DNA from: Hoeflea sp. IMCC20628
Lineage (GTDB): Bacteria; Pseudomonadota; Alphaproteobacteria; Rhizobiales; Rhizobiaceae
Length of the DNA stretch: 64,000 bases
NCBI RefSeq assembly: GCF_001011155.1
Contig: NZ_CP011479.1
Coordinates: 4,351,662 to 4,415,661, forward strand
Direction: 5' to 3'
Part shown: piece after piece, positions 1 through 64,000 of the stretch
How the letters are laid out: the number at the start of each line of letters is the position of its first letter
How positions within the stretch are numbered: the first letter of the stretch is position 1
Program-made: the position numbers and the translations under genes
Notes under the pieces: generated by a model
What the model saw: only the letters and a program-made list of their open reading frames with translations
What the model was told of the DNA's origin: nothing
Database searches by the model: none

Positions 1-1152
1 ATGCCGAAGGTGATCGGCGTGGTGACCTCGCCAACAGGCGCCGTAATCCGCGACATTCTGCACCGGATCGAAGACCGCTTCCCGGTCCACGTGATCGTCT
101 GGCCCGTCAGGGTGCAGGGTGACACCTCGGGCCAGGAAGTGGCGCAGGCGATCAACGGCTTCAATGCACTGGGTGCAAACGGTCCGATTGCCCGACCGGA
201 CCTGATCATCGTGGCCCGTGGCGGCGGCAGCCTGGAAGACCTCTGGGGCTTCAATGACGAAGCCGTGGTGCGCGCTGCGGCAGACTCCGATATTCCGCTG
301 ATTTCGGCGGTCGGGCACGAGACCGACTGGACCCTTATTGATCACGCCAGCGACCGGCGCGCGCCGACACCCACCGGTGCCGCCGAGATGGCGGTCCCGG
401 TCAAGGCTGATCTGGCGGCACAGTTGGCGGCATTTACAGCACGGCTCAAATCCGCCCAATCGCGCACACTCGACCGGCGGCGCGAAGCCATCCGGGCTCT
501 GGCGCGAGCCCTGCCAACGCTCGACAGCGTGCTGGCGATGCCACGGCAGCGGCTTGACCGCTCGGGACAGGGGTTAGGGCAGGCGCTACAGCTCAACACC
601 GCCAACCGGCGGCGCAGTTTCGAACGACAGGCCGGGCGTGTGACGCCGGTGGCACTGGTTTCGGCAATCCGCGACAAGCGCCAACTGGTTCGAGACAAGA
701 CCTCACGCGCCGACCGGGCGCAGGAGCGCCGTCTTGAGGCCTGGAGATCCCGGCTGGATCGGCACGCTCTGGTGCTCGCCGCAGTGCCGCGCCGGATCGC
801 CGAGACCCAGACCCGCAGCCGTGAGAGGCTGGCTGGTTTCCACCACCGCGCCGACATTGCGCTCACCCAGTTGCTGGGCCAAAGACGCCGGGGGCTTGAT
901 GGACAGGCGCGCATGCTGCAATCGCTGTCCTATCACAGCGTGCTGGGCCGTGGCTTCGCGGTGATTCGCGACCAGGACCGTGCTGTTTTATCGCGCGCTG
1001 ACCAGGTCGAGACCGGCACGATGATCGCAATCGAATTCTCCGATGGCGAGGTTGCAGCGCTTGCCAGCAGCGATCAGCCGATCTCGGGGCCGAAGCCCCC
1101 CCGCGCCAAGGCGACGAAGCCGAAAGAGCCGGGACAGGGCAGCCTGTTCTAG
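1..1152 (+). CDS. xseA: Exodeoxyribonuclease VII large subunit (5' truncated by window edge)
   Basis: XseA is the catalytic large subunit of exonuclease VII, which with XseB degrades single-stranded DNA to oligonucleotides. The visible 383 residues start inside the family's catalytic core ([16 protein letters not shown]), and include the [14 protein letters not shown] and [11 protein letters not shown] motifs typical of the enzyme, then a long charged helical region (about residues 130-310) and the C-terminal [14 protein letters not shown] segment. Known full-length proteins are around 450-530 residues with an N-terminal OB-fold, so roughly 100-140 residues lie before base 1. The ATG at base 1 is therefore an internal methionine, not the start. 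The following gene on the same strand starts 98 bp downstream and has its own promoter-like sequence. Confidence 0.95.
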
Positions 1153-1215
1153 GATCCACACGCTCGAACTGACAGCAGACAGGCAGAACTTTCCGGCCCG
1201 ATTTAACATGGGTTA

Positions 1216-1250
1216 TTGCGGTCAGCGCTACCGGAACATATAAAGAACAT
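1216..1250 (+). promoter_or_regulatory. Predicted promoter with overlapping LexA-type SOS box
   Basis: A -35-like TTGCGG (1216-1221) and a -10-like TATAAA (1239-1244) are 17 bp apart. A GAAC-ATATAAA-GAAC element (1234-1248) covers the -10. GAAC-N7-GAAC is the reverse complement of the GTTC-N7-GTTC site known for alphaproteobacterial LexA. The ATG at 1251 is only seven bases past the -10, so the mRNA would be leaderless or nearly so, which fits the absence of a Shine-Dalgarno sequence. Motif match by eye only; binding and start site are inferred. Confidence 0.7.
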
Positions 1251-2486
1251 ATGACCGGAAAAACACTCGAATCAAAGCTGGCGATCCTCAGCGATGCCGC
1301 CAAATATGACGCCTCCTGCGCCTCGTCGGGATCGACCAAGCGCGACAGCAGGGACGGCAAGGGGCTGGGGTCGAACGAGGGCACCGGGATCTGCCATGCC
1401 TATGCCCCCGACGGGCGCTGCATCAGCCTGCTCAAGATCCTGATGACCAATTTCTGCATCTATGACTGCGCCTATTGCATCAACCGGGTGTCGTCGAACG
1501 TGCCGCGCGCGCGGTTTTCGGTCGACGAAGTCGTGCGACTGACCATCGATTTCTATCGGCGCAATTACATCGAGGGGCTGTTTTTGTCCTCCGGCGTCAT
1601 CCGCTCGCCGGATGCGACGATGTCGGACATGGTGCAGATCGTGCGCAAATTGCGCGAGGAGGAGAATTTTCGCGGCTATATCCATCTCAAGACCATTCCG
1701 GACGCGTCGCCCGAACTGATCGCAGAAGCGGGACGGCTGGCCGACCGGCTGTCGATCAATGTGGAATTGCCAACCGACGCCGGCATGCAGGCCTTTGCGT
1801 CTGAGAAGAATCCGGCGCAGATCCGCCGGGCCATGGCCGATGTGCGGCTGCGCAAGGAGGCCGCCAGCGATGTCACCCATACCGGACGCAAGGCGGCGCG
1901 ATTTGCCCCGGCCGGGCAATCGACCCAGATGATTGTTGGTGCGGACGGATCCAATGACGCCGCCATTCTGGGTGAATCAACCCGGCTCTATTCCAGCTAC
2001 AAGCTGAAGCGGGTCTATTACTCGGCGTTTTCGCCGATCCCCGACAGCACGGCGCGGCTGCCGCTGATCTCGCCGCCGCTGGTGCGCGAGCACCGGCTTT
2101 ACCAGGCCGACTGGCTGCTGCGGTTTTACGGCTTTGACTTGCAGGAGATTGTCAGTGGCGCGCGGGATGGCAATCTTGATCTGGAGCTTGATCCGAAACT
2201 GGCCTGGGCGCTGTTGCACCGCGAAACCTTTCCGGTCGACATCAACCGCGCCGACCGGGAACTATTGCTGCGGGTGCCGGGCTTCGGGGTGAAGACGGTC
2301 AACCGGATCCTCAGCACGCGCCGCTACCGCAATGTGCGCTACGAGGACGTGGTGCGAATGGGCGGAAGCATGAAAAAGGCCGGCGCCTTCATCACCGCGC
2401 AGGGCTGGTCGCCCGGTGGGCTGATTGACACCGCGCAGCTCCGCAGCCGCTTTCTGCCGCCACCAGAGCAATTGTCGCTGCTCTGA
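1251..2486 (+). CDS. Putative DNA modification/repair radical SAM protein (UdgX-linked)
   Basis: This 411-residue protein belongs to the radical SAM family that is usually encoded next to UdgX-type proteins; its reaction is unknown. The Cx3Cx2C cluster motif is at C69, C73 and C76 (NFCIYDCAYC), so it should bind a [4Fe-4S] cluster and S-adenosylmethionine. A TIM-barrel-like body follows. Around residues 325-360 there is a helix-hairpin-helix segment (DINRADRELLLRVPGFGVKT), a non-specific DNA-binding fold, which supports a DNA substrate. The N-terminus (KLAILSDAAKYDASCASSG) looks like a true family start, which fixes the ATG at 1251 even though there is no ribosome-binding site. The stop codon overlaps the start of the next gene by one base, so the two are translationally linked. 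Confidence 0.88.
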   Translation: MTGKTLESKLAILSDAAKYDASCASSGSTKRDSRDGKGLGSNEGTGICHAYAPDGRCISLLKILMTNFCIYDCAYCINRVSSNVPRARFSVDEVVRLTIDFYRRNYIEGLFLSSGVIRSPDATMSDMVQIVRKLREEENFRGYIHLKTIPDASPELIAEAGRLADRLSINVELPTDAGMQAFASEKNPAQIRRAMADVRLRKEAASDVTHTGRKAARFAPAGQSTQMIVGADGSNDAAILGESTRLYSSYKLKRVYYSAFSPIPDSTARLPLISPPLVREHRLYQADWLLRFYGFDLQEIVSGARDGNLDLELDPKLAWALLHRETFPVDINRADRELLLRVPGFGVKTVNRILSTRRYRNVRYEDVVRMGGSMKKAGAFITAQGWSPGGLIDTAQLRSRFLPPPEQLSLL

Positions 2487-3952
2487 TGCGCCATATCGCC
2501 TTGCCAGACACCGGGACCGCGGATGCGTGGCGCAAGGCCGCGCGATCCTGCCTGCGCGAGGGCCTGCGGCCTGCTGACATCTCCTGGGGAACCGCACAGA
2601 CCGAGCGGGGGCTGTTTGACGACCAGCAGTCGGAAGGTGGCGCGCCGGTCAAGATGACGGTGCCGCGCAGTTTCATCAGCCTCGCCGAAACCGTCTGCTG
2701 GCATAGCGACGCCGATCGGTTTGCGCGGCTCTACCAGTTCTTGTGGCGGCTCAAAGACACGCCGCATCTGATTGCCGACCGGGGTGACAGGGAACTGGCG
2801 CATCTCCGCGGGATGGAAAAATCGGTGCATCGATGCCAGCACAAGATGAAAGCCTTTGTGCGGTTTAGGGAAATTGGCGATCGCGATGATGCGCGGCGCA
2901 GTTTCGCTGCCTGGTTCGAGCCGACCCATCACACGGTGGAGCCGACAGCGGGCTTCTTTGCCGGGCGGTTTGCCGATATGGACTGGCGGATTGTCACGCC
3001 GGAGAAGACCGCGATCTTTCAGGACGGGAGCTTGAGCTTTGCGCCGGGGCAACCCAAGCCGGCCTTGCCAGAGGACGCCGGCGAGACGCTGTGGCTCACC
3101 TATTTCCGCAACATCTTCAATCCGGCGCGGCTGAAGGTGCAGGCGATGACCTCGGAGATGCCGAAGAAATACTGGAAGAACCTGCCCGAGGCGGCGACGA
3201 TCCCCGACCTGATTGCCAATGCCCCGGCGCGCGCCCGGGCGATGGCGCATGCCGCACCGACCCTGGCGCCGATGCGGGCGGGCAAGGCGCGCCAGCAGCT
3301 TGCCGCGCACATGTCCGCCTGGGACGGGCCGCTGGACGCCCTGCCCGCCGCCATTCATGCCTGCACCCGCTGTCCGCTGCACAGTACGGCGACACAGGCC
3401 GTGCCCGGAATCGGACCACTCGATGCGGCGCTGATGATCGTCGGCGAGCAACCTGGCGATCAGGAGGATCTGACCGGGCTTGCCTTTGTCGGCCCTGCCG
3501 GGCAGCTGTTTGACAAGGTCGCGCAATCGGCGGGCTTGGACCGGTCGGCGGCCTTTGTCACCAATGCCGTCAAGCATTTCAAGTTCACGCCCCGCGGCAA
3601 GCGGCGGCTGCACCAGCGGCCCAATTCCGGCGAGATCGAGCATTGCCGCTGGTGGCTGGATGCCGAGCGCAACCTTGTGCAGCCGAAACTGATCCTGGCC
3701 CTTGGCGCCACCGCTGCCGAGACCCTGACCGGGTCAGGTGCGAACATTCTTCGCCGCCGGGGAACCGTGGAACAGCTTGCCGACGGCACCCCGGTGCTGC
3801 TGTCGGTGCATCCATCGTTCCTGCTGCGCCTGCCCGATCCGGCGGAACAGGAAAAGCAGATAGCGTTGTTCGAGGCGGATCTTCGCCGTGCGGTGGAGAT
3901 GGTCGTTGCGCTGACGGCTCGATCCGGCAGTCAGGACTCGGCGGCAGGGTGA
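2486..3952 (+). CDS. DUF4130-UdgX fusion, covalent uracil-DNA-binding protein
   Basis: A 488-residue two-domain protein. Residues about 60-250 match the DUF4130 / 'SAM-linked DNA metabolism' domain (HLRGMEKSVHRCQHKMKAFV, THHTVEPTAGFFAGRFADM). Residues about 285-475 are a UdgX-type uracil-DNA glycosylase domain with C293xxC296 and C387 as likely Fe-S ligands, the GEQPG motif at 320-324, and KRRLH at 372-376. In the Mycobacterium smegmatis UdgX family this loop (KRRIH) carries the histidine that forms a covalent bond with uracil-derived DNA, so H376 is the predicted reactive residue. HPSFLLR (from H442) is the C-terminal active-site motif. In many genomes these two domains are separate genes; here they are fused and overlap the radical SAM gene. 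The role is inferred as DNA damage recognition or repair under SOS control. Confidence 0.9.
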   Translation: MRHIALPDTGTADAWRKAARSCLREGLRPADISWGTAQTERGLFDDQQSEGGAPVKMTVPRSFISLAETVCWHSDADRFARLYQFLWRLKDTPHLIADRGDRELAHLRGMEKSVHRCQHKMKAFVRFREIGDRDDARRSFAAWFEPTHHTVEPTAGFFAGRFADMDWRIVTPEKTAIFQDGSLSFAPGQPKPALPEDAGETLWLTYFRNIFNPARLKVQAMTSEMPKKYWKNLPEAATIPDLIANAPARARAMAHAAPTLAPMRAGKARQQLAAHMSAWDGPLDALPAAIHACTRCPLHSTATQAVPGIGPLDAALMIVGEQPGDQEDLTGLAFVGPAGQLFDKVAQSAGLDRSAAFVTNAVKHFKFTPRGKRRLHQRPNSGEIEHCRWWLDAERNLVQPKLILALGATAAETLTGSGANILRRRGTVEQLADGTPVLLSVHPSFLLRLPDPAEQEKQIALFEADLRRAVEMVVALTARSGSQDSAAG

Positions 3953-4004
3953 ACTGGCAACGGAACTGTCCGGGCCTGATCAGCCGGCTAACATATCCGC
4001 TGTG

Positions 4005-4478
4005 TCAGGCAACAACTTCGGCACAGACCGCATTGAGCGCCCGCGCCGCATCTTTCGGATCAAGCCGGACCTGCAGTCCGCGCTGGCCACCATTGATGAA
4101 CACATAGGGTTGCGTGAGTGCGGCGCGTTCAATGGCGGTCGGCACCTGCTTTTTCTGGCCGAAGGGGCTGATGCCGCCGACATGATAGCCGGTAAGGCGC
4201 TCGGCGTCCGCAGGCTTCATCATCATCGCCGACTTGCCGCCAAGGGCTGCTGCCAGCTTCTTCATGCTGACTTCATGGTCGGACGGCAGCACGACGCAGA
4301 CCGGCTTGCCGTCGAGTTCCGCCATCAGGGTCTTGAGCACCCGCGACGGCGGCTCGCCCAGTGCCCGGGCCGCGTGCATGCCGATGCTTTCGGCATCGGG
4401 ATCGTAGTCATAGCTGTGGACGGTGAAGGCAATGCCGAGCTTGGCGAGAGCTTGTGTGGCGCGGGTGGTCTTCGCCAT
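4005..4478 (-). CDS. ybaK: Cys-tRNA(Pro) deacylase, YbaK/EbsC family
   Basis: A 157-residue YbaK-type trans-editing enzyme that hydrolyses Cys-tRNA(Pro) (and related misacylated species) made by prolyl-tRNA synthetase. The conserved FTVHSYDYD start, the VLKTLMAEL core lysine region, the GGISPFGQKK loop and the YVFINGGQRGLQVRLDP end are all visible, and the length is normal for the family. A Shine-Dalgarno-like AAGGGG lies about seven bases before the ATG. It is 11 bp downstream of the ArsC-like gene on the same strand and is probably the last gene of the guaA transcript. Confidence 0.93.
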   Translation of the reverse strand: MAKTTRATQALAKLGIAFTVHSYDYDPDAESIGMHAARALGEPPSRVLKTLMAELDGKPVCVVLPSDHEVSMKKLAAALGGKSAMMMKPADAERLTGYHVGGISPFGQKKQVPTAIERAALTQPYVFINGGQRGLQVRLDPKDAARALNAVCAEVVA

Positions 4479-4489
4479 CTCAAATCCCC

Positions 4490-4837
4490 TTACGCGAAAA
4501 ACTGCTCGTAGAGGTCCGGCTTGAAGCCGATGATGATCCGGCTATCGGCTTCCAGCACCGGACGCTTGATCATCGACGGTTGCGCCAGCATCAGGGCGAT
4601 GGCCTTATCCGTATCCAGATCCTGCTTGGCGGCTTCATCAAGCTTGCGGAATGTGGTTCCGGCGCGGTTGAGGACAGTTTCCCAACCGGCTTGCCCGCAC
4701 CAGCGCACGAGATGCGCCCGTTCGATGCCCGACGCCTTGTAATCGTGGAAATCCACCACGATGGCATGCTCAGCGAGCCAGTTGCGCGCCTTCTTCATCG
4801 TGTCGCAGTTCTTGATGCCGTAGATGGTGACGGTCAT
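4490..4837 (-). CDS. ArsC/Spx family protein, YffB-like
   Basis: A 115-residue thioredoxin-fold protein of the ArsC/Spx superfamily. It begins TVTIYGIKNCDTMKKARNWL, the single-cysteine variant seen in YffB-like members, so it has the equivalent of the first catalytic cysteine (C11) but no CxxC pair. The C-terminal half has the IKRPVLEADSRIIIGFKP strand pattern found across the family. YffB-type proteins have been proposed as glutathione-dependent thiol reductases; arsenate reduction is not supported because no arsenic genes are nearby. It sits 24 bp after guaA and 11 bp before ybaK, in the same direction. Confidence 0.85.
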   Translation of the reverse strand: MTVTIYGIKNCDTMKKARNWLAEHAIVVDFHDYKASGIERAHLVRWCGQAGWETVLNRAGTTFRKLDEAAKQDLDTDKAIALMLAQPSMIKRPVLEADSRIIIGFKPDLYEQFFA

Positions 4838-4861
4838 ATGCAGTTCCGTGCTTGCAGCACC

Positions 4862-6433
4862 TCATTCCCACTCGATGGTTCCGGGGGGCTTGGAGGTAAC
4901 GTCATAGACGACGCGGTTGATGCCCTTGACCTCGTTGATCAGCCGCGTGGCGGTCTGTCCGAGAAAGGCCATGTCATAGGGATAGAAATCCGCGGTCATG
5001 CCGTCGACAGAGGTGACGGCGCGCAGCGCGCAGACGAACTCGTAAGTGCGGCCATCGCCCATGACGCCGACGGTCTGCACCGGCAAGAGCACGGCGAATG
5101 CCTGCCAGATGGTGTCGTAAAGACCGGCCTTGCGGATCTCGTCGAGATAGATCGCATCAGCCTGACGCAGGATGTCGAGTTTTTCGCGGGTGATGCCGCC
5201 CGGGCAGCGGATGGCCAGGCCGGGACCGGGGAACGGGTGACGGCCGATGAAGCTGTCGGGCAGGCCAAGCTCTTTGCCCAGCACCCGGACTTCGTCCTTG
5301 AACAATTCGCGCAACGGCTCGACCAGCTGCATGTTCATGCGATCAGGCAGACCGCCGACATTGTGGTGCGACTTGATGGTCACCGAAGGGCCGCCGGAAA
5401 ACGAAACACTTTCGATCACGTCTGGATAGAGCGTGCCCTGGGCGAGGAAATCGGCGCCACCGATCTTCTTGGCTTCTTCCTCGAACACTTCGATGAACAG
5501 CCGGCCAATGGTCTTGCGCTTGGTCTCCGGATCGGCTTCGCCTTCCAGCTGCGAGATGAACCGGTCCGACGCATCCACCATTTTCAGATTGAGATTGTAA
5601 TGTTCGGTGAACATGGCCACCACATCGGCAGCCTCGTTCATGCGCATCAAGCCGTGATCGACGAGGATGCAGCTCAGCTGGTCGCCGATGGCTTCGTGAA
5701 TCAGAAGCGCTGCAACGGAGGAATCAACGCCGCCGGACAGCGCGCAGATGACCTTGCCGGAGCCGACCTGGTCGCGGATCTTTTGCACCATCTCCGCCCG
5801 ATAAGCAGCCATGCTCCAATCGGATTTCAGACCGACGATCTTGTGCACGAAATTGGCCAGCAGCTTGGCGCCATCGGGCGTATGCACCACTTCGGGATGG
5901 AACATGGTGGTGTAATAGCGCTTGTCTTCATTGACCGAGATGGCGAAGGGCGCGTTCGGCGATGTGCCGATCACCTCGAATCCGTCTGGAAGACGGGTGA
6001 CCCGATCGCCATGGCTCATCCACACTGGATACTTCTTGCCAACTTCCCAGATGCCTTCAAACAGCGGCGAAGGCTTGAGGATCTCGACATCGGCGCGGCC
6101 AAACTCTCGGTGATGACCGCCTTCGACATTGCCACCGATCTGTGTGCAGAGCGTCTGCTGACCATAGCAAATGGCGAGGATCGGAACGCCTGAATCAAAC
6201 ACCGCCTGCGGCGCGCGCGGCGAGCCTTCGCGGGTGACCGAATCCGGCCCGCCGGAAAAGATCACGCCTTTCGGCTGCATCCGCTCAAAGCCTTCATCGG
6301 CCAGCTGGAACGGGACAATTTCGCAATAGACCCCGGCTTCGCGCACGCGGCGGGCGATCAGCTGCGTGACCTGACTGCCGAAGTCGATGATCAGAATGGA
6401 ATCGGGATGAGTGGTGTGGAGGATATCGTTCAT
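4862..6433 (-). CDS. guaA: GMP synthase (glutamine-hydrolysing)
   Basis: A 523-residue GMP synthetase that converts XMP, glutamine and ATP to GMP in the last step of de novo guanine nucleotide synthesis. The N-terminal class I glutamine amidotransferase has the nucleophile in [10 protein letters not shown] (C89) and the catalytic His/Glu region MFHPEVVHT. The ATP pyrophosphatase domain has the PP-loop [11 protein letters not shown], and the C-terminal dimerisation domain ends with the typical [17 protein letters not shown]. The start ATG follows the nucleosidase gene by only nine bases, which suggests co-transcription from upstream. Confidence 0.98.
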
Positions 6434-6442
6434 GGCGAGCGA

Positions 6443-7075
6443 TTAAGCCAAAGCCGCGCCGGATGCAATCGCCTGCTCTATGCGATCCACCGCTTCGGCG
6501 AGTTTTTCATCAATCACATGCAAATATTCGGTCCAATCGTCGAGATGGTTGAGGTCTGCCTTGCCATCGGAGATGCCGCGCAGACCGATCACCGGCACGT
6601 CAAACAGGCTGGCGGCGCGCAGCACGGCAAAGGTTTCCATGTCGACCATGTCGGCATCGATGAGGTCATAGGCAGCGCCCGAGACAATGTTGGCACCGGT
6701 GGACAGGCTGGCGGCGGCGATGCCTCCGGCGATCACCGGCATCGGCAGCTTGGCGGGGAGGTCAAGCAGCGGCGTCCGGCCTTTCTCGAAGCCGAGCGGG
6801 CTCGCATCCATGTCGCGGTAGCTGACCGAGGAGACCTGATAGACATGGGTTTGCTCGAGCAGCCGCGAGCCAGCAGATCCCAGCGACACAATGCAGTCGG
6901 GCCGGCCAGACCCGGACATTGCCAGGCTGGCAGTCAGCACGGTGGCGGCCTCCACCGGGCCGATGCCGGTGATCAGCGGATCAAACCGCGTCTTCAGATG
7001 CGGGCCATATTCCGGCTCAGCCGCCATCACATAGAGAACCCGGCGGTCACCAACCGTTTTGACTGTGCCTCTCAT
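6443..7075 (-). CDS. 5'-methylthioadenosine/S-adenosylhomocysteine nucleosidase-like protein
   Basis: A 210-residue purine/uridine phosphorylase-fold protein. It shows the family core SLGSAGSRL, the substrate-binding VDMETFAVLRAA and the RGISDGKADLN catalytic loop expected for MTA/SAH nucleosidases, which release adenine from methylthioadenosine or SAH. It is slightly shorter than the roughly 230-residue E. coli enzyme and diverges at the N-terminus, so substrate specificity is inferred. The start overlaps the stop of the thioesterase gene (ATGA), a sign of translational coupling, and guaA begins nine bases downstream, which suits a purine-salvage role. Confidence 0.85.
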   Translation of the reverse strand: MRGTVKTVGDRRVLYVMAAEPEYGPHLKTRFDPLITGIGPVEAATVLTASLAMSGSGRPDCIVSLGSAGSRLLEQTHVYQVSSVSYRDMDASPLGFEKGRTPLLDLPAKLPMPVIAGGIAAASLSTGANIVSGAAYDLIDADMVDMETFAVLRAASLFDVPVIGLRGISDGKADLNHLDDWTEYLHVIDEKLAEAVDRIEQAIASGAALA

Positions 7076-7521
7076 CCGTCAATCCCTTCGCGGCCACGCA
7101 CCACCATCATGGTGCCGGTCATCGACGCGATCAGTTTGGCCGGACCATCGGAGATGGAATAGGCGCGCCCATCGCTGACAATGATGGTGTTGCCGGGCTT
7201 GGTGACCTCGCCGCGAAACAGGAAATGATCGCCGCGTCCCGGCGACAGAAGATTGATCTTGAACTCGATGGTCAGCACTGCCGCACCCTCGGGCATTACC
7301 GACAGCGCCGCATAGCCGCAGGCCGAATCGAGCGCGGTCGACAAAATTCCTGCATGAAGAAAGCCGTGCTGCTGGGTGAGATCCGCACGAAACGGCATCT
7401 CGATCTCGACCACGCCATATTCGACGCTGGTCAGCGAAGCCCCGATGCTGCGCATGACGTTCTGGCGGGCAAAACTGTCGGTCACCCGGCCGCGGAAATT
7501 CTGGTCTGGTCTTTCGTCCAT
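7072..7521 (-). CDS. PaaI-family (hotdog-fold) thioesterase
   Basis: A 149-residue hotdog-fold protein of the PaaI/YigI acyl-CoA thioesterase type. It shows QQHGFLHAGILSTALDSACGYAAL, in which the HAG and following acidic residue form the family active-site region, then a strand rich in hydrophobic residues (AVLTIEFKINLLSPG). A start eleven codons earlier (TTG at 7554) is possible, but the ATG at 7521 has a strong AAAGGA five to nine bases upstream, so I chose it. The natural acyl-CoA substrate is not evident. It overlaps the nucleosidase gene by four bases. Confidence 0.85.
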   Translation of the reverse strand: MDERPDQNFRGRVTDSFARQNVMRSIGASLTSVEYGVVEIEMPFRADLTQQHGFLHAGILSTALDSACGYAALSVMPEGAAVLTIEFKINLLSPGRGDHFLFRGEVTKPGNTIIVSDGRAYSISDGPAKLIASMTGTMMVVRGREGIDG

Positions 7522-7596
7522 GCGCAATTCCTTTCGCAGCTGCGAAGGTGGCAAGCACGCGTCAAAACCGCAAGCGGTTTCTGGCGCACTTACCGA

Positions 7597-8061
7597 TCAG
7601 ACCCGGTTGAGCCACCAGATTGCGCCGTTGAGCAGACCGGCAAAGGACACCCAGGCCGCATAGGGCAGGAACAACAAGGCTGCGGGACGATCGCGGTTCC
7701 AGGCGGTGGCGATAAAGGCCAGAATCGATATCAGCATGGCGATCAGCACAACGAGCGCCAGATCGGCGCGATGCAGCACGAAAAACACCGGCGACCAGGC
7801 GAAGTTCAGCGCCATCTGGACAAACCAGATTTTCGACAGCCAGTTGCCCCGTTCCTTGATGAAGGCCCGCGCCCCGGCGATGCCGACAAGCACATAGAGC
7901 GTGGTCCAGACCGGGCCGAAAATCCAGTTTGGCGGATTGAAGGACGGTTTTTCCAGGCCCTGATACCAGGGACCGGGAATCGAGAAATATCCGATCAGGC
8001 TGCCACCGGCGACAGTGAGGCCGACAAACAGGAACAATGCCAGTGCATGCGATTTATTCAT
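7597..8061 (-). CDS. tspO: TspO/MBR (translocator protein) family membrane protein
   Basis: A 154-residue integral membrane protein with five hydrophobic segments, as in the TspO family. The family hallmarks are visible: GPWYQGLEKPSFNPPNWIFGPVW near the first loop and ALNFAWSPVFF in the third helix. Bacterial TspO binds tetrapyrroles and influences porphyrin efflux and stress responses. It is preceded by an AGAGG ribosome-binding site. It lies between the rRNA methyltransferase and the thioesterase, all on the minus strand, but the gaps of 64-75 bp leave it unclear whether they share a transcript. Confidence 0.95.
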   Translation of the reverse strand: MNKSHALALFLFVGLTVAGGSLIGYFSIPGPWYQGLEKPSFNPPNWIFGPVWTTLYVLVGIAGARAFIKERGNWLSKIWFVQMALNFAWSPVFFVLHRADLALVVLIAMLISILAFIATAWNRDRPAALLFLPYAAWVSFAGLLNGAIWWLNRV

Positions 8062-8125
8062 GGTTCCACCTCTTGCCGATCATGATCCGTCACCAGCTGC
8101 GCTGACCTTATAGCCCTGCCGACTG

Positions 8126-9418
8126 TTACATCTTGCGGCGGAACCCGGCGAAATAAAACCCGTCGGTGCCGGTCCGCCGCGGCGACAGAATCAATCCCAG
8201 ATTCTGGTCCGCATAGGGAACCGGCGCATCGGGATCGGCCACTGCGGCACGCCAACGCTGCTTGAGGCTAATGGTTTCAAATTCCGGATGCCGGGTCAGA
8301 AACGCCTTGACCCGGTCGGTGTTTTCTTCCGGAAGCAGCGAGCAGGTGACATAGGCCAGCTCGCCGCCGGGGCGGACATAGACCGACGCGTCATCGAGCA
8401 CCTTGTCCTGATCGGCGGTGCGGTCGGTAAGGTTCTTTTCCGAAATCCGCCATTTGGCATCAGGCCTGCGGCGCCAGGTGCCGGTGCCGGTGCAGGGTGC
8501 GTCAACCAGAACCCGGTCCATCGCCTGTTCCAGCCCGGCCAGATTGAACGGTCGCTCCTTGATGTCGATGATTTCGACACCGGCGCGGCGCATGCGCTCA
8601 ACCATCGGCGCAAGCCTGCGCCGGTCGGCATCATAGGCATTGATGCGCCCTTCGTTGTTCATCATGGCTGCAAAGGCCAGCGCCTTGCCGCCGCCGCCGG
8701 CGCAATAGTCGAGAACGATTTCGCCCGGCTCGGCGCCGGCCAGACCGGCTGCCAGCTGCGAGCCCTCGTCCTGGACTTCGAACCAGCCCCGGGCGAAATT
8801 GACTTCGCTGGTAGCGGCAATCTGGCGCTGCGGTCCCTCGCCGGCCTCAATGCGGATGCCATTTGGCGCCAGCCGGGTCGCCGATGCGCCTTGGCCTTCA
8901 AAGGCTGCCAGCACCTGATCGCGATCGGTGACGATTGTGTTGACCCGAAGATCAAGCGGTGGGCGGGCGGTCATCGCCTGCGCCTCGGCTTCCCACTCTT
9001 CACCAAAGGCGCGCTCAAACGAGGCGACCAGCCATTCGGGAATGTCGGCGCGCACATGCGGTTCAGCTTGTGACAGATCCCGCGCCAGACAGGCTGTCTG
9101 CAGGTCCACTGACGGTATTTCGGGTGCGAACTTGTCTCCCTCAAGGCTGGCGGTCAATTCTTCCGGGCTGATGCCCCACTGGCGCAACAGCGTTGCCACT
9201 GCCAGATCGGCAGGCGTATCACCATCCATGATGAAAGCGTGCGACAGCTTCATCCGCAGCGCGTCATGCACCAGGTTTGAAATCGCGCCGCGATCGCCGG
9301 ATCCGGCAAAGCGGTGCGACAGGCCCCAATCCTTCAGCGCTTCCGGCACCGGCCGGTGCCGGGTCTCGATGTCGGTGAGAATTTCGATGGCTGCTTGCAG
9401 ACGTCCGCCGAGGCGCAT
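8126..9418 (-). CDS. RsmB-type 16S rRNA (cytosine-C5) methyltransferase
   Basis: A 430-residue RsmB/NOP-family RNA m5C methyltransferase. The C-terminal catalytic half has the SAM-binding motif VLDYCAGGGGKALAFAA, the DAPCTGTGTWRRRPDAKW motif and the YVTCSLLPEEN motif that supplies the nucleophilic cysteine. The N-terminal third is helical and NusB-like (RHRPVPEALKDWGLSHRFAG), typical of RsmB proteins. A longer frame begins ten codons upstream, but the ATG at 9418 has GGAG about nine bases before it and matches family N-termini. The exact target base is an inference from family membership. Confidence 0.92.
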   Translation of the reverse strand: MRLGGRLQAAIEILTDIETRHRPVPEALKDWGLSHRFAGSGDRGAISNLVHDALRMKLSHAFIMDGDTPADLAVATLLRQWGISPEELTASLEGDKFAPEIPSVDLQTACLARDLSQAEPHVRADIPEWLVASFERAFGEEWEAEAQAMTARPPLDLRVNTIVTDRDQVLAAFEGQGASATRLAPNGIRIEAGEGPQRQIAATSEVNFARGWFEVQDEGSQLAAGLAGAEPGEIVLDYCAGGGGKALAFAAMMNNEGRINAYDADRRRLAPMVERMRRAGVEIIDIKERPFNLAGLEQAMDRVLVDAPCTGTGTWRRRPDAKWRISEKNLTDRTADQDKVLDDASVYVRPGGELAYVTCSLLPEENTDRVKAFLTRHPEFETISLKQRWRAAVADPDAPVPYADQNLGLILSPRRTGTDGFYFAGFRRKM

Positions 9419-9506
9419 GATCAAATCTCCAATGCATGGCGGGCTCAAATGGGTTCATTCAAGCGATGATGCGCATGCATTCATTAGGTGTGGCACAGCG
9501 CCCTTG

Positions 9507-9526
9507 GCGCGTCATGTCTGACGCGC
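9507..9526. other. Perfect 8-bp hairpin between rRNA methyltransferase and SDR
   Basis: GCGCGTCA and TGACGCGC form a perfect stem around a TGTC loop. It lies 70 bp after the last gene of the large minus-strand catabolic operon and before the rRNA methyltransferase start. There is no T-tract on either side, so an intrinsic terminator is not proven. Confidence 0.35.
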
Positions 9527-9596
9527 GGCGCGGTTGGTTAGCCCCCTGCTAGAGGTTTTTGCACCTGAATGGAAGCAAATTGGACAAGCCGCCAGC

Positions 9597-10343
9597 TCAG
9601 ATGCAGCGGCCGCCATCCACTTCCATGGCCACACCGGTGATCATCGCCGCCTCGTCGGAACACAGGAAACAGGCGGCATTGCCCATGTCTTCGGGCGTAG
9701 AAAACCGGCCAAGCGGAATGGTCGAGAGGAATTTGGCGCGGATTTCCGGCGTGTCTTCGCCCATGAAGGATTTCAGCAGCGGGGTTTCTCCCGCCACGGG
9801 ATTGAGCGCATTGACCCGAATTCCCGACGGCGCCAATTCGATGGCCATGGATTTGGTGGCGGTGATCATCCAACCCTTGGAGCAATTGTACCAACTCAAA
9901 CGCGGCCGCGGGCTGACCCCGGCGGTCGAGGCGATATTGAGGATCACACCCGAACGATTTTGTTTCATGACCGGAACAAAGTGCCGTGCGGTGAGGAACA
10001 CCGACTTGGCATTGACGGCCAGAACCCGGTCGAATTCCTCCTCGCTGATATCCTCCATGGCTGCGGGCAGATGGGTGATGCCGGCATTGTTGACCAGAAT
10101 GTCGAGCTGCCCGAACCGGGCATGCACGGTCTTTGCCATCGCCGTGACGCTGTCATTGCTGGACACGTCGACCGTGACGGCAAAGGCCTGATCGCCGAAT
10201 TCCGAAGCAAAATCCCGTGCCGCGTCGGCATTGATGTCAGCGATCGCGACGCGCGCGCCTTCGCTGATGAATTTGCGGGCGATGCCGGCGCCAAATCCGG
10301 ATGCGCCGCCGGTCACCAGGGCTGTCTTGCCTTCAAGTCTCAT
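9597..10343 (-). CDS. SDR-family NAD(P)-dependent oxidoreductase
   Basis: A 248-residue classical short-chain dehydrogenase. Motifs are the dinucleotide-binding TGGASGFGAGIA, the NNAG motif (DILVNNAGITH) and the catalytic Ser-Tyr-Lys (NIAST, then WYNCSK). It ends with GVAMEVDGGRCI, typical of the FabG-like group. The start at 10343 (MRLEGKTALVTGG) is preferred over a start three codons upstream because GGGGAG lies at suitable distance and the fold begins there. It is the last gene of the seven-gene minus-strand operon, 26 bp after the aldehyde dehydrogenase, so it probably oxidises an alcohol or keto intermediate of the imported substrate. Confidence 0.93.
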   Translation of the reverse strand: MRLEGKTALVTGGASGFGAGIARKFISEGARVAIADINADAARDFASEFGDQAFAVTVDVSSNDSVTAMAKTVHARFGQLDILVNNAGITHLPAAMEDISEEEFDRVLAVNAKSVFLTARHFVPVMKQNRSGVILNIASTAGVSPRPRLSWYNCSKGWMITATKSMAIELAPSGIRVNALNPVAGETPLLKSFMGEDTPEIRAKFLSTIPLGRFSTPEDMGNAACFLCSDEAAMITGVAMEVDGGRCI

Positions 10344-10369
10344 TGTTCCCACTCCCCGAAAAATTCGAT

Positions 10370-11836
10370 TTACTTGCCGTGCCAGACGGCGACTGTCTTG
10401 AGGGACGAGAAGCCATAAAGCGCCTCGAACCCCTTTTCGCGGCCATGGCCGGATTTGCCGACCCCGCCGAAGGGCAGCTCCACCCCACCGCCGGCGCCGT
10501 AATTGTTGATGAAGACCTGGCCGGAGCGGATCGCCCGGGCCAGACGCATCTGCCGGCCGCCATCGCTGGTCCAGACGCCGGCAACCAGGCCGTAATCGGT
10601 ACCATTGGCAATCGCGATGGCTTCGTCTTCATCACGGAACGGGATGATCACCTGCACCGGGCCGAAAATCTCGTCACGCGCCAGCACATGGTTGGGGTCA
10701 ACACCGCCATAGAGCGTCGGCCGCACATAATGGCCGCCCATTGGCGCCGATTTCGGCATCTGACCCTCGGCCACCGGAGCCATCCCGTCTTCGTCGGCCT
10801 CGGACAAAAAGCCCTGGACGATGTTCTTCTGGCGCTCGGAAATCAATGGGCCGATCGATTGATCCTCGATGGCAGCGCCGACGGTCAGCGCCTTGTAGCG
10901 CTCGCTCATCAGCTTCACCACTTCATCATGGCGCGAGGCTTCAACCAGAATGCGCGAGGAGGCCGAGCAAGTCTGGCCGGCATTCTGGATGCCGGCATTG
11001 ACCAGAAACGGCAGCGCGCGTTCGAGATCGGCATCGGCAAAGACGATCTGCGGGGATTTGCCGCCAAGCTCCAGCGTCACCGGGATCACATTATAGGCCG
11101 CTGCCTGCTGGATCTTGCGTCCGGTCTCGAGCGAGCCGGTGAACGAGATATGATTGACGTCGGGATGGGCGCAGAGTGCCGCACCGGCCTCTTCGCCGAG
11201 GCCGGGGACGACATTGAGCGCGCCATCAGGCAGGCCGCACTCCATGGCGATGCGGGCAAAGGCCAGCGCCGTCAATGAGGCTTCCTCAGCGGGTTTGAGA
11301 ACCGCGGCATTGCCCATCGCCAGGGCCGCGCCGACAGATCGTCCGAGGATCTGCATCGGATAGTTCCACGGGATGATGTGGCCGGTGACGCCATGCGGCT
11401 CACGCAGGGTGAAAACCGTGTAATCGTTGAGATAGGGGATGGTTTCGCCGTGTACTTTGTCGGCAGCACCACCATAGAATTCGAGATAGCGGGCCAGGGC
11501 GCGCGCGTCGGCACGGGCCTGGGTCAGCGGCTTGCCGACATCGTGCGCCTCGAGATTGGCGAGCCATTCGACATGGTCTTCAACTGCCCGTCCGATCTTG
11601 GAGAGCAGGCGCCCCCGCTCGGCGGCGGTCATTTTCCCCCATTCACCCGACATCGCCGATTGGGCGGCTGAAACCGCGGCCTCGATTTCGGCTTTTCCAC
11701 CCCGGGCAATGCGGCCAATTTCCAGGCCGGTCGAAGGGTCTTCAACGGCCAGGGTCTTGCCGCCGCTGGCGCCGATCCATTTGCCGCCGATCAGGCATTG
11801 GCTGGTGTCAAATCCGGCGTCGAGTGTATCGGTCAC
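10370..11836 (-). CDS. NAD(P)-dependent aldehyde dehydrogenase
   Basis: A 488-residue member of the ALDH superfamily, the normal length. The proton-acceptor glutamate is E256 in VTLELGGKSPQ, and the nucleophilic cysteine is C290 in NAGQTCSASSRI. The GSLETGRKI segment forms the Rossmann turn and PWNYP is the conserved oxyanion region. The general look is of betaine-aldehyde or aminobutyraldehyde dehydrogenases, but the substrate cannot be fixed. Start is a GTG with AAAGGA eight bases upstream. It follows the fused ABC ATPase by 29 bp and precedes the SDR, suggesting an alcohol-aldehyde-acid oxidation step in this operon. Confidence 0.94.
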   Translation of the reverse strand: MTDTLDAGFDTSQCLIGGKWIGASGGKTLAVEDPSTGLEIGRIARGGKAEIEAAVSAAQSAMSGEWGKMTAAERGRLLSKIGRAVEDHVEWLANLEAHDVGKPLTQARADARALARYLEFYGGAADKVHGETIPYLNDYTVFTLREPHGVTGHIIPWNYPMQILGRSVGAALAMGNAAVLKPAEEASLTALAFARIAMECGLPDGALNVVPGLGEEAGAALCAHPDVNHISFTGSLETGRKIQQAAAYNVIPVTLELGGKSPQIVFADADLERALPFLVNAGIQNAGQTCSASSRILVEASRHDEVVKLMSERYKALTVGAAIEDQSIGPLISERQKNIVQGFLSEADEDGMAPVAEGQMPKSAPMGGHYVRPTLYGGVDPNHVLARDEIFGPVQVIIPFRDEDEAIAIANGTDYGLVAGVWTSDGGRQMRLARAIRSGQVFINNYGAGGGVELPFGGVGKSGHGREKGFEALYGFSSLKTVAVWHGK

Positions 11837-11865
11837 GGGGTGTCCTTTCGTTTAGCCTTCGCCGC

Positions 11866-13476
11866 TCAGCGTTCCGGGCTGGCGAGGGCTGCTTCCAGCG
11901 ACGGTGTGGCAGCCACCAGCGCTCTCGTATAGGGGTGTTGCGGATTGCGGAATATGCTCTCGGTCTCGCCCTGCTCGACAATCCGGCCATCTTTCATCAC
12001 CAGCACCCGATCGGTGATGGCGCGGACAACAGACAAATCATGCGAGATGAACAGATAGGACAGGTCGAGCCTGTCGGAAAGATCCGCCAGAAGATCGAGA
12101 ATCTGGGCGCGGATCGACACATCCAGCGCCGAGACCGCTTCGTCCAGCACGATCAGCGCCGGTTCGATGATCAAGGCCCGGGCAATGGCAATGCGCTGCC
12201 GCTGACCTCCGGAAAATTCGTGAATGTACTTGTCGGCGTCGCTTGACGACAGCCCTACTTCGGTCAGCGCCCTGTCGATCCGAAGCTCCATTTCTGCACC
12301 ACTCGGCGGTGATTTCAGAAGATGGAACGGTTCCGTAACAAGACGGCGCACCCGGTGGCGCGGATTGAAAGACCCGTAGGGATCCTGAAACACCACCTGC
12401 ATCCTGGCCCGAAGCTCCGGATGCGGACCGTCGCCGGCGCTGGAGACCACATGGCCGTTGAGGCGGATTTCACCGCCCTGCAACGCATCGAGTGCGAGGA
12501 TGGCGCGAGCCAGCGTGGACTTGCCGCAGCCGGATTCGCCGACAAGCCCGACATTTTCGCCATGATGAATGTCGAATGCGACGGAATCGACGGCGCGAAA
12601 CGGCGGCCTGCGAACAAACAGGCTGCGGCGCGGTTGCTGATAGTCGCGTACCACCTGGCTGACCGACAGGACAGGCGTGACCGATGGTTCCGGTTTGCGG
12701 CCACGGTCCGGCACATGCGCAGACGCCGAAAACAGGGCACGTGTATAGGGATGGCGCATCTCACGGAAAATCTCGCGCGTCGGTCCGGCCTCGACCACGG
12801 CGCCGTCCTTGAGGATGGCAATCGTATCGGCCAATCCGGCCACCACAGCGAGATCATGGGTGATCAACATCAGCCCCATGCCCTCTTCGCGCACGAGCTG
12901 CCTCAGCAAATCGAGGATCTGGGCCTGGGTGGTGACATCAAGCGCTGTGGTGGGCTCGTCGGCAATCAGAACCTTGGGCCTGAGTGCGATGGCCTGGGCG
13001 ATGACCACGCGCTGGCGCTGGCCGCCGGAGAGATCATGCGGATAACGGTCGAGCGGAAACTGCGCTTCAGGCAGGCCGACGCGGTCCAGCATGGCTCTTG
13101 CGACGGCATAGGCCTCGCGGCGGCTGGCGCCGGTGTGCACCCGCACGGTTTCGGCCACCTGATCGCCGATCGTGCGCACCGGATTGAGCGCTGTCATCGG
13201 CTCCTGGAAAATCATACCAACATCGCGGCCGCGCATCTGGCAGAGTGCGGCCTCATCCATGGTCGCAAGATCAGCGCCGCCGACGGTGATGCTGCCACTC
13301 CAGCGGCTGCCGCGCGGCAGCAACTGCATCACCGACAGCGCAGTCATCGATTTTCCCGAGCCGGATTCGCCGACAACGCCGAGAATCTGCCCGGGTTCGA
13401 GCCTCAGGTCGATATCATGCAGCACGGTGTTGCCGTGGATCTCGACCTTGAGATTGGAGATACTGAGCGCGCTCAT
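11866..13476 (-). CDS. Oligopeptide-type ABC transporter, fused ATP-binding protein (DppD-DppF)
   Basis: A 536-residue protein with two complete ABC ATPase domains in tandem. Domain 1 (about 1-250) has Walker A GESGSGKS, signature LSGGQRQRV and Walker [13 protein letters not shown]. Domain 2 (about 270-525) has Walker A GESGCGKS, signature FSGGQRQRI and Walker [12 protein letters not shown]. In the E. coli Dpp/Opp systems these are separate DppD and DppF subunits; the fused form is common in rhizobia. It energises the two permeases encoded just upstream in the transcript. Its ATG overlaps the permease stop (ATGA). Confidence 0.96.
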
Positions 13477-14336
13477 CCGCGTCCGTGCCTCAGCCTGGGA
13501 TCGAACAGGTCGCGCAGGCCATCGCCCATCAGATTGAGCCCGAGCACGGTGATGATGATGGCAAAGCCGGGAAACAAAGCCATGTGCGGCGCCAGCGAGA
13601 TCAGCGTCTGGGCATCGGCCAGCATCCGGCCCCAGCTCGGCAGCGGTGGCTGCGCGCCGAGACCGACATAGGCAAGCGCTGCTTCAGCCAGAATGGCCAG
13701 CGAAAACTGGATGGTGCCCTGGACGATCAGCAGATTGGCGATATTGGGCAGGATGTGCTCGGCGGAAATGCGCGCCTTGTTCTTGCCCGCGACCCGTGCA
13801 GCGAGAATGAAATCCCGGGTCCACAGCGACAAGGCCGCACCGCGCGCCAGCCGCGCGAACACCGGCACGTTGAAAATGCCGATGGCGATGATGGCGTTGA
13901 TCGCGCCGGGGCCGAACACCGCAGTGATCATGATCGCCAACAGCAGCGAAGGGAACGCGAACACCAGATCATTTCCGCGCATGATGATTTCATCAACGAG
14001 ACTGCCACGGCGGGCCGCCGCATAGAGCCCCAACGGCACACCCAGCGAGATGCCGATCCCGACCGCGACAAAGGCCACCGCGATCGACACGCGGGCGCCG
14101 ACCATGATCATTGAAAACATGTCACGCCCGAAGTGATCTGTCCCGAACCAGTGTTCCAGTGATGGGGTCTGGAGTTTTGTGGCAATGGAGAGCTTGGTCG
14201 GATCAAACGGGGTCCAGACAAAGGAGATCAGCGCCAGCAGGATGAAAAACCCCGAAAGCACGACACCGACGACAAACGCCCGGTGACCCAGAGCCATTTG
14301 TAGAAGAGAGCGGTCAGTGGAATCCGCCGTGTTCAT
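13473..14336 (-). CDS. Oligopeptide-type ABC transporter permease (DppC-like)
   Basis: A 287-residue inner-membrane permease of the DppC/OppC type. An N-terminal segment with one membrane helix ([19 protein letters not shown]) precedes the [19 protein letters not shown] motif typical of this subunit, followed by five more hydrophobic segments. The EAA cytoplasmic loop ([19 protein letters not shown]) that docks onto the ATPase is recognisable. It overlaps the neighbours on both sides by four bases, so the three membrane-complex genes are translationally coupled. Confidence 0.95.
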
Positions 14337-15283
14337 CGTCTGTGCCTCCGCAATCGCGGATCAGCGGCGGCGTAGGCGAGGTCGACCAGAAAGGTGACGG
14401 TGATGACGGCGAAGACCAGCAAAATCACCACAGACCGGACGACAATCAGATCGCGCTGGGTGATGGCCTGAAAGACCAGCCGGCCGAGGCCGGGCAGATA
14501 GAAAACGTTCTCGATGATGATGCCGCCGGCCAGCAGGAACGAAAATTGCAGGCCAAGAATGGTCAGCACCGGGATCAGCGCATTGCGCAGCGCGTGCCGC
14601 CACAGCGCCTGGCTGCGGCTCAAGCCCTTGGCCCGGGCAGTGCGCATGAAATCTTCTTCCAGCGTGTCGATCAGCGAAGACCGCATGACCCGCGCCAGAA
14701 TCGAGGCCTGCGGCAGGGCCAGCGCGATGGCCGGCAGCGTCAGCGCCTTCATGGCAATCCAGAAGCCGGCGTCCCATCCGGGAAAACCGCCGGCCGAGAA
14801 CCAGCGCAGATTGATGGCAAAGATCAGCACCAGGATCATCGCAAACCAGAAATTGGGGATAGCCACGCCGAGCTGGGTCGCGCCCATGACCGAGAGATCG
14901 GCGGCGGAGTTGCGCCGCGAAGCGGCAAGGATGCCGGCAGGGAAGGCAATCACGGTCGACAGCGCCAGCGCATAGAGCGTCAGCGGCAACGAGATCATCA
15001 CCCGTTCGGCAATCAGTTCGGACACCGGTACCCGGTAGGTGTAGGAGACGCCGAAATCACCCTGCAACAGCCCCGCCACCCAGCCGAGATAGCGCAGCGG
15101 CAAGGGGTCATCGAGGCCAAGCTGGGTGCGCAAGGCGGCCACGGCCTGAGGATCGGCATTGATGCCCATCATGAAGGAGGCCGGATCGCCCGGCACGGCT
15201 TCCATGACCAGGAAAATCACGAGGCTGGCCGCGATGAGGCTGAGCGACAGCGACAGCAAGCGCCTGAGCAGATAGGCGGTCAT
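14333..15283 (-). CDS. Oligopeptide-type ABC transporter permease (DppB-like)
   Basis: A 316-residue inner-membrane permease of the DppB/OppB type. It starts with the usual MTAYLLRRLLSLSLSLIAASLVIFLVM first membrane helix (quoted here only as its pattern of positions 1-27), then the extracytoplasmic MEAVPGDPASFMMG region, five further hydrophobic segments and the EAA loop RTARAKGLSRSQALWRHA. It begins 70 bp after the binding-protein gene, a common spacing at which transcript levels drop between an abundant binding protein and the membrane subunits. Confidence 0.95.
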   Translation of the reverse strand: MTAYLLRRLLSLSLSLIAASLVIFLVMEAVPGDPASFMMGINADPQAVAALRTQLGLDDPLPLRYLGWVAGLLQGDFGVSYTYRVPVSELIAERVMISLPLTLYALALSTVIAFPAGILAASRRNSAADLSVMGATQLGVAIPNFWFAMILVLIFAINLRWFSAGGFPGWDAGFWIAMKALTLPAIALALPQASILARVMRSSLIDTLEEDFMRTARAKGLSRSQALWRHALRNALIPVLTILGLQFSFLLAGGIIIENVFYLPGLGRLVFQAITQRDLIVVRSVVILLVFAVITVTFLVDLAYAAADPRLRRHRR

Positions 15284-15353
15284 CGGGCATGGTCCAATCG
15301 CATGAGTGCATAAAGGCCGGACATCGGTCCGGCCCTCATGTCTCGATCAGGTG

Positions 15354-16844
15354 TCAATCTTCCCAGTAGACACCGGTCATGTCGTTGGCCTGGGTTGGCG
15401 AGTTGGGCCAGATGCCCTTGAGCTTGGCGTTGGAAACGCCGGTGCGAGCCAGCTGGAACAGATAGGCGTTGACATAGTCGTCAGCAATTTTCTTCTGTGC
15501 CGCCTGCATCAGCTCGGTGCGTTTGGCCGGATCGGTGGCCTTGTCGAGATCCACCATGATCGCCTTGAAGTCCGGATCGCCGTACTGGAAATAGTAGTCA
15601 TCACGGCCATAGATCCCGATATCCATCGGTTCGGTGTGGGAAACAATGGTCAGGTCAAAATTCTTGGCCTTGAACACATCGTCGAGCCATTGCGCCCATT
15701 CGACATTGGTAATTTCGGCAGTGATGCCGACTTCACGCAACTGCGCAGCGATGATTTCACCGCCACGACGGGCATAGCTTGGCGGCGGCAGTTTCAGGCT
15801 CAAGGTCAGATCCTTGATACCGGCTTCGGCCAGCAGCGCCTTGGATTGCTCCGGATCGTAAGCCGATTGCGCAGTCAGGTCGACATAGGCCGGGTTGTGC
15901 GGGGCAAAATGGGTGCCGATCGGTGTTCCGTAGCCGAACATGGCGCCATCGATGATCGCCTGGCGGTCGATGGCATGGGCGATCGCCTGGCGCACCAGGA
16001 TGTTGTCGAGCGGCGGCTTCTTGTTGTTCATGCCCAGTATGGTTTCGCCTTCGGACGAACCGATAATCACCTCAAAGCGCGGATCGGCCTCGAACTGCAC
16101 CAGGTTTTCGGGTGCCGGGAAGGCCGGATAGGCATCAAGATCGCCAGCCATCATCGCGGCAAATGCCGCTGTCGGGTCGGAGATGAATTTGAAGGTCACA
16201 TGATCGAGCTTGACTGAAGTGCCCCAGTAATCGGGGTAACGGTCGAGATCGACGCGATCGCCCTTGACCCATTCAGCCAGTTTGAACGGGCCGGTGCCGA
16301 CCGGATTGGCCGCGTTGTCGGCAGCCGACTCAGGCGCAACAATCACCGCGTCGCCCCAGGCCATGTTGAACAGGAACGAGCCGTTCGGCTTGGACAGGGT
16401 GATCTTGACGGTGGCCGGATCAACCGCTTCAACCGAAGCGATGTCGGCAAACAGCGCCTTCTGGGCATTGGTCGAATCGTCAGCACGGGCCCGGTCGAGC
16501 GAGAACTTGACGTCTTCGGCGTCAAAGGCCGAACCATCGTGGAATGTCACGCCGGTGTGCAGTTTGAATGTGTAGGTAAGACCGTCTTCGGAAATCTCCC
16601 AGCTTTCGGCCAGTGCCGGAAGGATTTCACCATCCGGGCCAAAGCGGGTCAGGCCTTCAAAGACATTGGCGTAGACCACCTCGTCAATTGCAGCCGCAGC
16701 GCCGCCGGTCGGATCGAGATTCGGTGGCTCGAGCTGCATGCCGATGGTGGCGTCCATCTTGGCGGCGGTTGCCGGCGTGACGCCGAGCGCCAGTCCCAGC
16801 GCAAGTATCGAAACGGCTGCAGCCGCGATCGGGTTCTTCGTCAT
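15354..16844 (-). CDS. ABC transporter substrate-binding protein, family 5 (peptide/nickel type)
   Basis: A 496-residue periplasmic binding protein. An N-terminal signal peptide (MTKNPIAAAAVSILALGLAL, cleavage near TPATAAKM) is followed by the family-5 pattern: LDPTGGAAAAIDEVVYANVFEGL, AESWEISEDGLTYTFKLHTGVTFHDG and the NPVGTGPFKLAEW motif. Such proteins capture peptides, opines, nickel chelates or similar amide compounds for ABC import. The ATG at 16844 is chosen because AAGGAA precedes it and the signal peptide starts there. It is 36 bp after the M20 deacylase gene, so the substrate may be what that enzyme hydrolyses. Confidence 0.95.
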   Translation of the reverse strand: MTKNPIAAAAVSILALGLALGVTPATAAKMDATIGMQLEPPNLDPTGGAAAAIDEVVYANVFEGLTRFGPDGEILPALAESWEISEDGLTYTFKLHTGVTFHDGSAFDAEDVKFSLDRARADDSTNAQKALFADIASVEAVDPATVKITLSKPNGSFLFNMAWGDAVIVAPESAADNAANPVGTGPFKLAEWVKGDRVDLDRYPDYWGTSVKLDHVTFKFISDPTAAFAAMMAGDLDAYPAFPAPENLVQFEADPRFEVIIGSSEGETILGMNNKKPPLDNILVRQAIAHAIDRQAIIDGAMFGYGTPIGTHFAPHNPAYVDLTAQSAYDPEQSKALLAEAGIKDLTLSLKLPPPSYARRGGEIIAAQLREVGITAEITNVEWAQWLDDVFKAKNFDLTIVSHTEPMDIGIYGRDDYYFQYGDPDFKAIMVDLDKATDPAKRTELMQAAQKKIADDYVNAYLFQLARTGVSNAKLKGIWPNSPTQANDMTGVYWED

Positions 16845-16880
16845 GTCAGTTTCCTTCGCTCCCGTTGGCACGGCACTGTC

Positions 16881-18188
16881 TTATGCGCGTCCGTGCAAAA
16901 GATCGTCCAGAGCGAAGGCCATCACCTTCGCTGAATCAATCATGTCGTCGATCCCGACATATTCATCCGGCTGGTGTGCCAGATCGAGTATGCCGGGGCC
17001 ATAGGCAATACAGTCTTTCAAGCGGCCAATCCGGTCAATATGTTTCTGATCGTAAGTGCCCGGCGAGACGACATGGACCGGTTCGCAGGACAAAGCCGAG
17101 CGAATCCCCCGCTCGACAGCCTTGACCACGGGAGACTCCACCGAGGTCATGGTCGGGCTGACCTGCCAGAGCTCCTCGAAATCATAGCGAAATCCCGGCC
17201 TCTCGGCCTTCACCCGCTCGAGCAGTGCCACGATCTCCTCGCGAACCTCATCGGCCTGTTCCTCGATCAGGTAGCGCCGGTCGATGACCATGCGGGCCCG
17301 GTCCGGAACGCAGGCAGAAGGAAAGCCGGTGAAACCGGCATCCGGCTCGGCCTGGCCGCCATGCAGCGAATTGATGTTCATGGTCGACTGCCGGGCACCG
17401 TCAGGCACCACCGGCATGGCGGTGCGTTTTTGGGCCAACGCCGGAAACAGCGATATTTCCATCTCGGCTATGACCGCGCCCATGTGGCGCACGGCGCAAT
17501 CGCCGAGAAACGGCATCGAGCCATGGGCAATGCGCCCATGGGTACTGATTTGCGCCCACATGACGCCGCGATGACCGAGGCAGATGCGGTCCTTGTTGAG
17601 CGGTTCGGGAATGATGACGTGCTGGACCCGTTCGGGGGAGAAGTAACCCTGTTCGGCAAGCCAGGCGACGCCGCCATAGCCGCCAGTCTCCTCATCAGCC
17701 GTTCCGGAGATCTCGATCGCGCCGGGATAATCGGGCCACAGCGCAACAAAAGCTTCCGCCGCAATGATCGAGGCAGCCAGCCCGCCTTTCATGTCGCAGG
17801 CACCGCGACCATAGATCTTGCCATCGGACACGGTTCCGGCAAAGGGATCAAAGCTCCAGCCGGAGCCGGTCTCGACCACATCGATGTGGGAATTGAAATG
17901 CACGCAAGGGCCGGAGCGGCCGCTTTCGCGGCGGGCGATCACATTCCAGCGGGGATGGCGCTCACTGTCGCCGGGCGTGCCGATGGCGCGCAGCAGTTGG
18001 ATGGCAAAGCCGGATTTTTCCATGCGGCGAGCAAGGTATTCGCAAATGTCGCGGTAGAACTCGCCGGGTGGATTGAGCGTCGGAATCCGGATCAGATCCT
18101 GGGTCAGGGCGACGAGATCATCGCGCCGGGAGATGATTTCCCGGGACAGGGCCTGCTGCCTGTCAGATTGTTCGACGGCCTGCGCCAT
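16881..18188 (-). CDS. M20-family metallopeptidase, ArgE/DapE-like deacylase
   Basis: A 435-residue M20 peptidase/deacylase, first gene of the seven-gene operon. Metal and catalytic motifs are seen in order: FNSHIDVVETG (His ligand and catalytic Asp), YGRGACDMKGG (bridging Asp), GTADEETGGYG (catalytic Glu and Glu ligand), and the C-terminal LAHQPDEYVGIDD (last His ligand). Family members hydrolyse N-acyl amino acids or small peptides in the cytoplasm. A GGGAG sits seven bases before the ATG. The context with a peptide-type importer, an aldehyde dehydrogenase and an SDR suggests that it deacylates an imported amide; the specific compound is unknown. Confidence 0.92.
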   Translation of the reverse strand: MAQAVEQSDRQQALSREIISRRDDLVALTQDLIRIPTLNPPGEFYRDICEYLARRMEKSGFAIQLLRAIGTPGDSERHPRWNVIARRESGRSGPCVHFNSHIDVVETGSGWSFDPFAGTVSDGKIYGRGACDMKGGLAASIIAAEAFVALWPDYPGAIEISGTADEETGGYGGVAWLAEQGYFSPERVQHVIIPEPLNKDRICLGHRGVMWAQISTHGRIAHGSMPFLGDCAVRHMGAVIAEMEISLFPALAQKRTAMPVVPDGARQSTMNINSLHGGQAEPDAGFTGFPSACVPDRARMVIDRRYLIEEQADEVREEIVALLERVKAERPGFRYDFEELWQVSPTMTSVESPVVKAVERGIRSALSCEPVHVVSPGTYDQKHIDRIGRLKDCIAYGPGILDLAHQPDEYVGIDDMIDSAKVMAFALDDLLHGRA

Positions 18189-18251
18189 GTGAGCTCTCCC
18201 TGCTGCCGCGCCACAATAGCGCGACAGGCAGGTCTGGCAAGCCGGGAAAGT

Positions 18252-18635
18252 TCAGGAAACGACGCGAAAACAGACCTTTGCAACACCAGCATTGATCATG
18301 CCGAGATGTCCGGCCGCCGCCTTGGAGACATCGATGATGCGTCCCTTGACGAAAGGGCCGCGGTCGTTGATGCGGACGATGACGGATTTGCCATTGCCCG
18401 GGTTGCTGACCTCCACTTTGGTGCCGAAGCTCAGACGCGGATGGGCAGCGGTCAGCTTGGAAGGATCCATGCGTTCACCGGAAGCGGTGCGCGAGGTCAG
18501 CGCATACCAGGATGCGCGACCGCAGGACGGCGCAGCAGCAGAGGCCGGGCTGAATGTTGTGAGCGTGGTTACAGCGGTCATGACGGCTGCAAGGAACAAT
18601 CCGGAGGCCCGTGCGTTAAGCTTTGTTGACGTCAA
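18252..18635 (-). CDS. RlpA-like (double-psi beta-barrel) septal ring lytic transglycosylase family protein
   Basis: A secreted protein of about 127 residues. A signal peptide (LFLAAVMTAVTT core, cleavage near ASAAA) is followed by a compact RlpA double-psi beta-barrel: CGRASWYALTS, RLSFGTKVEVSN, VIVRINDRGPFVKGRIIDVSKAAAGHLGM. The NDRGPF and D-x-S motifs are those of RlpA-type lytic enzymes; there is no SPOR domain, so it is much shorter than E. coli RlpA. No ATG fits. I chose a TTG at 18635 because AAAGGA lies eight bases upstream and the signal peptide then has the usual length; a TTG at 18686 would give 144 residues. Confidence 0.82.
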   Translation of the reverse strand: MTSTKLNARASGLFLAAVMTAVTTLTTFSPASAAAPSCGRASWYALTSRTASGERMDPSKLTAAHPRLSFGTKVEVSNPGNGKSVIVRINDRGPFVKGRIIDVSKAAAGHLGMINAGVAKVCFRVVS

Positions 18636-18763
18636 ATTCTCGATCCTTTTGGTTGAGGCCGTGTGTTGCACACCGAACCGGACCAAAAAAAGATCAGGGA
18701 AATCACTTGTTGTTTCTGTTTGTTGCAGTGCAACAGAACCTATAGTGCACTGGACTGCCGGGG

Positions 18764-19636
18764 TTACCCGGCCCAGTTGCCATTGTGCCAGAGCGAGTCC
18801 AGACCAGACTCATAGTCCGGATTGAGAAACTCATATCCGGCGGCCTTGATCCTGGCATTGGCTACCCGCTTGTTTTCACCGTAGAAAGACCGCGCCATCG
18901 GCGACAGATCAGCGGTGTCGAAGTCCATTTCCGGCGGCGGCGCAACGCCCATCAGCCTGGCGGCATATTCAACAACATGTTGCGGCGGCGCAGGCCTGTC
19001 ATCGGTCACATTGTAGATCCCGCCCAGACACTGCCGCGCCAGCAAGGCGGTGGCGCCGCCAATATCAGCGACATGGATCCGGTTGAACACCTGACCGGGC
19101 TTGATCAGCCGCCGCGCCTTGCCGGCCTGCATGGTCTTGAGCGCGTTGCGGCCCGGACCGTAAATGCCTGAGAGGCGAATGATGGCAAGCGGCACACCGG
19201 CCTCTGCCGCCAGGCGGGCCCAGTGGTCTTCGGCCGCGCGGCGTGCCACCGAGCGTCTGGACACCGGCCGGCACGGCGTGTCTTCATCGACCCAGGCGCC
19301 GCCGTGATCGCCATAGACTCCGACCGTGGAGAGATAGCCGGCCCACTCCAGTTTCGGCAGAACCTGCTTCAGCCCGCTGGTCAAATTCTCGAGCACCGGG
19401 TCACCGTCGTCGTCGGGCGCAATCGACATCAGGAGATGGGTGACCTCGGCAAGCGCCAAGCTAAGGTCTTCGGTAAGACTGCCACCACCGTAGAGGAACG
19501 GGGACAGGCCAGCGGCGCGCAGAGCGTCAAAGCGGGCTTCGCCACGGGTGGTGCCGCCGGCAAAAGCACATTCGCCGGCCAGCGCGCGGGCTATGGCAAG
19601 ACCGGAAAACCCGGCACCGAAAATCATCAGGTTCAT
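18764..19636 (-). CDS. NAD(P)-binding SDR-family oxidoreductase (YeeZ-like)
   Basis: A 290-residue atypical/extended SDR-like protein. It opens with a Rossmann motif (MIFGAGFSGLAIARAL) and has STVGVYGDHGGAWVDED and RLSGIYGPGRNAL, the segments seen in the YeeZ-like epimerase/dehydratase group. The catalytic Tyr is not in a clear YxxxK motif, so its reaction is not predictable. A start four codons upstream (19648) is possible, but its ribosome-binding site would touch the ATG, so 19636 is preferred. It lies 47 bp after queG on the same strand. Confidence 0.88.
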   Translation of the reverse strand: MNLMIFGAGFSGLAIARALAGECAFAGGTTRGEARFDALRAAGLSPFLYGGGSLTEDLSLALAEVTHLLMSIAPDDDGDPVLENLTSGLKQVLPKLEWAGYLSTVGVYGDHGGAWVDEDTPCRPVSRRSVARRAAEDHWARLAAEAGVPLAIIRLSGIYGPGRNALKTMQAGKARRLIKPGQVFNRIHVADIGGATALLARQCLGGIYNVTDDRPAPPQHVVEYAARLMGVAPPPEMDFDTADLSPMARSFYGENKRVANARIKAAGYEFLNPDYESGLDSLWHNGNWAG

Positions 19637-19683
19637 CTGGCAATCCATCCTTTCATGAAATTTCGGCGTCCGGCATCATGGTT

Positions 19684-20856
19684 TCACGGATCCGGCGTCA
19701 GCGCGATGCGCCATTCGGCGCGGACATCATCGTCGGTCTCAGTGCCAGCCTGCGCCTGCAGGCCCTGCATGTAGTCCGATCCAGTCAGTTGCGACAGGGC
19801 CCAGACCGCAGCACCCCGCACCAGCCCCGAGGCATCGCCCAGCAGCACCTCGCAGTCTGGCACCAGGCTTTGATCTTCGCTGTTGCCAGCGGCAATCAGC
19901 ACGTTTCGCAGAAACCTGTCGCGGCCGATCCGCTTGACCGGAGAACCGGAGAAAAATGTGCGGAACGTCGCATCGTCCAGCTTCAGGAAATCGCCAAGCG
20001 GCGGCGACAACAAATCGTTCCGCGCCATCAGCTTGGCCTCGTGCGAAGCCACCGCATATTTATTCCAGGGACAGGCCGCCAGGCAATCATCGCAGCCATA
20101 GATGCGGTTGCCGATGGCGCGGCGGAACTCGTGCGGAACCGGACCCTTGTTCTCGATGGTGAGATAGGAAATGCAGCGCCTTGCATCGATCTGGTAGGGC
20201 GCGGGGAAGGCATTGGTCGGGCAGGCATCTAGACAGGCCCGGCAGGAGCCGCAATGATCGGTTTCGCCGTCATCAACAGGAAGTTCAACGGTGGTGAAGA
20301 TCGAGGCGAGAAACAGCCAGGAGCCCTGCGTGCGGCTGACCAGATTGGTGTGCTTGCCGATCCAGCCCAGTCCCGCCGATTGGGCCAGTGGCTTTTCCAT
20401 CACCGGGGCAGTGTCGACGAAAACCTTGACGTCGCCGCCCGAACGGGAGGCGAATTTGCCGGCCAGCTCTTTCAGTTTGCCCTTGATCAGGTCGTGGTAA
20501 TCGCGGTTGCGGGCGTAGACTGAAATATTGGCGCTGGATTTTCGCTCGAGATTGGCAAGCGGCTCGCTCTCCGGGCCGTAATTCATTGCCAGCATGATCA
20601 CCGATCGGGCTTCCGGCCATAAATTGCGCGGGGCGCTGCGGCGTTCCACCGTTTCGGCGATCCAGGCCATCGAGCCATGCCGGTCGAGATCAACGAAGTG
20701 ATCCAGCCGTTCACGCAATTGCGGATCGGCATCGGCGCCGGTCACGGCAAGGTCGCAAAACCCCAGCGCCCTGGCCTCGTCACGCAGGAAAGTCTTGAGC
20801 CGCGCCGCCCTTGCGTCAGTGATGACCATGGACGATTCGGGGCCGGAACCAGTCAT
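19684..20856 (-). CDS. queG: Epoxyqueuosine reductase
   Basis: About 390 residues. QueG carries out the last step of queuosine biosynthesis, reducing epoxyqueuosine in tRNA with a cobalamin and two [4Fe-4S] clusters. The N-terminal domain (ALGFCDLAVTGAD, VIMLAMNYGPE) is the cobalamin-binding part. The ferredoxin-like motifs are CGSCRACLDACPTNAF and CDDCLAACPWN, followed by a HEAT-like C-terminal segment. The start is uncertain: the ATG at 20856 lies four bases after the GST stop codon but has no clear Shine-Dalgarno; an internal ATG at 20829 is an alternative. Confidence 0.95.
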   Translation of the reverse strand: MTGSGPESSMVITDARAARLKTFLRDEARALGFCDLAVTGADADPQLRERLDHFVDLDRHGSMAWIAETVERRSAPRNLWPEARSVIMLAMNYGPESEPLANLERKSSANISVYARNRDYHDLIKGKLKELAGKFASRSGGDVKVFVDTAPVMEKPLAQSAGLGWIGKHTNLVSRTQGSWLFLASIFTTVELPVDDGETDHCGSCRACLDACPTNAFPAPYQIDARRCISYLTIENKGPVPHEFRRAIGNRIYGCDDCLAACPWNKYAVASHEAKLMARNDLLSPPLGDFLKLDDATFRTFFSGSPVKRIGRDRFLRNVLIAAGNSEDQSLVPDCEVLLGDASGLVRGAAVWALSQLTGSDYMQGLQAQAGTETDDDVRAEWRIALTPDP

Positions 20857-20860
20857 CGAG

Positions 20861-21553
20861 CTAGAAATCGAGATCGGCGTAGTGAGCAACCGGTGGCAAA
20901 TTTCGAATCCGGTCAGTCAACAGCGGCCTGAACGAGGGGCGGGACTTGATGCGCTGGTACCATTCCTTGGCTTGCGGATACTCGTTCCAGTCGATCTCGC
21001 CAAGATAGTCCATCACCGACAGCGCAGAGGCGGCGGCAAGATCGGCATAGCTCATCCGGTCGCCGGCTAGCCAGGTGCGGGAGCCTGCAAGCCAGGACAG
21101 ATATTTCATGTGCTGGCGGATGTTGGCGCGGCCGGTGCGCAGCATTTTGGGGTCTGGCGCGCCGCCACCATTGCTTGACGGCAATTGCAGCTTGATAAAC
21201 CGTTCGCGGACCAGCGGACGCACAACATCCTGCTCGAACTTGACCAGAAACCATTCCATCAATCGCCTGATTTCGGCGCGGCTGAACGGATTTTCGGCCA
21301 GAAGACGGCGGTCGCGCTTGAACACGCCAAAGGATTCATCGAGCCACTCGGCAATGACATGCGGTCCACACAAGGCGTGGCCGTTGTCGGTCACCAGAAC
21401 AGGCAGGGTTTCAGCCGGATTGAGCTTGAGAAACTCCGGGCGCCGTTCCCACGGAAGCTCCTCCTTCAGCTCGGCTGCAAAATCGACCTCGCTGAAACAC
21501 ACTCGAACAAAGCGGGAGGCGACGGACACTGTGTGATGATAAAGAACTGGCAT
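20861..21553 (-). CDS. Glutathione S-transferase family protein
   Basis: A 230-residue soluble protein with the two-domain GST layout. The N-terminal thioredoxin-like domain (about 1-80) has FLKLNPAETLPVLV, the cis-proline motif that contacts glutathione, then CGPHVIAEWLDE. The C-terminal helical domain has the WLAGDRMSYADLAAASALS N-capping box. Substrate and physiological role are unknown. It lies immediately upstream of queG, four bases apart, as in several rhizobial genomes by general knowledge. Confidence 0.93.
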   Translation of the reverse strand: MPVLYHHTVSVASRFVRVCFSEVDFAAELKEELPWERRPEFLKLNPAETLPVLVTDNGHALCGPHVIAEWLDESFGVFKRDRRLLAENPFSRAEIRRLMEWFLVKFEQDVVRPLVRERFIKLQLPSSNGGGAPDPKMLRTGRANIRQHMKYLSWLAGSRTWLAGDRMSYADLAAASALSVMDYLGEIDWNEYPQAKEWYQRIKSRPSFRPLLTDRIRNLPPVAHYADLDF

Positions 21554-21744
21554 TGTTAAAGCTGGACATGCTCTCGTTGGCGGGGTGCGCGGGACTGGTC
21601 AGATTCCGGAAAATAGAGCTATAGGGATTGGCCCACCGCAAGACAAGCGAATCACTGATCGGATATTGGCGACTCCTTTGTGGCGAAATCGGGCGATCAA
21701 CCCGCAATGAGCGGAAATCAGTCGAGACAAGGACGGGCACGAGC

Positions 21745-22548
21745 ATGAACGAGTCGACAATTGTGGGGGCTTTTCTTGGCCTCATCGAAGGACTTACCGA
21801 GTTTGTCCCGGTGTCTTCGACGGCGCACCTGCTGCTGGCCGGTCATTTTCTCGGTTTCAAATCTCCCGGCAACAGCTTCGAGGTGCTGGTTCAGCTCGGC
21901 GCCATATTGGCAATCCTGTCGGTTTATTTCGCGCGGTTGTGGAAGCTTGCCATGGATCTTCCTTCCAGCGCCACGGCGCGGCGATTTGTCGGCGCCATTT
22001 TACTGGCTTTCCTGCCTGCAGCGGTGATCGGTGCATTCGCGCATGGCTTCATCAAGTCGGTGCTGTTCGAATCAACCGCGCTGATCTGCTGGGTGCTGAT
22101 CGGCGGCGGCGTGATTCTCCTGATGATCGACCGGATGAAACTGACACCCAAATACACCAATGTGATGGATTATCCGCTGCCACTGGCATTCAAGATCGGA
22201 CTGTTCCAGTGCCTGGCTATGATTCCCGGAACCTCCCGCTCCGGTGCGACCATCGCCGGCGCGCTTCTGATGGGCGCCGACAAGCGGTCAGCCGCGGAGT
22301 TTTCCTTTTTCCTCGCCATGCCCACAATGGTGGGCGCCTTTACGCTGGATCTGTACAAGAATTACGACAAGCTGGCCTATGATGATGTCGTCACCATCGT
22401 GGTCGGCTTCATCATGGCGTTTATCGCCGGCGTGATCGTGGTTCGGGGCCTGCTCGATTTTGTCTCGCGGCACGGCTTTGCGGTGTTCGCCTGGTGGCGC
22501 ATCGTCGTCGGCACACTCGGCCTCATCGGCCTGTGGCTGCTGGGCTGA
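21745..22548 (+). CDS. uppP: Undecaprenyl-diphosphatase
   Basis: A 267-residue membrane enzyme of the BacA/UppP family that dephosphorylates undecaprenyl diphosphate to recycle the lipid carrier for peptidoglycan and other envelope polymers. The two signature motifs are present: [17 protein letters not shown] near the N-terminus and [14 protein letters not shown] in the second half, with about eight hydrophobic segments. The longest frame begins at 21628, but the ATG at 21745 matches family N-termini and is preceded by AAGGA. It is transcribed away from the GST/queG genes; the 191-bp gap between them (21554-21744) should hold both promoters. Confidence 0.97.
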
Positions 22549-22675
22549 ACCCAACCGGCCTCAGCCATGTCCGGCTGAGAGCCATTTGACAGCCGGATCG
22601 GCGACGACCAATCCGTGACCTGCGCACTGGCGATCAGGTGGATTCACCCGTTCCGGACAGAATATTTCCTGAAAT

Positions 22676-22828
22676 TCAGTTGGCGATGGTCTGAACAGCG
22701 CAGGGATCAACACCATAGGCAGGGGTGCAGCCCTTGGGCGAGTGGGCGACACTGCGTGGCGCGAAAGCTGATGCGGACAAAATCACCACAATTGCGAACG
22801 CGAACGCGGTTACCACTGTTTTACCCAT
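22676..22828 (-). CDS. Small secreted peptide, 50 residues, unknown function
   Basis: An ORF of 50 codons in the 515-bp space between uppP and the TauE/SafE gene. It reads as a signal peptide (MGKTVVTAFAFAIVVILSAS then AFA, a plausible cleavage site), followed by about 25 residues with two cysteines (KGCTPAYGVDPC). A GGGA element lies about ten bases before the ATG. I do not recognise the family. The signal-peptide pattern and cysteine pair make it more than a random frame, but the evidence is moderate. Confidence 0.5.
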   Translation of the reverse strand: MGKTVVTAFAFAIVVILSASAFAPRSVAHSPKGCTPAYGVDPCAVQTIAN

Positions 22829-23063
22829 GAACTCAATTCCCGACCTGTTTTCAACTCAACACTACAATTGACCATCTGGCAAAAGCACGTGGCAGTCGAT
22901 TTTCGACTCTGCAGCACCCGTTCTGGTGTGCCCGTTCCCCTGACGCTTGCGCGCCGGGCCGTGCTCTCCGAGAGAAGCAGAGGCGGATTACGCCACGTTG
23001 GCTGCCCGTTCAAGTCCTATTCCTGCAAGGCCGCACTTATACCGGCAGAAACTTAAACCAATG

Positions 23064-23816
23064 CTAACCATGCGCCATTCCGGCAACACCGCGCCGGATC
23101 AAATCGATGGAAAGCACGGTCAGGCAGACCTTGAAAATCAGTTGAAAGCGGTTCTCGGGGGTCTTGCGCAGGATATTGGCACCGACCCAGGTGCCCGCCA
23201 ATCCAGTGAGAATCATCGCCGCAATCAACGGCAGCCACGGCGCAAAGGCAAAACCGGCCAGGGCAAAAGCAATGGTCTTGACCAGATGTTGCAAGCTCAT
23301 AACGGCGGCCGTGGTGGCCTGAAACCGCATACGGTCGGGAAACGTCTTGGACAGAACCACGGCGTTTAACGGGCCCGTTGCGCCAAAGATCATTGTCAGG
23401 AATGTGGTGATCGCACCTGTCACTGCGAAACCGGGCAGTCTGATCGCCGCCAGACGGGGCAACCGCATCCATGTGATCAACAGGATGAAAAACCCGAGTA
23501 TCGCCTTGAGCACAGGATCAGACAAGGCGCCGACCGCGGTGCTTCCGGCCCAAGCCCCCGGAATGGCGCCAACAAGAAAAGCCGCCAGGCAGGTCCAAAC
23601 GACATGATTGTGCAAAATCGCCGCGCGACCGACATTGGAGCCCAGTTGCACCACGCCATGCAGCGGAATGATGGCTGCCACGGGGACGAGATATCCCATC
23701 ACCGCCAGCATCGCGATACCGCCGCCCATACCCGCCGACACGGTCAGCGCCGAAGTGAAAAAACTTGCAGCGATCAGGACCATCGCGACCCAGGGCTCAA
23801 GCCCGGACGGCGCCAC
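23064..23816 (-). CDS. TauE/SafE-family sulfite exporter-like permease
   Basis: A membrane protein of at least 250 residues with about eight hydrophobic segments and the family repeats FFTSALTVSAGMGGG and FGATGPLNAVVLSK. TauE/SafE proteins export sulfite or sulfoacetate-type organosulfonates. The annotated start is a GTG at 23816. Family N-termini usually extend a further ten or so residues (here ADLVSLFAT), which would need a CTG at 23849 overlapping the upstream stop as CTGA, with GGGGAG before it. It could remove the sulfite made by Xsc elsewhere in the window, but it is 39 kb away, so that link is only a guess. Confidence 0.85.
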   Translation of the reverse strand: MAPSGLEPWVAMVLIAASFFTSALTVSAGMGGGIAMLAVMGYLVPVAAIIPLHGVVQLGSNVGRAAILHNHVVWTCLAAFLVGAIPGAWAGSTAVGALSDPVLKAILGFFILLITWMRLPRLAAIRLPGFAVTGAITTFLTMIFGATGPLNAVVLSKTFPDRMRFQATTAAVMSLQHLVKTIAFALAGFAFAPWLPLIAAMILTGLAGTWVGANILRKTPENRFQLIFKVCLTVLSIDLIRRGVAGMAHG

Positions 23817-23845
23817 AGTTGCAAACAGCGAGACCAGATCGGCGC

Positions 23846-24826
23846 TCAGGCTTCGCTCCCCGTGCCGCTATACTGGCCGTGCGGACGGTAGCGGGTGAGG
23901 TAACTCGGCAGGATCGCCTCCACGGTGGATGGCGCAATTCCCATACCAGCCAAAGTGCGGCTCTGACTTGTTGCTTCGGCGGAGACAACATTGTCAGTCT
24001 TGAGCAGAATGACCTGATCGCCGGTCAATGGCGGGTCAATCAATGGAATGAAGCTGGCGATCTTGCCAATCATCGACGCCAGCGCCCAAGGCAATGTCAC
24101 CAAAGCGCGCTTGCGGTGCGTGATCTTGAGGATCTCCTCAAGGCATTCCTTGAAGCTCATCACGCGCGCTCCGCCGAGTTCGTAAATCGTTCCGCCAATC
24201 AGCTTTCCATCGACGCTGCGCGCGACGGCTTCCGCGACATCTCCGACATAGACCGGCTGGAATTTGGTTTCGCCGCCACCGATCAGCGGCAGGGCCGGTG
24301 CGAAGCGGGCCATTTCAGCAAACTTGTTGAAAAATCCGTCTTCCGGGCCAAAAACGATCGAGGGACGCAGGATCACTGCGTCAGGCAGGATCTTAGCAAC
24401 GGCAGCCTCCGCGAGACCCTTGGATCTGGCGTAATCAGACGCTGATTCGGCATCGGCGCCAATGGCCGAGATATGGGTCAGTCTAGCGCCTGCAGCACGG
24501 GCTGCTTCGGCGACCGCGCGGGCGCCAAAACCCTGGACCGAATCAAAGGTATTGCGTCCGGACTCGAAAAGAATACCGACGCAATTGACGACATGATCCG
24601 AACCCTGAACCGCCCGGTCTACCGAATCACGGTTTCGCAAATTGGCCTGGATGGCGACAATCTGGCCAACTCCTCCCAGGGGTTGAAGATGACCGGCGAG
24701 ATCGGGTCGGCGCACCGCAACACGGATCCGGTAACCGCGGCGGGCAAGCGCGCGTACCACGTGGCGGCCAACAAAGCCGGACCCGCCGAATACCGTGACG
24801 AGCTTGGGTTGGTTCAGCGATGTCAT
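23846..24826 (-). CDS. NDUFA9-like NAD(P)-binding protein (atypical SDR)
   Basis: A 326-residue atypical short-chain dehydrogenase of the complex I NDUFA9 subunit-like family. It has VTVFGGSGFVGRHVVRAL, the dinucleotide-binding motif, NCVGILFE, SAIGADAESASDYARSKGLAE and RPSIVFGPEDGFFNKFAEMA. In mitochondria the homologue is an accessory subunit of complex I; in bacteria its task is not settled, though a link to quinone or membrane metabolism is often assumed. The ATG at 24826 has GGGAG eight bases upstream and is preferred to the one eight codons earlier. The downstream TauE/SafE gene may overlap its stop. Confidence 0.93.
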   Translation of the reverse strand: MTSLNQPKLVTVFGGSGFVGRHVVRALARRGYRIRVAVRRPDLAGHLQPLGGVGQIVAIQANLRNRDSVDRAVQGSDHVVNCVGILFESGRNTFDSVQGFGARAVAEAARAAGARLTHISAIGADAESASDYARSKGLAEAAVAKILPDAVILRPSIVFGPEDGFFNKFAEMARFAPALPLIGGGETKFQPVYVGDVAEAVARSVDGKLIGGTIYELGGARVMSFKECLEEILKITHRKRALVTLPWALASMIGKIASFIPLIDPPLTGDQVILLKTDNVVSAEATSQSRTLAGMGIAPSTVEAILPSYLTRYRPHGQYSGTGSEA

Positions 24827-25078
24827 CTGTGCTCTCCCTGACAGGATCATTGGGGCAGGTGGATATGACTGAAGCGCCGTGCGTCAAATCTAACGCAAAT
24901 ACGCGCTGCAGCAGGAATAATCTGGTGCTCGGCTTTATCCCCAAATCGATGCCGCTGCGAGGATAAATGCAATTGGTCAATCAACTGCGACTGCAGTCCA
25001 TCCAAGCTCATAGTCAATAACGGCGCCAAGGTGAAGGGCAAAGCCTGCACCAAATGGATCAGACCGCGTTCACATGCA

Positions 25079-25372
25079 TCAGGCGTCATGACCCTTGATG
25101 ACGATCAGTTCGCCATCAGAGAATTTCTGGCGGATCGAACGGGCCTTCTGATAGGTCTTTGAATTGTAGCAGGCGAGGGCAGCCTCGTAACTGGGGAACT
25201 CGATAACGACGTTGCGGGCCCGTGATGCGCCTTCGACCGGGTCAAATTCACCACCGCGGACCAGAAATGTCGCGCCGAACTCCTTGTAGGCTGGCGTCGC
25301 GGTTTCGACATAGGCCTTGTAAGCCTCCGCATCATGCACATCGATCCGCCCGATCCAGTATCCCTTGGCCAT
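25079..25372 (-). CDS. DUF1330 family protein
   Basis: A 97-residue protein of the DUF1330 family (dimeric alpha-beta barrel-like fold). It shows AKGYWIGRIDVHDAEAYKAY, GATFLVRGGEFDPVEG, NVVIEFPSYEAALACYNS and FSDGELIVIKG, which are the conserved stretches. No enzymatic function is known. The start ATG at 25372 has a strong GGAAGGA. A longer frame begins 24 codons earlier inside the intergenic space, and is rejected. It follows pyrF by 19 bp in the same direction, an arrangement common in rhizobia. Confidence 0.93.
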   Translation of the reverse strand: MAKGYWIGRIDVHDAEAYKAYVETATPAYKEFGATFLVRGGEFDPVEGASRARNVVIEFPSYEAALACYNSKTYQKARSIRQKFSDGELIVIKGHDA

Positions 25373-25391
25373 GATCCCGTTCCTTCCGGTT

Positions 25392-26120
25392 CTAAAACTG
25401 CGCCATTTCCAGGCGGATTGCGCGGGCGGCGGCGGCTGGGTCACTTGCCGCCGAAACAGGTCGGCCGACCACCAGATGCGACGCGCCGGCTTGAAGAGCC
25501 TGTGCAGGCGTCATCACCCTTTTCTGATCCCCGTGGTCGGTGCCTGAAGGCCGGATGCCCGGCGTGACGATGGCCATGTCAGGACCAACGATAGCCCGCA
25601 CAGCCTTGGCTTCGGCGGCCGAGCAGACGATGCCGCCCATGCCCGCATCGCGCGCCTGCGCGGCACGGCGCAGCACCAGTTGTTCGGGGGTATATGCATA
25701 GCCGGCTTCAGCAAGATCATCAGCGTCCATCGAGGTCAGGACTGTCACGCCCAGCAGACACAGATTGCTGCCCCGGGCGGCCTCGACTGCGGCGCGCATG
25801 GCTTTTGGATAGGCGTGCAGGGTCAGCATATCGACGCCCATGCCAACAACGTTCTCGACACCCTTGGCGACCGTGTTGTCGATATCGAGGAGCTTCATAT
25901 CAAGGAAGACCTTGTGTCCCGACGCCTTGAGATCCCGCGCCAGGTGCAATCCGCCGGCAAAGGCGAGCTGATATCCAATCTTGAAGAATACCGCTTCATT
26001 GCCAATACGCGTCACCAAAGCCTCGGCTTCGGCAACCGTGGGCACGTCGAGCGCGACAATCAAGCGCGGGTCGATGATTTCACTGGCAGGCACAGATTGA
26101 TCAAGCACTGCATTTTCCAT
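25392..26120 (-). CDS. pyrF: Orotidine 5'-phosphate decarboxylase
   Basis: A 242-residue TIM-barrel enzyme that decarboxylates OMP to UMP, the last step of de novo pyrimidine synthesis. The catalytic Lys-Asp network is in [14 protein letters not shown], and the phosphate-binding [15 protein letters not shown] and [14 protein letters not shown] loops are present. The ATG at 26120 has GGAGGG at a good distance, so 14 further upstream in-frame codons are excluded. Confidence 0.97.
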
Positions 26121-26210
26121 GATGCATTCCCTCCGTGTTTTCCGGTCCTCGCATGAAGACAAAAGCTTCGCAACCCTGCTCGAACCGCCGTGGCGGCAAT
26201 ACTTGCCGGC

Positions 26211-26792
26211 TCAGCGGCTGTTCATCATGACGCAATGGGTGATCAGGGACTTACAAGCCTTGGCCAACATCGCCTGTGTGCGCTCGTCGGTAATCCGCCC
26301 TTCCTCGTCAAAGGCAGTGGCTGCGGCGCCAACCGAACATTGCTCGCTGATGACCTGTGCGCCAACATTCATCATCACAGGGCGGACATGACCGAGGCAC
26401 CGAATGCCTGCAAATTTGCCATTGGATGCCGAGCCGAGCGCCACATAACGGCCCGCCCACGGTTTGAACGCACGGTCGCCATCCTTTGAAATCAGACTGA
26501 CCCAGTCGATCATGTTCTTGAGCAGCGGCGGGATTGATGAATTGTATTCCGGGCAACACAGAAACACACCGTCCTGTGCAGCAATCATGCGCCCAAGCTT
26601 CATGGCGTTTTCAGGGATACCCGACTGGTTTTTCAGATCCTCGTCAACGATGGGCAGCGGGTAATCAATCAGCGAGATACGGGTCACATCCGCGCCTTGC
26701 CTGGCCAGTTCCACAGACGCCGCAGCAGCCAATCCCGCATTGAAAGAGTTGCTCCGGTTGGAGCCGGGCAAAACCAGGATCTTGGGTATCAT
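26211..26792 (-). CDS. NADPH-dependent FMN reductase family protein
   Basis: A 193-residue flavodoxin-like protein. The FMN phosphate-binding loop is GSNRSNSFNAGLA, and the CCPEYNSSIPPLLKNMIDW motif places it among NAD(P)H:quinone/azo/chromate-type reductases (ChrR, ArsH-like). It probably reduces quinones or flavins in the cytoplasm. It starts with ATG; the downstream gene on the same strand is pyrF, 90 bp away. The actual acceptor is unknown. Confidence 0.92.
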   Translation of the reverse strand: MIPKILVLPGSNRSNSFNAGLAAAASVELARQGADVTRISLIDYPLPIVDEDLKNQSGIPENAMKLGRMIAAQDGVFLCCPEYNSSIPPLLKNMIDWVSLISKDGDRAFKPWAGRYVALGSASNGKFAGIRCLGHVRPVMMNVGAQVISEQCSVGAAATAFDEEGRITDERTQAMLAKACKSLITHCVMMNSR

Positions 26793-26883
26793 CTGCTACT
26801 CCGCTGCACTGTCGCCGGTTGAGTGGGACACACTCGTGTCCGTTGCTGCCTGCAAAATGCAGCCATTCGGCGTCTTCTTAAGC

Positions 26884-27474
26884 TCAAACCGGCCGCCGGT
26901 AGATCCACAATCTCGCCGGTGGCACATTTCGCATGACGAAATCGTGGTGCACCACCTCGAAGCTGACGCCGCGCGACGTCACCGGTGATTTCGGGCCATA
27001 GGAAAACTGCACGACGGGTCGTCCCGGCGGCAGGCGATCGAGAAGGTCTTCAACCAGTGCAACGCGCTGGGCCATGGGAAAATTGAGCAACGGAATACCG
27101 GAGATCACGCAATCAAAGAGACTGGTCTTCAAGCTTCCCAGTGTTGTGCCCAGATCGAACGCGTCGCCGCAAATGAAATGAACTCCAGGGAAATCGAGTT
27201 TCAGACGGGCATGGAAATCGGAGGAAAACTCAATCGACACGAGGTCGGACGGAGCCACACCACGGGCCAGAACGGCGCGGGTGATCACGCCCGTTCCCGG
27301 TCCCAACTCAAGCACCGGAAGCCCGGACGCGGGATTGATCACCGAGGCCATGGAACGTGCAGTGATCGATGAGGTTGGCATGATAGCGCCGACGGCCTTC
27401 GGACCGTGCATCCAGCCTTTGAAAAAACGAATCTCGTCATCAAAATGCTTGGCGATTCGCTCAGGAAAACTCAT
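26884..27474 (-). CDS. pmtA: Phospholipid N-methyltransferase, PmtA type
   Basis: A 196-residue SAM-dependent methyltransferase resembling Sinorhizobium/Agrobacterium PmtA, which methylates phosphatidylethanolamine stepwise to phosphatidylcholine at the inner membrane. The N-terminal HFDDEIRFFKGWMHGPKAVG and PTSSITARSM segments and motif I (VLELGPGTGVITRAV) are characteristic, as is the C-terminal FVMRNVPPARLWIYRRP. The ATG at 27474 is used; an in-frame TTG 13 codons upstream is also possible. Location just after dnaJ matches the order I know from other rhizobia, which supports the name. Confidence 0.88.
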   Translation of the reverse strand: MSFPERIAKHFDDEIRFFKGWMHGPKAVGAIMPTSSITARSMASVINPASGLPVLELGPGTGVITRAVLARGVAPSDLVSIEFSSDFHARLKLDFPGVHFICGDAFDLGTTLGSLKTSLFDCVISGIPLLNFPMAQRVALVEDLLDRLPPGRPVVQFSYGPKSPVTSRGVSFEVVHHDFVMRNVPPARLWIYRRPV

Positions 27475-27586
27475 GCTCACGGCCTGCCCCTCCGGCGTCG
27501 GCACCCCATCCAAAATACAATCTACACGACAATTTCTGGATCAAAAACATGGTGTATCCTGAGCAACGCCGGGATGGGCTGCAAGA

Positions 27587-28714
27587 TCAGTCAGTCAATG
27601 TATGGAAAAAGCCCTTCATCCGCGAAAAAAAGCCGGTGGATTCGGGACTGGTCTCTTTTGAAGACAATTCCTGAAATTCCGTCAGTAGTTCACGTTGCCG
27701 CTTGGACAGTTTCTGCGGCGTCTCGATTGTAATCCGAATGTAGAGATCACCAAATTGAGCCGAGCGCAGCACCGGCATGCCTTTGCCGCGCAGCCTCAAT
27801 TCCTTGCCAGGCTGGGTACCTTCGGGCACCGCAACGCGTGATCGCGCGCCATCCATCGTGGTGATTTCAAACTTGCCGCCAAGCGCCGCCGAGGTCATCG
27901 AAATCGGCACTGAGCAATACAGGTCCGCACCTTCGCGCTGGAACACCGCATGGGGACGAACCGAGAGGAAAATATAGAGATCGCCGGAAGGTCCGCCGCG
28001 CATACCGGCCTCGCCTTCGCCGGTCAGCCTGATGCGGGTGCCATCCTCGATGCCGGCCGGGATATTGACCGATAGCGAACGCTCTTCGGTGACGCGGCCC
28101 TGGCCAGCGCATTTGGTGCACGGATCGGTAATGGTCTGGCCGCGGCCATGACAGGTCGGGCATGTGCGCTCGACCGAAAAGAAGCCTTGCGCCGCGCGAA
28201 CACGGCCGGCACCGCCACAGGTGGCGCAGGTGGTTGGCTGGGTGCCGGGCTTTGCGCCCGAACCGCTGCAGACATCACAGGTGATTGACGTGGGAACCCG
28301 GATCTGGGCGGTCTTGCCCTCGTAGGCTTCCTCAAGCGAGATTTCCATGTTGTAGCGCAGGTCTGCACCGCGCTCGCGGCCACCGGCCGAGCGTCGGCCG
28401 CCACGGCCACCCATCATCTCGCCGAAAATATCCTCGAAAATGTCGGAAAATCCGCCACCGCCGCCGCCCATTCCGCCGGGGCCGCCCTGCTCAAAGGCAG
28501 CGTGGCCAAACCGGTCATAGGCCGCACGCTTCTGGGGATCCTTCAGGGTCTCGTAAGCCTCACTGATCTCCTTGAACTTGTGCTCGGCATCGGCATTGTC
28601 GGGATTCTTGTCCGGGTGGAATTTCATCGCGAGTTTTCGATAGGCGCTTTTCAGCTCCTTCTCGTCCGCGCCACGCGCCACGCCGAGTGTTTCGTAAAAG
28701 TCTACCTTAACCAT
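27587..28714 (-). CDS. dnaJ: Molecular chaperone DnaJ
   Basis: A 375-residue Hsp40. The J-domain (1-70) has the HPD motif in [11 protein letters not shown], which stimulates DnaK ATPase. A glycine-rich linker ([13 protein letters not shown]) and the zinc-binding domain with four CxxCxGxG-type repeats ([32 protein letters not shown]) follow, then the two C-terminal substrate-binding barrels. It lies 96 bp after dnaK on the same strand, with a hairpin between, the usual dnaK-dnaJ order. Confidence 0.98.
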
Positions 28715-28771
28715 GCTAATCCGCCGACGTCCTGAGTTAACTTACCGCTACCGGCCGAGATGCCGGGTAGA

Positions 28772-28795
28772 GACCCGGGAGCTAACTCCCGGGTC
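28772..28795 (-). terminator. Hairpin in the dnaK-dnaJ intergenic space
   Basis: GACCCGGGAG and CTCCCGGGTC form a perfect 10-bp stem with a four-base CTAA loop. It sits just after the dnaK stop and before dnaJ. There is no T-run after it on the minus strand, so it may attenuate transcription or stabilise the dnaK mRNA end rather than terminate fully. Confidence 0.55.
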
Positions 28796-28810
28796 CTTTG
28801 CGTTCGCCTA

Positions 28811-30736
<1,926 letters not shown>

Positions 30737-30892
30737 ATTACATTCTCCTTGAAGCGAGCTGCCGGGACCCGGTCAGGCGTTCCATCGACAGCCCCTAACG
30801 GGACATTACTGAAAACAGGATGACGAACGTCATCCGTCTCCGCTACCCAAGCCAAGGCCGCATCAAAGCGGCGCCCGCTGGAAGCGTTGATG

Positions 30893-30924
30893 GGTATATA
30901 AGAATGTCGCTTCAAGACTGCAAG
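30893..30924 (-). promoter_or_regulatory. RpoH (sigma-32)-type promoter of dnaK
   Basis: On the minus strand CTTG (30924-30921) is followed by 18 bases and then CTTATATACC (30902-30893). This matches the alphaproteobacterial RpoH consensus CTTG-N17/18-CYTATNT. A second CTTGAA lies within the spacer and could form an alternative E. coli-like pair with CCCAT. The predicted transcript would have a leader of roughly 150 bases. Confidence 0.7.
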
Positions 30925-30989
30925 CGTCACAGCACCACCAGTTGATGAGCTGAAGTTTGTTTTACCGACTCAAGCGACAAGTTTAGGTA

Positions 30990-33185
30990 TTAATTGCCCA
31001 TCAGGATATCAAGCAGGGTGGTTCTTTTTCCATTCCCGTTCGCGGCATCGCCGCCGCCGATATCGGCAGGCGGGGTCGGAAAGCCCTGCCCGGTGGCGCT
31101 TGTTGCATCGCGCGAAACCGGCACCGGCGCCAGATCGCGCACAAGATCGGCCACCGCATCGCCGGCGCCGGAAGCGGGTCCATCAATGGCGACAGGCGGC
31201 ACCGGTCCGCCAAGCGGCAGGTTGACTGGCGCCAGGCCGGCATGGGCCACCTGCATGAACTGTTTCCATGTCTGGGCAGGAAGCCCGCCGCCGGTAACTT
31301 TCTTCATCGGCTTGCCATCGTCATTGCCGAACCAGACACCGGTGGCAAGATTGGCGGTGTAGCCAACAAACAGCGCATCGCGATAGGACTGGGTGGTACC
31401 GGTCTTGCCGGCCGCGGGCCAATTGTCGAGCTTGGCGTTGTGGCCGGTGCCTTCCTCGACAACACGCACCAGCATCTGGTTCATCATCGCTGCAACAGCA
31501 GGATCTATGACACGCGGCGGATTGTCATAGGTGTTCTCATAAAGCACCTTGCCATCCTGGGTGGTGATCCGGCGGATGACATGCGGCGTCGCCTTGTAGC
31601 CGCCATTCATGAACGGCGCATAGGCTCCGGTCAGTTCCAGCAGCGTCACTTCGGAAGTGCCCAGCGCAATCGAGGCATTGGCCTGCAGCGGCGCTTCGAT
31701 GCCAAGCCGGTGGGCGGTCTTGACCACGGTCTTGGGGCCGACTTCCATGACCAGTTGGGCCGCAACCGTGTTGAGCGAATCGGTCAAGGCATCCGACAGG
31801 GTGACCTTGCCGCGGTATTTGTTGTCATAGTTTTCCGGAGTCCACTTGCCGATCTTGACCGGTGCATCGTTGCGCACAGACAACGGTGTCCGCCCCTGTT
31901 CCAGTGCTGCGGTGTAGACAAAGGGCTTGAACGCGGAACCAGGTTGGCGCAAGGCGTCGGTGGCCCGGTCAAACTGGCTGGTGGCGTATTCACGCCCGCC
32001 GATCAGCGCCCTGACCGCGCCGGTGCCGTCGATGGAGACCAGCGCGCCCTGGCTGACATTGAGCTTGGCGCCATTTTCCTCAAGCGCGGCCCGCAGTGCC
32101 TTTTCGGCCTCGTGCTGAAGATTGAAATCGATGGTGGTATCGACGACCAGATCCTCGGTGATCTTGCCGACCAGGTCGGGCAGACGTTGCATGACCAGAT
32201 CGGCGACATAGTTTTCCGAGCCGGTCCAGTAGCTCTTGGCGCGGACTTGCGGACTTGTCAGTGCGGTGGCGGTTTCGCTGTCGGTAACCACGCCCTGATC
32301 GCGCATGGCAGCGAGCACAACCTGCGCCCGGTCTTCGGCGGCCTTCGGGTCACGGGCGGGCGAGAGCCGCGACGGTGCCTTGAGCAGGCCGGCAAGAAGG
32401 GCTGCTTCGGCGAGCGAGACATCGCGGGCGGGTTTGCGGAAATAGCGCCGCGATGCGGCCTCGACGCCATAGGCGCCGGATCCGAAAAACACCCGGTTGA
32501 GATACATTTCCAGGATCTGGTCCTTGGAGAAGCGGTGCTCCAGCCACAGCGACAGCAGCACTTCCTGGACTTTTCGTTCAATCGTCCGTTCAGGCGACAG
32601 GAACAGGTTCTTGGCCAATTGCTGGGTCAGTGTCGACCCGCCCTGAACCAGCCTGCCGGCCATCACATTGGCCATCATGGCGCGGGCCAATCCGATCGGA
32701 TCGACGCCGAAATGCGAATAGAAGCGGCGGTCCTCAATAGCGATCACGGCTTCCGGAATGTAGGGCGACATATCGCCGAGCAGCAGCGCCTCGCCGCCGG
32801 TGGCGCCGCGATTGGCCATGGTCTCGCCACGGACCGAGACGATCTTGACGTTGGGCGAACGGTCGGGAATCGACCAGGTGGCCGCACTTGGCATGCGCGC
32901 GCCGTAGAAAATGACCACCCCGGCAATGGCGATGCCGCCCCAGATCGCCAGCACAAAACACCAGTAGATCGCGCCACGCAGCACACCGGCAAGACGGCCA
33001 CGCGATGTGCGCGCCCTCGACTTGCGGGCTTTCGTCGATGGCTTCTTGCGGCGCTTGGGAGGAGCGGATTTGGACGCGGATTTGCCGGCCACGCGATCAT
33101 CGGAAAGGGTTCGCGACGTCGCTTTCGAGCGGCCGCCTTCAAAGGAAGGTTCGATGCGGCTTCGGGTGGTTTTCTTGCGCGCCAT
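30990..33185 (-). CDS. PBP1A-family bifunctional peptidoglycan glycosyltransferase/transpeptidase
   Basis: A 731-residue class A penicillin-binding protein. A basic, disordered cytoplasmic tail (about 1-65) and one membrane helix (about 70-92) lead into the glycosyltransferase domain, with EDRRFYSHFGVDPIGLARAM holding the catalytic Glu, and GGSTLTQQLAKNLFL. The transpeptidase domain has GSAFKPF (SxxK nucleophile), TDSLNTVA (SxN) and AGKTGTTQSYRDALFVGYT (KTG). It polymerises and cross-links peptidoglycan in the periplasm. The C-terminal 90 residues are Gly/Pro/Ala-rich and low complexity. It is 253 bp upstream of dnaK's start and separately promoted. Confidence 0.96.
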   Translation of the reverse strand: MARKKTTRSRIEPSFEGGRSKATSRTLSDDRVAGKSASKSAPPKRRKKPSTKARKSRARTSRGRLAGVLRGAIYWCFVLAIWGGIAIAGVVIFYGARMPSAATWSIPDRSPNVKIVSVRGETMANRGATGGEALLLGDMSPYIPEAVIAIEDRRFYSHFGVDPIGLARAMMANVMAGRLVQGGSTLTQQLAKNLFLSPERTIERKVQEVLLSLWLEHRFSKDQILEMYLNRVFFGSGAYGVEAASRRYFRKPARDVSLAEAALLAGLLKAPSRLSPARDPKAAEDRAQVVLAAMRDQGVVTDSETATALTSPQVRAKSYWTGSENYVADLVMQRLPDLVGKITEDLVVDTTIDFNLQHEAEKALRAALEENGAKLNVSQGALVSIDGTGAVRALIGGREYATSQFDRATDALRQPGSAFKPFVYTAALEQGRTPLSVRNDAPVKIGKWTPENYDNKYRGKVTLSDALTDSLNTVAAQLVMEVGPKTVVKTAHRLGIEAPLQANASIALGTSEVTLLELTGAYAPFMNGGYKATPHVIRRITTQDGKVLYENTYDNPPRVIDPAVAAMMNQMLVRVVEEGTGHNAKLDNWPAAGKTGTTQSYRDALFVGYTANLATGVWFGNDDGKPMKKVTGGGLPAQTWKQFMQVAHAGLAPVNLPLGGPVPPVAIDGPASGAGDAVADLVRDLAPVPVSRDATSATGQGFPTPPADIGGGDAANGNGKRTTLLDILMGN

Positions 33186-33410
33186 GAGGGTCCGGATGCT
33201 GATGAGTCCCGGCCGGCTTCACATTCGATGCGTTTGCGACAGCGGTCCGGGTTTTGGTTTCACAGCAATTCCGGCTCAAGACATCAGTTGTCTCATTCCG
33301 AAACTGCCCGGCGATCTGTGAGCACTCTAAATGCGACGATTTAAGGGGTGGTTAAGGAAACCACCCCTTTCCAGCTCTCGCTATCGGCAATCGAGCCGCA
33401 ACGTCGAGGT

Positions 33411-34802
33411 TCAGCGCACCGACAAGGCGTCGAGAATGCGGACCCAGGACCTAATCCCCTTGGCAAAGGAGGTCAGGTCGTATTTTTCGTTGGGCGAATG
33501 GATGCGGTCATCGGTGAGCCCAAAACCGCACAGCATCGACTGCAAACCTAGAATGTTCTGGAAGTCGCCAACGATGGGGATTGATCCGCCCATGCCGATC
33601 ATCACGGCAGGTTTTGGCCATTCATCGGTCAGCGCGGAACGCGCCTTGGTGACCACCGGCGAATCAAACGGCAGCTGGATGGCCGGCGAGCCGCCATGCG
33701 GCGCATAGCTGACTGTGCAGTCGGCCGGCAGGCGGGCTTCGACATGGGCGCGAAAGGCCGCTGCCACCTTTTCCGGATCCTGCTTGCCGACAAGCCGGAA
33801 GGACACCTTGGCCGAAGCCTGGGCCGCAATCACAGTCTTGAAGCCTTCGCCGGTGTAGCCGCCCCACATGCCGTTGACCTCGGCAGTTGGCCGGGCCCAG
33901 GTGAGTTCCAGAACGGAGCGACCCTTTTCGCCAGACGGAACCGACAGCCCGACTTCGCCCAGAAAGTCTTCAGCGGTCCGGCCAAGGCTTTCCCAGCTGG
34001 TGAGCACCTGCGCCGGGGTTTCCTCGACACCGTCATAAAATCCCTCAAGGGTCACGCGACCGGTTTCATCATGCAGATCAGCGAGGATTTTTGACAGGAT
34101 ATGCAGCGGATTGGCGGCGGCGCCACCGAACAGGCCGGAATGCAGGTCCCGGTCAGCGGCATGGATCGTCACTTCTTCGCCGACCAGACCGCGAAGTGCA
34201 ACTGCAATAGCCGGCGTCTCGGTGTCCCACATGCCGGTGTCGCAGACCAGGGCGCACTCGGCCGTAAGTTCGTCGACATTGGCCTTGAGGAACGGCTTGA
34301 GCGAGGGTGAACCGGATTCTTCCTCGCCTTCGAACAGAATGGTGATGCGGCATGGCAGAGAGCCGGAGGCTGCCTTCCATGCCCGGCAGGCCTCGACAAA
34401 GGTCATCAGTTGTCCCTTGTCATCGGACGAGCCCCGACCAGTAATGGCCTTGCGGCCGGGAGCGATTTCCTTGATCGCCGGTTCGAATGGCGGGTCGACC
34501 CAGAGATTGAGCGGATCGACCGGCTGCACATCGTAATGGCCATAAAACAGGTAATGCGGCGCATCGGGTGTTGCGCCGGGATGATGGGCAACCACCATGG
34601 GGTGGCCGGTGGTGTCGCGCAGTGTTGCGTCAAAACCCAGCGAGGTCAGCTCATCAACCAGCCATTGGCCGGCACGGCGGCACTCGGGCGCGAAAGCCGG
34701 GTCGGTCGAAATCGACTGGATACGCAACAGCCCGAACAGGCGCTCGAGGCTGTCATCGAGATTGGCGTCGGCAGCAGAAAGGGCGGCGGTAAGATCGGTC
34801 AT
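33411..34802 (-). CDS. M20-family dipeptidase/carboxypeptidase-like metallopeptidase
   Basis: A 463-residue M20 hydrolase of the dipeptidase/CPG2-like group. It shows FYGHYDVQPVDPLNLW (His ligand and catalytic Asp), TGRGSSDDKGQLMTFV (bridging Asp), FEGEEESGSPSLKPF (catalytic Glu and ligand), and the dimerisation (lid) domain between. Such cytoplasmic enzymes cleave dipeptides or N-acyl amino acids. The longer frame to 34916 has a chance lipobox-like stretch (FLLAGTGC), but the ATG at 34802 has GGAG eight bases upstream and the family N-terminus, so I use that. No operon partner is visible. Confidence 0.92.
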   Translation of the reverse strand: MTDLTAALSAADANLDDSLERLFGLLRIQSISTDPAFAPECRRAGQWLVDELTSLGFDATLRDTTGHPMVVAHHPGATPDAPHYLFYGHYDVQPVDPLNLWVDPPFEPAIKEIAPGRKAITGRGSSDDKGQLMTFVEACRAWKAASGSLPCRITILFEGEEESGSPSLKPFLKANVDELTAECALVCDTGMWDTETPAIAVALRGLVGEEVTIHAADRDLHSGLFGGAAANPLHILSKILADLHDETGRVTLEGFYDGVEETPAQVLTSWESLGRTAEDFLGEVGLSVPSGEKGRSVLELTWARPTAEVNGMWGGYTGEGFKTVIAAQASAKVSFRLVGKQDPEKVAAAFRAHVEARLPADCTVSYAPHGGSPAIQLPFDSPVVTKARSALTDEWPKPAVMIGMGGSIPIVGDFQNILGLQSMLCGFGLTDDRIHSPNEKYDLTSFAKGIRSWVRILDALSVR

Positions 34803-35108
34803 GACAAGCTCCGGAGGGGAATCAGATGGTTGCAGACTACAGCCGGTGCCCGCCAAAAGAAAAGCCGCCACGACCGGGGGAAGGTCATGACGGCTCGTTT
34901 TTCGGACAAGGACCACTGAGGGGGCGGGGGGTCCAAGTCCATCGTCTGGAGACGGCGGGGGACGAGCCGAAATTCCAGACAGCGGCTTATTCGTTTGCCG
35001 GTAACAATGAATTGGCCCCCTGAATGTGGCTTTTCAAGGACACAAAGTGTTGCCAAAGATTACAAATTGGTAACCATTTTGTGATCCCCGTGCAGTTTAC
35101 CGCCGCTA
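34803..35108. other. 306-bp non-coding stretch with a 19-bp palindrome
   Basis: No gene is seen between the M20 peptidase start and the AraC gene stop. It should hold the peptidase promoter. A near-perfect palindrome, CAAATTGGTAACCATTTTG (35063-35081), has symmetrical CAAA and TTTG ends around GGTnACC, with mismatches only at two symmetric positions and the centre. It looks like a regulator site but could equally belong to a terminator region of the AraC gene. Confidence 0.5.
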
Positions 35109-36077
35109 TCACCTCCAGTTTTGGCGGCCCAATGCCACGCGGTTTGCGCCAGTTGCTTTTGCGCCTGACATCTCGCGAAACCGTTTCGGGGTGATGTTGG
35201 TGACGCGGTGAAAATCCCTCTGGAAATGTGATTGATCGGCATAGCCGCAACAATAGCCAATCTCCGACAGCGGCGCAGCTGTGCGGGTCAACAGTTCAGT
35301 CGCTTCACGCATCCGCGCCTGACGCAGAGTGGTTGAAAAACTGCGGCCGTTGTCTGCGAGATGGCGCTGCAGAGAGCGCCTGGACATGGCCAGCAGTGTT
35401 GCTGCGTCGTCGATTCTCCAACTGCGCCCGACATCGCTGCCGAGCAGTTCCGCGAGCCGGCGCGCCAGATCAGCATCCGGATGGGCCAGCTCAGTTGCCT
35501 CCGCCGAGATTTGCCGGCCCCGGGGTTGCGACCAAAGCACACGGAATTGCACCAGCGATTCTTGTGGCAGCAGAACCGCGTCTCGCAGGTTGGCGGCGGC
35601 AAAGTCCGATTCGCCGATCTGAAGCCGGCAATCCTCAACGCCGATCATTTCGACAAGCCCGACCAGCAAGCCGGCGATAAGACAGTTTTCACCCAGTATC
35701 GGCTCGGAGCCGAGGCTGTAACGATGACAGGCCCAGCCTTCCATTTCCAATGGTTCGATCCGGGTCCGGTGCGAGGCATGGTGATAGCGTTCAAGCCGGA
35801 GCCATTTGGTCGCCAGCACCTGAGGATCAGCCGACTGCCTGAAGACAGTCGCAACCGGGGTTTCCTCAGCCAGATGCAGATACTGGCCTACCGAAAGCAG
35901 CAGGCCCGGGCCGTGCTTTGCCATCACCTTGTCCACCAGACCGCGTTTGAATTCCGCGGACGCGATACCACCGGCAAATGGATCCGACCTTTGTTGACCC
36001 GAAACCAGGTCCGGATCAACTTCGCCGACGACGCGCTGAAGCAGGTTGACCAGGATAGTGCTTGTGAAATCTTTCAT
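35109..36077 (-). CDS. AraC-family transcriptional regulator
   Basis: A 322-residue regulator. The N-terminal two-thirds match the 'arabinose-binding domain' type found in OruR/ArgR-like AraC proteins (FRQSADPQVLATKWLRLERYHH). The C-terminal AraC helix-turn-helix domain includes ATLLAMSRRSLQRHLADNG, LLTRTAAPLSEIGYCCGYADQSHFQRDFHRV and the closing ITPKRFREM. The ATG at 36077 has AAGG upstream; the frame is open for another 30 codons that would run into the operator. It is divergent from the SDR gene, so it likely controls that gene and itself through the inverted sites in the 181-bp intergenic region. Confidence 0.93.
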   Translation of the reverse strand: MKDFTSTILVNLLQRVVGEVDPDLVSGQQRSDPFAGGIASAEFKRGLVDKVMAKHGPGLLLSVGQYLHLAEETPVATVFRQSADPQVLATKWLRLERYHHASHRTRIEPLEMEGWACHRYSLGSEPILGENCLIAGLLVGLVEMIGVEDCRLQIGESDFAAANLRDAVLLPQESLVQFRVLWSQPRGRQISAEATELAHPDADLARRLAELLGSDVGRSWRIDDAATLLAMSRRSLQRHLADNGRSFSTTLRQARMREATELLTRTAAPLSEIGYCCGYADQSHFQRDFHRVTNITPKRFREMSGAKATGANRVALGRQNWR

Positions 36078-36158
36078 CTGCGCGCCTTTCGCCGCCGAGC
36101 CATCCTCGGCGACACCCGTCTTTATCCATCGCATCAAACCACATCTGGCGCACGCGGC

Positions 36159-36203
36159 ATTGAACAATCATGCCAATCGCGGCGTGGGGCGCAATTGTTC
36201 AAT
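36159..36203. promoter_or_regulatory. Paired ATTGNNCAAT operator-like repeats
   Basis: ATTGAACAAT (36159-36168) and ATTGTTCAAT (36194-36203) are exact reverse complements of each other, each itself symmetrical (ATTG...CAAT), 35 bp apart start to start. They sit in the middle of the divergent AraC-regulator/SDR intergenic region. This is the arrangement expected of a binding site for the adjacent regulator; binding is inferred. Confidence 0.6.
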
Positions 36204-36258
36204 ACTGGATCAGAGACGCGCCTTAGATTTGCCACTCATTCACATGCAGGAGCAACTC

Positions 36259-36990
36259 ATGTCGCAGCCCAAGGGACTTATCGTCATCACCGGAGCCAGC
36301 CGTGGAATCGGTTTGGCGCTGGTTTATTGTTACCTGAAAGCCGGCTTTCCGGTTCTCGCTATTGCCCGCAATGCTGCTTCCATGCGACCGCACAAGAACC
36401 TGACCGCCCTGGATGCCGACCTCACCGACCAGACAGCAATAGCCCGCATTGCGGACTTGGTGGAGATGACGGCGTTACCGATCGCGGTGCTGATCAACAA
36501 TGCGGGCATACAAAACGCGATCGATTTTACCGACCCTGATATTGGCGGTGAGACAAGCGCCAGAAAGATGCGCGACGAAATTGCGCTCAATCTCACCGCA
36601 CCGATCCTGCTCATTCAATCACTGCTGCCCTTGATGCTTCGCCCGGGCGGAACAATCATCAATGTCACCTCGCTGGTCTCCCGTCAGCCAAAACCCTCCG
36701 CACCGGTCTATTCGGCAACAAAGGCCGGGCTCGCCTCGTTCACCCAATCGCTTCGGGTGCAATTGCTGTCAGAGGGAATTCATCTGGTGGAAGCTGTGCC
36801 GCCGCTGGTGGACACGGAAATGACCGCTGGCCGGGGATCTGGAAAAATGTCTCCTCAAGCCATAGCGCATGCAATTTTTGAAAGCGTCCGCCATAGAAAG
36901 AGGCTGGTAGCGCCGGGTTTGTCGCGCCGGGTTCTGATCCTGAACCGGTTGCTGCCGGAACTGGTTCGCAGGATACTGGCGCGGTCCTGA
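36259..36990 (+). CDS. SDR-family oxidoreductase (DltE-like)
   Basis: A 243-residue short-chain dehydrogenase. The cofactor motif is TGASRGIGLALVY, NNAG is present (VLINNAGIQN), and the catalytic motif is NVTSLVSRQPKPSAPVYSATKAG (Ser, then Tyr-x-x-x-Lys). The group resembles DltE-like SDRs. The ATG at 36259 has AGGAG eight bases upstream; the longer frame from 36046 runs through the operator and the AraC promoter and is rejected. It is divergent from the AraC regulator, which probably controls it. The substrate is unknown. Confidence 0.92.
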   Translation: MSQPKGLIVITGASRGIGLALVYCYLKAGFPVLAIARNAASMRPHKNLTALDADLTDQTAIARIADLVEMTALPIAVLINNAGIQNAIDFTDPDIGGETSARKMRDEIALNLTAPILLIQSLLPLMLRPGGTIINVTSLVSRQPKPSAPVYSATKAGLASFTQSLRVQLLSEGIHLVEAVPPLVDTEMTAGRGSGKMSPQAIAHAIFESVRHRKRLVAPGLSRRVLILNRLLPELVRRILARS

Positions 36991-37101
36991 TGGCTCTCGC
37001 GTCCTTTCGCCGGAACAGATGCAAGGTGACGACTGCATTTTCCGGCCTATCGCGCGCAAAGCGCATGGACCTTGGCGCGGCCCCGCGCTAATCCTTGCCT
37101 C

Positions 37102-40056
37102 ATGAAAAAAGGTGATCATCTCTTTCTCGTTGACGGCTCTGGTTATATTTTCCGGGCCTATCACGCTCTTCCACCCCTGACGCGGAAATCCGACGGCCTG
37201 CCGGTCGGCGCTGTCGCCGGTTTCTGCAACATGCTGTGGAAGCTCATGTCGGAGACGCGAGATACGTCCGTTGGCGTGACACCGACGCATTTTGCGGTGA
37301 TTTTCGACCATTCCTCGAAGACCTTTCGCAAGGATCTTTATCCGGAGTACAAGGCTAACCGTTCGGCCCCGCCGGAAGATCTGGTTCCCCAGTTTGCGGT
37401 CATTCGCGAGGCAACGCGGGCTTTTGATCTGCCCTGCATCGAGATGGAAGGCTTTGAGGCCGACGATCTGATCGCGACTTACGCGCGGCTGGCGCGGGAA
37501 GCCGGCGGCGATGTCACGGTGATCTCGTCGGACAAGGATCTGATGCAGTTGGTCGGGCCGCAGGTGTCGATGTATGACAGCATGAAGGATCGCCAGATCG
37601 GAGTGCAGGAAGTCATCGACAAATGGGGTGTGCCGCCCGAAAAAATGATCGACCTGCAGGCGCTGACCGGTGATTCGGTCGACAATGTTCCCGGTATCCC
37701 CGGGATCGGTCCGAAAACCGCAGCACAACTGATCGGCGAGTTCGGTGACCTCGACACGCTGCTGGAACGCGCCGGCGAGATCAAACAGAACAAGCGCCGC
37801 GAGAACATTATCGAGTTTGCGGACAAGGCGCGGCTTTCCCGCGAGCTTGTAAGACTCAGGGATGATGTCGACATCACTGAAAAGCTCGATGAATTTGTCC
37901 TCAATCCGCTCGACGGACCCAAGCTGGTGGCCTTTCTCAAGGGCATGGAATTCACATCGCTGACCCGGCGGGTGGCCGACGCCACCGACACCGACGCCAG
38001 CGTCGTCGACGCGACGGACGTTGCTGTTGGTGCGGCAGCCGAGATGCGCGGACCCGATCTCGATCCTGGCCAGTCTGCTTCGACTGGTGGCGATGGCTCT
38101 TCGGTCGGAAACGGCAAAAGCGACGACACACCGCAAGCACTGGCCAAGCGGCGCATGGACGCTGCCATGTCGGCCAAGATCGACACCAGTGCTTATGAAA
38201 CGCTGAGCGACATCGTCCAGCTCAAGGCCTGGTGTGCGATGGCACGTGAGCGCGGTCTCGTTGCCTTCGACACCGAAACCACTTCGCTTGATGCGATGCA
38301 GGCGGAACTGGTCGGCTTTTCACTCGCCCTCCCTGAAAACGCCCCGGAATCCGGTGCTCTGAAGGTGAAAGCCTGTTACGTGCCGCTGGCCCATTCCAAC
38401 GGCATCGGCGACCTGCTGGGGGGTGGCGGGGCGCAAGCCGGGCAAATGCCGATGCGCGCGGCGCTGGATGAACTCAAGGCACTGCTTGAGGATCCATCGG
38501 TTCTGAAAATAGGTCAGAACCTGAAATACGACATGCTGGTGATGGCACAGCACGCGATTTCCATCGAGAGTTTTGATGACACCATGCTGTTGTCCTATGT
38601 GCTGGACGCCGGACAGGGCGGCCACGGCATGGATCCGCTGGCCGAACGCTGGCTCGGCCACAAGACCATCAGCTACAAGGATGTCACCGGGTCGGGCAAA
38701 AGCGCAATCCCGTTTGCCGAGGTGCAGATCGACAAGGCGACAGCCTATGCTGCCGAAGACGCCGAGGTGACGCTGCGGCTTTGGCATGTGCTCAAACCTC
38801 GGCTGGTGTCCGATGGACTGGCGACGGTCTATGAGCGGCTCGAGCGTCCGCTGGCGCCGGTGCTGATGCGGATGGAAAAGCACGGAATCCGTGTTGACCG
38901 GCAGATCCTGTCGCGGCTGTCGGGCGAACTGGCCCAGGGCGCGGCGGCGCTGGAAGCGGAAATCCAGGAACTTGCCGGGGAAAATTTCAATGTCGGCTCG
39001 CCCAAACAGCTCGGCGAAATTCTGTTTGACAAGATGAGCCTGCCGGGCGGGTCGAAAACCAAGACCGGGCAATGGTCGACATCGGCCCAGGCACTCGAGG
39101 ATCTCGCAGCCGCCGGCCATGAACTGCCGCGCAAGATCGTCGACTGGCGGCAGCTGACCAAGCTCAAATCCACCTATACCGACGCGCTGCCGGGATTCAT
39201 CAACCCTCAGACCCAGCGGGTGCACACCTCTTTCGCCATGGCGGCCACCACCACCGGGCGGCTATCCTCGTCAGATCCGAACATTCAGAACATTCCGGTG
39301 CGCACCGCCGAAGGCCGCAAGATCCGCACCGCCTTCATCGCCGAGCCCGGCAACGTGCTGATTTCGGCCGATTACAGCCAGATCGAACTTCGGGTGCTGG
39401 CGCATGTTGCCAATATTCCGCAGCTGACCCAGGCTTTTGCCGATGGCGTCGACATTCACGCCATGACTGCATCAGAAATGTTCGGCGTTCCGATTGAGGG
39501 CATGCCGTCCGATGTGCGCCGCCGCGCCAAGGCGATCAATTTCGGCATCATCTATGGCATTTCTGCCTTTGGCCTGGCCAATCAGCTCAGCATCTCGCGG
39601 TCGGAAGCCGGCGATTATATCCGCAAATATTTCGAACGCTTCCCGGGCATCAAGGATTACATGGACGCCGCCAAGGCGGAGGCCAAGGAGTTTGGCTATG
39701 TGACCACCATCTTTGGCCGCCGGGCGCATTATCCGGAAATCCGCTCTTCCAATCCGCAGGTGCGCGCCTTCAATGAACGCGCCGCCATCAACGCGCCAAT
39801 CCAGGGCTCTGCCGCCGATGTCATCCGCCGCGCCATGGTGCGAATGGAACCGGCACTCGAAAAAGCCGGCGCCAACGCCCGGATGCTGTTGCAGGTGCAT
39901 GACGAACTGATTTTCGAAGCGCCCGAAGCAGACGCCGAAAAGATCATTCCGCTGATCGTCGAAGTGATGGAAAACGCCGCCATGCCGGCTGTCGATATGG
40001 CGGTGCCGCTGAAGGTCGATGCACGTGCGGCGTTGAACTGGGATGAGGCGCATTAG
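37102..40056 (+). CDS. polA: DNA polymerase I
   Basis: A 984-residue polymerase used in Okazaki fragment processing and repair. Residues about 1-290 form the 5'-3' exonuclease (FLVDGSGYIFRAYHALPP, EGFEADDLIATYA, GDSVDNVPGIPGIGPKTA). A variable acidic linker (about 295-350) leads to the 3'-5' exonuclease, which looks active: DTETTS (first Asp/Glu), NLKYDMLV and YAAEDAEVTLRLW are intact. The polymerase domain has SADYSQIELRVLAHVA (motif A), RRRAKAINFGIIYG (O-helix) and LLQVHDELIFEAP (motif C). The ATG at 37102 matches family N-termini (MKKGDHLFLVDGSG). Confidence 0.98.
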   Translation: MKKGDHLFLVDGSGYIFRAYHALPPLTRKSDGLPVGAVAGFCNMLWKLMSETRDTSVGVTPTHFAVIFDHSSKTFRKDLYPEYKANRSAPPEDLVPQFAVIREATRAFDLPCIEMEGFEADDLIATYARLAREAGGDVTVISSDKDLMQLVGPQVSMYDSMKDRQIGVQEVIDKWGVPPEKMIDLQALTGDSVDNVPGIPGIGPKTAAQLIGEFGDLDTLLERAGEIKQNKRRENIIEFADKARLSRELVRLRDDVDITEKLDEFVLNPLDGPKLVAFLKGMEFTSLTRRVADATDTDASVVDATDVAVGAAAEMRGPDLDPGQSASTGGDGSSVGNGKSDDTPQALAKRRMDAAMSAKIDTSAYETLSDIVQLKAWCAMARERGLVAFDTETTSLDAMQAELVGFSLALPENAPESGALKVKACYVPLAHSNGIGDLLGGGGAQAGQMPMRAALDELKALLEDPSVLKIGQNLKYDMLVMAQHAISIESFDDTMLLSYVLDAGQGGHGMDPLAERWLGHKTISYKDVTGSGKSAIPFAEVQIDKATAYAAEDAEVTLRLWHVLKPRLVSDGLATVYERLERPLAPVLMRMEKHGIRVDRQILSRLSGELAQGAAALEAEIQELAGENFNVGSPKQLGEILFDKMSLPGGSKTKTGQWSTSAQALEDLAAAGHELPRKIVDWRQLTKLKSTYTDALPGFINPQTQRVHTSFAMAATTTGRLSSSDPNIQNIPVRTAEGRKIRTAFIAEPGNVLISADYSQIELRVLAHVANIPQLTQAFADGVDIHAMTASEMFGVPIEGMPSDVRRRAKAINFGIIYGISAFGLANQLSISRSEAGDYIRKYFERFPGIKDYMDAAKAEAKEFGYVTTIFGRRAHYPEIRSSNPQVRAFNERAAINAPIQGSAADVIRRAMVRMEPALEKAGANARMLLQVHDELIFEAPEADAEKIIPLIVEVMENAAMPAVDMAVPLKVDARAALNWDEAH

Positions 40057-40082
40057 CGGCTGAGCCGACCAATCCCACCGTC

Positions 40083-40110
40083 GCAGGGTAGCAGGGTAGC
40101 AGGGTAGCAG
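40083..40110 (+). repeat. 8-bp tandem repeat, 3.5 copies
   Basis: GCAGGGTA is repeated three full times and then GCAG (40083-40110), just after the polA stop. It is a simple short tandem repeat in non-coding sequence and a candidate for copy-number variation between strains. Confidence 0.9.
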
Positions 40111-40248
40111 TGATCCGGAGCCCGCTGTTGGAGCGCGTTCAACACGTGCGAATCACCAAATTGTGACGCTTCGGAACAACCGGTTTGATTGACGCCATTC
40201 CGGCCCTGTGGTGAGTGGTCTCTACTTTGCCGTCTGAGGAGAAAAGCC

Positions 40249-41481
40249 TTGTTGAAACACCTAACCGTACTGGCTGGCGCGCTGACCGCAGCACTTGCCC
40301 TGTCGCAATCGGCCCGTGCCGCTGACCCGAACCCTCGCAACTGGGATGCGGTTTTGGCCGAAGCCAAGGGCCAGACGGTCTATTTCAACGCCTGGGGCGG
40401 CTCCGAAAACATCAACAGCTATATCGACTGGGCCGGCGAGACGCTGAAAGACCGCTTCGGGGTCTCGGTGGTTCACGTGAAACTCGATGACACCGCCAAC
40501 GCCGTGGCCAAGGTACTGGCCGAGAAGGCCGCCGGAAAGAATGAAGGCGGCTCGGTTGACCTCATCTGGATCAATGGCGAGAACTTCGCCTCGATGAAAC
40601 GCCAGAACCTTCTGATGGCGCCGGACTGGACCACAGGCCTGCCGAACTGGGCCTATGTCGATCATGAAAACAAGCCGACCATCCTGACCGACTTCACCAT
40701 TGCCACCGATGGCCTCGAAAGCCCTTGGGGTGGCGCAAAGATGGTGTTCTTTTACGACTCCGCGCGGACGCCGGCCGACAGAGTGCCGCAGTCTTCCGCT
40801 GACCTGCTGGAATGGGCGCAGAAAAATCCGGGGCAGTTTTCCTACCCGCAGCCACCGGATTTCATCGGCTCGTCTTTCCTCAAGCAGGTGTTGCTGGAAA
40901 CCATCAAGGACAAATCCAAACTCGGTCAGCCGGTCACCGAGGCGAGCTTTGCTGAAGATGCTGCACCCTTGTTTGCCTATCTCGACAAGTTGCACCCCGT
41001 TCTGTGGCGCAGCGGCAGGGCCTATCCGCAGAACTATCCGGATATGAAACAGAAGCTGGCCGACGGCGAACTCGACATCATTTTTGCCTTCAATCCCTCG
41101 GAAGCCTCGGCCGGAATTGCAGCGGGCGAATTGCCCGACACCGTGCGCTCCTTCACCTATTCCGATGGCACGCTGGGCAACACCCATTTCGTCACCATTC
41201 CCTACAATGCGGCTGCCAAGGCCGGGGCATTGGTGCTGGCAAACTTCCTGATCTCGCCGGAAGCGCAGGCCCGCAAGCAGGACCCTTCGATCTGGGGCGA
41301 CCCGACGGTGCTGTCGATGGACAAGCTGTCATCCGAGGACCGGGCCACCTTTGATGCGCTTGATCTCGGCATCGCCACTCTGAAGCCCGACGAACTCGGT
41401 CCGGCACTGGATGAACCGCATCCGGACTGGATGGAACATATCGAGGGCGAGTGGCTCAGGCGCTACGGCGCGGCCAACTGA
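40249..41481 (+). CDS. ynjB: ABC transporter substrate-binding protein, YnjB type
   Basis: A 410-residue periplasmic binding protein. A signal peptide (LLKHLTVLAGALTAALAL, cleavage near ARAADP) is followed by the YnjB-like start QTVYFNAWGGSENINSYIDW. It is the first gene of a binding protein/permease/ATPase set that matches E. coli YnjBCD in order and size. The YnjBCD substrate is not established; thiamine-like compounds have been proposed from the family. No ATG fits: I chose a TTG at 40249 because GGAG lies seven bases upstream and the signal peptide begins there; a second TTG follows directly. Confidence 0.88.
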   Translation: MLKHLTVLAGALTAALALSQSARAADPNPRNWDAVLAEAKGQTVYFNAWGGSENINSYIDWAGETLKDRFGVSVVHVKLDDTANAVAKVLAEKAAGKNEGGSVDLIWINGENFASMKRQNLLMAPDWTTGLPNWAYVDHENKPTILTDFTIATDGLESPWGGAKMVFFYDSARTPADRVPQSSADLLEWAQKNPGQFSYPQPPDFIGSSFLKQVLLETIKDKSKLGQPVTEASFAEDAAPLFAYLDKLHPVLWRSGRAYPQNYPDMKQKLADGELDIIFAFNPSEASAGIAAGELPDTVRSFTYSDGTLGNTHFVTIPYNAAAKAGALVLANFLISPEAQARKQDPSIWGDPTVLSMDKLSSEDRATFDALDLGIATLKPDELGPALDEPHPDWMEHIEGEWLRRYGAAN

Positions 41482-41514
41482 CCGACATGGCCACATTGAA
41501 CGGAAACACGTGAC

Positions 41515-43209
41515 ATGACGGGCGGCGTGCGCCTGGCGCGACTGGCGCCGCCGCTGACATTGGTGATCCTGCTCGGACCGCTGGCTTTCGGCCTGGCCGG
41601 AACAGCACTGCCAGCACTCGGCTACCTGCCTGAACTGGGTGGCACGGAATTTACCACGGCACATTTCTCGGCTCTTGCAGCCGTTCCCGGGATCACCCGC
41701 TCGGCGGTTTTGTCGATCCTGATCGGTCTGGTGACCACACTGGTCTCGCTTGGCGCGGTTGCGGGTTTTGTCGCCAGTGATCTGGGCACATCCGGATTTG
41801 CCCGGATGCGGCGGATGATTTCGCCGCTTCTGTCGGTGCCGCATGCGGCGGCGGCGTTCGGACTGGCCTTTCTGATTGCCCCGTCGGGCATGATCATGCG
41901 GTTGATTTCGCCGTGGCTGACCGGTCTTGACCGGCCGCCGGATCTGTTGATCGTCAATGACCCTTGGGCGCTGTCGATGATGGCAGGCCTTATCGTCAAG
42001 GAGATCCCGTTTCTGTTTCTGGTGACGCTGGCCGCGCTGCCGCAAACCCGGCATGTCGAGACCATGCGGCTGGGGCGGTCACTCGGTTATGGCCGTATCG
42101 CCAGCTTCATTTTCCTGTTGTGGCCACCGCTTTACAGGCAAGTCCGTCTCGCCGTGTTTGCCATCGTTGCCTATGCCACGTCGGTGGTTGATGTGGCGCT
42201 GATCCTCGGGCCACATCTGCCGGCGACCCTTCCCGTGCGTCTGATTGACTGGATGAACGATCCGGATCTGGAAACAAGGTTTCTGGCGTCGGCCGGTGCG
42301 ATTTTGCAGCTGGGAGTCACCTTGACGGCGCTGATTGCATGGATTGGGCTTGAACGGATTGGCGCAGATATGGTCGGGCGGGCGCGTAATTGCGGCCACC
42401 GGATGCAGCGCGACCGGGTTCTGCGCGCCGGCGCGCGCTTTATGATGATAGCCTCGGCCGCCATCGTGTTTGGCGGGATCGCGGTGCTGGCGCTGTGGTC
42501 GGTGTCTGGCCTCTGGCAATTCCCTGACGCCTTGCCAGCCAATTTCAACCTCCGATCATGGATGCAGGCGCTGCCGCGGATGAGTGGCCCACTTGCGACA
42601 ACGCTGGCCGTTGCCGGGTGGTCGACACTGATCGCGCTGGTGCTGACCATTCTGTGTCTCGAACGTGAATATGAGACCGGACGAGGACGTGGCGGCGGGG
42701 CGTTGCTTTTGATCTATCTGCCACTGATCGTGCCGCAGATCTCGTTCATGTTCGGCCTGCAGGTGCTGTCGATCTGGCTTGGGGTCGATGCCAGCTTTTC
42801 GGCACTGGTTCTGGCGCATCTGGTGTTTGTGCTGCCCTATGTATTTTTGTCACTCAGCGATCCCTGGCGGGCGCATGACCGCCGTCATGATCTGATTGCC
42901 GCCGGCCTCGGCATGAGCCGCACCCGGACCTTGATCAAGATCCGGATGCCGATGCTCACACGGGCGATTCTCACGGCGGCGGCGGTCGGGTTCTCCGTCT
43001 CGGTCGGGCAGTATCTGCCCACCGTGCTGATCGGGGCGGGACGGCTGACCACGGTGACCACCGAGGCGGTGGCGCTGGCCGCGGGCGGCAATCGTCGCGC
43101 CATTGGCGTTTACGCCTTCATGCAGACACTGCTGCCATTTTTGGCATTTGCCATTGCAACAGGATTACCCGGCTTGGTATTCCGCAACCGGCGAGGCTTG
43201 CGGGTGTGA
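41515..43209 (+). CDS. ynjC: ABC transporter permease, YnjC type (double-length)
   Basis: A 564-residue membrane protein with two permease-like halves, about twelve hydrophobic segments in all. Each half has an EAA-type loop (ETMRLGRSLGYGRIASFIFLLWP-like and AAGLGMSRTRTLIKIRMPML) for contact with the ATPase. The double length is typical of YnjC, equivalent to a fused pair of permeases. It begins 33 bp after the binding protein gene. Its stop overlaps the start of the ATPase gene. Confidence 0.9.
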   Translation: MTGGVRLARLAPPLTLVILLGPLAFGLAGTALPALGYLPELGGTEFTTAHFSALAAVPGITRSAVLSILIGLVTTLVSLGAVAGFVASDLGTSGFARMRRMISPLLSVPHAAAAFGLAFLIAPSGMIMRLISPWLTGLDRPPDLLIVNDPWALSMMAGLIVKEIPFLFLVTLAALPQTRHVETMRLGRSLGYGRIASFIFLLWPPLYRQVRLAVFAIVAYATSVVDVALILGPHLPATLPVRLIDWMNDPDLETRFLASAGAILQLGVTLTALIAWIGLERIGADMVGRARNCGHRMQRDRVLRAGARFMMIASAAIVFGGIAVLALWSVSGLWQFPDALPANFNLRSWMQALPRMSGPLATTLAVAGWSTLIALVLTILCLEREYETGRGRGGGALLLIYLPLIVPQISFMFGLQVLSIWLGVDASFSALVLAHLVFVLPYVFLSLSDPWRAHDRRHDLIAAGLGMSRTRTLIKIRMPMLTRAILTAAAVGFSVSVGQYLPTVLIGAGRLTTVTTEAVALAAGGNRRAIGVYAFMQTLLPFLAFAIATGLPGLVFRNRRGLRV

Positions 43210-43868
43210 AAATGGACAGCATGAACGACAATCAGGGACTTCGACTGGAAGGCGTACACATCTGCCTTGGCGACCGTGTGCTGGTGGCGCTTGATGCTCA
43301 GGTAAAGCGCGGCGAGACCCTGACGGTGATGGGTCCATCAGGCTCGGGGAAATCGACGTTGCTGGCCTATCTCGGCGGGTTTCTGGATCCGGCGTTCACA
43401 GCCAGCGGCCGGGTGTCTGTCGATGGTATTGATCTGACCCGGCTTGACGCAGAAAAACGTCATGCCGGCATCCTGTTTCAGGATCCGCTGTTGTTCCCCC
43501 ATCTCAGTGTCGCCGACAATATCGCCATTGCCATTCCCGAATCGGTGCATGGCCGCAAGCAAAGGCGGGCGCTGGCGGATGCAGCGCTTGAAGATGCGGG
43601 CCTGGCTGAATTCGGTGACCGGGATCCCGACACCTTGTCCGGTGGCCAAAAAGCCCGCGTCGCGCTGCAAAGGGTATTGGCGTCTCGCCCGAGAATCCTG
43701 TTGCTGGACGAACCGTTTTCCAAACTTGATGCCAATTTGCGCGAACAAACGCGACATCTGGTGTTTGACCGGGCTCGGCGGGCCGGCCTGCCGGTGGTGC
43801 TTGTCACCCATGATGAAGACGATGCCCGTGCAGCCGGCGGACAGGTACACAAGGTCGATGTAGCGTGA
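43206..43868 (+). CDS. ynjD: ABC transporter ATP-binding protein, YnjD type
   Basis: A 220-residue ABC ATPase with Walker A GPSGSGKSTLLAYLGG, signature LSGGQKARVALQR, Walker B ILLLDEPFSKLD and the switch His in VLVTHDEDDA. It is compact, like YnjD, and drives the YnjC permease. A GTG at 43206 overlaps the permease stop as GTGA; an ATG at 43212 is a possible alternative. The end of this gene in turn overlaps hrpB. Confidence 0.92.
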   Translation: MKMDSMNDNQGLRLEGVHICLGDRVLVALDAQVKRGETLTVMGPSGSGKSTLLAYLGGFLDPAFTASGRVSVDGIDLTRLDAEKRHAGILFQDPLLFPHLSVADNIAIAIPESVHGRKQRRALADAALEDAGLAEFGDRDPDTLSGGQKARVALQRVLASRPRILLLDEPFSKLDANLREQTRHLVFDRARRAGLPVVLVTHDEDDARAAGGQVHKVDVA

Positions 43869-46330
43869 ATGACATCGCCGCAAGCCATGCGGATCTGCCG
43901 GTCTCAGATGCGCTTGCTTCGCTGCGGGCCGCGCTTGCCAAGGCTCCAAACGCGGTACTCGCAGCTCCGCCGGGTGCGGGCAAGACTACGCTGGTGCCGC
44001 TGGTGCTCGCAGCAGAACCCTGGCTCACAGGCAAGATCATCCTGATTGAACCACGCCGCTTGGCGGCCCGTGCAGCAGCGCGTCGGATGGCTTCGATGCT
44101 GGACGAAGAGGTGGGCGCCACCGTCGGCTACCGGATGCGGCTCGACACAAAGATCACTGCAAAAACCCGCATCGAGGTTGTGACCGAGGGTGTGTTTACC
44201 CGCATGGCGCTGTCCTCGCTGGATCTTCAGGGCACTGATTGTGTGATCTTCGATGAATTCCACGAGCGTGCGCTGGAGGCTGATTTTGGTCTGGCGCTGG
44301 CGCTCGATATCCAGTCCGGCCTGCGCGAGGATTTGCGCATTCTGGTGATGTCGGCGACGCTCGACACGGAGCGCGTCGCGGCGCTGCTGGGTAATTGCCC
44401 GGTGATCGAGAGCCTTGGCCGGAGTTTTCCGGTCGAGACCCGCTACCAAGACCGGACGCCCGGCGAACGCATCGAAGCCAGCATGACCAGCGCCATTGAG
44501 GCGATCCATCGTTCCGAGTCCGGGTCGATCCTGGCTTTTCTGCCCGGTCAGGGCGAAATCCGACAGGTGGCTTCGCGGCTTGAAGACCGACTTGGGTCGC
44601 TCACCGATATACAGCCGCTCTATGGCGGGCTCAGTTCGCAGGAACAGGACGCGGCCATCAAGCCGCCACCAGAGGGACGGCGCAAGGTTGTTCTGGCCAC
44701 GCCGGTGGCTGAAAGCTCGATCACCATTGACGGCGTGCGCATCATCATCGACAGCGGGCTTGTGCGGCAGCCGGTGTACGAGCCATCGACCGGCATCACC
44801 CGGCTGGAGACAATTCGCGCGTCGCAGGCTTCTGCCGACCAGCGCGCCGGGCGTGCCGGACGCATCGCGCCGGGCATTGCGGTGAGGCTCTGGCGGGAGG
44901 CGCAGACCAAGGCGCTGCCGGCCTTTTCAACTCCGCAAATTCTCGCCAGCGATCTGTCTGCCATGGTGCTCGATTGTCTGGCCTGGGGCGTCAAGGATCC
45001 GCGGGAATTGCGCTTTATCGATGCGCCGCCTGCCCTGGCGATCGAGGAAGCCCGCGTGTTGCTTCTAGGCCTTGGCGCTATCGACACGGATGGCAGGCTG
45101 ACTGACAGGGGCAAGCGCATGCGCGCACTGGCGCTGCCGCCGCGGCTGGCCTCCATGGTGGTTGCCGGACAACAGGACGGCTACGGATTTGCCGCTGCCG
45201 AACTCGCCGTGCTGCTGACCGAGCAAGGGCTTGGCGGGCAGGATGCCGATCTCGACGCCCGGATGTCGCGCTTCCGGTCTGATCGGGGACAACGCGCGAC
45301 TGCGGCTCGGGCGCTGGCGGCGAGGCTTTCCGGCGGTGCAAAGAAAGACACCCGGACGGGGCAGATCCCGGCGGCGGCGCTGCTTGTGCATGCCTTTCCC
45401 GATCGGATTGCCCGGCAGCGGGGCGGCAGGGGCCGGTTCGTGCTGGCCAATGGCCGGGGTGCAACCATCAACGAGACCGAGCGGCTGGCCGGCGTCGAAT
45501 TTGTGGTGATCGCCGATCTCAGCGGCAAGGCGCAAGCCGCCCGGATTCTCGCCGCTGCGGAATTGTCCGGCGATGCGCTGAACCAGATTCTGGAGAGCCG
45601 GACAGTGCAGAGCGAGGACTGTGTCTTCGATCCGCAATCGGGCGCCGTGCGGGCCCGGCGGATCAGCCGGCTGGGCGCAATCACTTTATCCGAAGCGCCG
45701 TTGCCAAAACCCGATGCAGCAGCTGCAATGGCAGCCTTGTGCGCCGGCATCCGCAAGGTCGGGCTCAAGGCACTGCCGTTTTCCCCGGCCGGCCTGCAAC
45801 TGAGGGATCGCATCTTATTTCTCAACAGCAGCCTCGGCGCGCCCTGGCCCGACGTTTCGGATCAGGCTTTGCTCGACACTCTCGAGATCTGGTTTGCTCC
45901 CTATCAGCCGGGAATCACATCGCTCAAGGCAATTGACCGGGATGGGCTCAACGAAGGCCTGTTTTCCTTGTGCGGGCCCGGCGCAAGAAGCGACATCGGG
46001 CGTCTGGCGCCAACGCATTACGAAGCGCCGACCGGGTCCCGGCTGCCTATCCGCTATGAGGAAGACGGTCCGTGCGTGGCTGTTCGCGTGCAGGAGCTGT
46101 TTGGCGAAACCCGTCACCCCTGCATCGCCGGTGGCCGGCTGCCCCTGACGCTGGAACTTTTGTCGCCGGCGCAGCGGCCGATCCAGACAACCCGTGACTT
46201 GCCCGGTTTCTGGAGCGGCTCGTGGGCCGATGTGCGCGCGGACATGCGCGGCCGCTACCCGCGCCATCCCTGGCCGGAAGATCCCTCCGAAGCGGACCCG
46301 ACGCGGCGGGTCAAGCCGCGCGGCAGCTAG
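43865..46330 (+). CDS. hrpB: ATP-dependent RNA helicase HrpB
   Basis: An 821-residue DEAH-family helicase. Motif I is APPGAGKTTLVPLVL, motif II DEFHERALEADFG, motif III VMSATLD, and motif VI QRAGRAGRIAPG. The long C-terminal HrpB-specific domain (from about residue 560) is complete, ending in HPWPEDPSEADPTRRVKPRG. HrpB proteins are DExH-box helicases of poorly understood role. The start (GTG at 43865) overlaps the ynjD stop, so it may be read partly from the transporter transcript. Confidence 0.96.
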   Translation: MNDIAASHADLPVSDALASLRAALAKAPNAVLAAPPGAGKTTLVPLVLAAEPWLTGKIILIEPRRLAARAAARRMASMLDEEVGATVGYRMRLDTKITAKTRIEVVTEGVFTRMALSSLDLQGTDCVIFDEFHERALEADFGLALALDIQSGLREDLRILVMSATLDTERVAALLGNCPVIESLGRSFPVETRYQDRTPGERIEASMTSAIEAIHRSESGSILAFLPGQGEIRQVASRLEDRLGSLTDIQPLYGGLSSQEQDAAIKPPPEGRRKVVLATPVAESSITIDGVRIIIDSGLVRQPVYEPSTGITRLETIRASQASADQRAGRAGRIAPGIAVRLWREAQTKALPAFSTPQILASDLSAMVLDCLAWGVKDPRELRFIDAPPALAIEEARVLLLGLGAIDTDGRLTDRGKRMRALALPPRLASMVVAGQQDGYGFAAAELAVLLTEQGLGGQDADLDARMSRFRSDRGQRATAARALAARLSGGAKKDTRTGQIPAAALLVHAFPDRIARQRGGRGRFVLANGRGATINETERLAGVEFVVIADLSGKAQAARILAAAELSGDALNQILESRTVQSEDCVFDPQSGAVRARRISRLGAITLSEAPLPKPDAAAAMAALCAGIRKVGLKALPFSPAGLQLRDRILFLNSSLGAPWPDVSDQALLDTLEIWFAPYQPGITSLKAIDRDGLNEGLFSLCGPGARSDIGRLAPTHYEAPTGSRLPIRYEEDGPCVAVRVQELFGETRHPCIAGGRLPLTLELLSPAQRPIQTTRDLPGFWSGSWADVRADMRGRYPRHPWPEDPSEADPTRRVKPRGS

Positions 46331-46399
46331 CTAACCAGACTTCTGCATTTCTGGAAAACCGATTGTGAACTCTCGTACTGATGCGCTAAACCAAAACTC

Positions 46400-47740
46400 A
46401 TGACCGTATCCCCCTCGCTCCATGATGATCATTCGATCCGGCACCGGCTGCGGCTGCAAACGCTGACGCGGCTGCGGTGGCTGGCTGTCGCAGGCCAGAG
46501 CCTCACGGTGCTGATCGTTGCGCATGGCTATGGCTTCGATGTTCCGGAAATGATGTGTTTTGCGCTGATCGCCTGCTCGGTCTGGCTCAACATCTTTCTG
46601 TCTGTTCGCTTTCCCGCCGCTCACCGGCTGCCGCCGCTGGGCGCAACGGCGGTGCTGTCGATTGACGTGCTGCAGCTCTCGGGGCTTTTGTTCCTGACCG
46701 GAGGGCTGGCTAATCCGTTCTCGGTGCTGTTGTGCGTACCGGTGATTATTTCGTCGGCTTCCCAGCCGGTGCGCCACACCTTGAGCCTCGGTGCCCTGTC
46801 TGTTGCCACGGTCACGGTTCTGGCGTTTTATTCACTGCCGCTGCCCTGGTATCCCGGAAGTGATTTCGAGTTTCCGCGGCTTCTCATCGGCGGGGCGTGG
46901 ATTGCCATCGTGTCAACCACAGCATTTGCTGCCTTCTACTCGTTTCAGGTCTCTGCCGAGGCCAATCAACTGGCCGATGCGCTGGCCGCGACAGAGCTGG
47001 TCTTGCAGCGCGAACATCACATTTCTGCGCTTGATGGTCTGGCCGCAGCGGCTGCGCATGAGCTTGGCACGCCGCTGGCAACCATTCAGGTGGTGGCACG
47101 GGAAATGGAAAAGGCGCTGGCCGATGATCCACGGTTTACCGATGATCTGATGCTGCTGCGCAGCCAGAGCGAGCGCTGTCGTGACATTCTGAGGCGGCTC
47201 TCCACCTTGTCGGCGGAAGACGAGGCCCACATGGTCCGGCTGCCGCTCGGCTCGCTGATCGAAGAGGTGATTGCGCCGCATCGGGAGTTTGGCATTGCCA
47301 TTGAAGTGGTTCATGGCGAAACCGATACGACTGAACCGGTGGGCCGGCGCAACCCCGGCATTCTGTTCGGGTTGGGCAATCTGATTGAAAATGCCGTCGA
47401 TTTCGCCAAAACGGAGGTCACGGTGACGACGTCTTATGGCCGCGACCAGGTTGAAATCACCATCGACGATGACGGGCCGGGATTTGCGCCCGATGTGCTT
47501 GCGCAGATCGGCGTGCCGTTCATGAACCGGCGCAATCGCCTGGACCGGGAAAAGGCGGGCGGATTGGGGCTGGGATTGTTCATCGCCAAGACTTTGCTCG
47601 AACGCTCCGGCGCTCAGTTGACCTTCTCCAATCGACCAGCGCCAGCGACCGGCGCCCATGTTCACATCACCTGGCCAAGGGAAAAAATGGACCTGTTTGG
47701 CGCCAGCAATGTGCACCGAATTGCGCCTGGAACTGGATAA
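46400..47740 (+). CDS. actS: Redox-sensing histidine kinase ActS/RegB/PrrB
   Basis: A 446-residue sensor kinase with about six N-terminal membrane helices (to residue 185). The GGxxNPF quinone-sensing motif is present as GGLANPF (101-107). The phospho-acceptor is H220 in AAAAAHELGTPLATIQV. A cysteine at C260 (SERCRDILRRL) corresponds to the redox-active cysteine of RegB. The ATPase domain has ENAVDFAKTEV, DDGPGF and GGLGLGLFIAKTLLERSGA. It phosphorylates ActR to adjust energy, nitrogen and carbon metabolism in response to redox state. Confidence 0.94.
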   Translation: MTVSPSLHDDHSIRHRLRLQTLTRLRWLAVAGQSLTVLIVAHGYGFDVPEMMCFALIACSVWLNIFLSVRFPAAHRLPPLGATAVLSIDVLQLSGLLFLTGGLANPFSVLLCVPVIISSASQPVRHTLSLGALSVATVTVLAFYSLPLPWYPGSDFEFPRLLIGGAWIAIVSTTAFAAFYSFQVSAEANQLADALAATELVLQREHHISALDGLAAAAAHELGTPLATIQVVAREMEKALADDPRFTDDLMLLRSQSERCRDILRRLSTLSAEDEAHMVRLPLGSLIEEVIAPHREFGIAIEVVHGETDTTEPVGRRNPGILFGLGNLIENAVDFAKTEVTVTTSYGRDQVEITIDDDGPGFAPDVLAQIGVPFMNRRNRLDREKAGGLGLGLFIAKTLLERSGAQLTFSNRPAPATGAHVHITWPREKMDLFGASNVHRIAPGTG

Positions 47741-47804
47741 ATTGCAAAAGCGCATTAAATCGGAGATACCAACCCGCATATTGCGCACACCGATAAGGTG
47801 AATC

Positions 47805-48371
47805 ATGACCGACGATACACATTCAGCCGAAACCCAGTCCATCGGACCAGACGCGACACTTCTGCTTGTCGACGATGACGCGCCATTTCTGCGCCGGCTT
47901 GCTCGCGCCATGGAAGCCCGTGGCTTTGTGGTCGAGATTGCCGAAAGTGTGGCGGAGGGTTTGGCCAAGGCGCGGCGCAACACCCCGAAATATGCTGTTG
48001 TCGACATGCGCCTGCAAGACGGCAACGGACTGGACGTCATTGAAGCGATCCGTGAACGCCGCGACGACACCCGGATCATCGTGCTGACCGGCTACGGCAA
48101 CATCGCCACGGCGGTGACTGCGGTGAAGCTGGGGGCGATCGACTATCTGGCAAAACCTGCCGACGCTGACGAAGTCTTCGCAGCGCTGACCCGCAAACCC
48201 GGTGAACGGGCCGAGCTGCCTGAAAACCCCATGTCGGCCGACCGGGTTCGCTGGGAGCACATCCAACGGGTCTATGAGATGTGCGAGCGCAATGTCTCGG
48301 AAACCGCTCGGCGCCTCAACATGCATCGTCGAACCCTGCAGCGGATTCTTGCCAAACGCGCACCGCGCTGA
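47805..48371 (+). CDS. actR: Redox response regulator ActR/RegA/PrrA
   Basis: A 188-residue response regulator, 64 bp after actS. The receiver domain has D67 in AVVDMRLQDGNG as phosphorylation site, and K117 in YLAKPAD. A proline-containing linker (ELPENPMSADRVRW) and a Fis-type helix-turn-helix at the C-terminus (NVSETARRLNMHRRTLQRILAKRAP) follow; that end is nearly invariant in the RegA family. It regulates photosynthetic, respiratory or nitrogen genes in related species; the targets here cannot be told. Confidence 0.96.
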   Translation: MTDDTHSAETQSIGPDATLLLVDDDAPFLRRLARAMEARGFVVEIAESVAEGLAKARRNTPKYAVVDMRLQDGNGLDVIEAIRERRDDTRIIVLTGYGNIATAVTAVKLGAIDYLAKPADADEVFAALTRKPGERAELPENPMSADRVRWEHIQRVYEMCERNVSETARRLNMHRRTLQRILAKRAPR

Positions 48372-48411
48372 GTCCAATTTTCTCCGCCAAGCTGGTGAAG
48401 CGGGTGCGATT

Positions 48412-48882
48412 TCAGCTGGCAGCAAGTTCAGCGAGAAGCAACCGATCGGCGGCCGCGCGGGCAAATCTCAACAGCATCGCCTTGCGTGTCGCCGCGGCCA
48501 GCCGGTGTTCCGGAGCTTCCCTCAGCATATGACCTGACCAGTTGTCGGCAACGATCAGGCCGCACTCCTGAGGGAACAGGTCAGCCGGCACACCTGCGTG
48601 GGAGGCAAAGAACAGCCGGTCGCAATGCTGACGGTAGTCGGGCCATTTGGTGTCGCACTTGAAGTCTTCAATCGATGACTTGATCTCGACAATCCAGATT
48701 TCGCCCGTGACGCTGAGCGCCACCAGGTCCGCACGGCGCCCGGAGGCCAGCGACAATTCCGGCACCATCGACAGGCGCAAACTGGAAAACAGCCGCTGAA
48801 CGCCGCGGCGCACCATCAAGGCGCGATCGGACTGGCGGCCATCGACAAGCGGGTTGTCTGAATGCGGTGAAATGATTGGCAT
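48412..48882 (-). CDS. mmcB: MmcB-family DNA repair protein
   Basis: A 156-residue protein of the MmcB family, which in Caulobacter is DNA-damage inducible and contributes to mitomycin C resistance. A PD-(D/E)xK-like core is visible: GRRADLVALS, then EIWIVEIKSSIEDFKCDTKWPDYRQHCDRLFFA. The nuclease activity is inferred from these residues. It converges on actR, with 40 bp between. No GAAC-N7-GAAC element was seen upstream, so SOS control is not supported here. Confidence 0.9.
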   Translation of the reverse strand: MPIISPHSDNPLVDGRQSDRALMVRRGVQRLFSSLRLSMVPELSLASGRRADLVALSVTGEIWIVEIKSSIEDFKCDTKWPDYRQHCDRLFFASHAGVPADLFPQECGLIVADNWSGHMLREAPEHRLAAATRKAMLLRFARAAADRLLLAELAAS

Positions 48883-49089
48883 GCCGCATGATTGCCCAGT
48901 TTGCCCGATGTCGCAACGTCAGGTAGCGACCTTGTTGCAGAAAAACACTGGCTCCCGACAAAGCGGGAATTTTGAGACACCTTTTGGCGAAAGGCAGTTG
49001 CATGATTAGGATTTATTTAAAATAACCGGTGCCATGTTGAGCACGATTCTAGAATCGGCGCGTACGCCTTGCACTCGGAAGATCCCATA

Positions 49090-49746
49090 ATGACACTACG
49101 TATTTCGTTTACCATCGCCGGACTGGTTGCGGCGCTTGCGCTCGCCGGGTGCTCTTCAGGCTCTGAGGGCGGTGATTCCGGCTCCACCTCGCAGATTTTC
49201 ACTTCGGAATATGGCACGGTTGCAGATGCCGGATATTCGATCCCGGCAGTTCCGATCAGCAAGGTCAACAAGCAGTTTCATCGCCAGATCGTCAGTTACG
49301 GCACCAAGGAAAAGCCAGGGACAATCATCGTCGATACGCCCAACCGCTATCTCTATCTGGTTTTGCCGGGCAAAAAAGCGGTGCGCTACGGCATTGGCGT
49401 TGGTAAGGCTGGCTTTGCCTGGGAAGGTGAAGCCTATATCGCCTGGAAGCAGCAGTGGCCTAAATGGACACCGCCAGAGGAAATGATCGATCGCAAGCCT
49501 GAACTGGCCAAATATGGCAAGGAGGGCATGAAGCCCGGTTTGAAAAACCCGTTGGGCGCACGCGCGCTGTACCTGTTCAATCAGAAGGGCGAAGACACGC
49601 TGTTCCGGTTGCATGGCACGCCGGAATGGGCCTCCATCGGCACAGCCGCTTCTTCAGGCTGCATTCGCCTGATGAACCAGGACATCATCGATCTTTATGA
49701 ACGCGTCCGTCCGGGCAAAAGTGCCCGCGTGATCGTCAAGCAATAG
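49090..49746 (+). CDS. L,D-transpeptidase lipoprotein (YkuD domain)
   Basis: A 218-residue exported protein. A lipoprotein signal peptide with the lipobox LALAGC (lipidated Cys about residue 21) precedes a spacer and the YkuD domain: TIIVDTPNRYLYLVLPGKKAVRYGIGVG, then HGTPEWASIGTAASSGCIRLMN with the catalytic Cys at 191. Such enzymes make 3-3 cross-links in peptidoglycan or attach lipoproteins to it. The ATG at 49090 is preferred to 49069 because the signal peptide starts there. A bidirectional terminator follows. Confidence 0.94.
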   Translation: MTLRISFTIAGLVAALALAGCSSGSEGGDSGSTSQIFTSEYGTVADAGYSIPAVPISKVNKQFHRQIVSYGTKEKPGTIIVDTPNRYLYLVLPGKKAVRYGIGVGKAGFAWEGEAYIAWKQQWPKWTPPEEMIDRKPELAKYGKEGMKPGLKNPLGARALYLFNQKGEDTLFRLHGTPEWASIGTAASSGCIRLMNQDIIDLYERVRPGKSARVIVKQ

Positions 49747-49784
49747 GCTCGAGGCTCTCTCGCCCCAACCCTTTCAAGTCATTG

Positions 49785-49822
49785 AAAAAGCCCGCCCGAA
49801 CATTGTTCCGGCGGGCTTTTTT
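49785..49822. terminator. Bidirectional rho-independent terminator
   Basis: AAAAAGCCCGCC (49785-49796) pairs with GGCGGGCTTTTT (49810-49821), with A- and T-runs at the outer ends, so it can work for both the L,D-transpeptidase gene (plus) and malate synthase G (minus), which converge here. Confidence 0.9.
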
Positions 49823-49851
49823 GCCTCGGCTGTGGCGTTGTCAGCTGCCGG

Positions 49852-52008
49852 TCAGACCGCTGCAGCCTTGAGTTCAAGACGGCGGCGATGCAGCACCGGC
49901 TCGGTGTAGCCGTTGGGCTGGCTGCGGCCTTCGAGCACCAGCTCAACGGCCGCCTGGAATGCGATTGACTTGTCGTAGTCCGGCGCCATCGGGTGGTAGG
50001 CCGGATCGCCGGCATTCTGCTTATCCACAACCTCGGCCATGCGTTTCATGGTCTCGATGATCTGATCCTTGGTAACCACGCCATGGTGCAGCCAGTTTGC
50101 CATGTGCTGGGCTGAAATCCTCAGTGTGGCGCGGTCTTCCATCAGGCCGACATTGTTGATGTCAGGCACCTTGGAGCAGCCGACGCCCTGATCGACCCAA
50201 CGCACCACATAGCCCAAGATGCCTTGTGCATTGTTGTCGATTTCTCGCTGGATTTCTTCGGGCGTCCAGTTGGGGTTTCGTGCCACAGGGATCGACAGAA
50301 TGTCATTGAGCTCGGCGCGTTCACGCGTCTTGAGGCCGGCCTGGACCTCGGCGACATTGACCTTGTGGTAGTGAGTGGCGTGCAGGGTTGCGGCTGTCGG
50401 CGAAGGCACCCAGGCGGTGTTGGCACCAGCCTTCGGATGACCAATCTTCTGCTCCAGCATCGCCGCCATCAGATCAGGCATGGCCCACATGCCCTTGCCG
50501 ATCTGAGCGTGGCCGGCAAGACCGCACTCGAGCCCGACATCGACATTCCAGTTTTCATAGGCTGCGATCCAGGCTGCCTGTTTCATGTCGCCCTTGCGGA
50601 TCATTGGTCCGGCTTCCATCGAGGTGTGAATCTCGTCGCCAGTCCGGTCAAGGAAGCCGGTGTTGATGAACACGACACGCTGGCTGGCGGCGCGGATGCA
50701 TTCCTTGAGATTGATGGTGGTGCGGCGCTCCTCATCCATGATGCCCATCTTGATGGTGTTGGGCGCCATGTTGATGGCCTGTTCAACGCGAGAGAAGATC
50801 TCGACGGCGAAGGCCACTTCTTCGGGGCCGTGCATCTTGGGCTTGACCACATACATGGACCCTTCGACTGAATTGGCGCGGCGGCCATTCGGGCCGATGT
50901 CATGCAGGGCGATGACACCGGTGAGGAACGCATCCATGATGCCTTCCGGGATTTCGGTGCCGTCCTTGAGCAGGATCGCCGGGTTTGTCATCAGGTGACC
51001 GACATTGCGGATCAGCATCAGCGAGCGGCCCTTGAGCGTGGCCGGCTTGCCATCGGGCGTCGAGAAGCTGATGTCGTCATTCAGTTTGCGGGTAAAGCTC
51101 TTGCCGCCCTTGTGCACTTCCTCGGCCAGATCGCCGCGCATCAGGCCAAGCCAGTTGCGGTAGACCAGCGTCTTGTCCTCAGCGTCGACGGCGGCGATGG
51201 AATCTTCGCAGTCCATGATCGCGGTAACAGCGGATTCGAGGATCACGTCGGAGATATTGGCCTTGTCGGTCTTGCCGATGACGCTGGCGGGATCGACAGA
51301 GACGACCGCGTGCAAGCCGTTCTTTTCGAAATAGAGACGATAGGCGTGATCATTTTCGCGCCGGAAGCCGGCGTACTGCGCCGGATCGACCAGCGTTGTC
51401 TCGCCAGCGGCCGTGCCGATTTTCAATTCACCGTTTTCGAAATCGAACCCCGTGACATCAGCCCATTTGGCGTTCGCCAGGGGAACGCTGTCATCCATGA
51501 ACGACTTAGCCCAGGCGATCACCCGGGCGCCGCGATACGCATCATAGCCACCGCCCTTGGGCAGGTCGCCAAGCGCATCTGTGCCGTAAAGCGCGTCATA
51601 GAGCGAACCCCAGCGGGCGTTGGCGGCATTGAGTGCGAACCGCGCATTCATCACCGGAACAACCAGTTGCGGGCCGGCAATCAGGGCGATCTCGGGATCG
51701 ACATTGTCGGTCGAGACCTGGACCGGGCCACCTTCAGGCAGCAGATATCCGATCGATGTCAGGAAATCCTTGTAAACATCCATATCAATCGGCGCGCCGT
51801 TGGCGCGGTGCCAGGCATCAAGCTTTTCCTGAAGTGCGTCCCGAGTGGCGAGCAACGCCCGGTTTTTCGGGGCCAGATCGTCAACTGCGGAAGCGAAGGC
51901 CTCGAAAAAACTGTCGGGGTCTACGCCGGTTCCCGGCAGCGCCTCGTTGACGATGAACTCATGCAGGTCGGCGCTGATTTTCAGGCCATTCTTGTCAATT
52001 CTCTTCAC
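49852..52008 (-). CDS. glcB: Malate synthase G
   Basis: A 718-residue enzyme that condenses glyoxylate and acetyl-CoA to malate in the glyoxylate bypass and glycolate use. Family motifs include [65 protein letters not shown] and [15 protein letters not shown]. The start is a GTG at 52008 with GGAG eight bases upstream; the longer frame to 52053 is rejected. It can assimilate C2 units, for instance acetyl groups from taurine breakdown, although it is not linked to those genes. The 261-bp upstream space holds no other gene. Confidence 0.97.
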
Positions 52009-52269
52009 ACTGGATCTCCGCTTGTGGGATGTCCCGGCTTTTCCTCGAATCACCGAAACACTCTGTTTTTCTGGGTGCTGCGCAATTGCGAACGGAAAAC
52101 CGATATGGTTTGCCGCGAAAACAAGTCACGCAATCATAGCCCTCCGCTCAACTCCCTAAATTGCGCCGAGGCGAATTTCATTCGCCAAAATGTGGCGGGA
52201 CACTGCCGCGCAGGGGATTGCCTGTCAATTCCTCCATAGGGCGAAACACATTCGTCTGTCTGGTTCGGG

Positions 52270-54273
52270 TTACCTTGCGGTAATGCGCGGCCGCCCCGAA
52301 GCCGCGGCAATGAAGCGGGCTTCGATCAGCTTCTCCAGCCCCTCAATGAGAGGCATGTCGATCTGTTCACTGTGCTCGACCACCGGGTGATCGGCGCCGC
52401 TGCGGATCGCCGCCAGACGGGCCTCGATGCCGGCCAGTTCGCGCGCCCGAGCAAAGGCTTCGCCACGATCCTTGAACAGCTGATGCTGGCCAGCGCCATT
52501 GACCGCGTAGCGTCCCTCGTCGGGTTCGGTAACAAAGACAGTGACGGTTTCACGCACCTGACCGACAACTGCGCCCACCGCATTGGCGACGCCAGCATGA
52601 ACCGGGACAAAACTCTCGACATCGAGCATATTGGCGATGGCCGGATAATGCACCGGCGCCGACGCACCCAGCGCCACCAAGGGCCGGTCAAGCTTGACGC
52701 CAAACTGGACAAATCCCGGTGCGCGGCTCAAGGCGCGATCAATGAAGTTTGATTTGGCGGCATCAATCCCGGTGATTCCCTGATCGGCGATGAGCGCGGT
52801 CAGGACCGCCTCGGCGCTTTGCCGGGTCATCCGAGCCGAGACCATGTGAGCCAGTTCGGCCGGCGACCCGGCCACATTCTGCCCGGAACCAGCCTTGCGG
52901 CGGGCAAAGATTTCGGCACCAAGCTGCGCCGCCTCTGTATTCCATTGGTCCTGGCGACCCAGAACATGCATCGCATCCGAGGGCGTAAAACCGGCGATCA
53001 GCACCAATCCGCGCCCGACAAGCCGGTCAAGCGTGGCGCGCTGGGAGGTTCCGGTCAGGACCACATCAAGCAACTGCGGTTCGAGGGTGATCCGGGAATA
53101 GAGTGCAGTCTCTTGCGATGTGAGGCCGGCGGCCAGCGAATCAGGCAGGCCGGTGCGCAGCGCAAAACGGCCATCATAGCGGCCCTGATAGGTGGACTGC
53201 GCCTGCCGTTCGAGACCAGCGAGAACCGGTTTTGGCCAGAGATGCGCAGCCAGACTCAATGGCATGAGACGGCGCGGTCCCAGTGTCAGCCCCGCCGCAT
53301 AGCTCCCCTCGTCGAGCCGCAGTTCGGAATCACCGCCAAGCCCGAATGTGTGCATGGCCACCGCCTCGACCATGGTCCGGTAACGTCCGACCGTGGCACC
53401 TTCCGTGTCGAGCCTCGGCAGACCGCCATCCAGAACCGCGACGTCGGTGGTGGTCCCGCCGATGTCGGAGACAATGGCGTTCTCGAGGCCGGTCAGATGC
53501 CGGGCGCCGACGAGACTTGCCGCCGGGCCAGACAAAATGGTTTCAATTGGCCGCATCAGCGCCTCACTGGCGGAAATCAGCGCACCGTCGCCACGCACCA
53601 CCATCATGGGCGCGTGAATGCCGCGGTTCGAAAGATAACCGCTGGTGGCTTCGATCAGCCGCGCCACCATTGAAATCAATCGCGCATTGAGCAGCGTGGT
53701 CAGCGCCCGTCGCGGTCCGCCCAGACGGGACGACAAATCATGGCTGCAGGTGACCGGTAGTGACGTCCGTTGCCGTACCAGATCGCGCACGGCGATTTCA
53801 TGGGCCGGGTTGCGAACCGCGAAATAACCGGCAATCGCCACCGCCGAAACTTCCTTGCCCAAGGCGTCGATCTGTTCTTCGAGCGGTGCAAGGTCAAGCG
53901 GCGTTTCGGTGCCGTGCACATTGTGGCCGCCCTGCAGATAGATAACCGGATCACTGCCCAGCGCTTCAGCCAATCCGTCCCGCTGCAGGTCCTCCGGCCC
54001 AAAACCAATCATCACCAGGCCGGCGCGCCCGCCCTGACCTTCAACCAGCGCGTTGGTGGCGAGCGTGGTCGACAGCGACACCAGCCTGATCCGCGCCGTG
54101 GCGCCGCCGATCTCCGACAGCACGGCTTCCACCGCACCGGAAACGCCAATGGCCAGATCATGACGCGTGGTCAGCGACTTGGCCGAGGCCAGAACGCCTT
54201 CGGTCTCGCTGTAGAGAACGGCATCGGTGTAGGTGCCGCCGGTGTCGATGCCGAGAAAAAGAGGAGAAGTCAT
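52270..54273 (-). CDS. Hydantoinase/oxoprolinase family protein (HyuA-like), stand-alone
   Basis: A 667-residue protein of the hydantoinase A/oxoprolinase alpha family. It starts with LFLGIDTGGTYTDAVLY, the ASKHA-type phosphate-binding loop, and has SDIGGTTTDVAVLDGG and the GTSQRATLDRLVGRGLVLIAG region. Family members hydrolyse hydantoins or 5-oxoproline with ATP, usually together with a HyuB (beta) subunit encoded beside them. No HyuB is present here. The ATG at 54273 matches the family N-terminus; the Shine-Dalgarno is weak. It is 152 bp after the P450 stop. Confidence 0.92.
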   Translation of the reverse strand: MTSPLFLGIDTGGTYTDAVLYSETEGVLASAKSLTTRHDLAIGVSGAVEAVLSEIGGATARIRLVSLSTTLATNALVEGQGGRAGLVMIGFGPEDLQRDGLAEALGSDPVIYLQGGHNVHGTETPLDLAPLEEQIDALGKEVSAVAIAGYFAVRNPAHEIAVRDLVRQRTSLPVTCSHDLSSRLGGPRRALTTLLNARLISMVARLIEATSGYLSNRGIHAPMMVVRGDGALISASEALMRPIETILSGPAASLVGARHLTGLENAIVSDIGGTTTDVAVLDGGLPRLDTEGATVGRYRTMVEAVAMHTFGLGGDSELRLDEGSYAAGLTLGPRRLMPLSLAAHLWPKPVLAGLERQAQSTYQGRYDGRFALRTGLPDSLAAGLTSQETALYSRITLEPQLLDVVLTGTSQRATLDRLVGRGLVLIAGFTPSDAMHVLGRQDQWNTEAAQLGAEIFARRKAGSGQNVAGSPAELAHMVSARMTRQSAEAVLTALIADQGITGIDAAKSNFIDRALSRAPGFVQFGVKLDRPLVALGASAPVHYPAIANMLDVESFVPVHAGVANAVGAVVGQVRETVTVFVTEPDEGRYAVNGAGQHQLFKDRGEAFARARELAGIEARLAAIRSGADHPVVEHSEQIDMPLIEGLEKLIEARFIAAASGRPRITAR

Positions 54274-54425
54274 AGCCTGCAGTCCATTCAATCGTTCCGC
54301 GCCAAATGGGAGCTTGCAACCACATAAGACGGTTTGGGCAGGGAAGCCACCACTTCTGACGTCACCGGGTGCCGCGATCGGGCAAGCGGGATGCGAATGG
54401 CACGGATTTACAGCCGCGCCGCACC

Positions 54426-55820
54426 CTATCTGCGGCTGACCCGCATCGGCAATCCACCCTCTGGCTGGGTGGTGAGTTTCTGTACCGGCCAGGGCTTGGT
54501 CTCGGCTACGCAATCAAACCGATATTTCGACATCAGCACGCCCAGCGCAATCACCGCCTCCTGCAGCGCGAAGGTTGCACCAATGCATATGCGCGGACCG
54601 ACGCCAAAGGGCAGATACTGGTAACGGTCAATCTTGCCCCGGTTCTCGGGAAGAAAGCGTGATGGAATATAGGCGCCGGGCTGATCCCACAGCTTGGTGT
54701 GGCGGTGCAGGGTCCAGGGCATCACCAAAATGGTGGTGCCTGCTTCAATGGTCACGGTCTCGCCCTTGCCGTTGTCCCATTTGTCGTCGGCAATGGCGGC
54801 ACGATTGATCGACGGCGCGGGCGGGTAGAGCCGCATCGCCTCCTCGAAGGCAGCCCGCGTCCACGGCATCGCATCGAGCCATTTGACCGGATCAGGTTCG
54901 CGCGCCAGCACTTCGTCGATCTCGGCTTCGACCTTTTCGCGGTCCGATGGCGAGTTGGCCAGACAATAGAGCGTCCAGCCGAGCGCCCGCGCCGTGGTTT
55001 CATGGCCGGCGCCGATGAAGGTGATGATGTTGTCCTCGATCTCGTCGAGGGTCAGACCATCGGGACCATGAAGCCGGATCAGCAGTGTCAGGAAATCTTC
55101 GGGCGCCGCATCGGGATCGGTTTTTATCAGGTGCTGACGATCAGCCATGGTCTGCTTGACGATATTGCGAAATTTGGCCAGCACGCGGCGTCCGAACAGA
55201 CGCCTGATGCGCGGAACCCAGGACGGGGCCTTGAGCAGGTCCATCGGATCAACCCGGCCCATGGTGGACAGCAGCCGTTCGATATCGCCGGCGAATTCGG
55301 TCTCGGTGCCAGCCACCTGTCCTGAAAACAGCGTGGCAGAGAGGATGTCGAAGGTCAGCTCGGTCATGTCGACAGCAATGTCGCGCACCTCGCCCTTTTC
55401 GGCCGCAATGTCATAGCGACCGGTGAATGCACGGGACTGCTCCAGCATCTGCTCGGCAAATCCTTGGGCGTGGCGCGGCGTGAACACCGGCGCCATCGCC
55501 TTGCGCGACCGACGCCAGGTCTCGCCTTCCGCTGTCAGCAAGCCGTCGCGCAGGATCGGGCGCAAGATCAACTGACGGATCACCGCCATCTTGTAATTTT
55601 TCGCATTGTCGACCAACACATGACGCACCAGCCCCGGATGATTGACGATCAGCGTGCGCTCATTGAAGAATTTGGTTTTCATCCACTCGAGCCGGAAGGA
55701 CGGCTCGCCCCACAGCTCAAGCGGGTTGCGCATGACTGTGCGAATGATCTGGAAGCGCGACGGAGGGGTTGTTCTTGGAACCGGCGCCGGCGGTACAAAC
55801 GGGGTATGAGGCTTGGTCAT
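54426..55820 (-). CDS. Cytochrome P450
   Basis: A 464-residue cytoplasmic P450. The haem thiolate is C412 in FGVGPRICIGATFAL, the ExxR motif is EEAMRLYPPAP, and the I-helix has ITFIGAGHETTARAL with the oxygen-activation Glu-Thr pair. The N-terminus lacks a membrane anchor. The start ATG has AAAGGAAG seven bases upstream, so the much longer frame (to 56957), which runs antisense to gyrB, is rejected. No ferredoxin or reductase gene is next to it, so redox partners must come from elsewhere. Substrate unknown. Confidence 0.95.
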   Translation of the reverse strand: MTKPHTPFVPPAPVPRTTPPSRFQIIRTVMRNPLELWGEPSFRLEWMKTKFFNERTLIVNHPGLVRHVLVDNAKNYKMAVIRQLILRPILRDGLLTAEGETWRRSRKAMAPVFTPRHAQGFAEQMLEQSRAFTGRYDIAAEKGEVRDIAVDMTELTFDILSATLFSGQVAGTETEFAGDIERLLSTMGRVDPMDLLKAPSWVPRIRRLFGRRVLAKFRNIVKQTMADRQHLIKTDPDAAPEDFLTLLIRLHGPDGLTLDEIEDNIITFIGAGHETTARALGWTLYCLANSPSDREKVEAEIDEVLAREPDPVKWLDAMPWTRAAFEEAMRLYPPAPSINRAAIADDKWDNGKGETVTIEAGTTILVMPWTLHRHTKLWDQPGAYIPSRFLPENRGKIDRYQYLPFGVGPRICIGATFALQEAVIALGVLMSKYRFDCVAETKPWPVQKLTTQPEGGLPMRVSRR

Positions 55821-56066
55821 TCGGCTTCCTTTGGGTTCCGGATCCGGGGCCAATTGCAAAACCACAGCCGTTCGATTCCGGCTGCATGGTTCCGTTCTTT
55901 GGGTTCCGGCACGTTCATCCCCATATATGCATTCCAAAACCCACAATTCCATGGCGTCACGGATTTGGTTTTCATCACCCGCCCGCCTATACTGAAACCT
56001 CCTATGCGCGGTGATTCGTTGCCGCAGTTTCCACCTTTTCCGCCCGGCACCGCCGCTCTGGACTGA

Positions 56067-58511
<2,445 letters not shown>

Positions 58512-58536
58512 CCAGACGTCATTTCAAAGGTAAAAC

Positions 58537-58570
58537 AACGCCGCCGCGCCAATCTGGAGCGGCGGCGTTT
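58537..58570 (+). terminator. Rho-independent-type terminator of gyrB
   Basis: AACGCCGCCGC and GCGGCGGCGTT form a perfect 11-bp stem around a GCCAATCTGGA loop, followed by a short TTT run, 26 bp after the gyrB stop. Confidence 0.8.
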
Positions 58571-58729
58571 CCCGTTTGCTGGCGTAGCTTCAGAGCATAG
58601 ATCGATTGACAAGACGCAAGCTGCACCAACAAGGTCAAACCGGCAGTCCAAGCCATAGAGCCAAATTGTTCAACGACGCAGTTGCTGTTTGCGCAAACGC
58701 GCTCAATTTACGGGTTTCATTTTCGTTTT

Positions 58730-58761
58730 CTGGCTATATGGCTAAACACCACTGGCCCTAT
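58730..58761 (+). promoter_or_regulatory. Candidate TauR operator upstream of tpa
   Basis: CTGGCTATAT (58730-58739) and CTGGCCCTAT (58752-58761) are direct repeats 22 bp apart, about 77-108 bp before the tpa ATG. The same pair layout, with CTGGC starts 22 bp apart, is found before xsc. The R. capsulatus TauR site is, from memory, also a CTGG-starting direct repeat. The rest of this 326-bp gap holds the gyrB terminator and no gene. Confidence 0.6.
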
Positions 58762-58837
58762 TCTCTTGCCAGGGACTTCGGCGATGATTTTGATGCCGAA
58801 GGATCGGCTATCACCATCTTCCCGGGAGCGAGCGCTC

Positions 58838-60220
58838 ATGAATTTGCCCATTCAACCCAATGATATCCAGGCGGTCATCGAAGCTGATCGCGCCCATGTC
58901 TGGCATCACCTGATCCAGCACAAGCCGTTTGAGACCATTGATCCGCGCATCATGGTTGAAGGTCGCGGCATGCGGGTCTGGGATGCGACCGGCAAGGAGC
59001 ATCTCGACGGGGTGTCCGGTGGCGTCTGGACGGTCAATGTCGGCTATGGCCGGGAAAGCATTGCCGATGCGGTGCGCGATCAGCTGGTCAAGATGAACTA
59101 TTTCGCCAACAGCGCCGGATCGATCCCCGGCGCGATGTTCGCCAAGCAGCTGATCGAGAAGATGCCGGGCTTGAGCCGGGTCTATTATTCAAATTCCGGA
59201 TCGGAGGCCAACGAGAAGGCGTTCAAGATGATCCGGCAGATTTCGCACCGGCATCACGGCGGCAAGAAATACAAGATCCTTTACCGCGACCGCGACTACC
59301 ACGGCACCACAATTGGCGCGCTGTCGGCCGGTGGACAGATGCAACGGGTGGAGCAATACGGGCCGATGGTTCCGGGATTTGTCATGGTGCCGCATTGCCT
59401 TGAGTACCGCAACCAGTATCCGGACGCAGAAAGTTATGGTCTTGCTGCGGCAAATGCCATTGAAGAGGTGATCCTGCGCGAAGGCCCCGACACCGTCGGC
59501 GGCTTGTGCCTTGAGCCGATTACAGCGGGCGGCGGTGTGATTACCCCACCTCCGGGCTATTGGGAGCGGGTGCAGGAGATCTGTTCCAAGTACAACATCC
59601 TTTTGCATATCGATGAAGTGGTCTGCGGCGTCGGCCGCACCGGGGCCTGGTTCGGCTATCAGCATTACGGCATCAAGCCGGATTTCGTCACCATGGCCAA
59701 GGGCGTGGCATCCGGCTATGCGGCAATTTCCTGCACGGTGACGACGGAAGCGGTGTTCGAGCAATTCAAAGATGACCCGTCCGATCCGATGTCCTATTTC
59801 CGTGATATCTCGACCTTTGGCGGATGCGCCGCAGGTCCGGCAGCCGCACTTGAAAACATGCGGATCATCGAGGATGAAAACCTCATCGAGAACACCCAGG
59901 TGATGGGTGAAAGGATACTGGACAATCTGCGGGTGCTGCAGGAAAAACACGCGGTGATCGGCGATGTGCGCGGCAAGGGACTGTTTGTCGGGGCTGAACT
60001 GGTCAGCGACCGCAAAACCAAGGATCCGGTAGACGAGAAAAGGATGCAGGCGGTGGTGGCCGACTGCATGGCACAAGGCGTTATCATCGGTGCAACCAAC
60101 CGCTCGCTACCCGGCTTCAACAACACCCTTTGCTTCAGCCCGGCGCTGATCGCCACTGCACAGGACATCGATCAGATTACTGACAGCGTCGACCGTGCGC
60201 TGACCAAGGTGTTCGGCTGA
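58838..60220 (+). CDS. tpa: Taurine--pyruvate aminotransferase
   Basis: A 460-residue class III PLP aminotransferase that transfers the amino group of taurine to pyruvate, giving sulfoacetaldehyde and alanine. The PLP lysine is K288 in FVTMAKGVASGY, with the cofactor Asp in HIDEVVCGVGRTG. The N-terminus (QAVIEADRAHVWHHLIQHKPFE) and VSGGVWTVNVGYGRESIADAVRD are typical of Tpa. The name rests partly on the nearby xsc and TauR-type genes. The ATG at 58838 has GGGAG ten bases upstream; the longer frame from 58682 reads through the operator and is rejected. Confidence 0.93.
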   Translation: MNLPIQPNDIQAVIEADRAHVWHHLIQHKPFETIDPRIMVEGRGMRVWDATGKEHLDGVSGGVWTVNVGYGRESIADAVRDQLVKMNYFANSAGSIPGAMFAKQLIEKMPGLSRVYYSNSGSEANEKAFKMIRQISHRHHGGKKYKILYRDRDYHGTTIGALSAGGQMQRVEQYGPMVPGFVMVPHCLEYRNQYPDAESYGLAAANAIEEVILREGPDTVGGLCLEPITAGGGVITPPPGYWERVQEICSKYNILLHIDEVVCGVGRTGAWFGYQHYGIKPDFVTMAKGVASGYAAISCTVTTEAVFEQFKDDPSDPMSYFRDISTFGGCAAGPAAALENMRIIEDENLIENTQVMGERILDNLRVLQEKHAVIGDVRGKGLFVGAELVSDRKTKDPVDEKRMQAVVADCMAQGVIIGATNRSLPGFNNTLCFSPALIATAQDIDQITDSVDRALTKVFG

Positions 60221-60241
60221 GCCAAACCCATTAAACGCAAC

Positions 60242-60282
60242 GCGAAAGGGGCAGGACACAATCACCGTCCTGCCCCTTTCGC
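60242..60282. terminator. 16-bp perfect inverted repeat after tpa
   Basis: GCGAAAGGGGCAGGAC (60242-60257) is exactly complementary to GTCCTGCCCCTTTCGC (60267-60282), with a nine-base loop, 21 bp after the tpa stop. A very stable hairpin, probably the tpa terminator, though no T-run follows. Confidence 0.75.
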
Positions 60283-60372
60283 TATGCCATGTCAGCCGAT
60301 ATGCTCAAAAAATCATCCATGGCATCGCATGGACCGCTACTGACTTCCCGGTCGACTTGGCCCATGGATCCA

Positions 60373-60477
60373 CTAAAGCACGTTGCATTCAATCGTATTC
60401 ATGCAATGTGCTTTAGGTTTTTGTTTTGGCGCGTGTTTTTTCCGAAAACCGGTTCCCACTTTTCGGAACACGCTTTA
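60373..60477. repeat. Rhizobial RIME-like palindromic intergenic repeat
   Basis: Two adjacent hairpins. The first pairs CTAAAGCACGTTGCAT with ATGCAATGTGCTTTAG (60373-60416, one mismatch). The second (60431-60473) pairs TTCCGAAAA with TTTTCGGAA and GCGTG with CACGC around CCGGTTCCCAC. The CCGAAAACCGGTTCCCAC core is a well-known mobile-type intergenic repeat in rhizobial genomes. Both hairpins end in CTTTAGG. It lies just ahead of the tauR-type gene, in a 305-bp gap without other genes. Confidence 0.8.
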
Positions 60478-60525
60478 GGGACAGAGCGACGTTTGCGCGC
60501 CATCATGGGCCCGCGGGGCACCTGA

Positions 60526-61998
60526 ATGCCGATACCGATAGAGACATTTTTCCTCGATCCCAAATTCGAGGGAACACTGCAGCAGAAAATCCAGAGGATG
60601 ATCAGCGAGGGCGTTCTGTCGGGACGCTTCATTCAGGGGGCGAAGCTGCCTTCGAGCCGCAAACTGGCTGTTCATCTCGGAATCAGCCGAATCACGGTGA
60701 CGCTGGCCTACAGCGAACTGGTTTCCGATGATTACCTGATCGCAAAAGGGCGCTCGGGATATTATGTTTCGCCGACCGCACCGCAACGCAGTCGCTTTGA
60801 GGCACCAAAAGGCGTCTTCACCGATTGTGTCGACTGGGGCAAAGCTATCGGACAACGGTTTTCCGATCAGGTCCTGCCGGAAAAACCGATAGACTGGAGG
60901 AGCTACCCCTATCCCTTTATCTACGGGCAGGCCGATGACCGGATTTTCGACCACAGCAACTGGCGGCAATGCGCGTTACAGGCGCTGGGAAAGCGGGAGT
61001 TTTCGACCGTCACGGCTGACAGCTTTGAACGGGATGATCCCGAACTGGTCAAATATATCGCGCTCAACACCCTGCCACGGCGTGGTATCCAAGCAAAGCC
61101 GGAACAAATCCTGATCACCATGGGTGCTCAAAACGCATTGTGGCTGTGCGCTCAGGTGCTGCTCAATCAACGGCGCACGGCAGCGATGGAGAATCCAGGC
61201 TATTCGGGCCTGCGGGTGGCGCTCAATCTGGCCCGTTGCACCGTTGCCTCGGTGCCGGTGGATGATTGCGGCATGGTGCTTGATGCATTGCCAGTTGAGA
61301 CCGATGTTGTTTTCACCACGCCAAGCCATCATTGCCCGACCAATGTGACGATGCCGCTTGAACGCCGGCGGGCGCTTCTCGAGCTCGCCAGCCGCCATGA
61401 TTTCATCATCGTCGAGGATGATTACGAATTCGAGATGTCGTTTCTCAATCCACCCGAACCGGCGCTCAAATCACTCGATGAGGAGGGCCGGGTGATTTAT
61501 GTCGGCTCGTTTTCCAAATCTCTGTTTCCCGGTTTGCGACTTGGTTATGTCGTCGGATCGGAAGTGTTCATCCGTGAAGCCCGAGCCCTTCGCGCCGCGA
61601 TTTTGCGGCACCCGCCGGGGCACCTGCAACGAACGGCGGCCAATTTCCTGTCATTGGGGCACTACGATGCGCTGGTGGCACGGATGGGTCAGATCTACCG
61701 CAAACGCCGGGAGATCATGCAGGAAGCCATCGAACAGTGCGGACTCGAATCGGGCGGTATGAATGTGTCAGGGGGATCAAGTTTCTGGCTCAAGACACCC
61801 GACGGCGTCGACGCACGCGATCTTGCTTTTGCACTCAAGAATCGCGGTGTGCTGATCGAGCCGGGGCATGTGTTCTTCGAGCGCCCGGAAGACGGCGCGC
61901 GGTATTTCCGCATTGCCTATTCGTCGATCGAAAGCGCCAAGATATCGGCCGGAATCAAGATCATTGGCGAGACCCTGCGGACCTTCGGCGGGCGTTGA
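60526..61998 (+). CDS. tauR: MocR/GntR-family PLP-dependent regulator, TauR-like
   Basis: A 490-residue MocR-type regulator. The N-terminal winged helix (about 12-80) has IQRMISEGVLSGRFIQGAKL, SSRKLAVHLGISRITVTLAY and GRSGYYVS. The aminotransferase-like domain (about 120-485) has the PLP lysine K331 in VGSFSKSLFPGLRLGYVVG and VEDDYEFEM. TauR activates taurine genes with PLP and taurine as effectors in Rhodobacter. The assignment here is from the position between tpa and xsc. It is in the same direction as tpa but separated from it by a terminator-like hairpin and a repeat, so it likely has its own promoter. Confidence 0.88.
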   Translation: MPIPIETFFLDPKFEGTLQQKIQRMISEGVLSGRFIQGAKLPSSRKLAVHLGISRITVTLAYSELVSDDYLIAKGRSGYYVSPTAPQRSRFEAPKGVFTDCVDWGKAIGQRFSDQVLPEKPIDWRSYPYPFIYGQADDRIFDHSNWRQCALQALGKREFSTVTADSFERDDPELVKYIALNTLPRRGIQAKPEQILITMGAQNALWLCAQVLLNQRRTAAMENPGYSGLRVALNLARCTVASVPVDDCGMVLDALPVETDVVFTTPSHHCPTNVTMPLERRRALLELASRHDFIIVEDDYEFEMSFLNPPEPALKSLDEEGRVIYVGSFSKSLFPGLRLGYVVGSEVFIREARALRAAILRHPPGHLQRTAANFLSLGHYDALVARMGQIYRKRREIMQEAIEQCGLESGGMNVSGGSSFWLKTPDGVDARDLAFALKNRGVLIEPGHVFFERPEDGARYFRIAYSSIESAKISAGIKIIGETLRTFGGR

Positions 61999-62043
61999 AA
62001 CCACTCGCCGAAGGGGGGCAGGTTGCGTTATCGGCCAGTTCCG

Positions 62044-63828
62044 TCAGGCAGCACCTTTTTGCGGGCGCATGTCGTTGCGGCTGATGCCGGCAACAACGAC
62101 AGGCTTTTTCATGGCGTCCCTGCGGAAGGGCTCGCCCAGCTCCTGATTGAGCACGATTTCGATGAACGTGGTCTCACCCTTCTTCATCTGGCGCTCAACC
62201 GCTTTGGCCAGTTCCTCGGTCAGCGCGTGCTGATCCTTGACCACCACGCCATGGGCGCCGCAGGCTTCCGCGATCCTGGCATAGGAGGTGTCGCGGTCGA
62301 GTTCGGTGCCGACGAAATTATTGTCGTACCAGAGCGTGGTGTTGCGCTTTTCCGCACCCCATTGGTAGTTGCGGAAGATCACCATGGTGATCGGCGGCCA
62401 TTCATCGCGGCCGCAGGCGGTCATCTCGTTCATCGAGATGCCGAAGGCGCCGTCACCGGAAAAACCGACGACCGGGATATCGGGCTGACCGATCTTGGCG
62501 CCGAGGATCGACGGGAAGCCATAGCCGCAGGGCCCGAACAAGCCGGGCGCGAGATATTTGCGGCCCTCTTCGAAACTCGGATAGGCATTGCCGATGGCGC
62601 AGTTATTGCCGATATCCGACGAGATGATGGCGTTTTTCGGCAGCGCTGCCTGAATGGCGCGCCAGGCCTGACGGGGTGACATCAGGTCGGCGTCGCGCTT
62701 GCGTGATTGCGCGTTCCACTCGGTACCGGGATCATCTTCCTCGTGATCAAGCGAAGACAGTTCCTGCGCCCAGCGCGATTTGGTCAGCGACACCAGATTG
62801 CGCCGGTCCTCGCGGCCAGCATTGCCGGCATCACCCGAAAGCTGGGCCAGGATAGCGCGCGCCACTTTGGTTGCATCCCCTTCGATGCCGACGGTGACTT
62901 TCTTGGTCAGGCCAATTCGGTCGGCGTTTATATCGACCTGAATCACGTCGGCGTCTTTCGGCCAGTAATCGATACCGTAGCCGGGCAAGGTCGAGAACGG
63001 ATTGAGCCTTGTGCCGAGCGCCAGCACCACATCGGCCTTGGCGATCAGTTCCATTGCGGCCTTTGAGCCATTGTAGCCGAGCGGGCCGACAGCCAGCGGG
63101 TGCGATCCGGGGAAACTGTCATTGTGCTGGTAGTTGGAGCAGACCGGCGCATCGAGGCGGTCGGCGAGTTCGACAACATCCGGGATGGCGCCGGAGAGCA
63201 CCACGCCGGCACCCGACAGGATGACCGGAAACTTGGCTTTCGAGAGAAGCCCGGCGGCTTGCGCAATGGCCTGCTCGCCGCCGGCAGGACGTTCGAAGCG
63301 GACCATCTGCGGCAGATCGACATCAATCACCTGCGTCCACATATCGCGCGGAATGTTCATCTGCGCCGGCGCCGAGCCACGCCAGGCCTTCATGATCACC
63401 CGGTTGAGCACTTCGGGAATGCGCGACGCATCGCGGACCTCTTCTTGGTAGCAGACGCAATCGGCAAACAGCCGCATCTGCTCCATCTCCTGAAAACCGC
63501 CCTGGCCGATGGTCTTGTTGGCCGCCTGCGGGGTGATCAGCAGCATCGGCGTGTGGTTCCAGTAGGCGGTCTTGACCGGGGTGACGAAGCCGGTGACGCC
63601 GGGACCGTTCTGGGCAATGGCCATGGCCATCTTGCCGGTGGTGCGGATGTAGCCGTCGCACATCAACCCGGCATTGGTTTCGTGGGCGCAATCCCAGAAA
63701 GTGATCCCGGCCTTGGGGAACAGGTCCGACACCGGCATCATGGCCGATCCGATGATGCCGAATGCATGCTCGATGCCGTGCATCTGGAGAACCTTCACGA
63801 AAGCTTCCTCGGTGGTCATTTTTGGCAT
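62044..63828 (-). CDS. xsc: Sulfoacetaldehyde acetyltransferase
   Basis: A 594-residue thiamine diphosphate enzyme that converts sulfoacetaldehyde and phosphate to acetyl phosphate and sulfite. The N-terminal PYR domain (AFGIIGSAMMPVSDLFPKAGI, CDGYIRTTGKMAMAIAQNGPG) and the C-terminal PP domain (GFSGDGAFGISMNEMTACGRDEWPPITMVIFRNYQWG, the ThDP motif at 450-490 region) fit Xsc rather than acetolactate synthase. The ATG at 63828 has AGGAGGAG, a strong site. It converges with tauR. The usual partner pta (phosphate acetyltransferase) is not in the window. Confidence 0.95.
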   Translation of the reverse strand: MPKMTTEEAFVKVLQMHGIEHAFGIIGSAMMPVSDLFPKAGITFWDCAHETNAGLMCDGYIRTTGKMAMAIAQNGPGVTGFVTPVKTAYWNHTPMLLITPQAANKTIGQGGFQEMEQMRLFADCVCYQEEVRDASRIPEVLNRVIMKAWRGSAPAQMNIPRDMWTQVIDVDLPQMVRFERPAGGEQAIAQAAGLLSKAKFPVILSGAGVVLSGAIPDVVELADRLDAPVCSNYQHNDSFPGSHPLAVGPLGYNGSKAAMELIAKADVVLALGTRLNPFSTLPGYGIDYWPKDADVIQVDINADRIGLTKKVTVGIEGDATKVARAILAQLSGDAGNAGREDRRNLVSLTKSRWAQELSSLDHEEDDPGTEWNAQSRKRDADLMSPRQAWRAIQAALPKNAIISSDIGNNCAIGNAYPSFEEGRKYLAPGLFGPCGYGFPSILGAKIGQPDIPVVGFSGDGAFGISMNEMTACGRDEWPPITMVIFRNYQWGAEKRNTTLWYDNNFVGTELDRDTSYARIAEACGAHGVVVKDQHALTEELAKAVERQMKKGETTFIEIVLNQELGEPFRRDAMKKPVVVAGISRNDMRPQKGAA

Positions 63829-63879
63829 CGGACACTCCTCCTTGTTGAAGGCTAGAAACCACAACTGGCCCGAACCGCT

Positions 63880-63911
63880 CTAGTGCCAGTTTCGCGGTTT
63901 GACGACGCCAG
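63880..63911 (-). promoter_or_regulatory. Candidate TauR operator upstream of xsc
   Basis: On the minus strand CTGGCGTCGT (63911-63902) and CTGGCACTAG (63889-63880) are direct repeats with starts 22 bp apart, 52 bp before the xsc ATG. The second half resembles CTGGCCCTAT before tpa. Same pitch and orientation relative to the gene as the tpa site. Confidence 0.6.
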
Positions 63912-64000
63912 ATCAGTTTGCAGACGGCCGCGCGTCACGGCAAAGCCTGCCGGGCCGGATCAATTCTGCGGTCAGGCCGCGCCGAGGCGCCTAGAGCGAG

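Follow-up and report, generated by a model that had tools for sequence, protein, structure and literature searches.

A probably SOS-regulated radical SAM-UdgX operon in Hoeflea sp. IMCC20628 with a LexA box over its -10 element and a predicted leaderless start

Operons of the COG1573-COG4277 type, carrying a UDG gene and placed under SOS control, have been reported in Alphaproteobacteria and Verrucomicrobia and inferred in Bacteroidetes (PMC8565304). SOS control of the radical SAM/UdgX pair is therefore already published, and the operon described here shares with that account the gene pair and, very probably, the LexA control; the spacing between promoter and start codon, or the existence of leaderless transcripts, is not mentioned in the available passages of that work (PMC8565304). 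UdgX bonds covalently to uracil-derived sites in DNA, its precise physiological role has been called largely unknown, and RecA-dependent pathways may resolve UdgX-DNA complexes (PMC10359453). As for leaderless transcription, 171 leaderless transcription start sites have been mapped in Sinorhizobium meliloti (PMC3616915), and Caulobacter CCNA_01391, an early SOS gene with the box GTTCttgttatGTTC (PMC12700426), has a leaderless primary transcription start site (PMC4287350). These starts were measured, while the one presented below is predicted. In Mycobacterium tuberculosis, lexA is an SOS gene in which translation starts where transcription does (PMC2897130); it differs from our case in phylum, gene and LexA motif. 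In the open-licence literature that was searched, we found no account of a leaderless register for the radical SAM/UdgX operon, and an earlier mention elsewhere is possible.

The stretch of DNA analyzed here (the window) comprises 64,000 nucleotides of the Hoeflea sp. IMCC20628 genome. The first gene of the operon (1251..2486, plus strand) belongs to TIGR03916, with a score of 575.4 bits against a curated cut-off of 343.5; it also matches PF04055 and carries the CxxxCxxC motif in the form CIYDCAYC. The COG4277 label for this kind of gene is that of PMC8565304. The second gene (2486..3952, plus strand) encodes a DUF4130 domain and UdgX, with matches to TIGR03915 and TIGR03914 above their cut-offs. 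Compared with the motifs described for UdgX, namely motif A GEQPG, the loop KRRIH and motif B HPS(S/A)(L/V)(L/V)R (PMC10359453), GEQPG is exact and each of the other two deviates in one residue (KRRLH, with L for I, and HPSFLLR, with F for S/A). The ATG of the UdgX gene overlaps the stop codon of the radical SAM gene by one base (TGATG). This arrangement is widespread: GEQPG is found 3' of the radical SAM gene in 165 of the 205 loci with enough sequence, and the radical SAM stop codon carries TGATG or ATGA in 114 of the 205. Upstream of the radical SAM gene lies a gene that matches xseA (TIGR00237), the 5' part of which seemingly falls outside the window.

Promoter, operator and start codon are closely packed in front of the radical SAM gene. 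A -35 element, TTGCGG (1216..1221, plus strand), is separated by 17 bp from a TATAAA -10 element (1239..1244, plus strand) contained in the spacer of a LexA operator, GAAC-ATATAAA-GAAC (GAACATATAAAGAAC, positions 1234-1248, assigned to neither strand), which on the minus strand reads GTTC-N7-GTTC and is an exact match to the alphaproteobacterial operator (PMC8565304; PMC12700426). Compared with the operator as such, this site has the particularity that the spacer doubles as the -10 element and that the box ends 2 nt 5' of the ATG, with box, -10 and start codon all inside 20 bp (1234-1253). Six bases lie between TATAAA and the ATG, and A1251, the seventh base after the -10 on the plus strand, is the predicted transcription start. 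An earlier, first-pass annotation of this DNA had given the box correctly to the base, and what it said of the -10 overlapping that box at 17 bp from TTGCGG and of the ATG seven bases past the -10 agrees with these positions. It had also claimed that a Shine-Dalgarno sequence is absent, and indeed none of the cores AGGA, GGAG and GAGG occurs within 1231-1250. The ATG at 1251 is the sole in-frame ATG, GTG or TTG between the in-frame stop at 1170 and codon 65; from residue 15 onwards the protein shows an invariant block, DAAKYDASC.

A mechanical scan for sigma-70 consensus sequences between 1000 and 1400 did not find a promoter, since the scan asks for a final T, which is missing from TATAAA, and TTGCGG makes a weak -35 element. 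Most of the alphaproteobacterial sigma-70 promoters analyzed in a previous work lack that final T; the lack of a -35 TTG is attributed there to Actinobacteria and Betaproteobacteria and not to Alphaproteobacteria (PMC8407463). The motif GTTC-N7-GTTC is not significant by itself: the window has 4 copies where 1.65 are expected (4 or more in 12 of 100 shuffles), and the whole genome has 158 against 130 for its backward control. Being frequent by chance, it makes the case for the box rest on conservation, and what sets this site beyond chance is the presence of the same box, in a similar promoter register, 5' of the orthologs.

That conservation is extensive. A TIGR03916 match was found in 67 of 151 genomes of the family, a count that takes in our strain, and 66 of these matches exceed the cut-off; the partial gene of genome G082, which scores below it, was left out. 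An exact GAAC-N7-GAAC is present upstream of and near the start in all 66 family orthologs, the gene of the window among them. A general absence of the box among close relatives, which would have spoken against the first-pass annotation, is not what we observed, although the two genomes of the same genus in the draw lack the gene altogether. In orthologs sampled across the class the box was found in 22 of 24, with the inverted form in one. In a set of 80 named loci it was found in 66, and eight others have the inverted form alone, no more than 250 nt away from the conserved block; the remaining six, three of them beta/gammaproteobacterial, have neither. For the analyses that follow, 288 ortholog loci were taken, of which seven duplicates and four loci whose accepted range held no start codon (L086, L187, L190 and L221) were dropped, leaving 277 rows (247 alphaproteobacterial and 30 beta/gammaproteobacterial); weak matches, including L105-L109, were left out, and for the family of G213, with 78 matches, 30 loci and 20 regions were read in addition to those already in the set. 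Of the 247 alphaproteobacterial orthologs, 219 have the box no more than 60 nt from the start and 12 have the inverted box, and in the other 16 neither orientation gives an exact box at that distance; Bradyrhizobium-like orthologs among these 16 mostly show GTTCATGATATGTTC about 130 nt 5' of the conserved block. The genome of Hoeflea sp. IMCC20628 also has a lexA gene (TIGR00498, 183 bits, above the cut-off) with the box GAACACATATGGAAC upstream, and further boxes precede ssb-, dinB- and imuA-like genes, named from their translations. LexA control of the radical SAM/UdgX operon, which had been claimed for the window, is thus strongly supported by the conservation of the box together with the earlier reports on COG1573-COG4277 operons (PMC8565304), and on these grounds we regard it as almost certain. 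As a separate observation, some orthologs (L012, L021 and L025) carry a pair of LexA boxes that overlap, 11 bp apart, through one shared GAAC. Caulobacter CCNA_01391 was considered as a possible Caulobacter ortholog of the radical SAM gene: rows L288-L291 have boxes other than GTTCttgttatGTTC, and L285, which bears the same family code, has the identical 15-mer.

The position of the box relative to the start separates the alphaproteobacterial orthologs into two main classes. Class I (147 of 247) comprises the orthologs in which 0-9 nt separate the end of the box from the start, a gap of 2 nt being the commonest (83 rows); in class II (63 orthologs) this gap is 10-18 nt, with 14 as the commonest value (33 rows). 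The spacer of the box has a TA at the -10 position in 130/147 class I orthologs, against just 12/63 in class II. The overlap of -10 and LexA box claimed for this promoter consequently stands for the window and for these 130 class I orthologs, but not for most of class II. The distance from the -10 to the start, in turn, recurs in both classes. The TA of a -10-like hexamer located exactly 6 nt before the start, as in the window, is found in 137/247 orthologs, while control offsets give a mean of 1.9% and a maximum of 4.9%; in class II, 46/63 have a TA at a distance of 6 or 7 nt from the start. The -35 element behaves similarly: a TTG at the offset of the window element (A-35) is present in 34 of the 83 class I rows with a 2-nt gap, against a background of about 1.0 per offset, and at this same offset in 8 of the 48 class II rows with gaps of 13-15, against a background of 0.5. 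Where the gap of a class I row is 4-7 nt, the leader would be about 2-5 nt long. No TA was found 4-11 nt before the start in 47/247 orthologs, and among the 12 inverted-box rows TAnnnT stands 6 nt before the start in four. It should be taken into account that the constraints on the -10 and on LexA binding are inseparable in class I, and that the rows share ancestry, so that all these counts are not independent trials. On a FastTree tree of the 208 full-length alphaproteobacterial rows, the box changes between classes I and II at least seven times, compared to a mean of 39 in 50 shuffles of the labels, and the presence of a TA 4-11 nt before the start changes 12 times. Given the TA near the start in 46/63 class II rows, the common TTG offset at A-35 and these seven or more changes of class, the sequences suggest that the spacing between -10 and start often persists where the operator has moved, although this is not universal.

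The beta- and gammaproteobacterial orthologs provide a partial parallel. A box of the E. coli type, CTG-N10-CAG, is present within 60 nt of the start in 25 of the 30 rows, and TAnnnT is located exactly 6 nt before the start in nine of the 30, which probably represent few lineages. Four of these (L164, L185, L223 and L235) start at a GTG, and the CTG-N10-CAG box closes with the G of that codon, TAnnnT preceding it by 6 nt. The arrangement parallels the alphaproteobacterial layout with a different LexA motif; the four may form one lineage, and L223 and L235 share a genus code. In L189 and L212-L215, which have TAnnnT at 6 nt, no CTG-N10-CAG box was found within 60 nt. The Stenotrophomonas-like rows among them (L189 and L213-L215) show a palindrome at or near GGTCTCATCCAATGAGACC, again with TAnnnT 6 nt before the ATG.

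The compact arrangement does not seem to extend to the SOS genes of the family in general. Matches to dinB-like and imuA-like genes were found in 57/61 and 53/61 genomes, respectively, and the best 30 loci of each were read, giving 25 dinB-like and 19 imuA-like genes with a usable start and a box. A TA 4-9 nt before the start was present in 7/25 and 4/19 of these genes from the best 30 loci, compared to 63/66 family radical SAM genes, with the reservation that the choice of start in the dinB- and imuA-like genes allowed GTG and TTG and is uncertain, and that other RecA-like proteins may be among the imuA-like matches. With these figures for the best 30 loci of each, the idea that all SOS genes of the family would be leaderless was rejected. 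In the 25 dinB-like genes obtained from the best 30 loci (L338-L367), an inverted LexA box was observed 1-24 nt before the start; judged by eye, the -10 is often 5' of this box, which may then sit in a short leader. The sequence GAAC-N7-GAAC-NN-ATG was also searched regardless of the gene, and it is present in 105 of 121 family genomes. When one such site was taken in each of 30 genomes, 19 corresponded to open reading frames of less than 40 amino acids, two to the radical SAM gene (L309 and L328) and nine to other open reading frames, at least two of which (L310 and L313) have GGAGG or GGGAGG within the pattern. The nine may owe their position, 2 nt past the repeat, to chance or may have starts preceded by a Shine-Dalgarno sequence. 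A LexA box abutting the start as a general feature of gene starts was not borne out in this sample, with 19 of 30 sites at tiny open reading frames and the nine others as possible cases.

Two readings of this spacing can be considered. It may simply have been inherited with the gene, being part of a compact SOS promoter and not selected for leaderless translation, which we find quite conceivable even if short of probable. The clustering of the box classes on the phylogeny (seven changes where shuffled labels gave a mean of 39) and the 12 gains or losses of the TA near the start agree with inheritance, while the recurrence of the spacing over at least seven changes of box position is harder to accommodate, as are the TAnnnT at 6 nt in a third of the inverted-box rows and in nine beta/gammaproteobacterial rows, the latter probably of few lineages. 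The other reading, that leaderless initiation is itself under selection, is advanced as tentative: the spacing would have been held in a large part of the Alphaproteobacteria, and independently in certain beta- and gammaproteobacteria that have a different LexA motif, while the operator slides, flips or is replaced. Its likelihood is tempered by the nine abutting open reading frames that are not radical SAM genes and by the beta/gammaproteobacterial parallels, which may come down to one lineage.

Whatever the origin of the spacing, the signals for translation fit a leaderless mode where the -10 is close to the start, and a leadered one in some other lineages. The box lies 10-45 nt before the start in 72 rows. 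Of those with a -10 after the box, 3/47 have a Shine-Dalgarno core in the stretch from box to start, as against 11/25 of those without it (Fisher p = 2.6e-4), a comparison made on stretches of unequal length and on related rows. A looser count over all 247 rows, in which the box was included, gave a weaker difference (22/200 vs 13/47, p = 0.009); control windows farther upstream have a core in 9-13% of rows. The start codon is ATG in 236/247 orthologs. In the window itself, the -10 six nucleotides before the AUG, a distance that recurs in orthologs, and the missing Shine-Dalgarno core point to a radical SAM/UdgX mRNA that is very likely leaderless or nearly so (0-2 nt). The leaderless transcript proposed in the first-pass annotation is in this way suggested by a -10-to-start distance that recurs also with the box elsewhere, and it stands as a prediction.

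An alternative would be that SOS control is real and the transcript nevertheless leadered, coming from an upstream promoter or from read-through of xseA, the hexamer near the ATG being merely part of the operator. No terminator-like site was found in 1000-1400, the consensus scan did not retrieve the promoter, and some orthologs outside the family (e.g. L097, L102 and L252) seemingly have a leader with a Shine-Dalgarno sequence, all of which would be in line with this possibility. We consider it improbable, in view of the -10-like hexamer that remains near the start in 46/63 class II orthologs though their box is elsewhere, and of the region between the stop at 1170 and the ATG, with no other in-frame start and no Shine-Dalgarno core in its last 20 nt. 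A third possibility concerns the repeat itself, GGAAC being the motif of EcfG-type promoters. That the GAAC direct repeat serves another regulator or sigma factor in place of LexA is highly improbable: the bare motif is common by chance and GGAAC does occur at 1233-1237, but a loose GGAAC-N15-18-[CT]GTT pattern is near the start in just 6/247 orthologs, a count on which an EcfG-type promoter was rejected, a box of the same type lies upstream of lexA, and the CTG-N10-CAG boxes of the 25 beta/gammaproteobacterial orthologs fit LexA control of the gene.

A compact SOS promoter driving the radical SAM-UdgX operon is, as a whole, the best explanation, and a likely one. LexA bound at 1234-1248 would cover the -10 element and block RNA polymerase; upon DNA damage and cleavage of LexA, the sigma-70 polymerase would use TTGCGG/TATAAA, with transcription starting at A1251 or within one or two bases of it. 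The mRNA would then begin at or very near the AUG and be translated with no Shine-Dalgarno sequence, and UdgX could be produced by translational coupling through the TGATG overlap. Throughout many Alphaproteobacteria, the spacing between -10 and start would be more constant than the box, which may lie on the -10, just upstream of it or, in a few cases, inverted.

Toxicity of UdgX may be a reason for tight control of the operon. SOS regulation is usually described in terms of operator strength. That the operator shifts while the distance from promoter to start tends to stay hints at a constraint on the way in which the mRNA is translated. If leaderless initiation were indeed selected, there would be a leaderless class of SOS genes whose mode of translation counts when DNA is damaged: it could, for example, hold a protein that forms covalent bonds with DNA at very low levels until damage occurs, or permit translation when ribosome conditions are altered. 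At an operon that includes UdgX, the arrangement would connect leaderless translation with the response to DNA damage in a way that is widespread and open to testing.

With regard to the origin of the operon, the genome belongs to the Rhizobiaceae, yet the radical SAM protein of the window is nearest to those of Roseobacteraceae among the 208 rows, with 82% identity, and the TIGR03916 gene is absent from the two genomes of the same genus in the draw. In both, the nucleotide match to the window stops in the 3' part of xseA (at about window position 1000-1050), and the 1.5 kb past the end of the match gave no nucleotide match to window positions 1153-9000. The comparison suggests that the radical SAM-UdgX operon (window 1153-3952) may have been acquired horizontally, together with its compact promoter.
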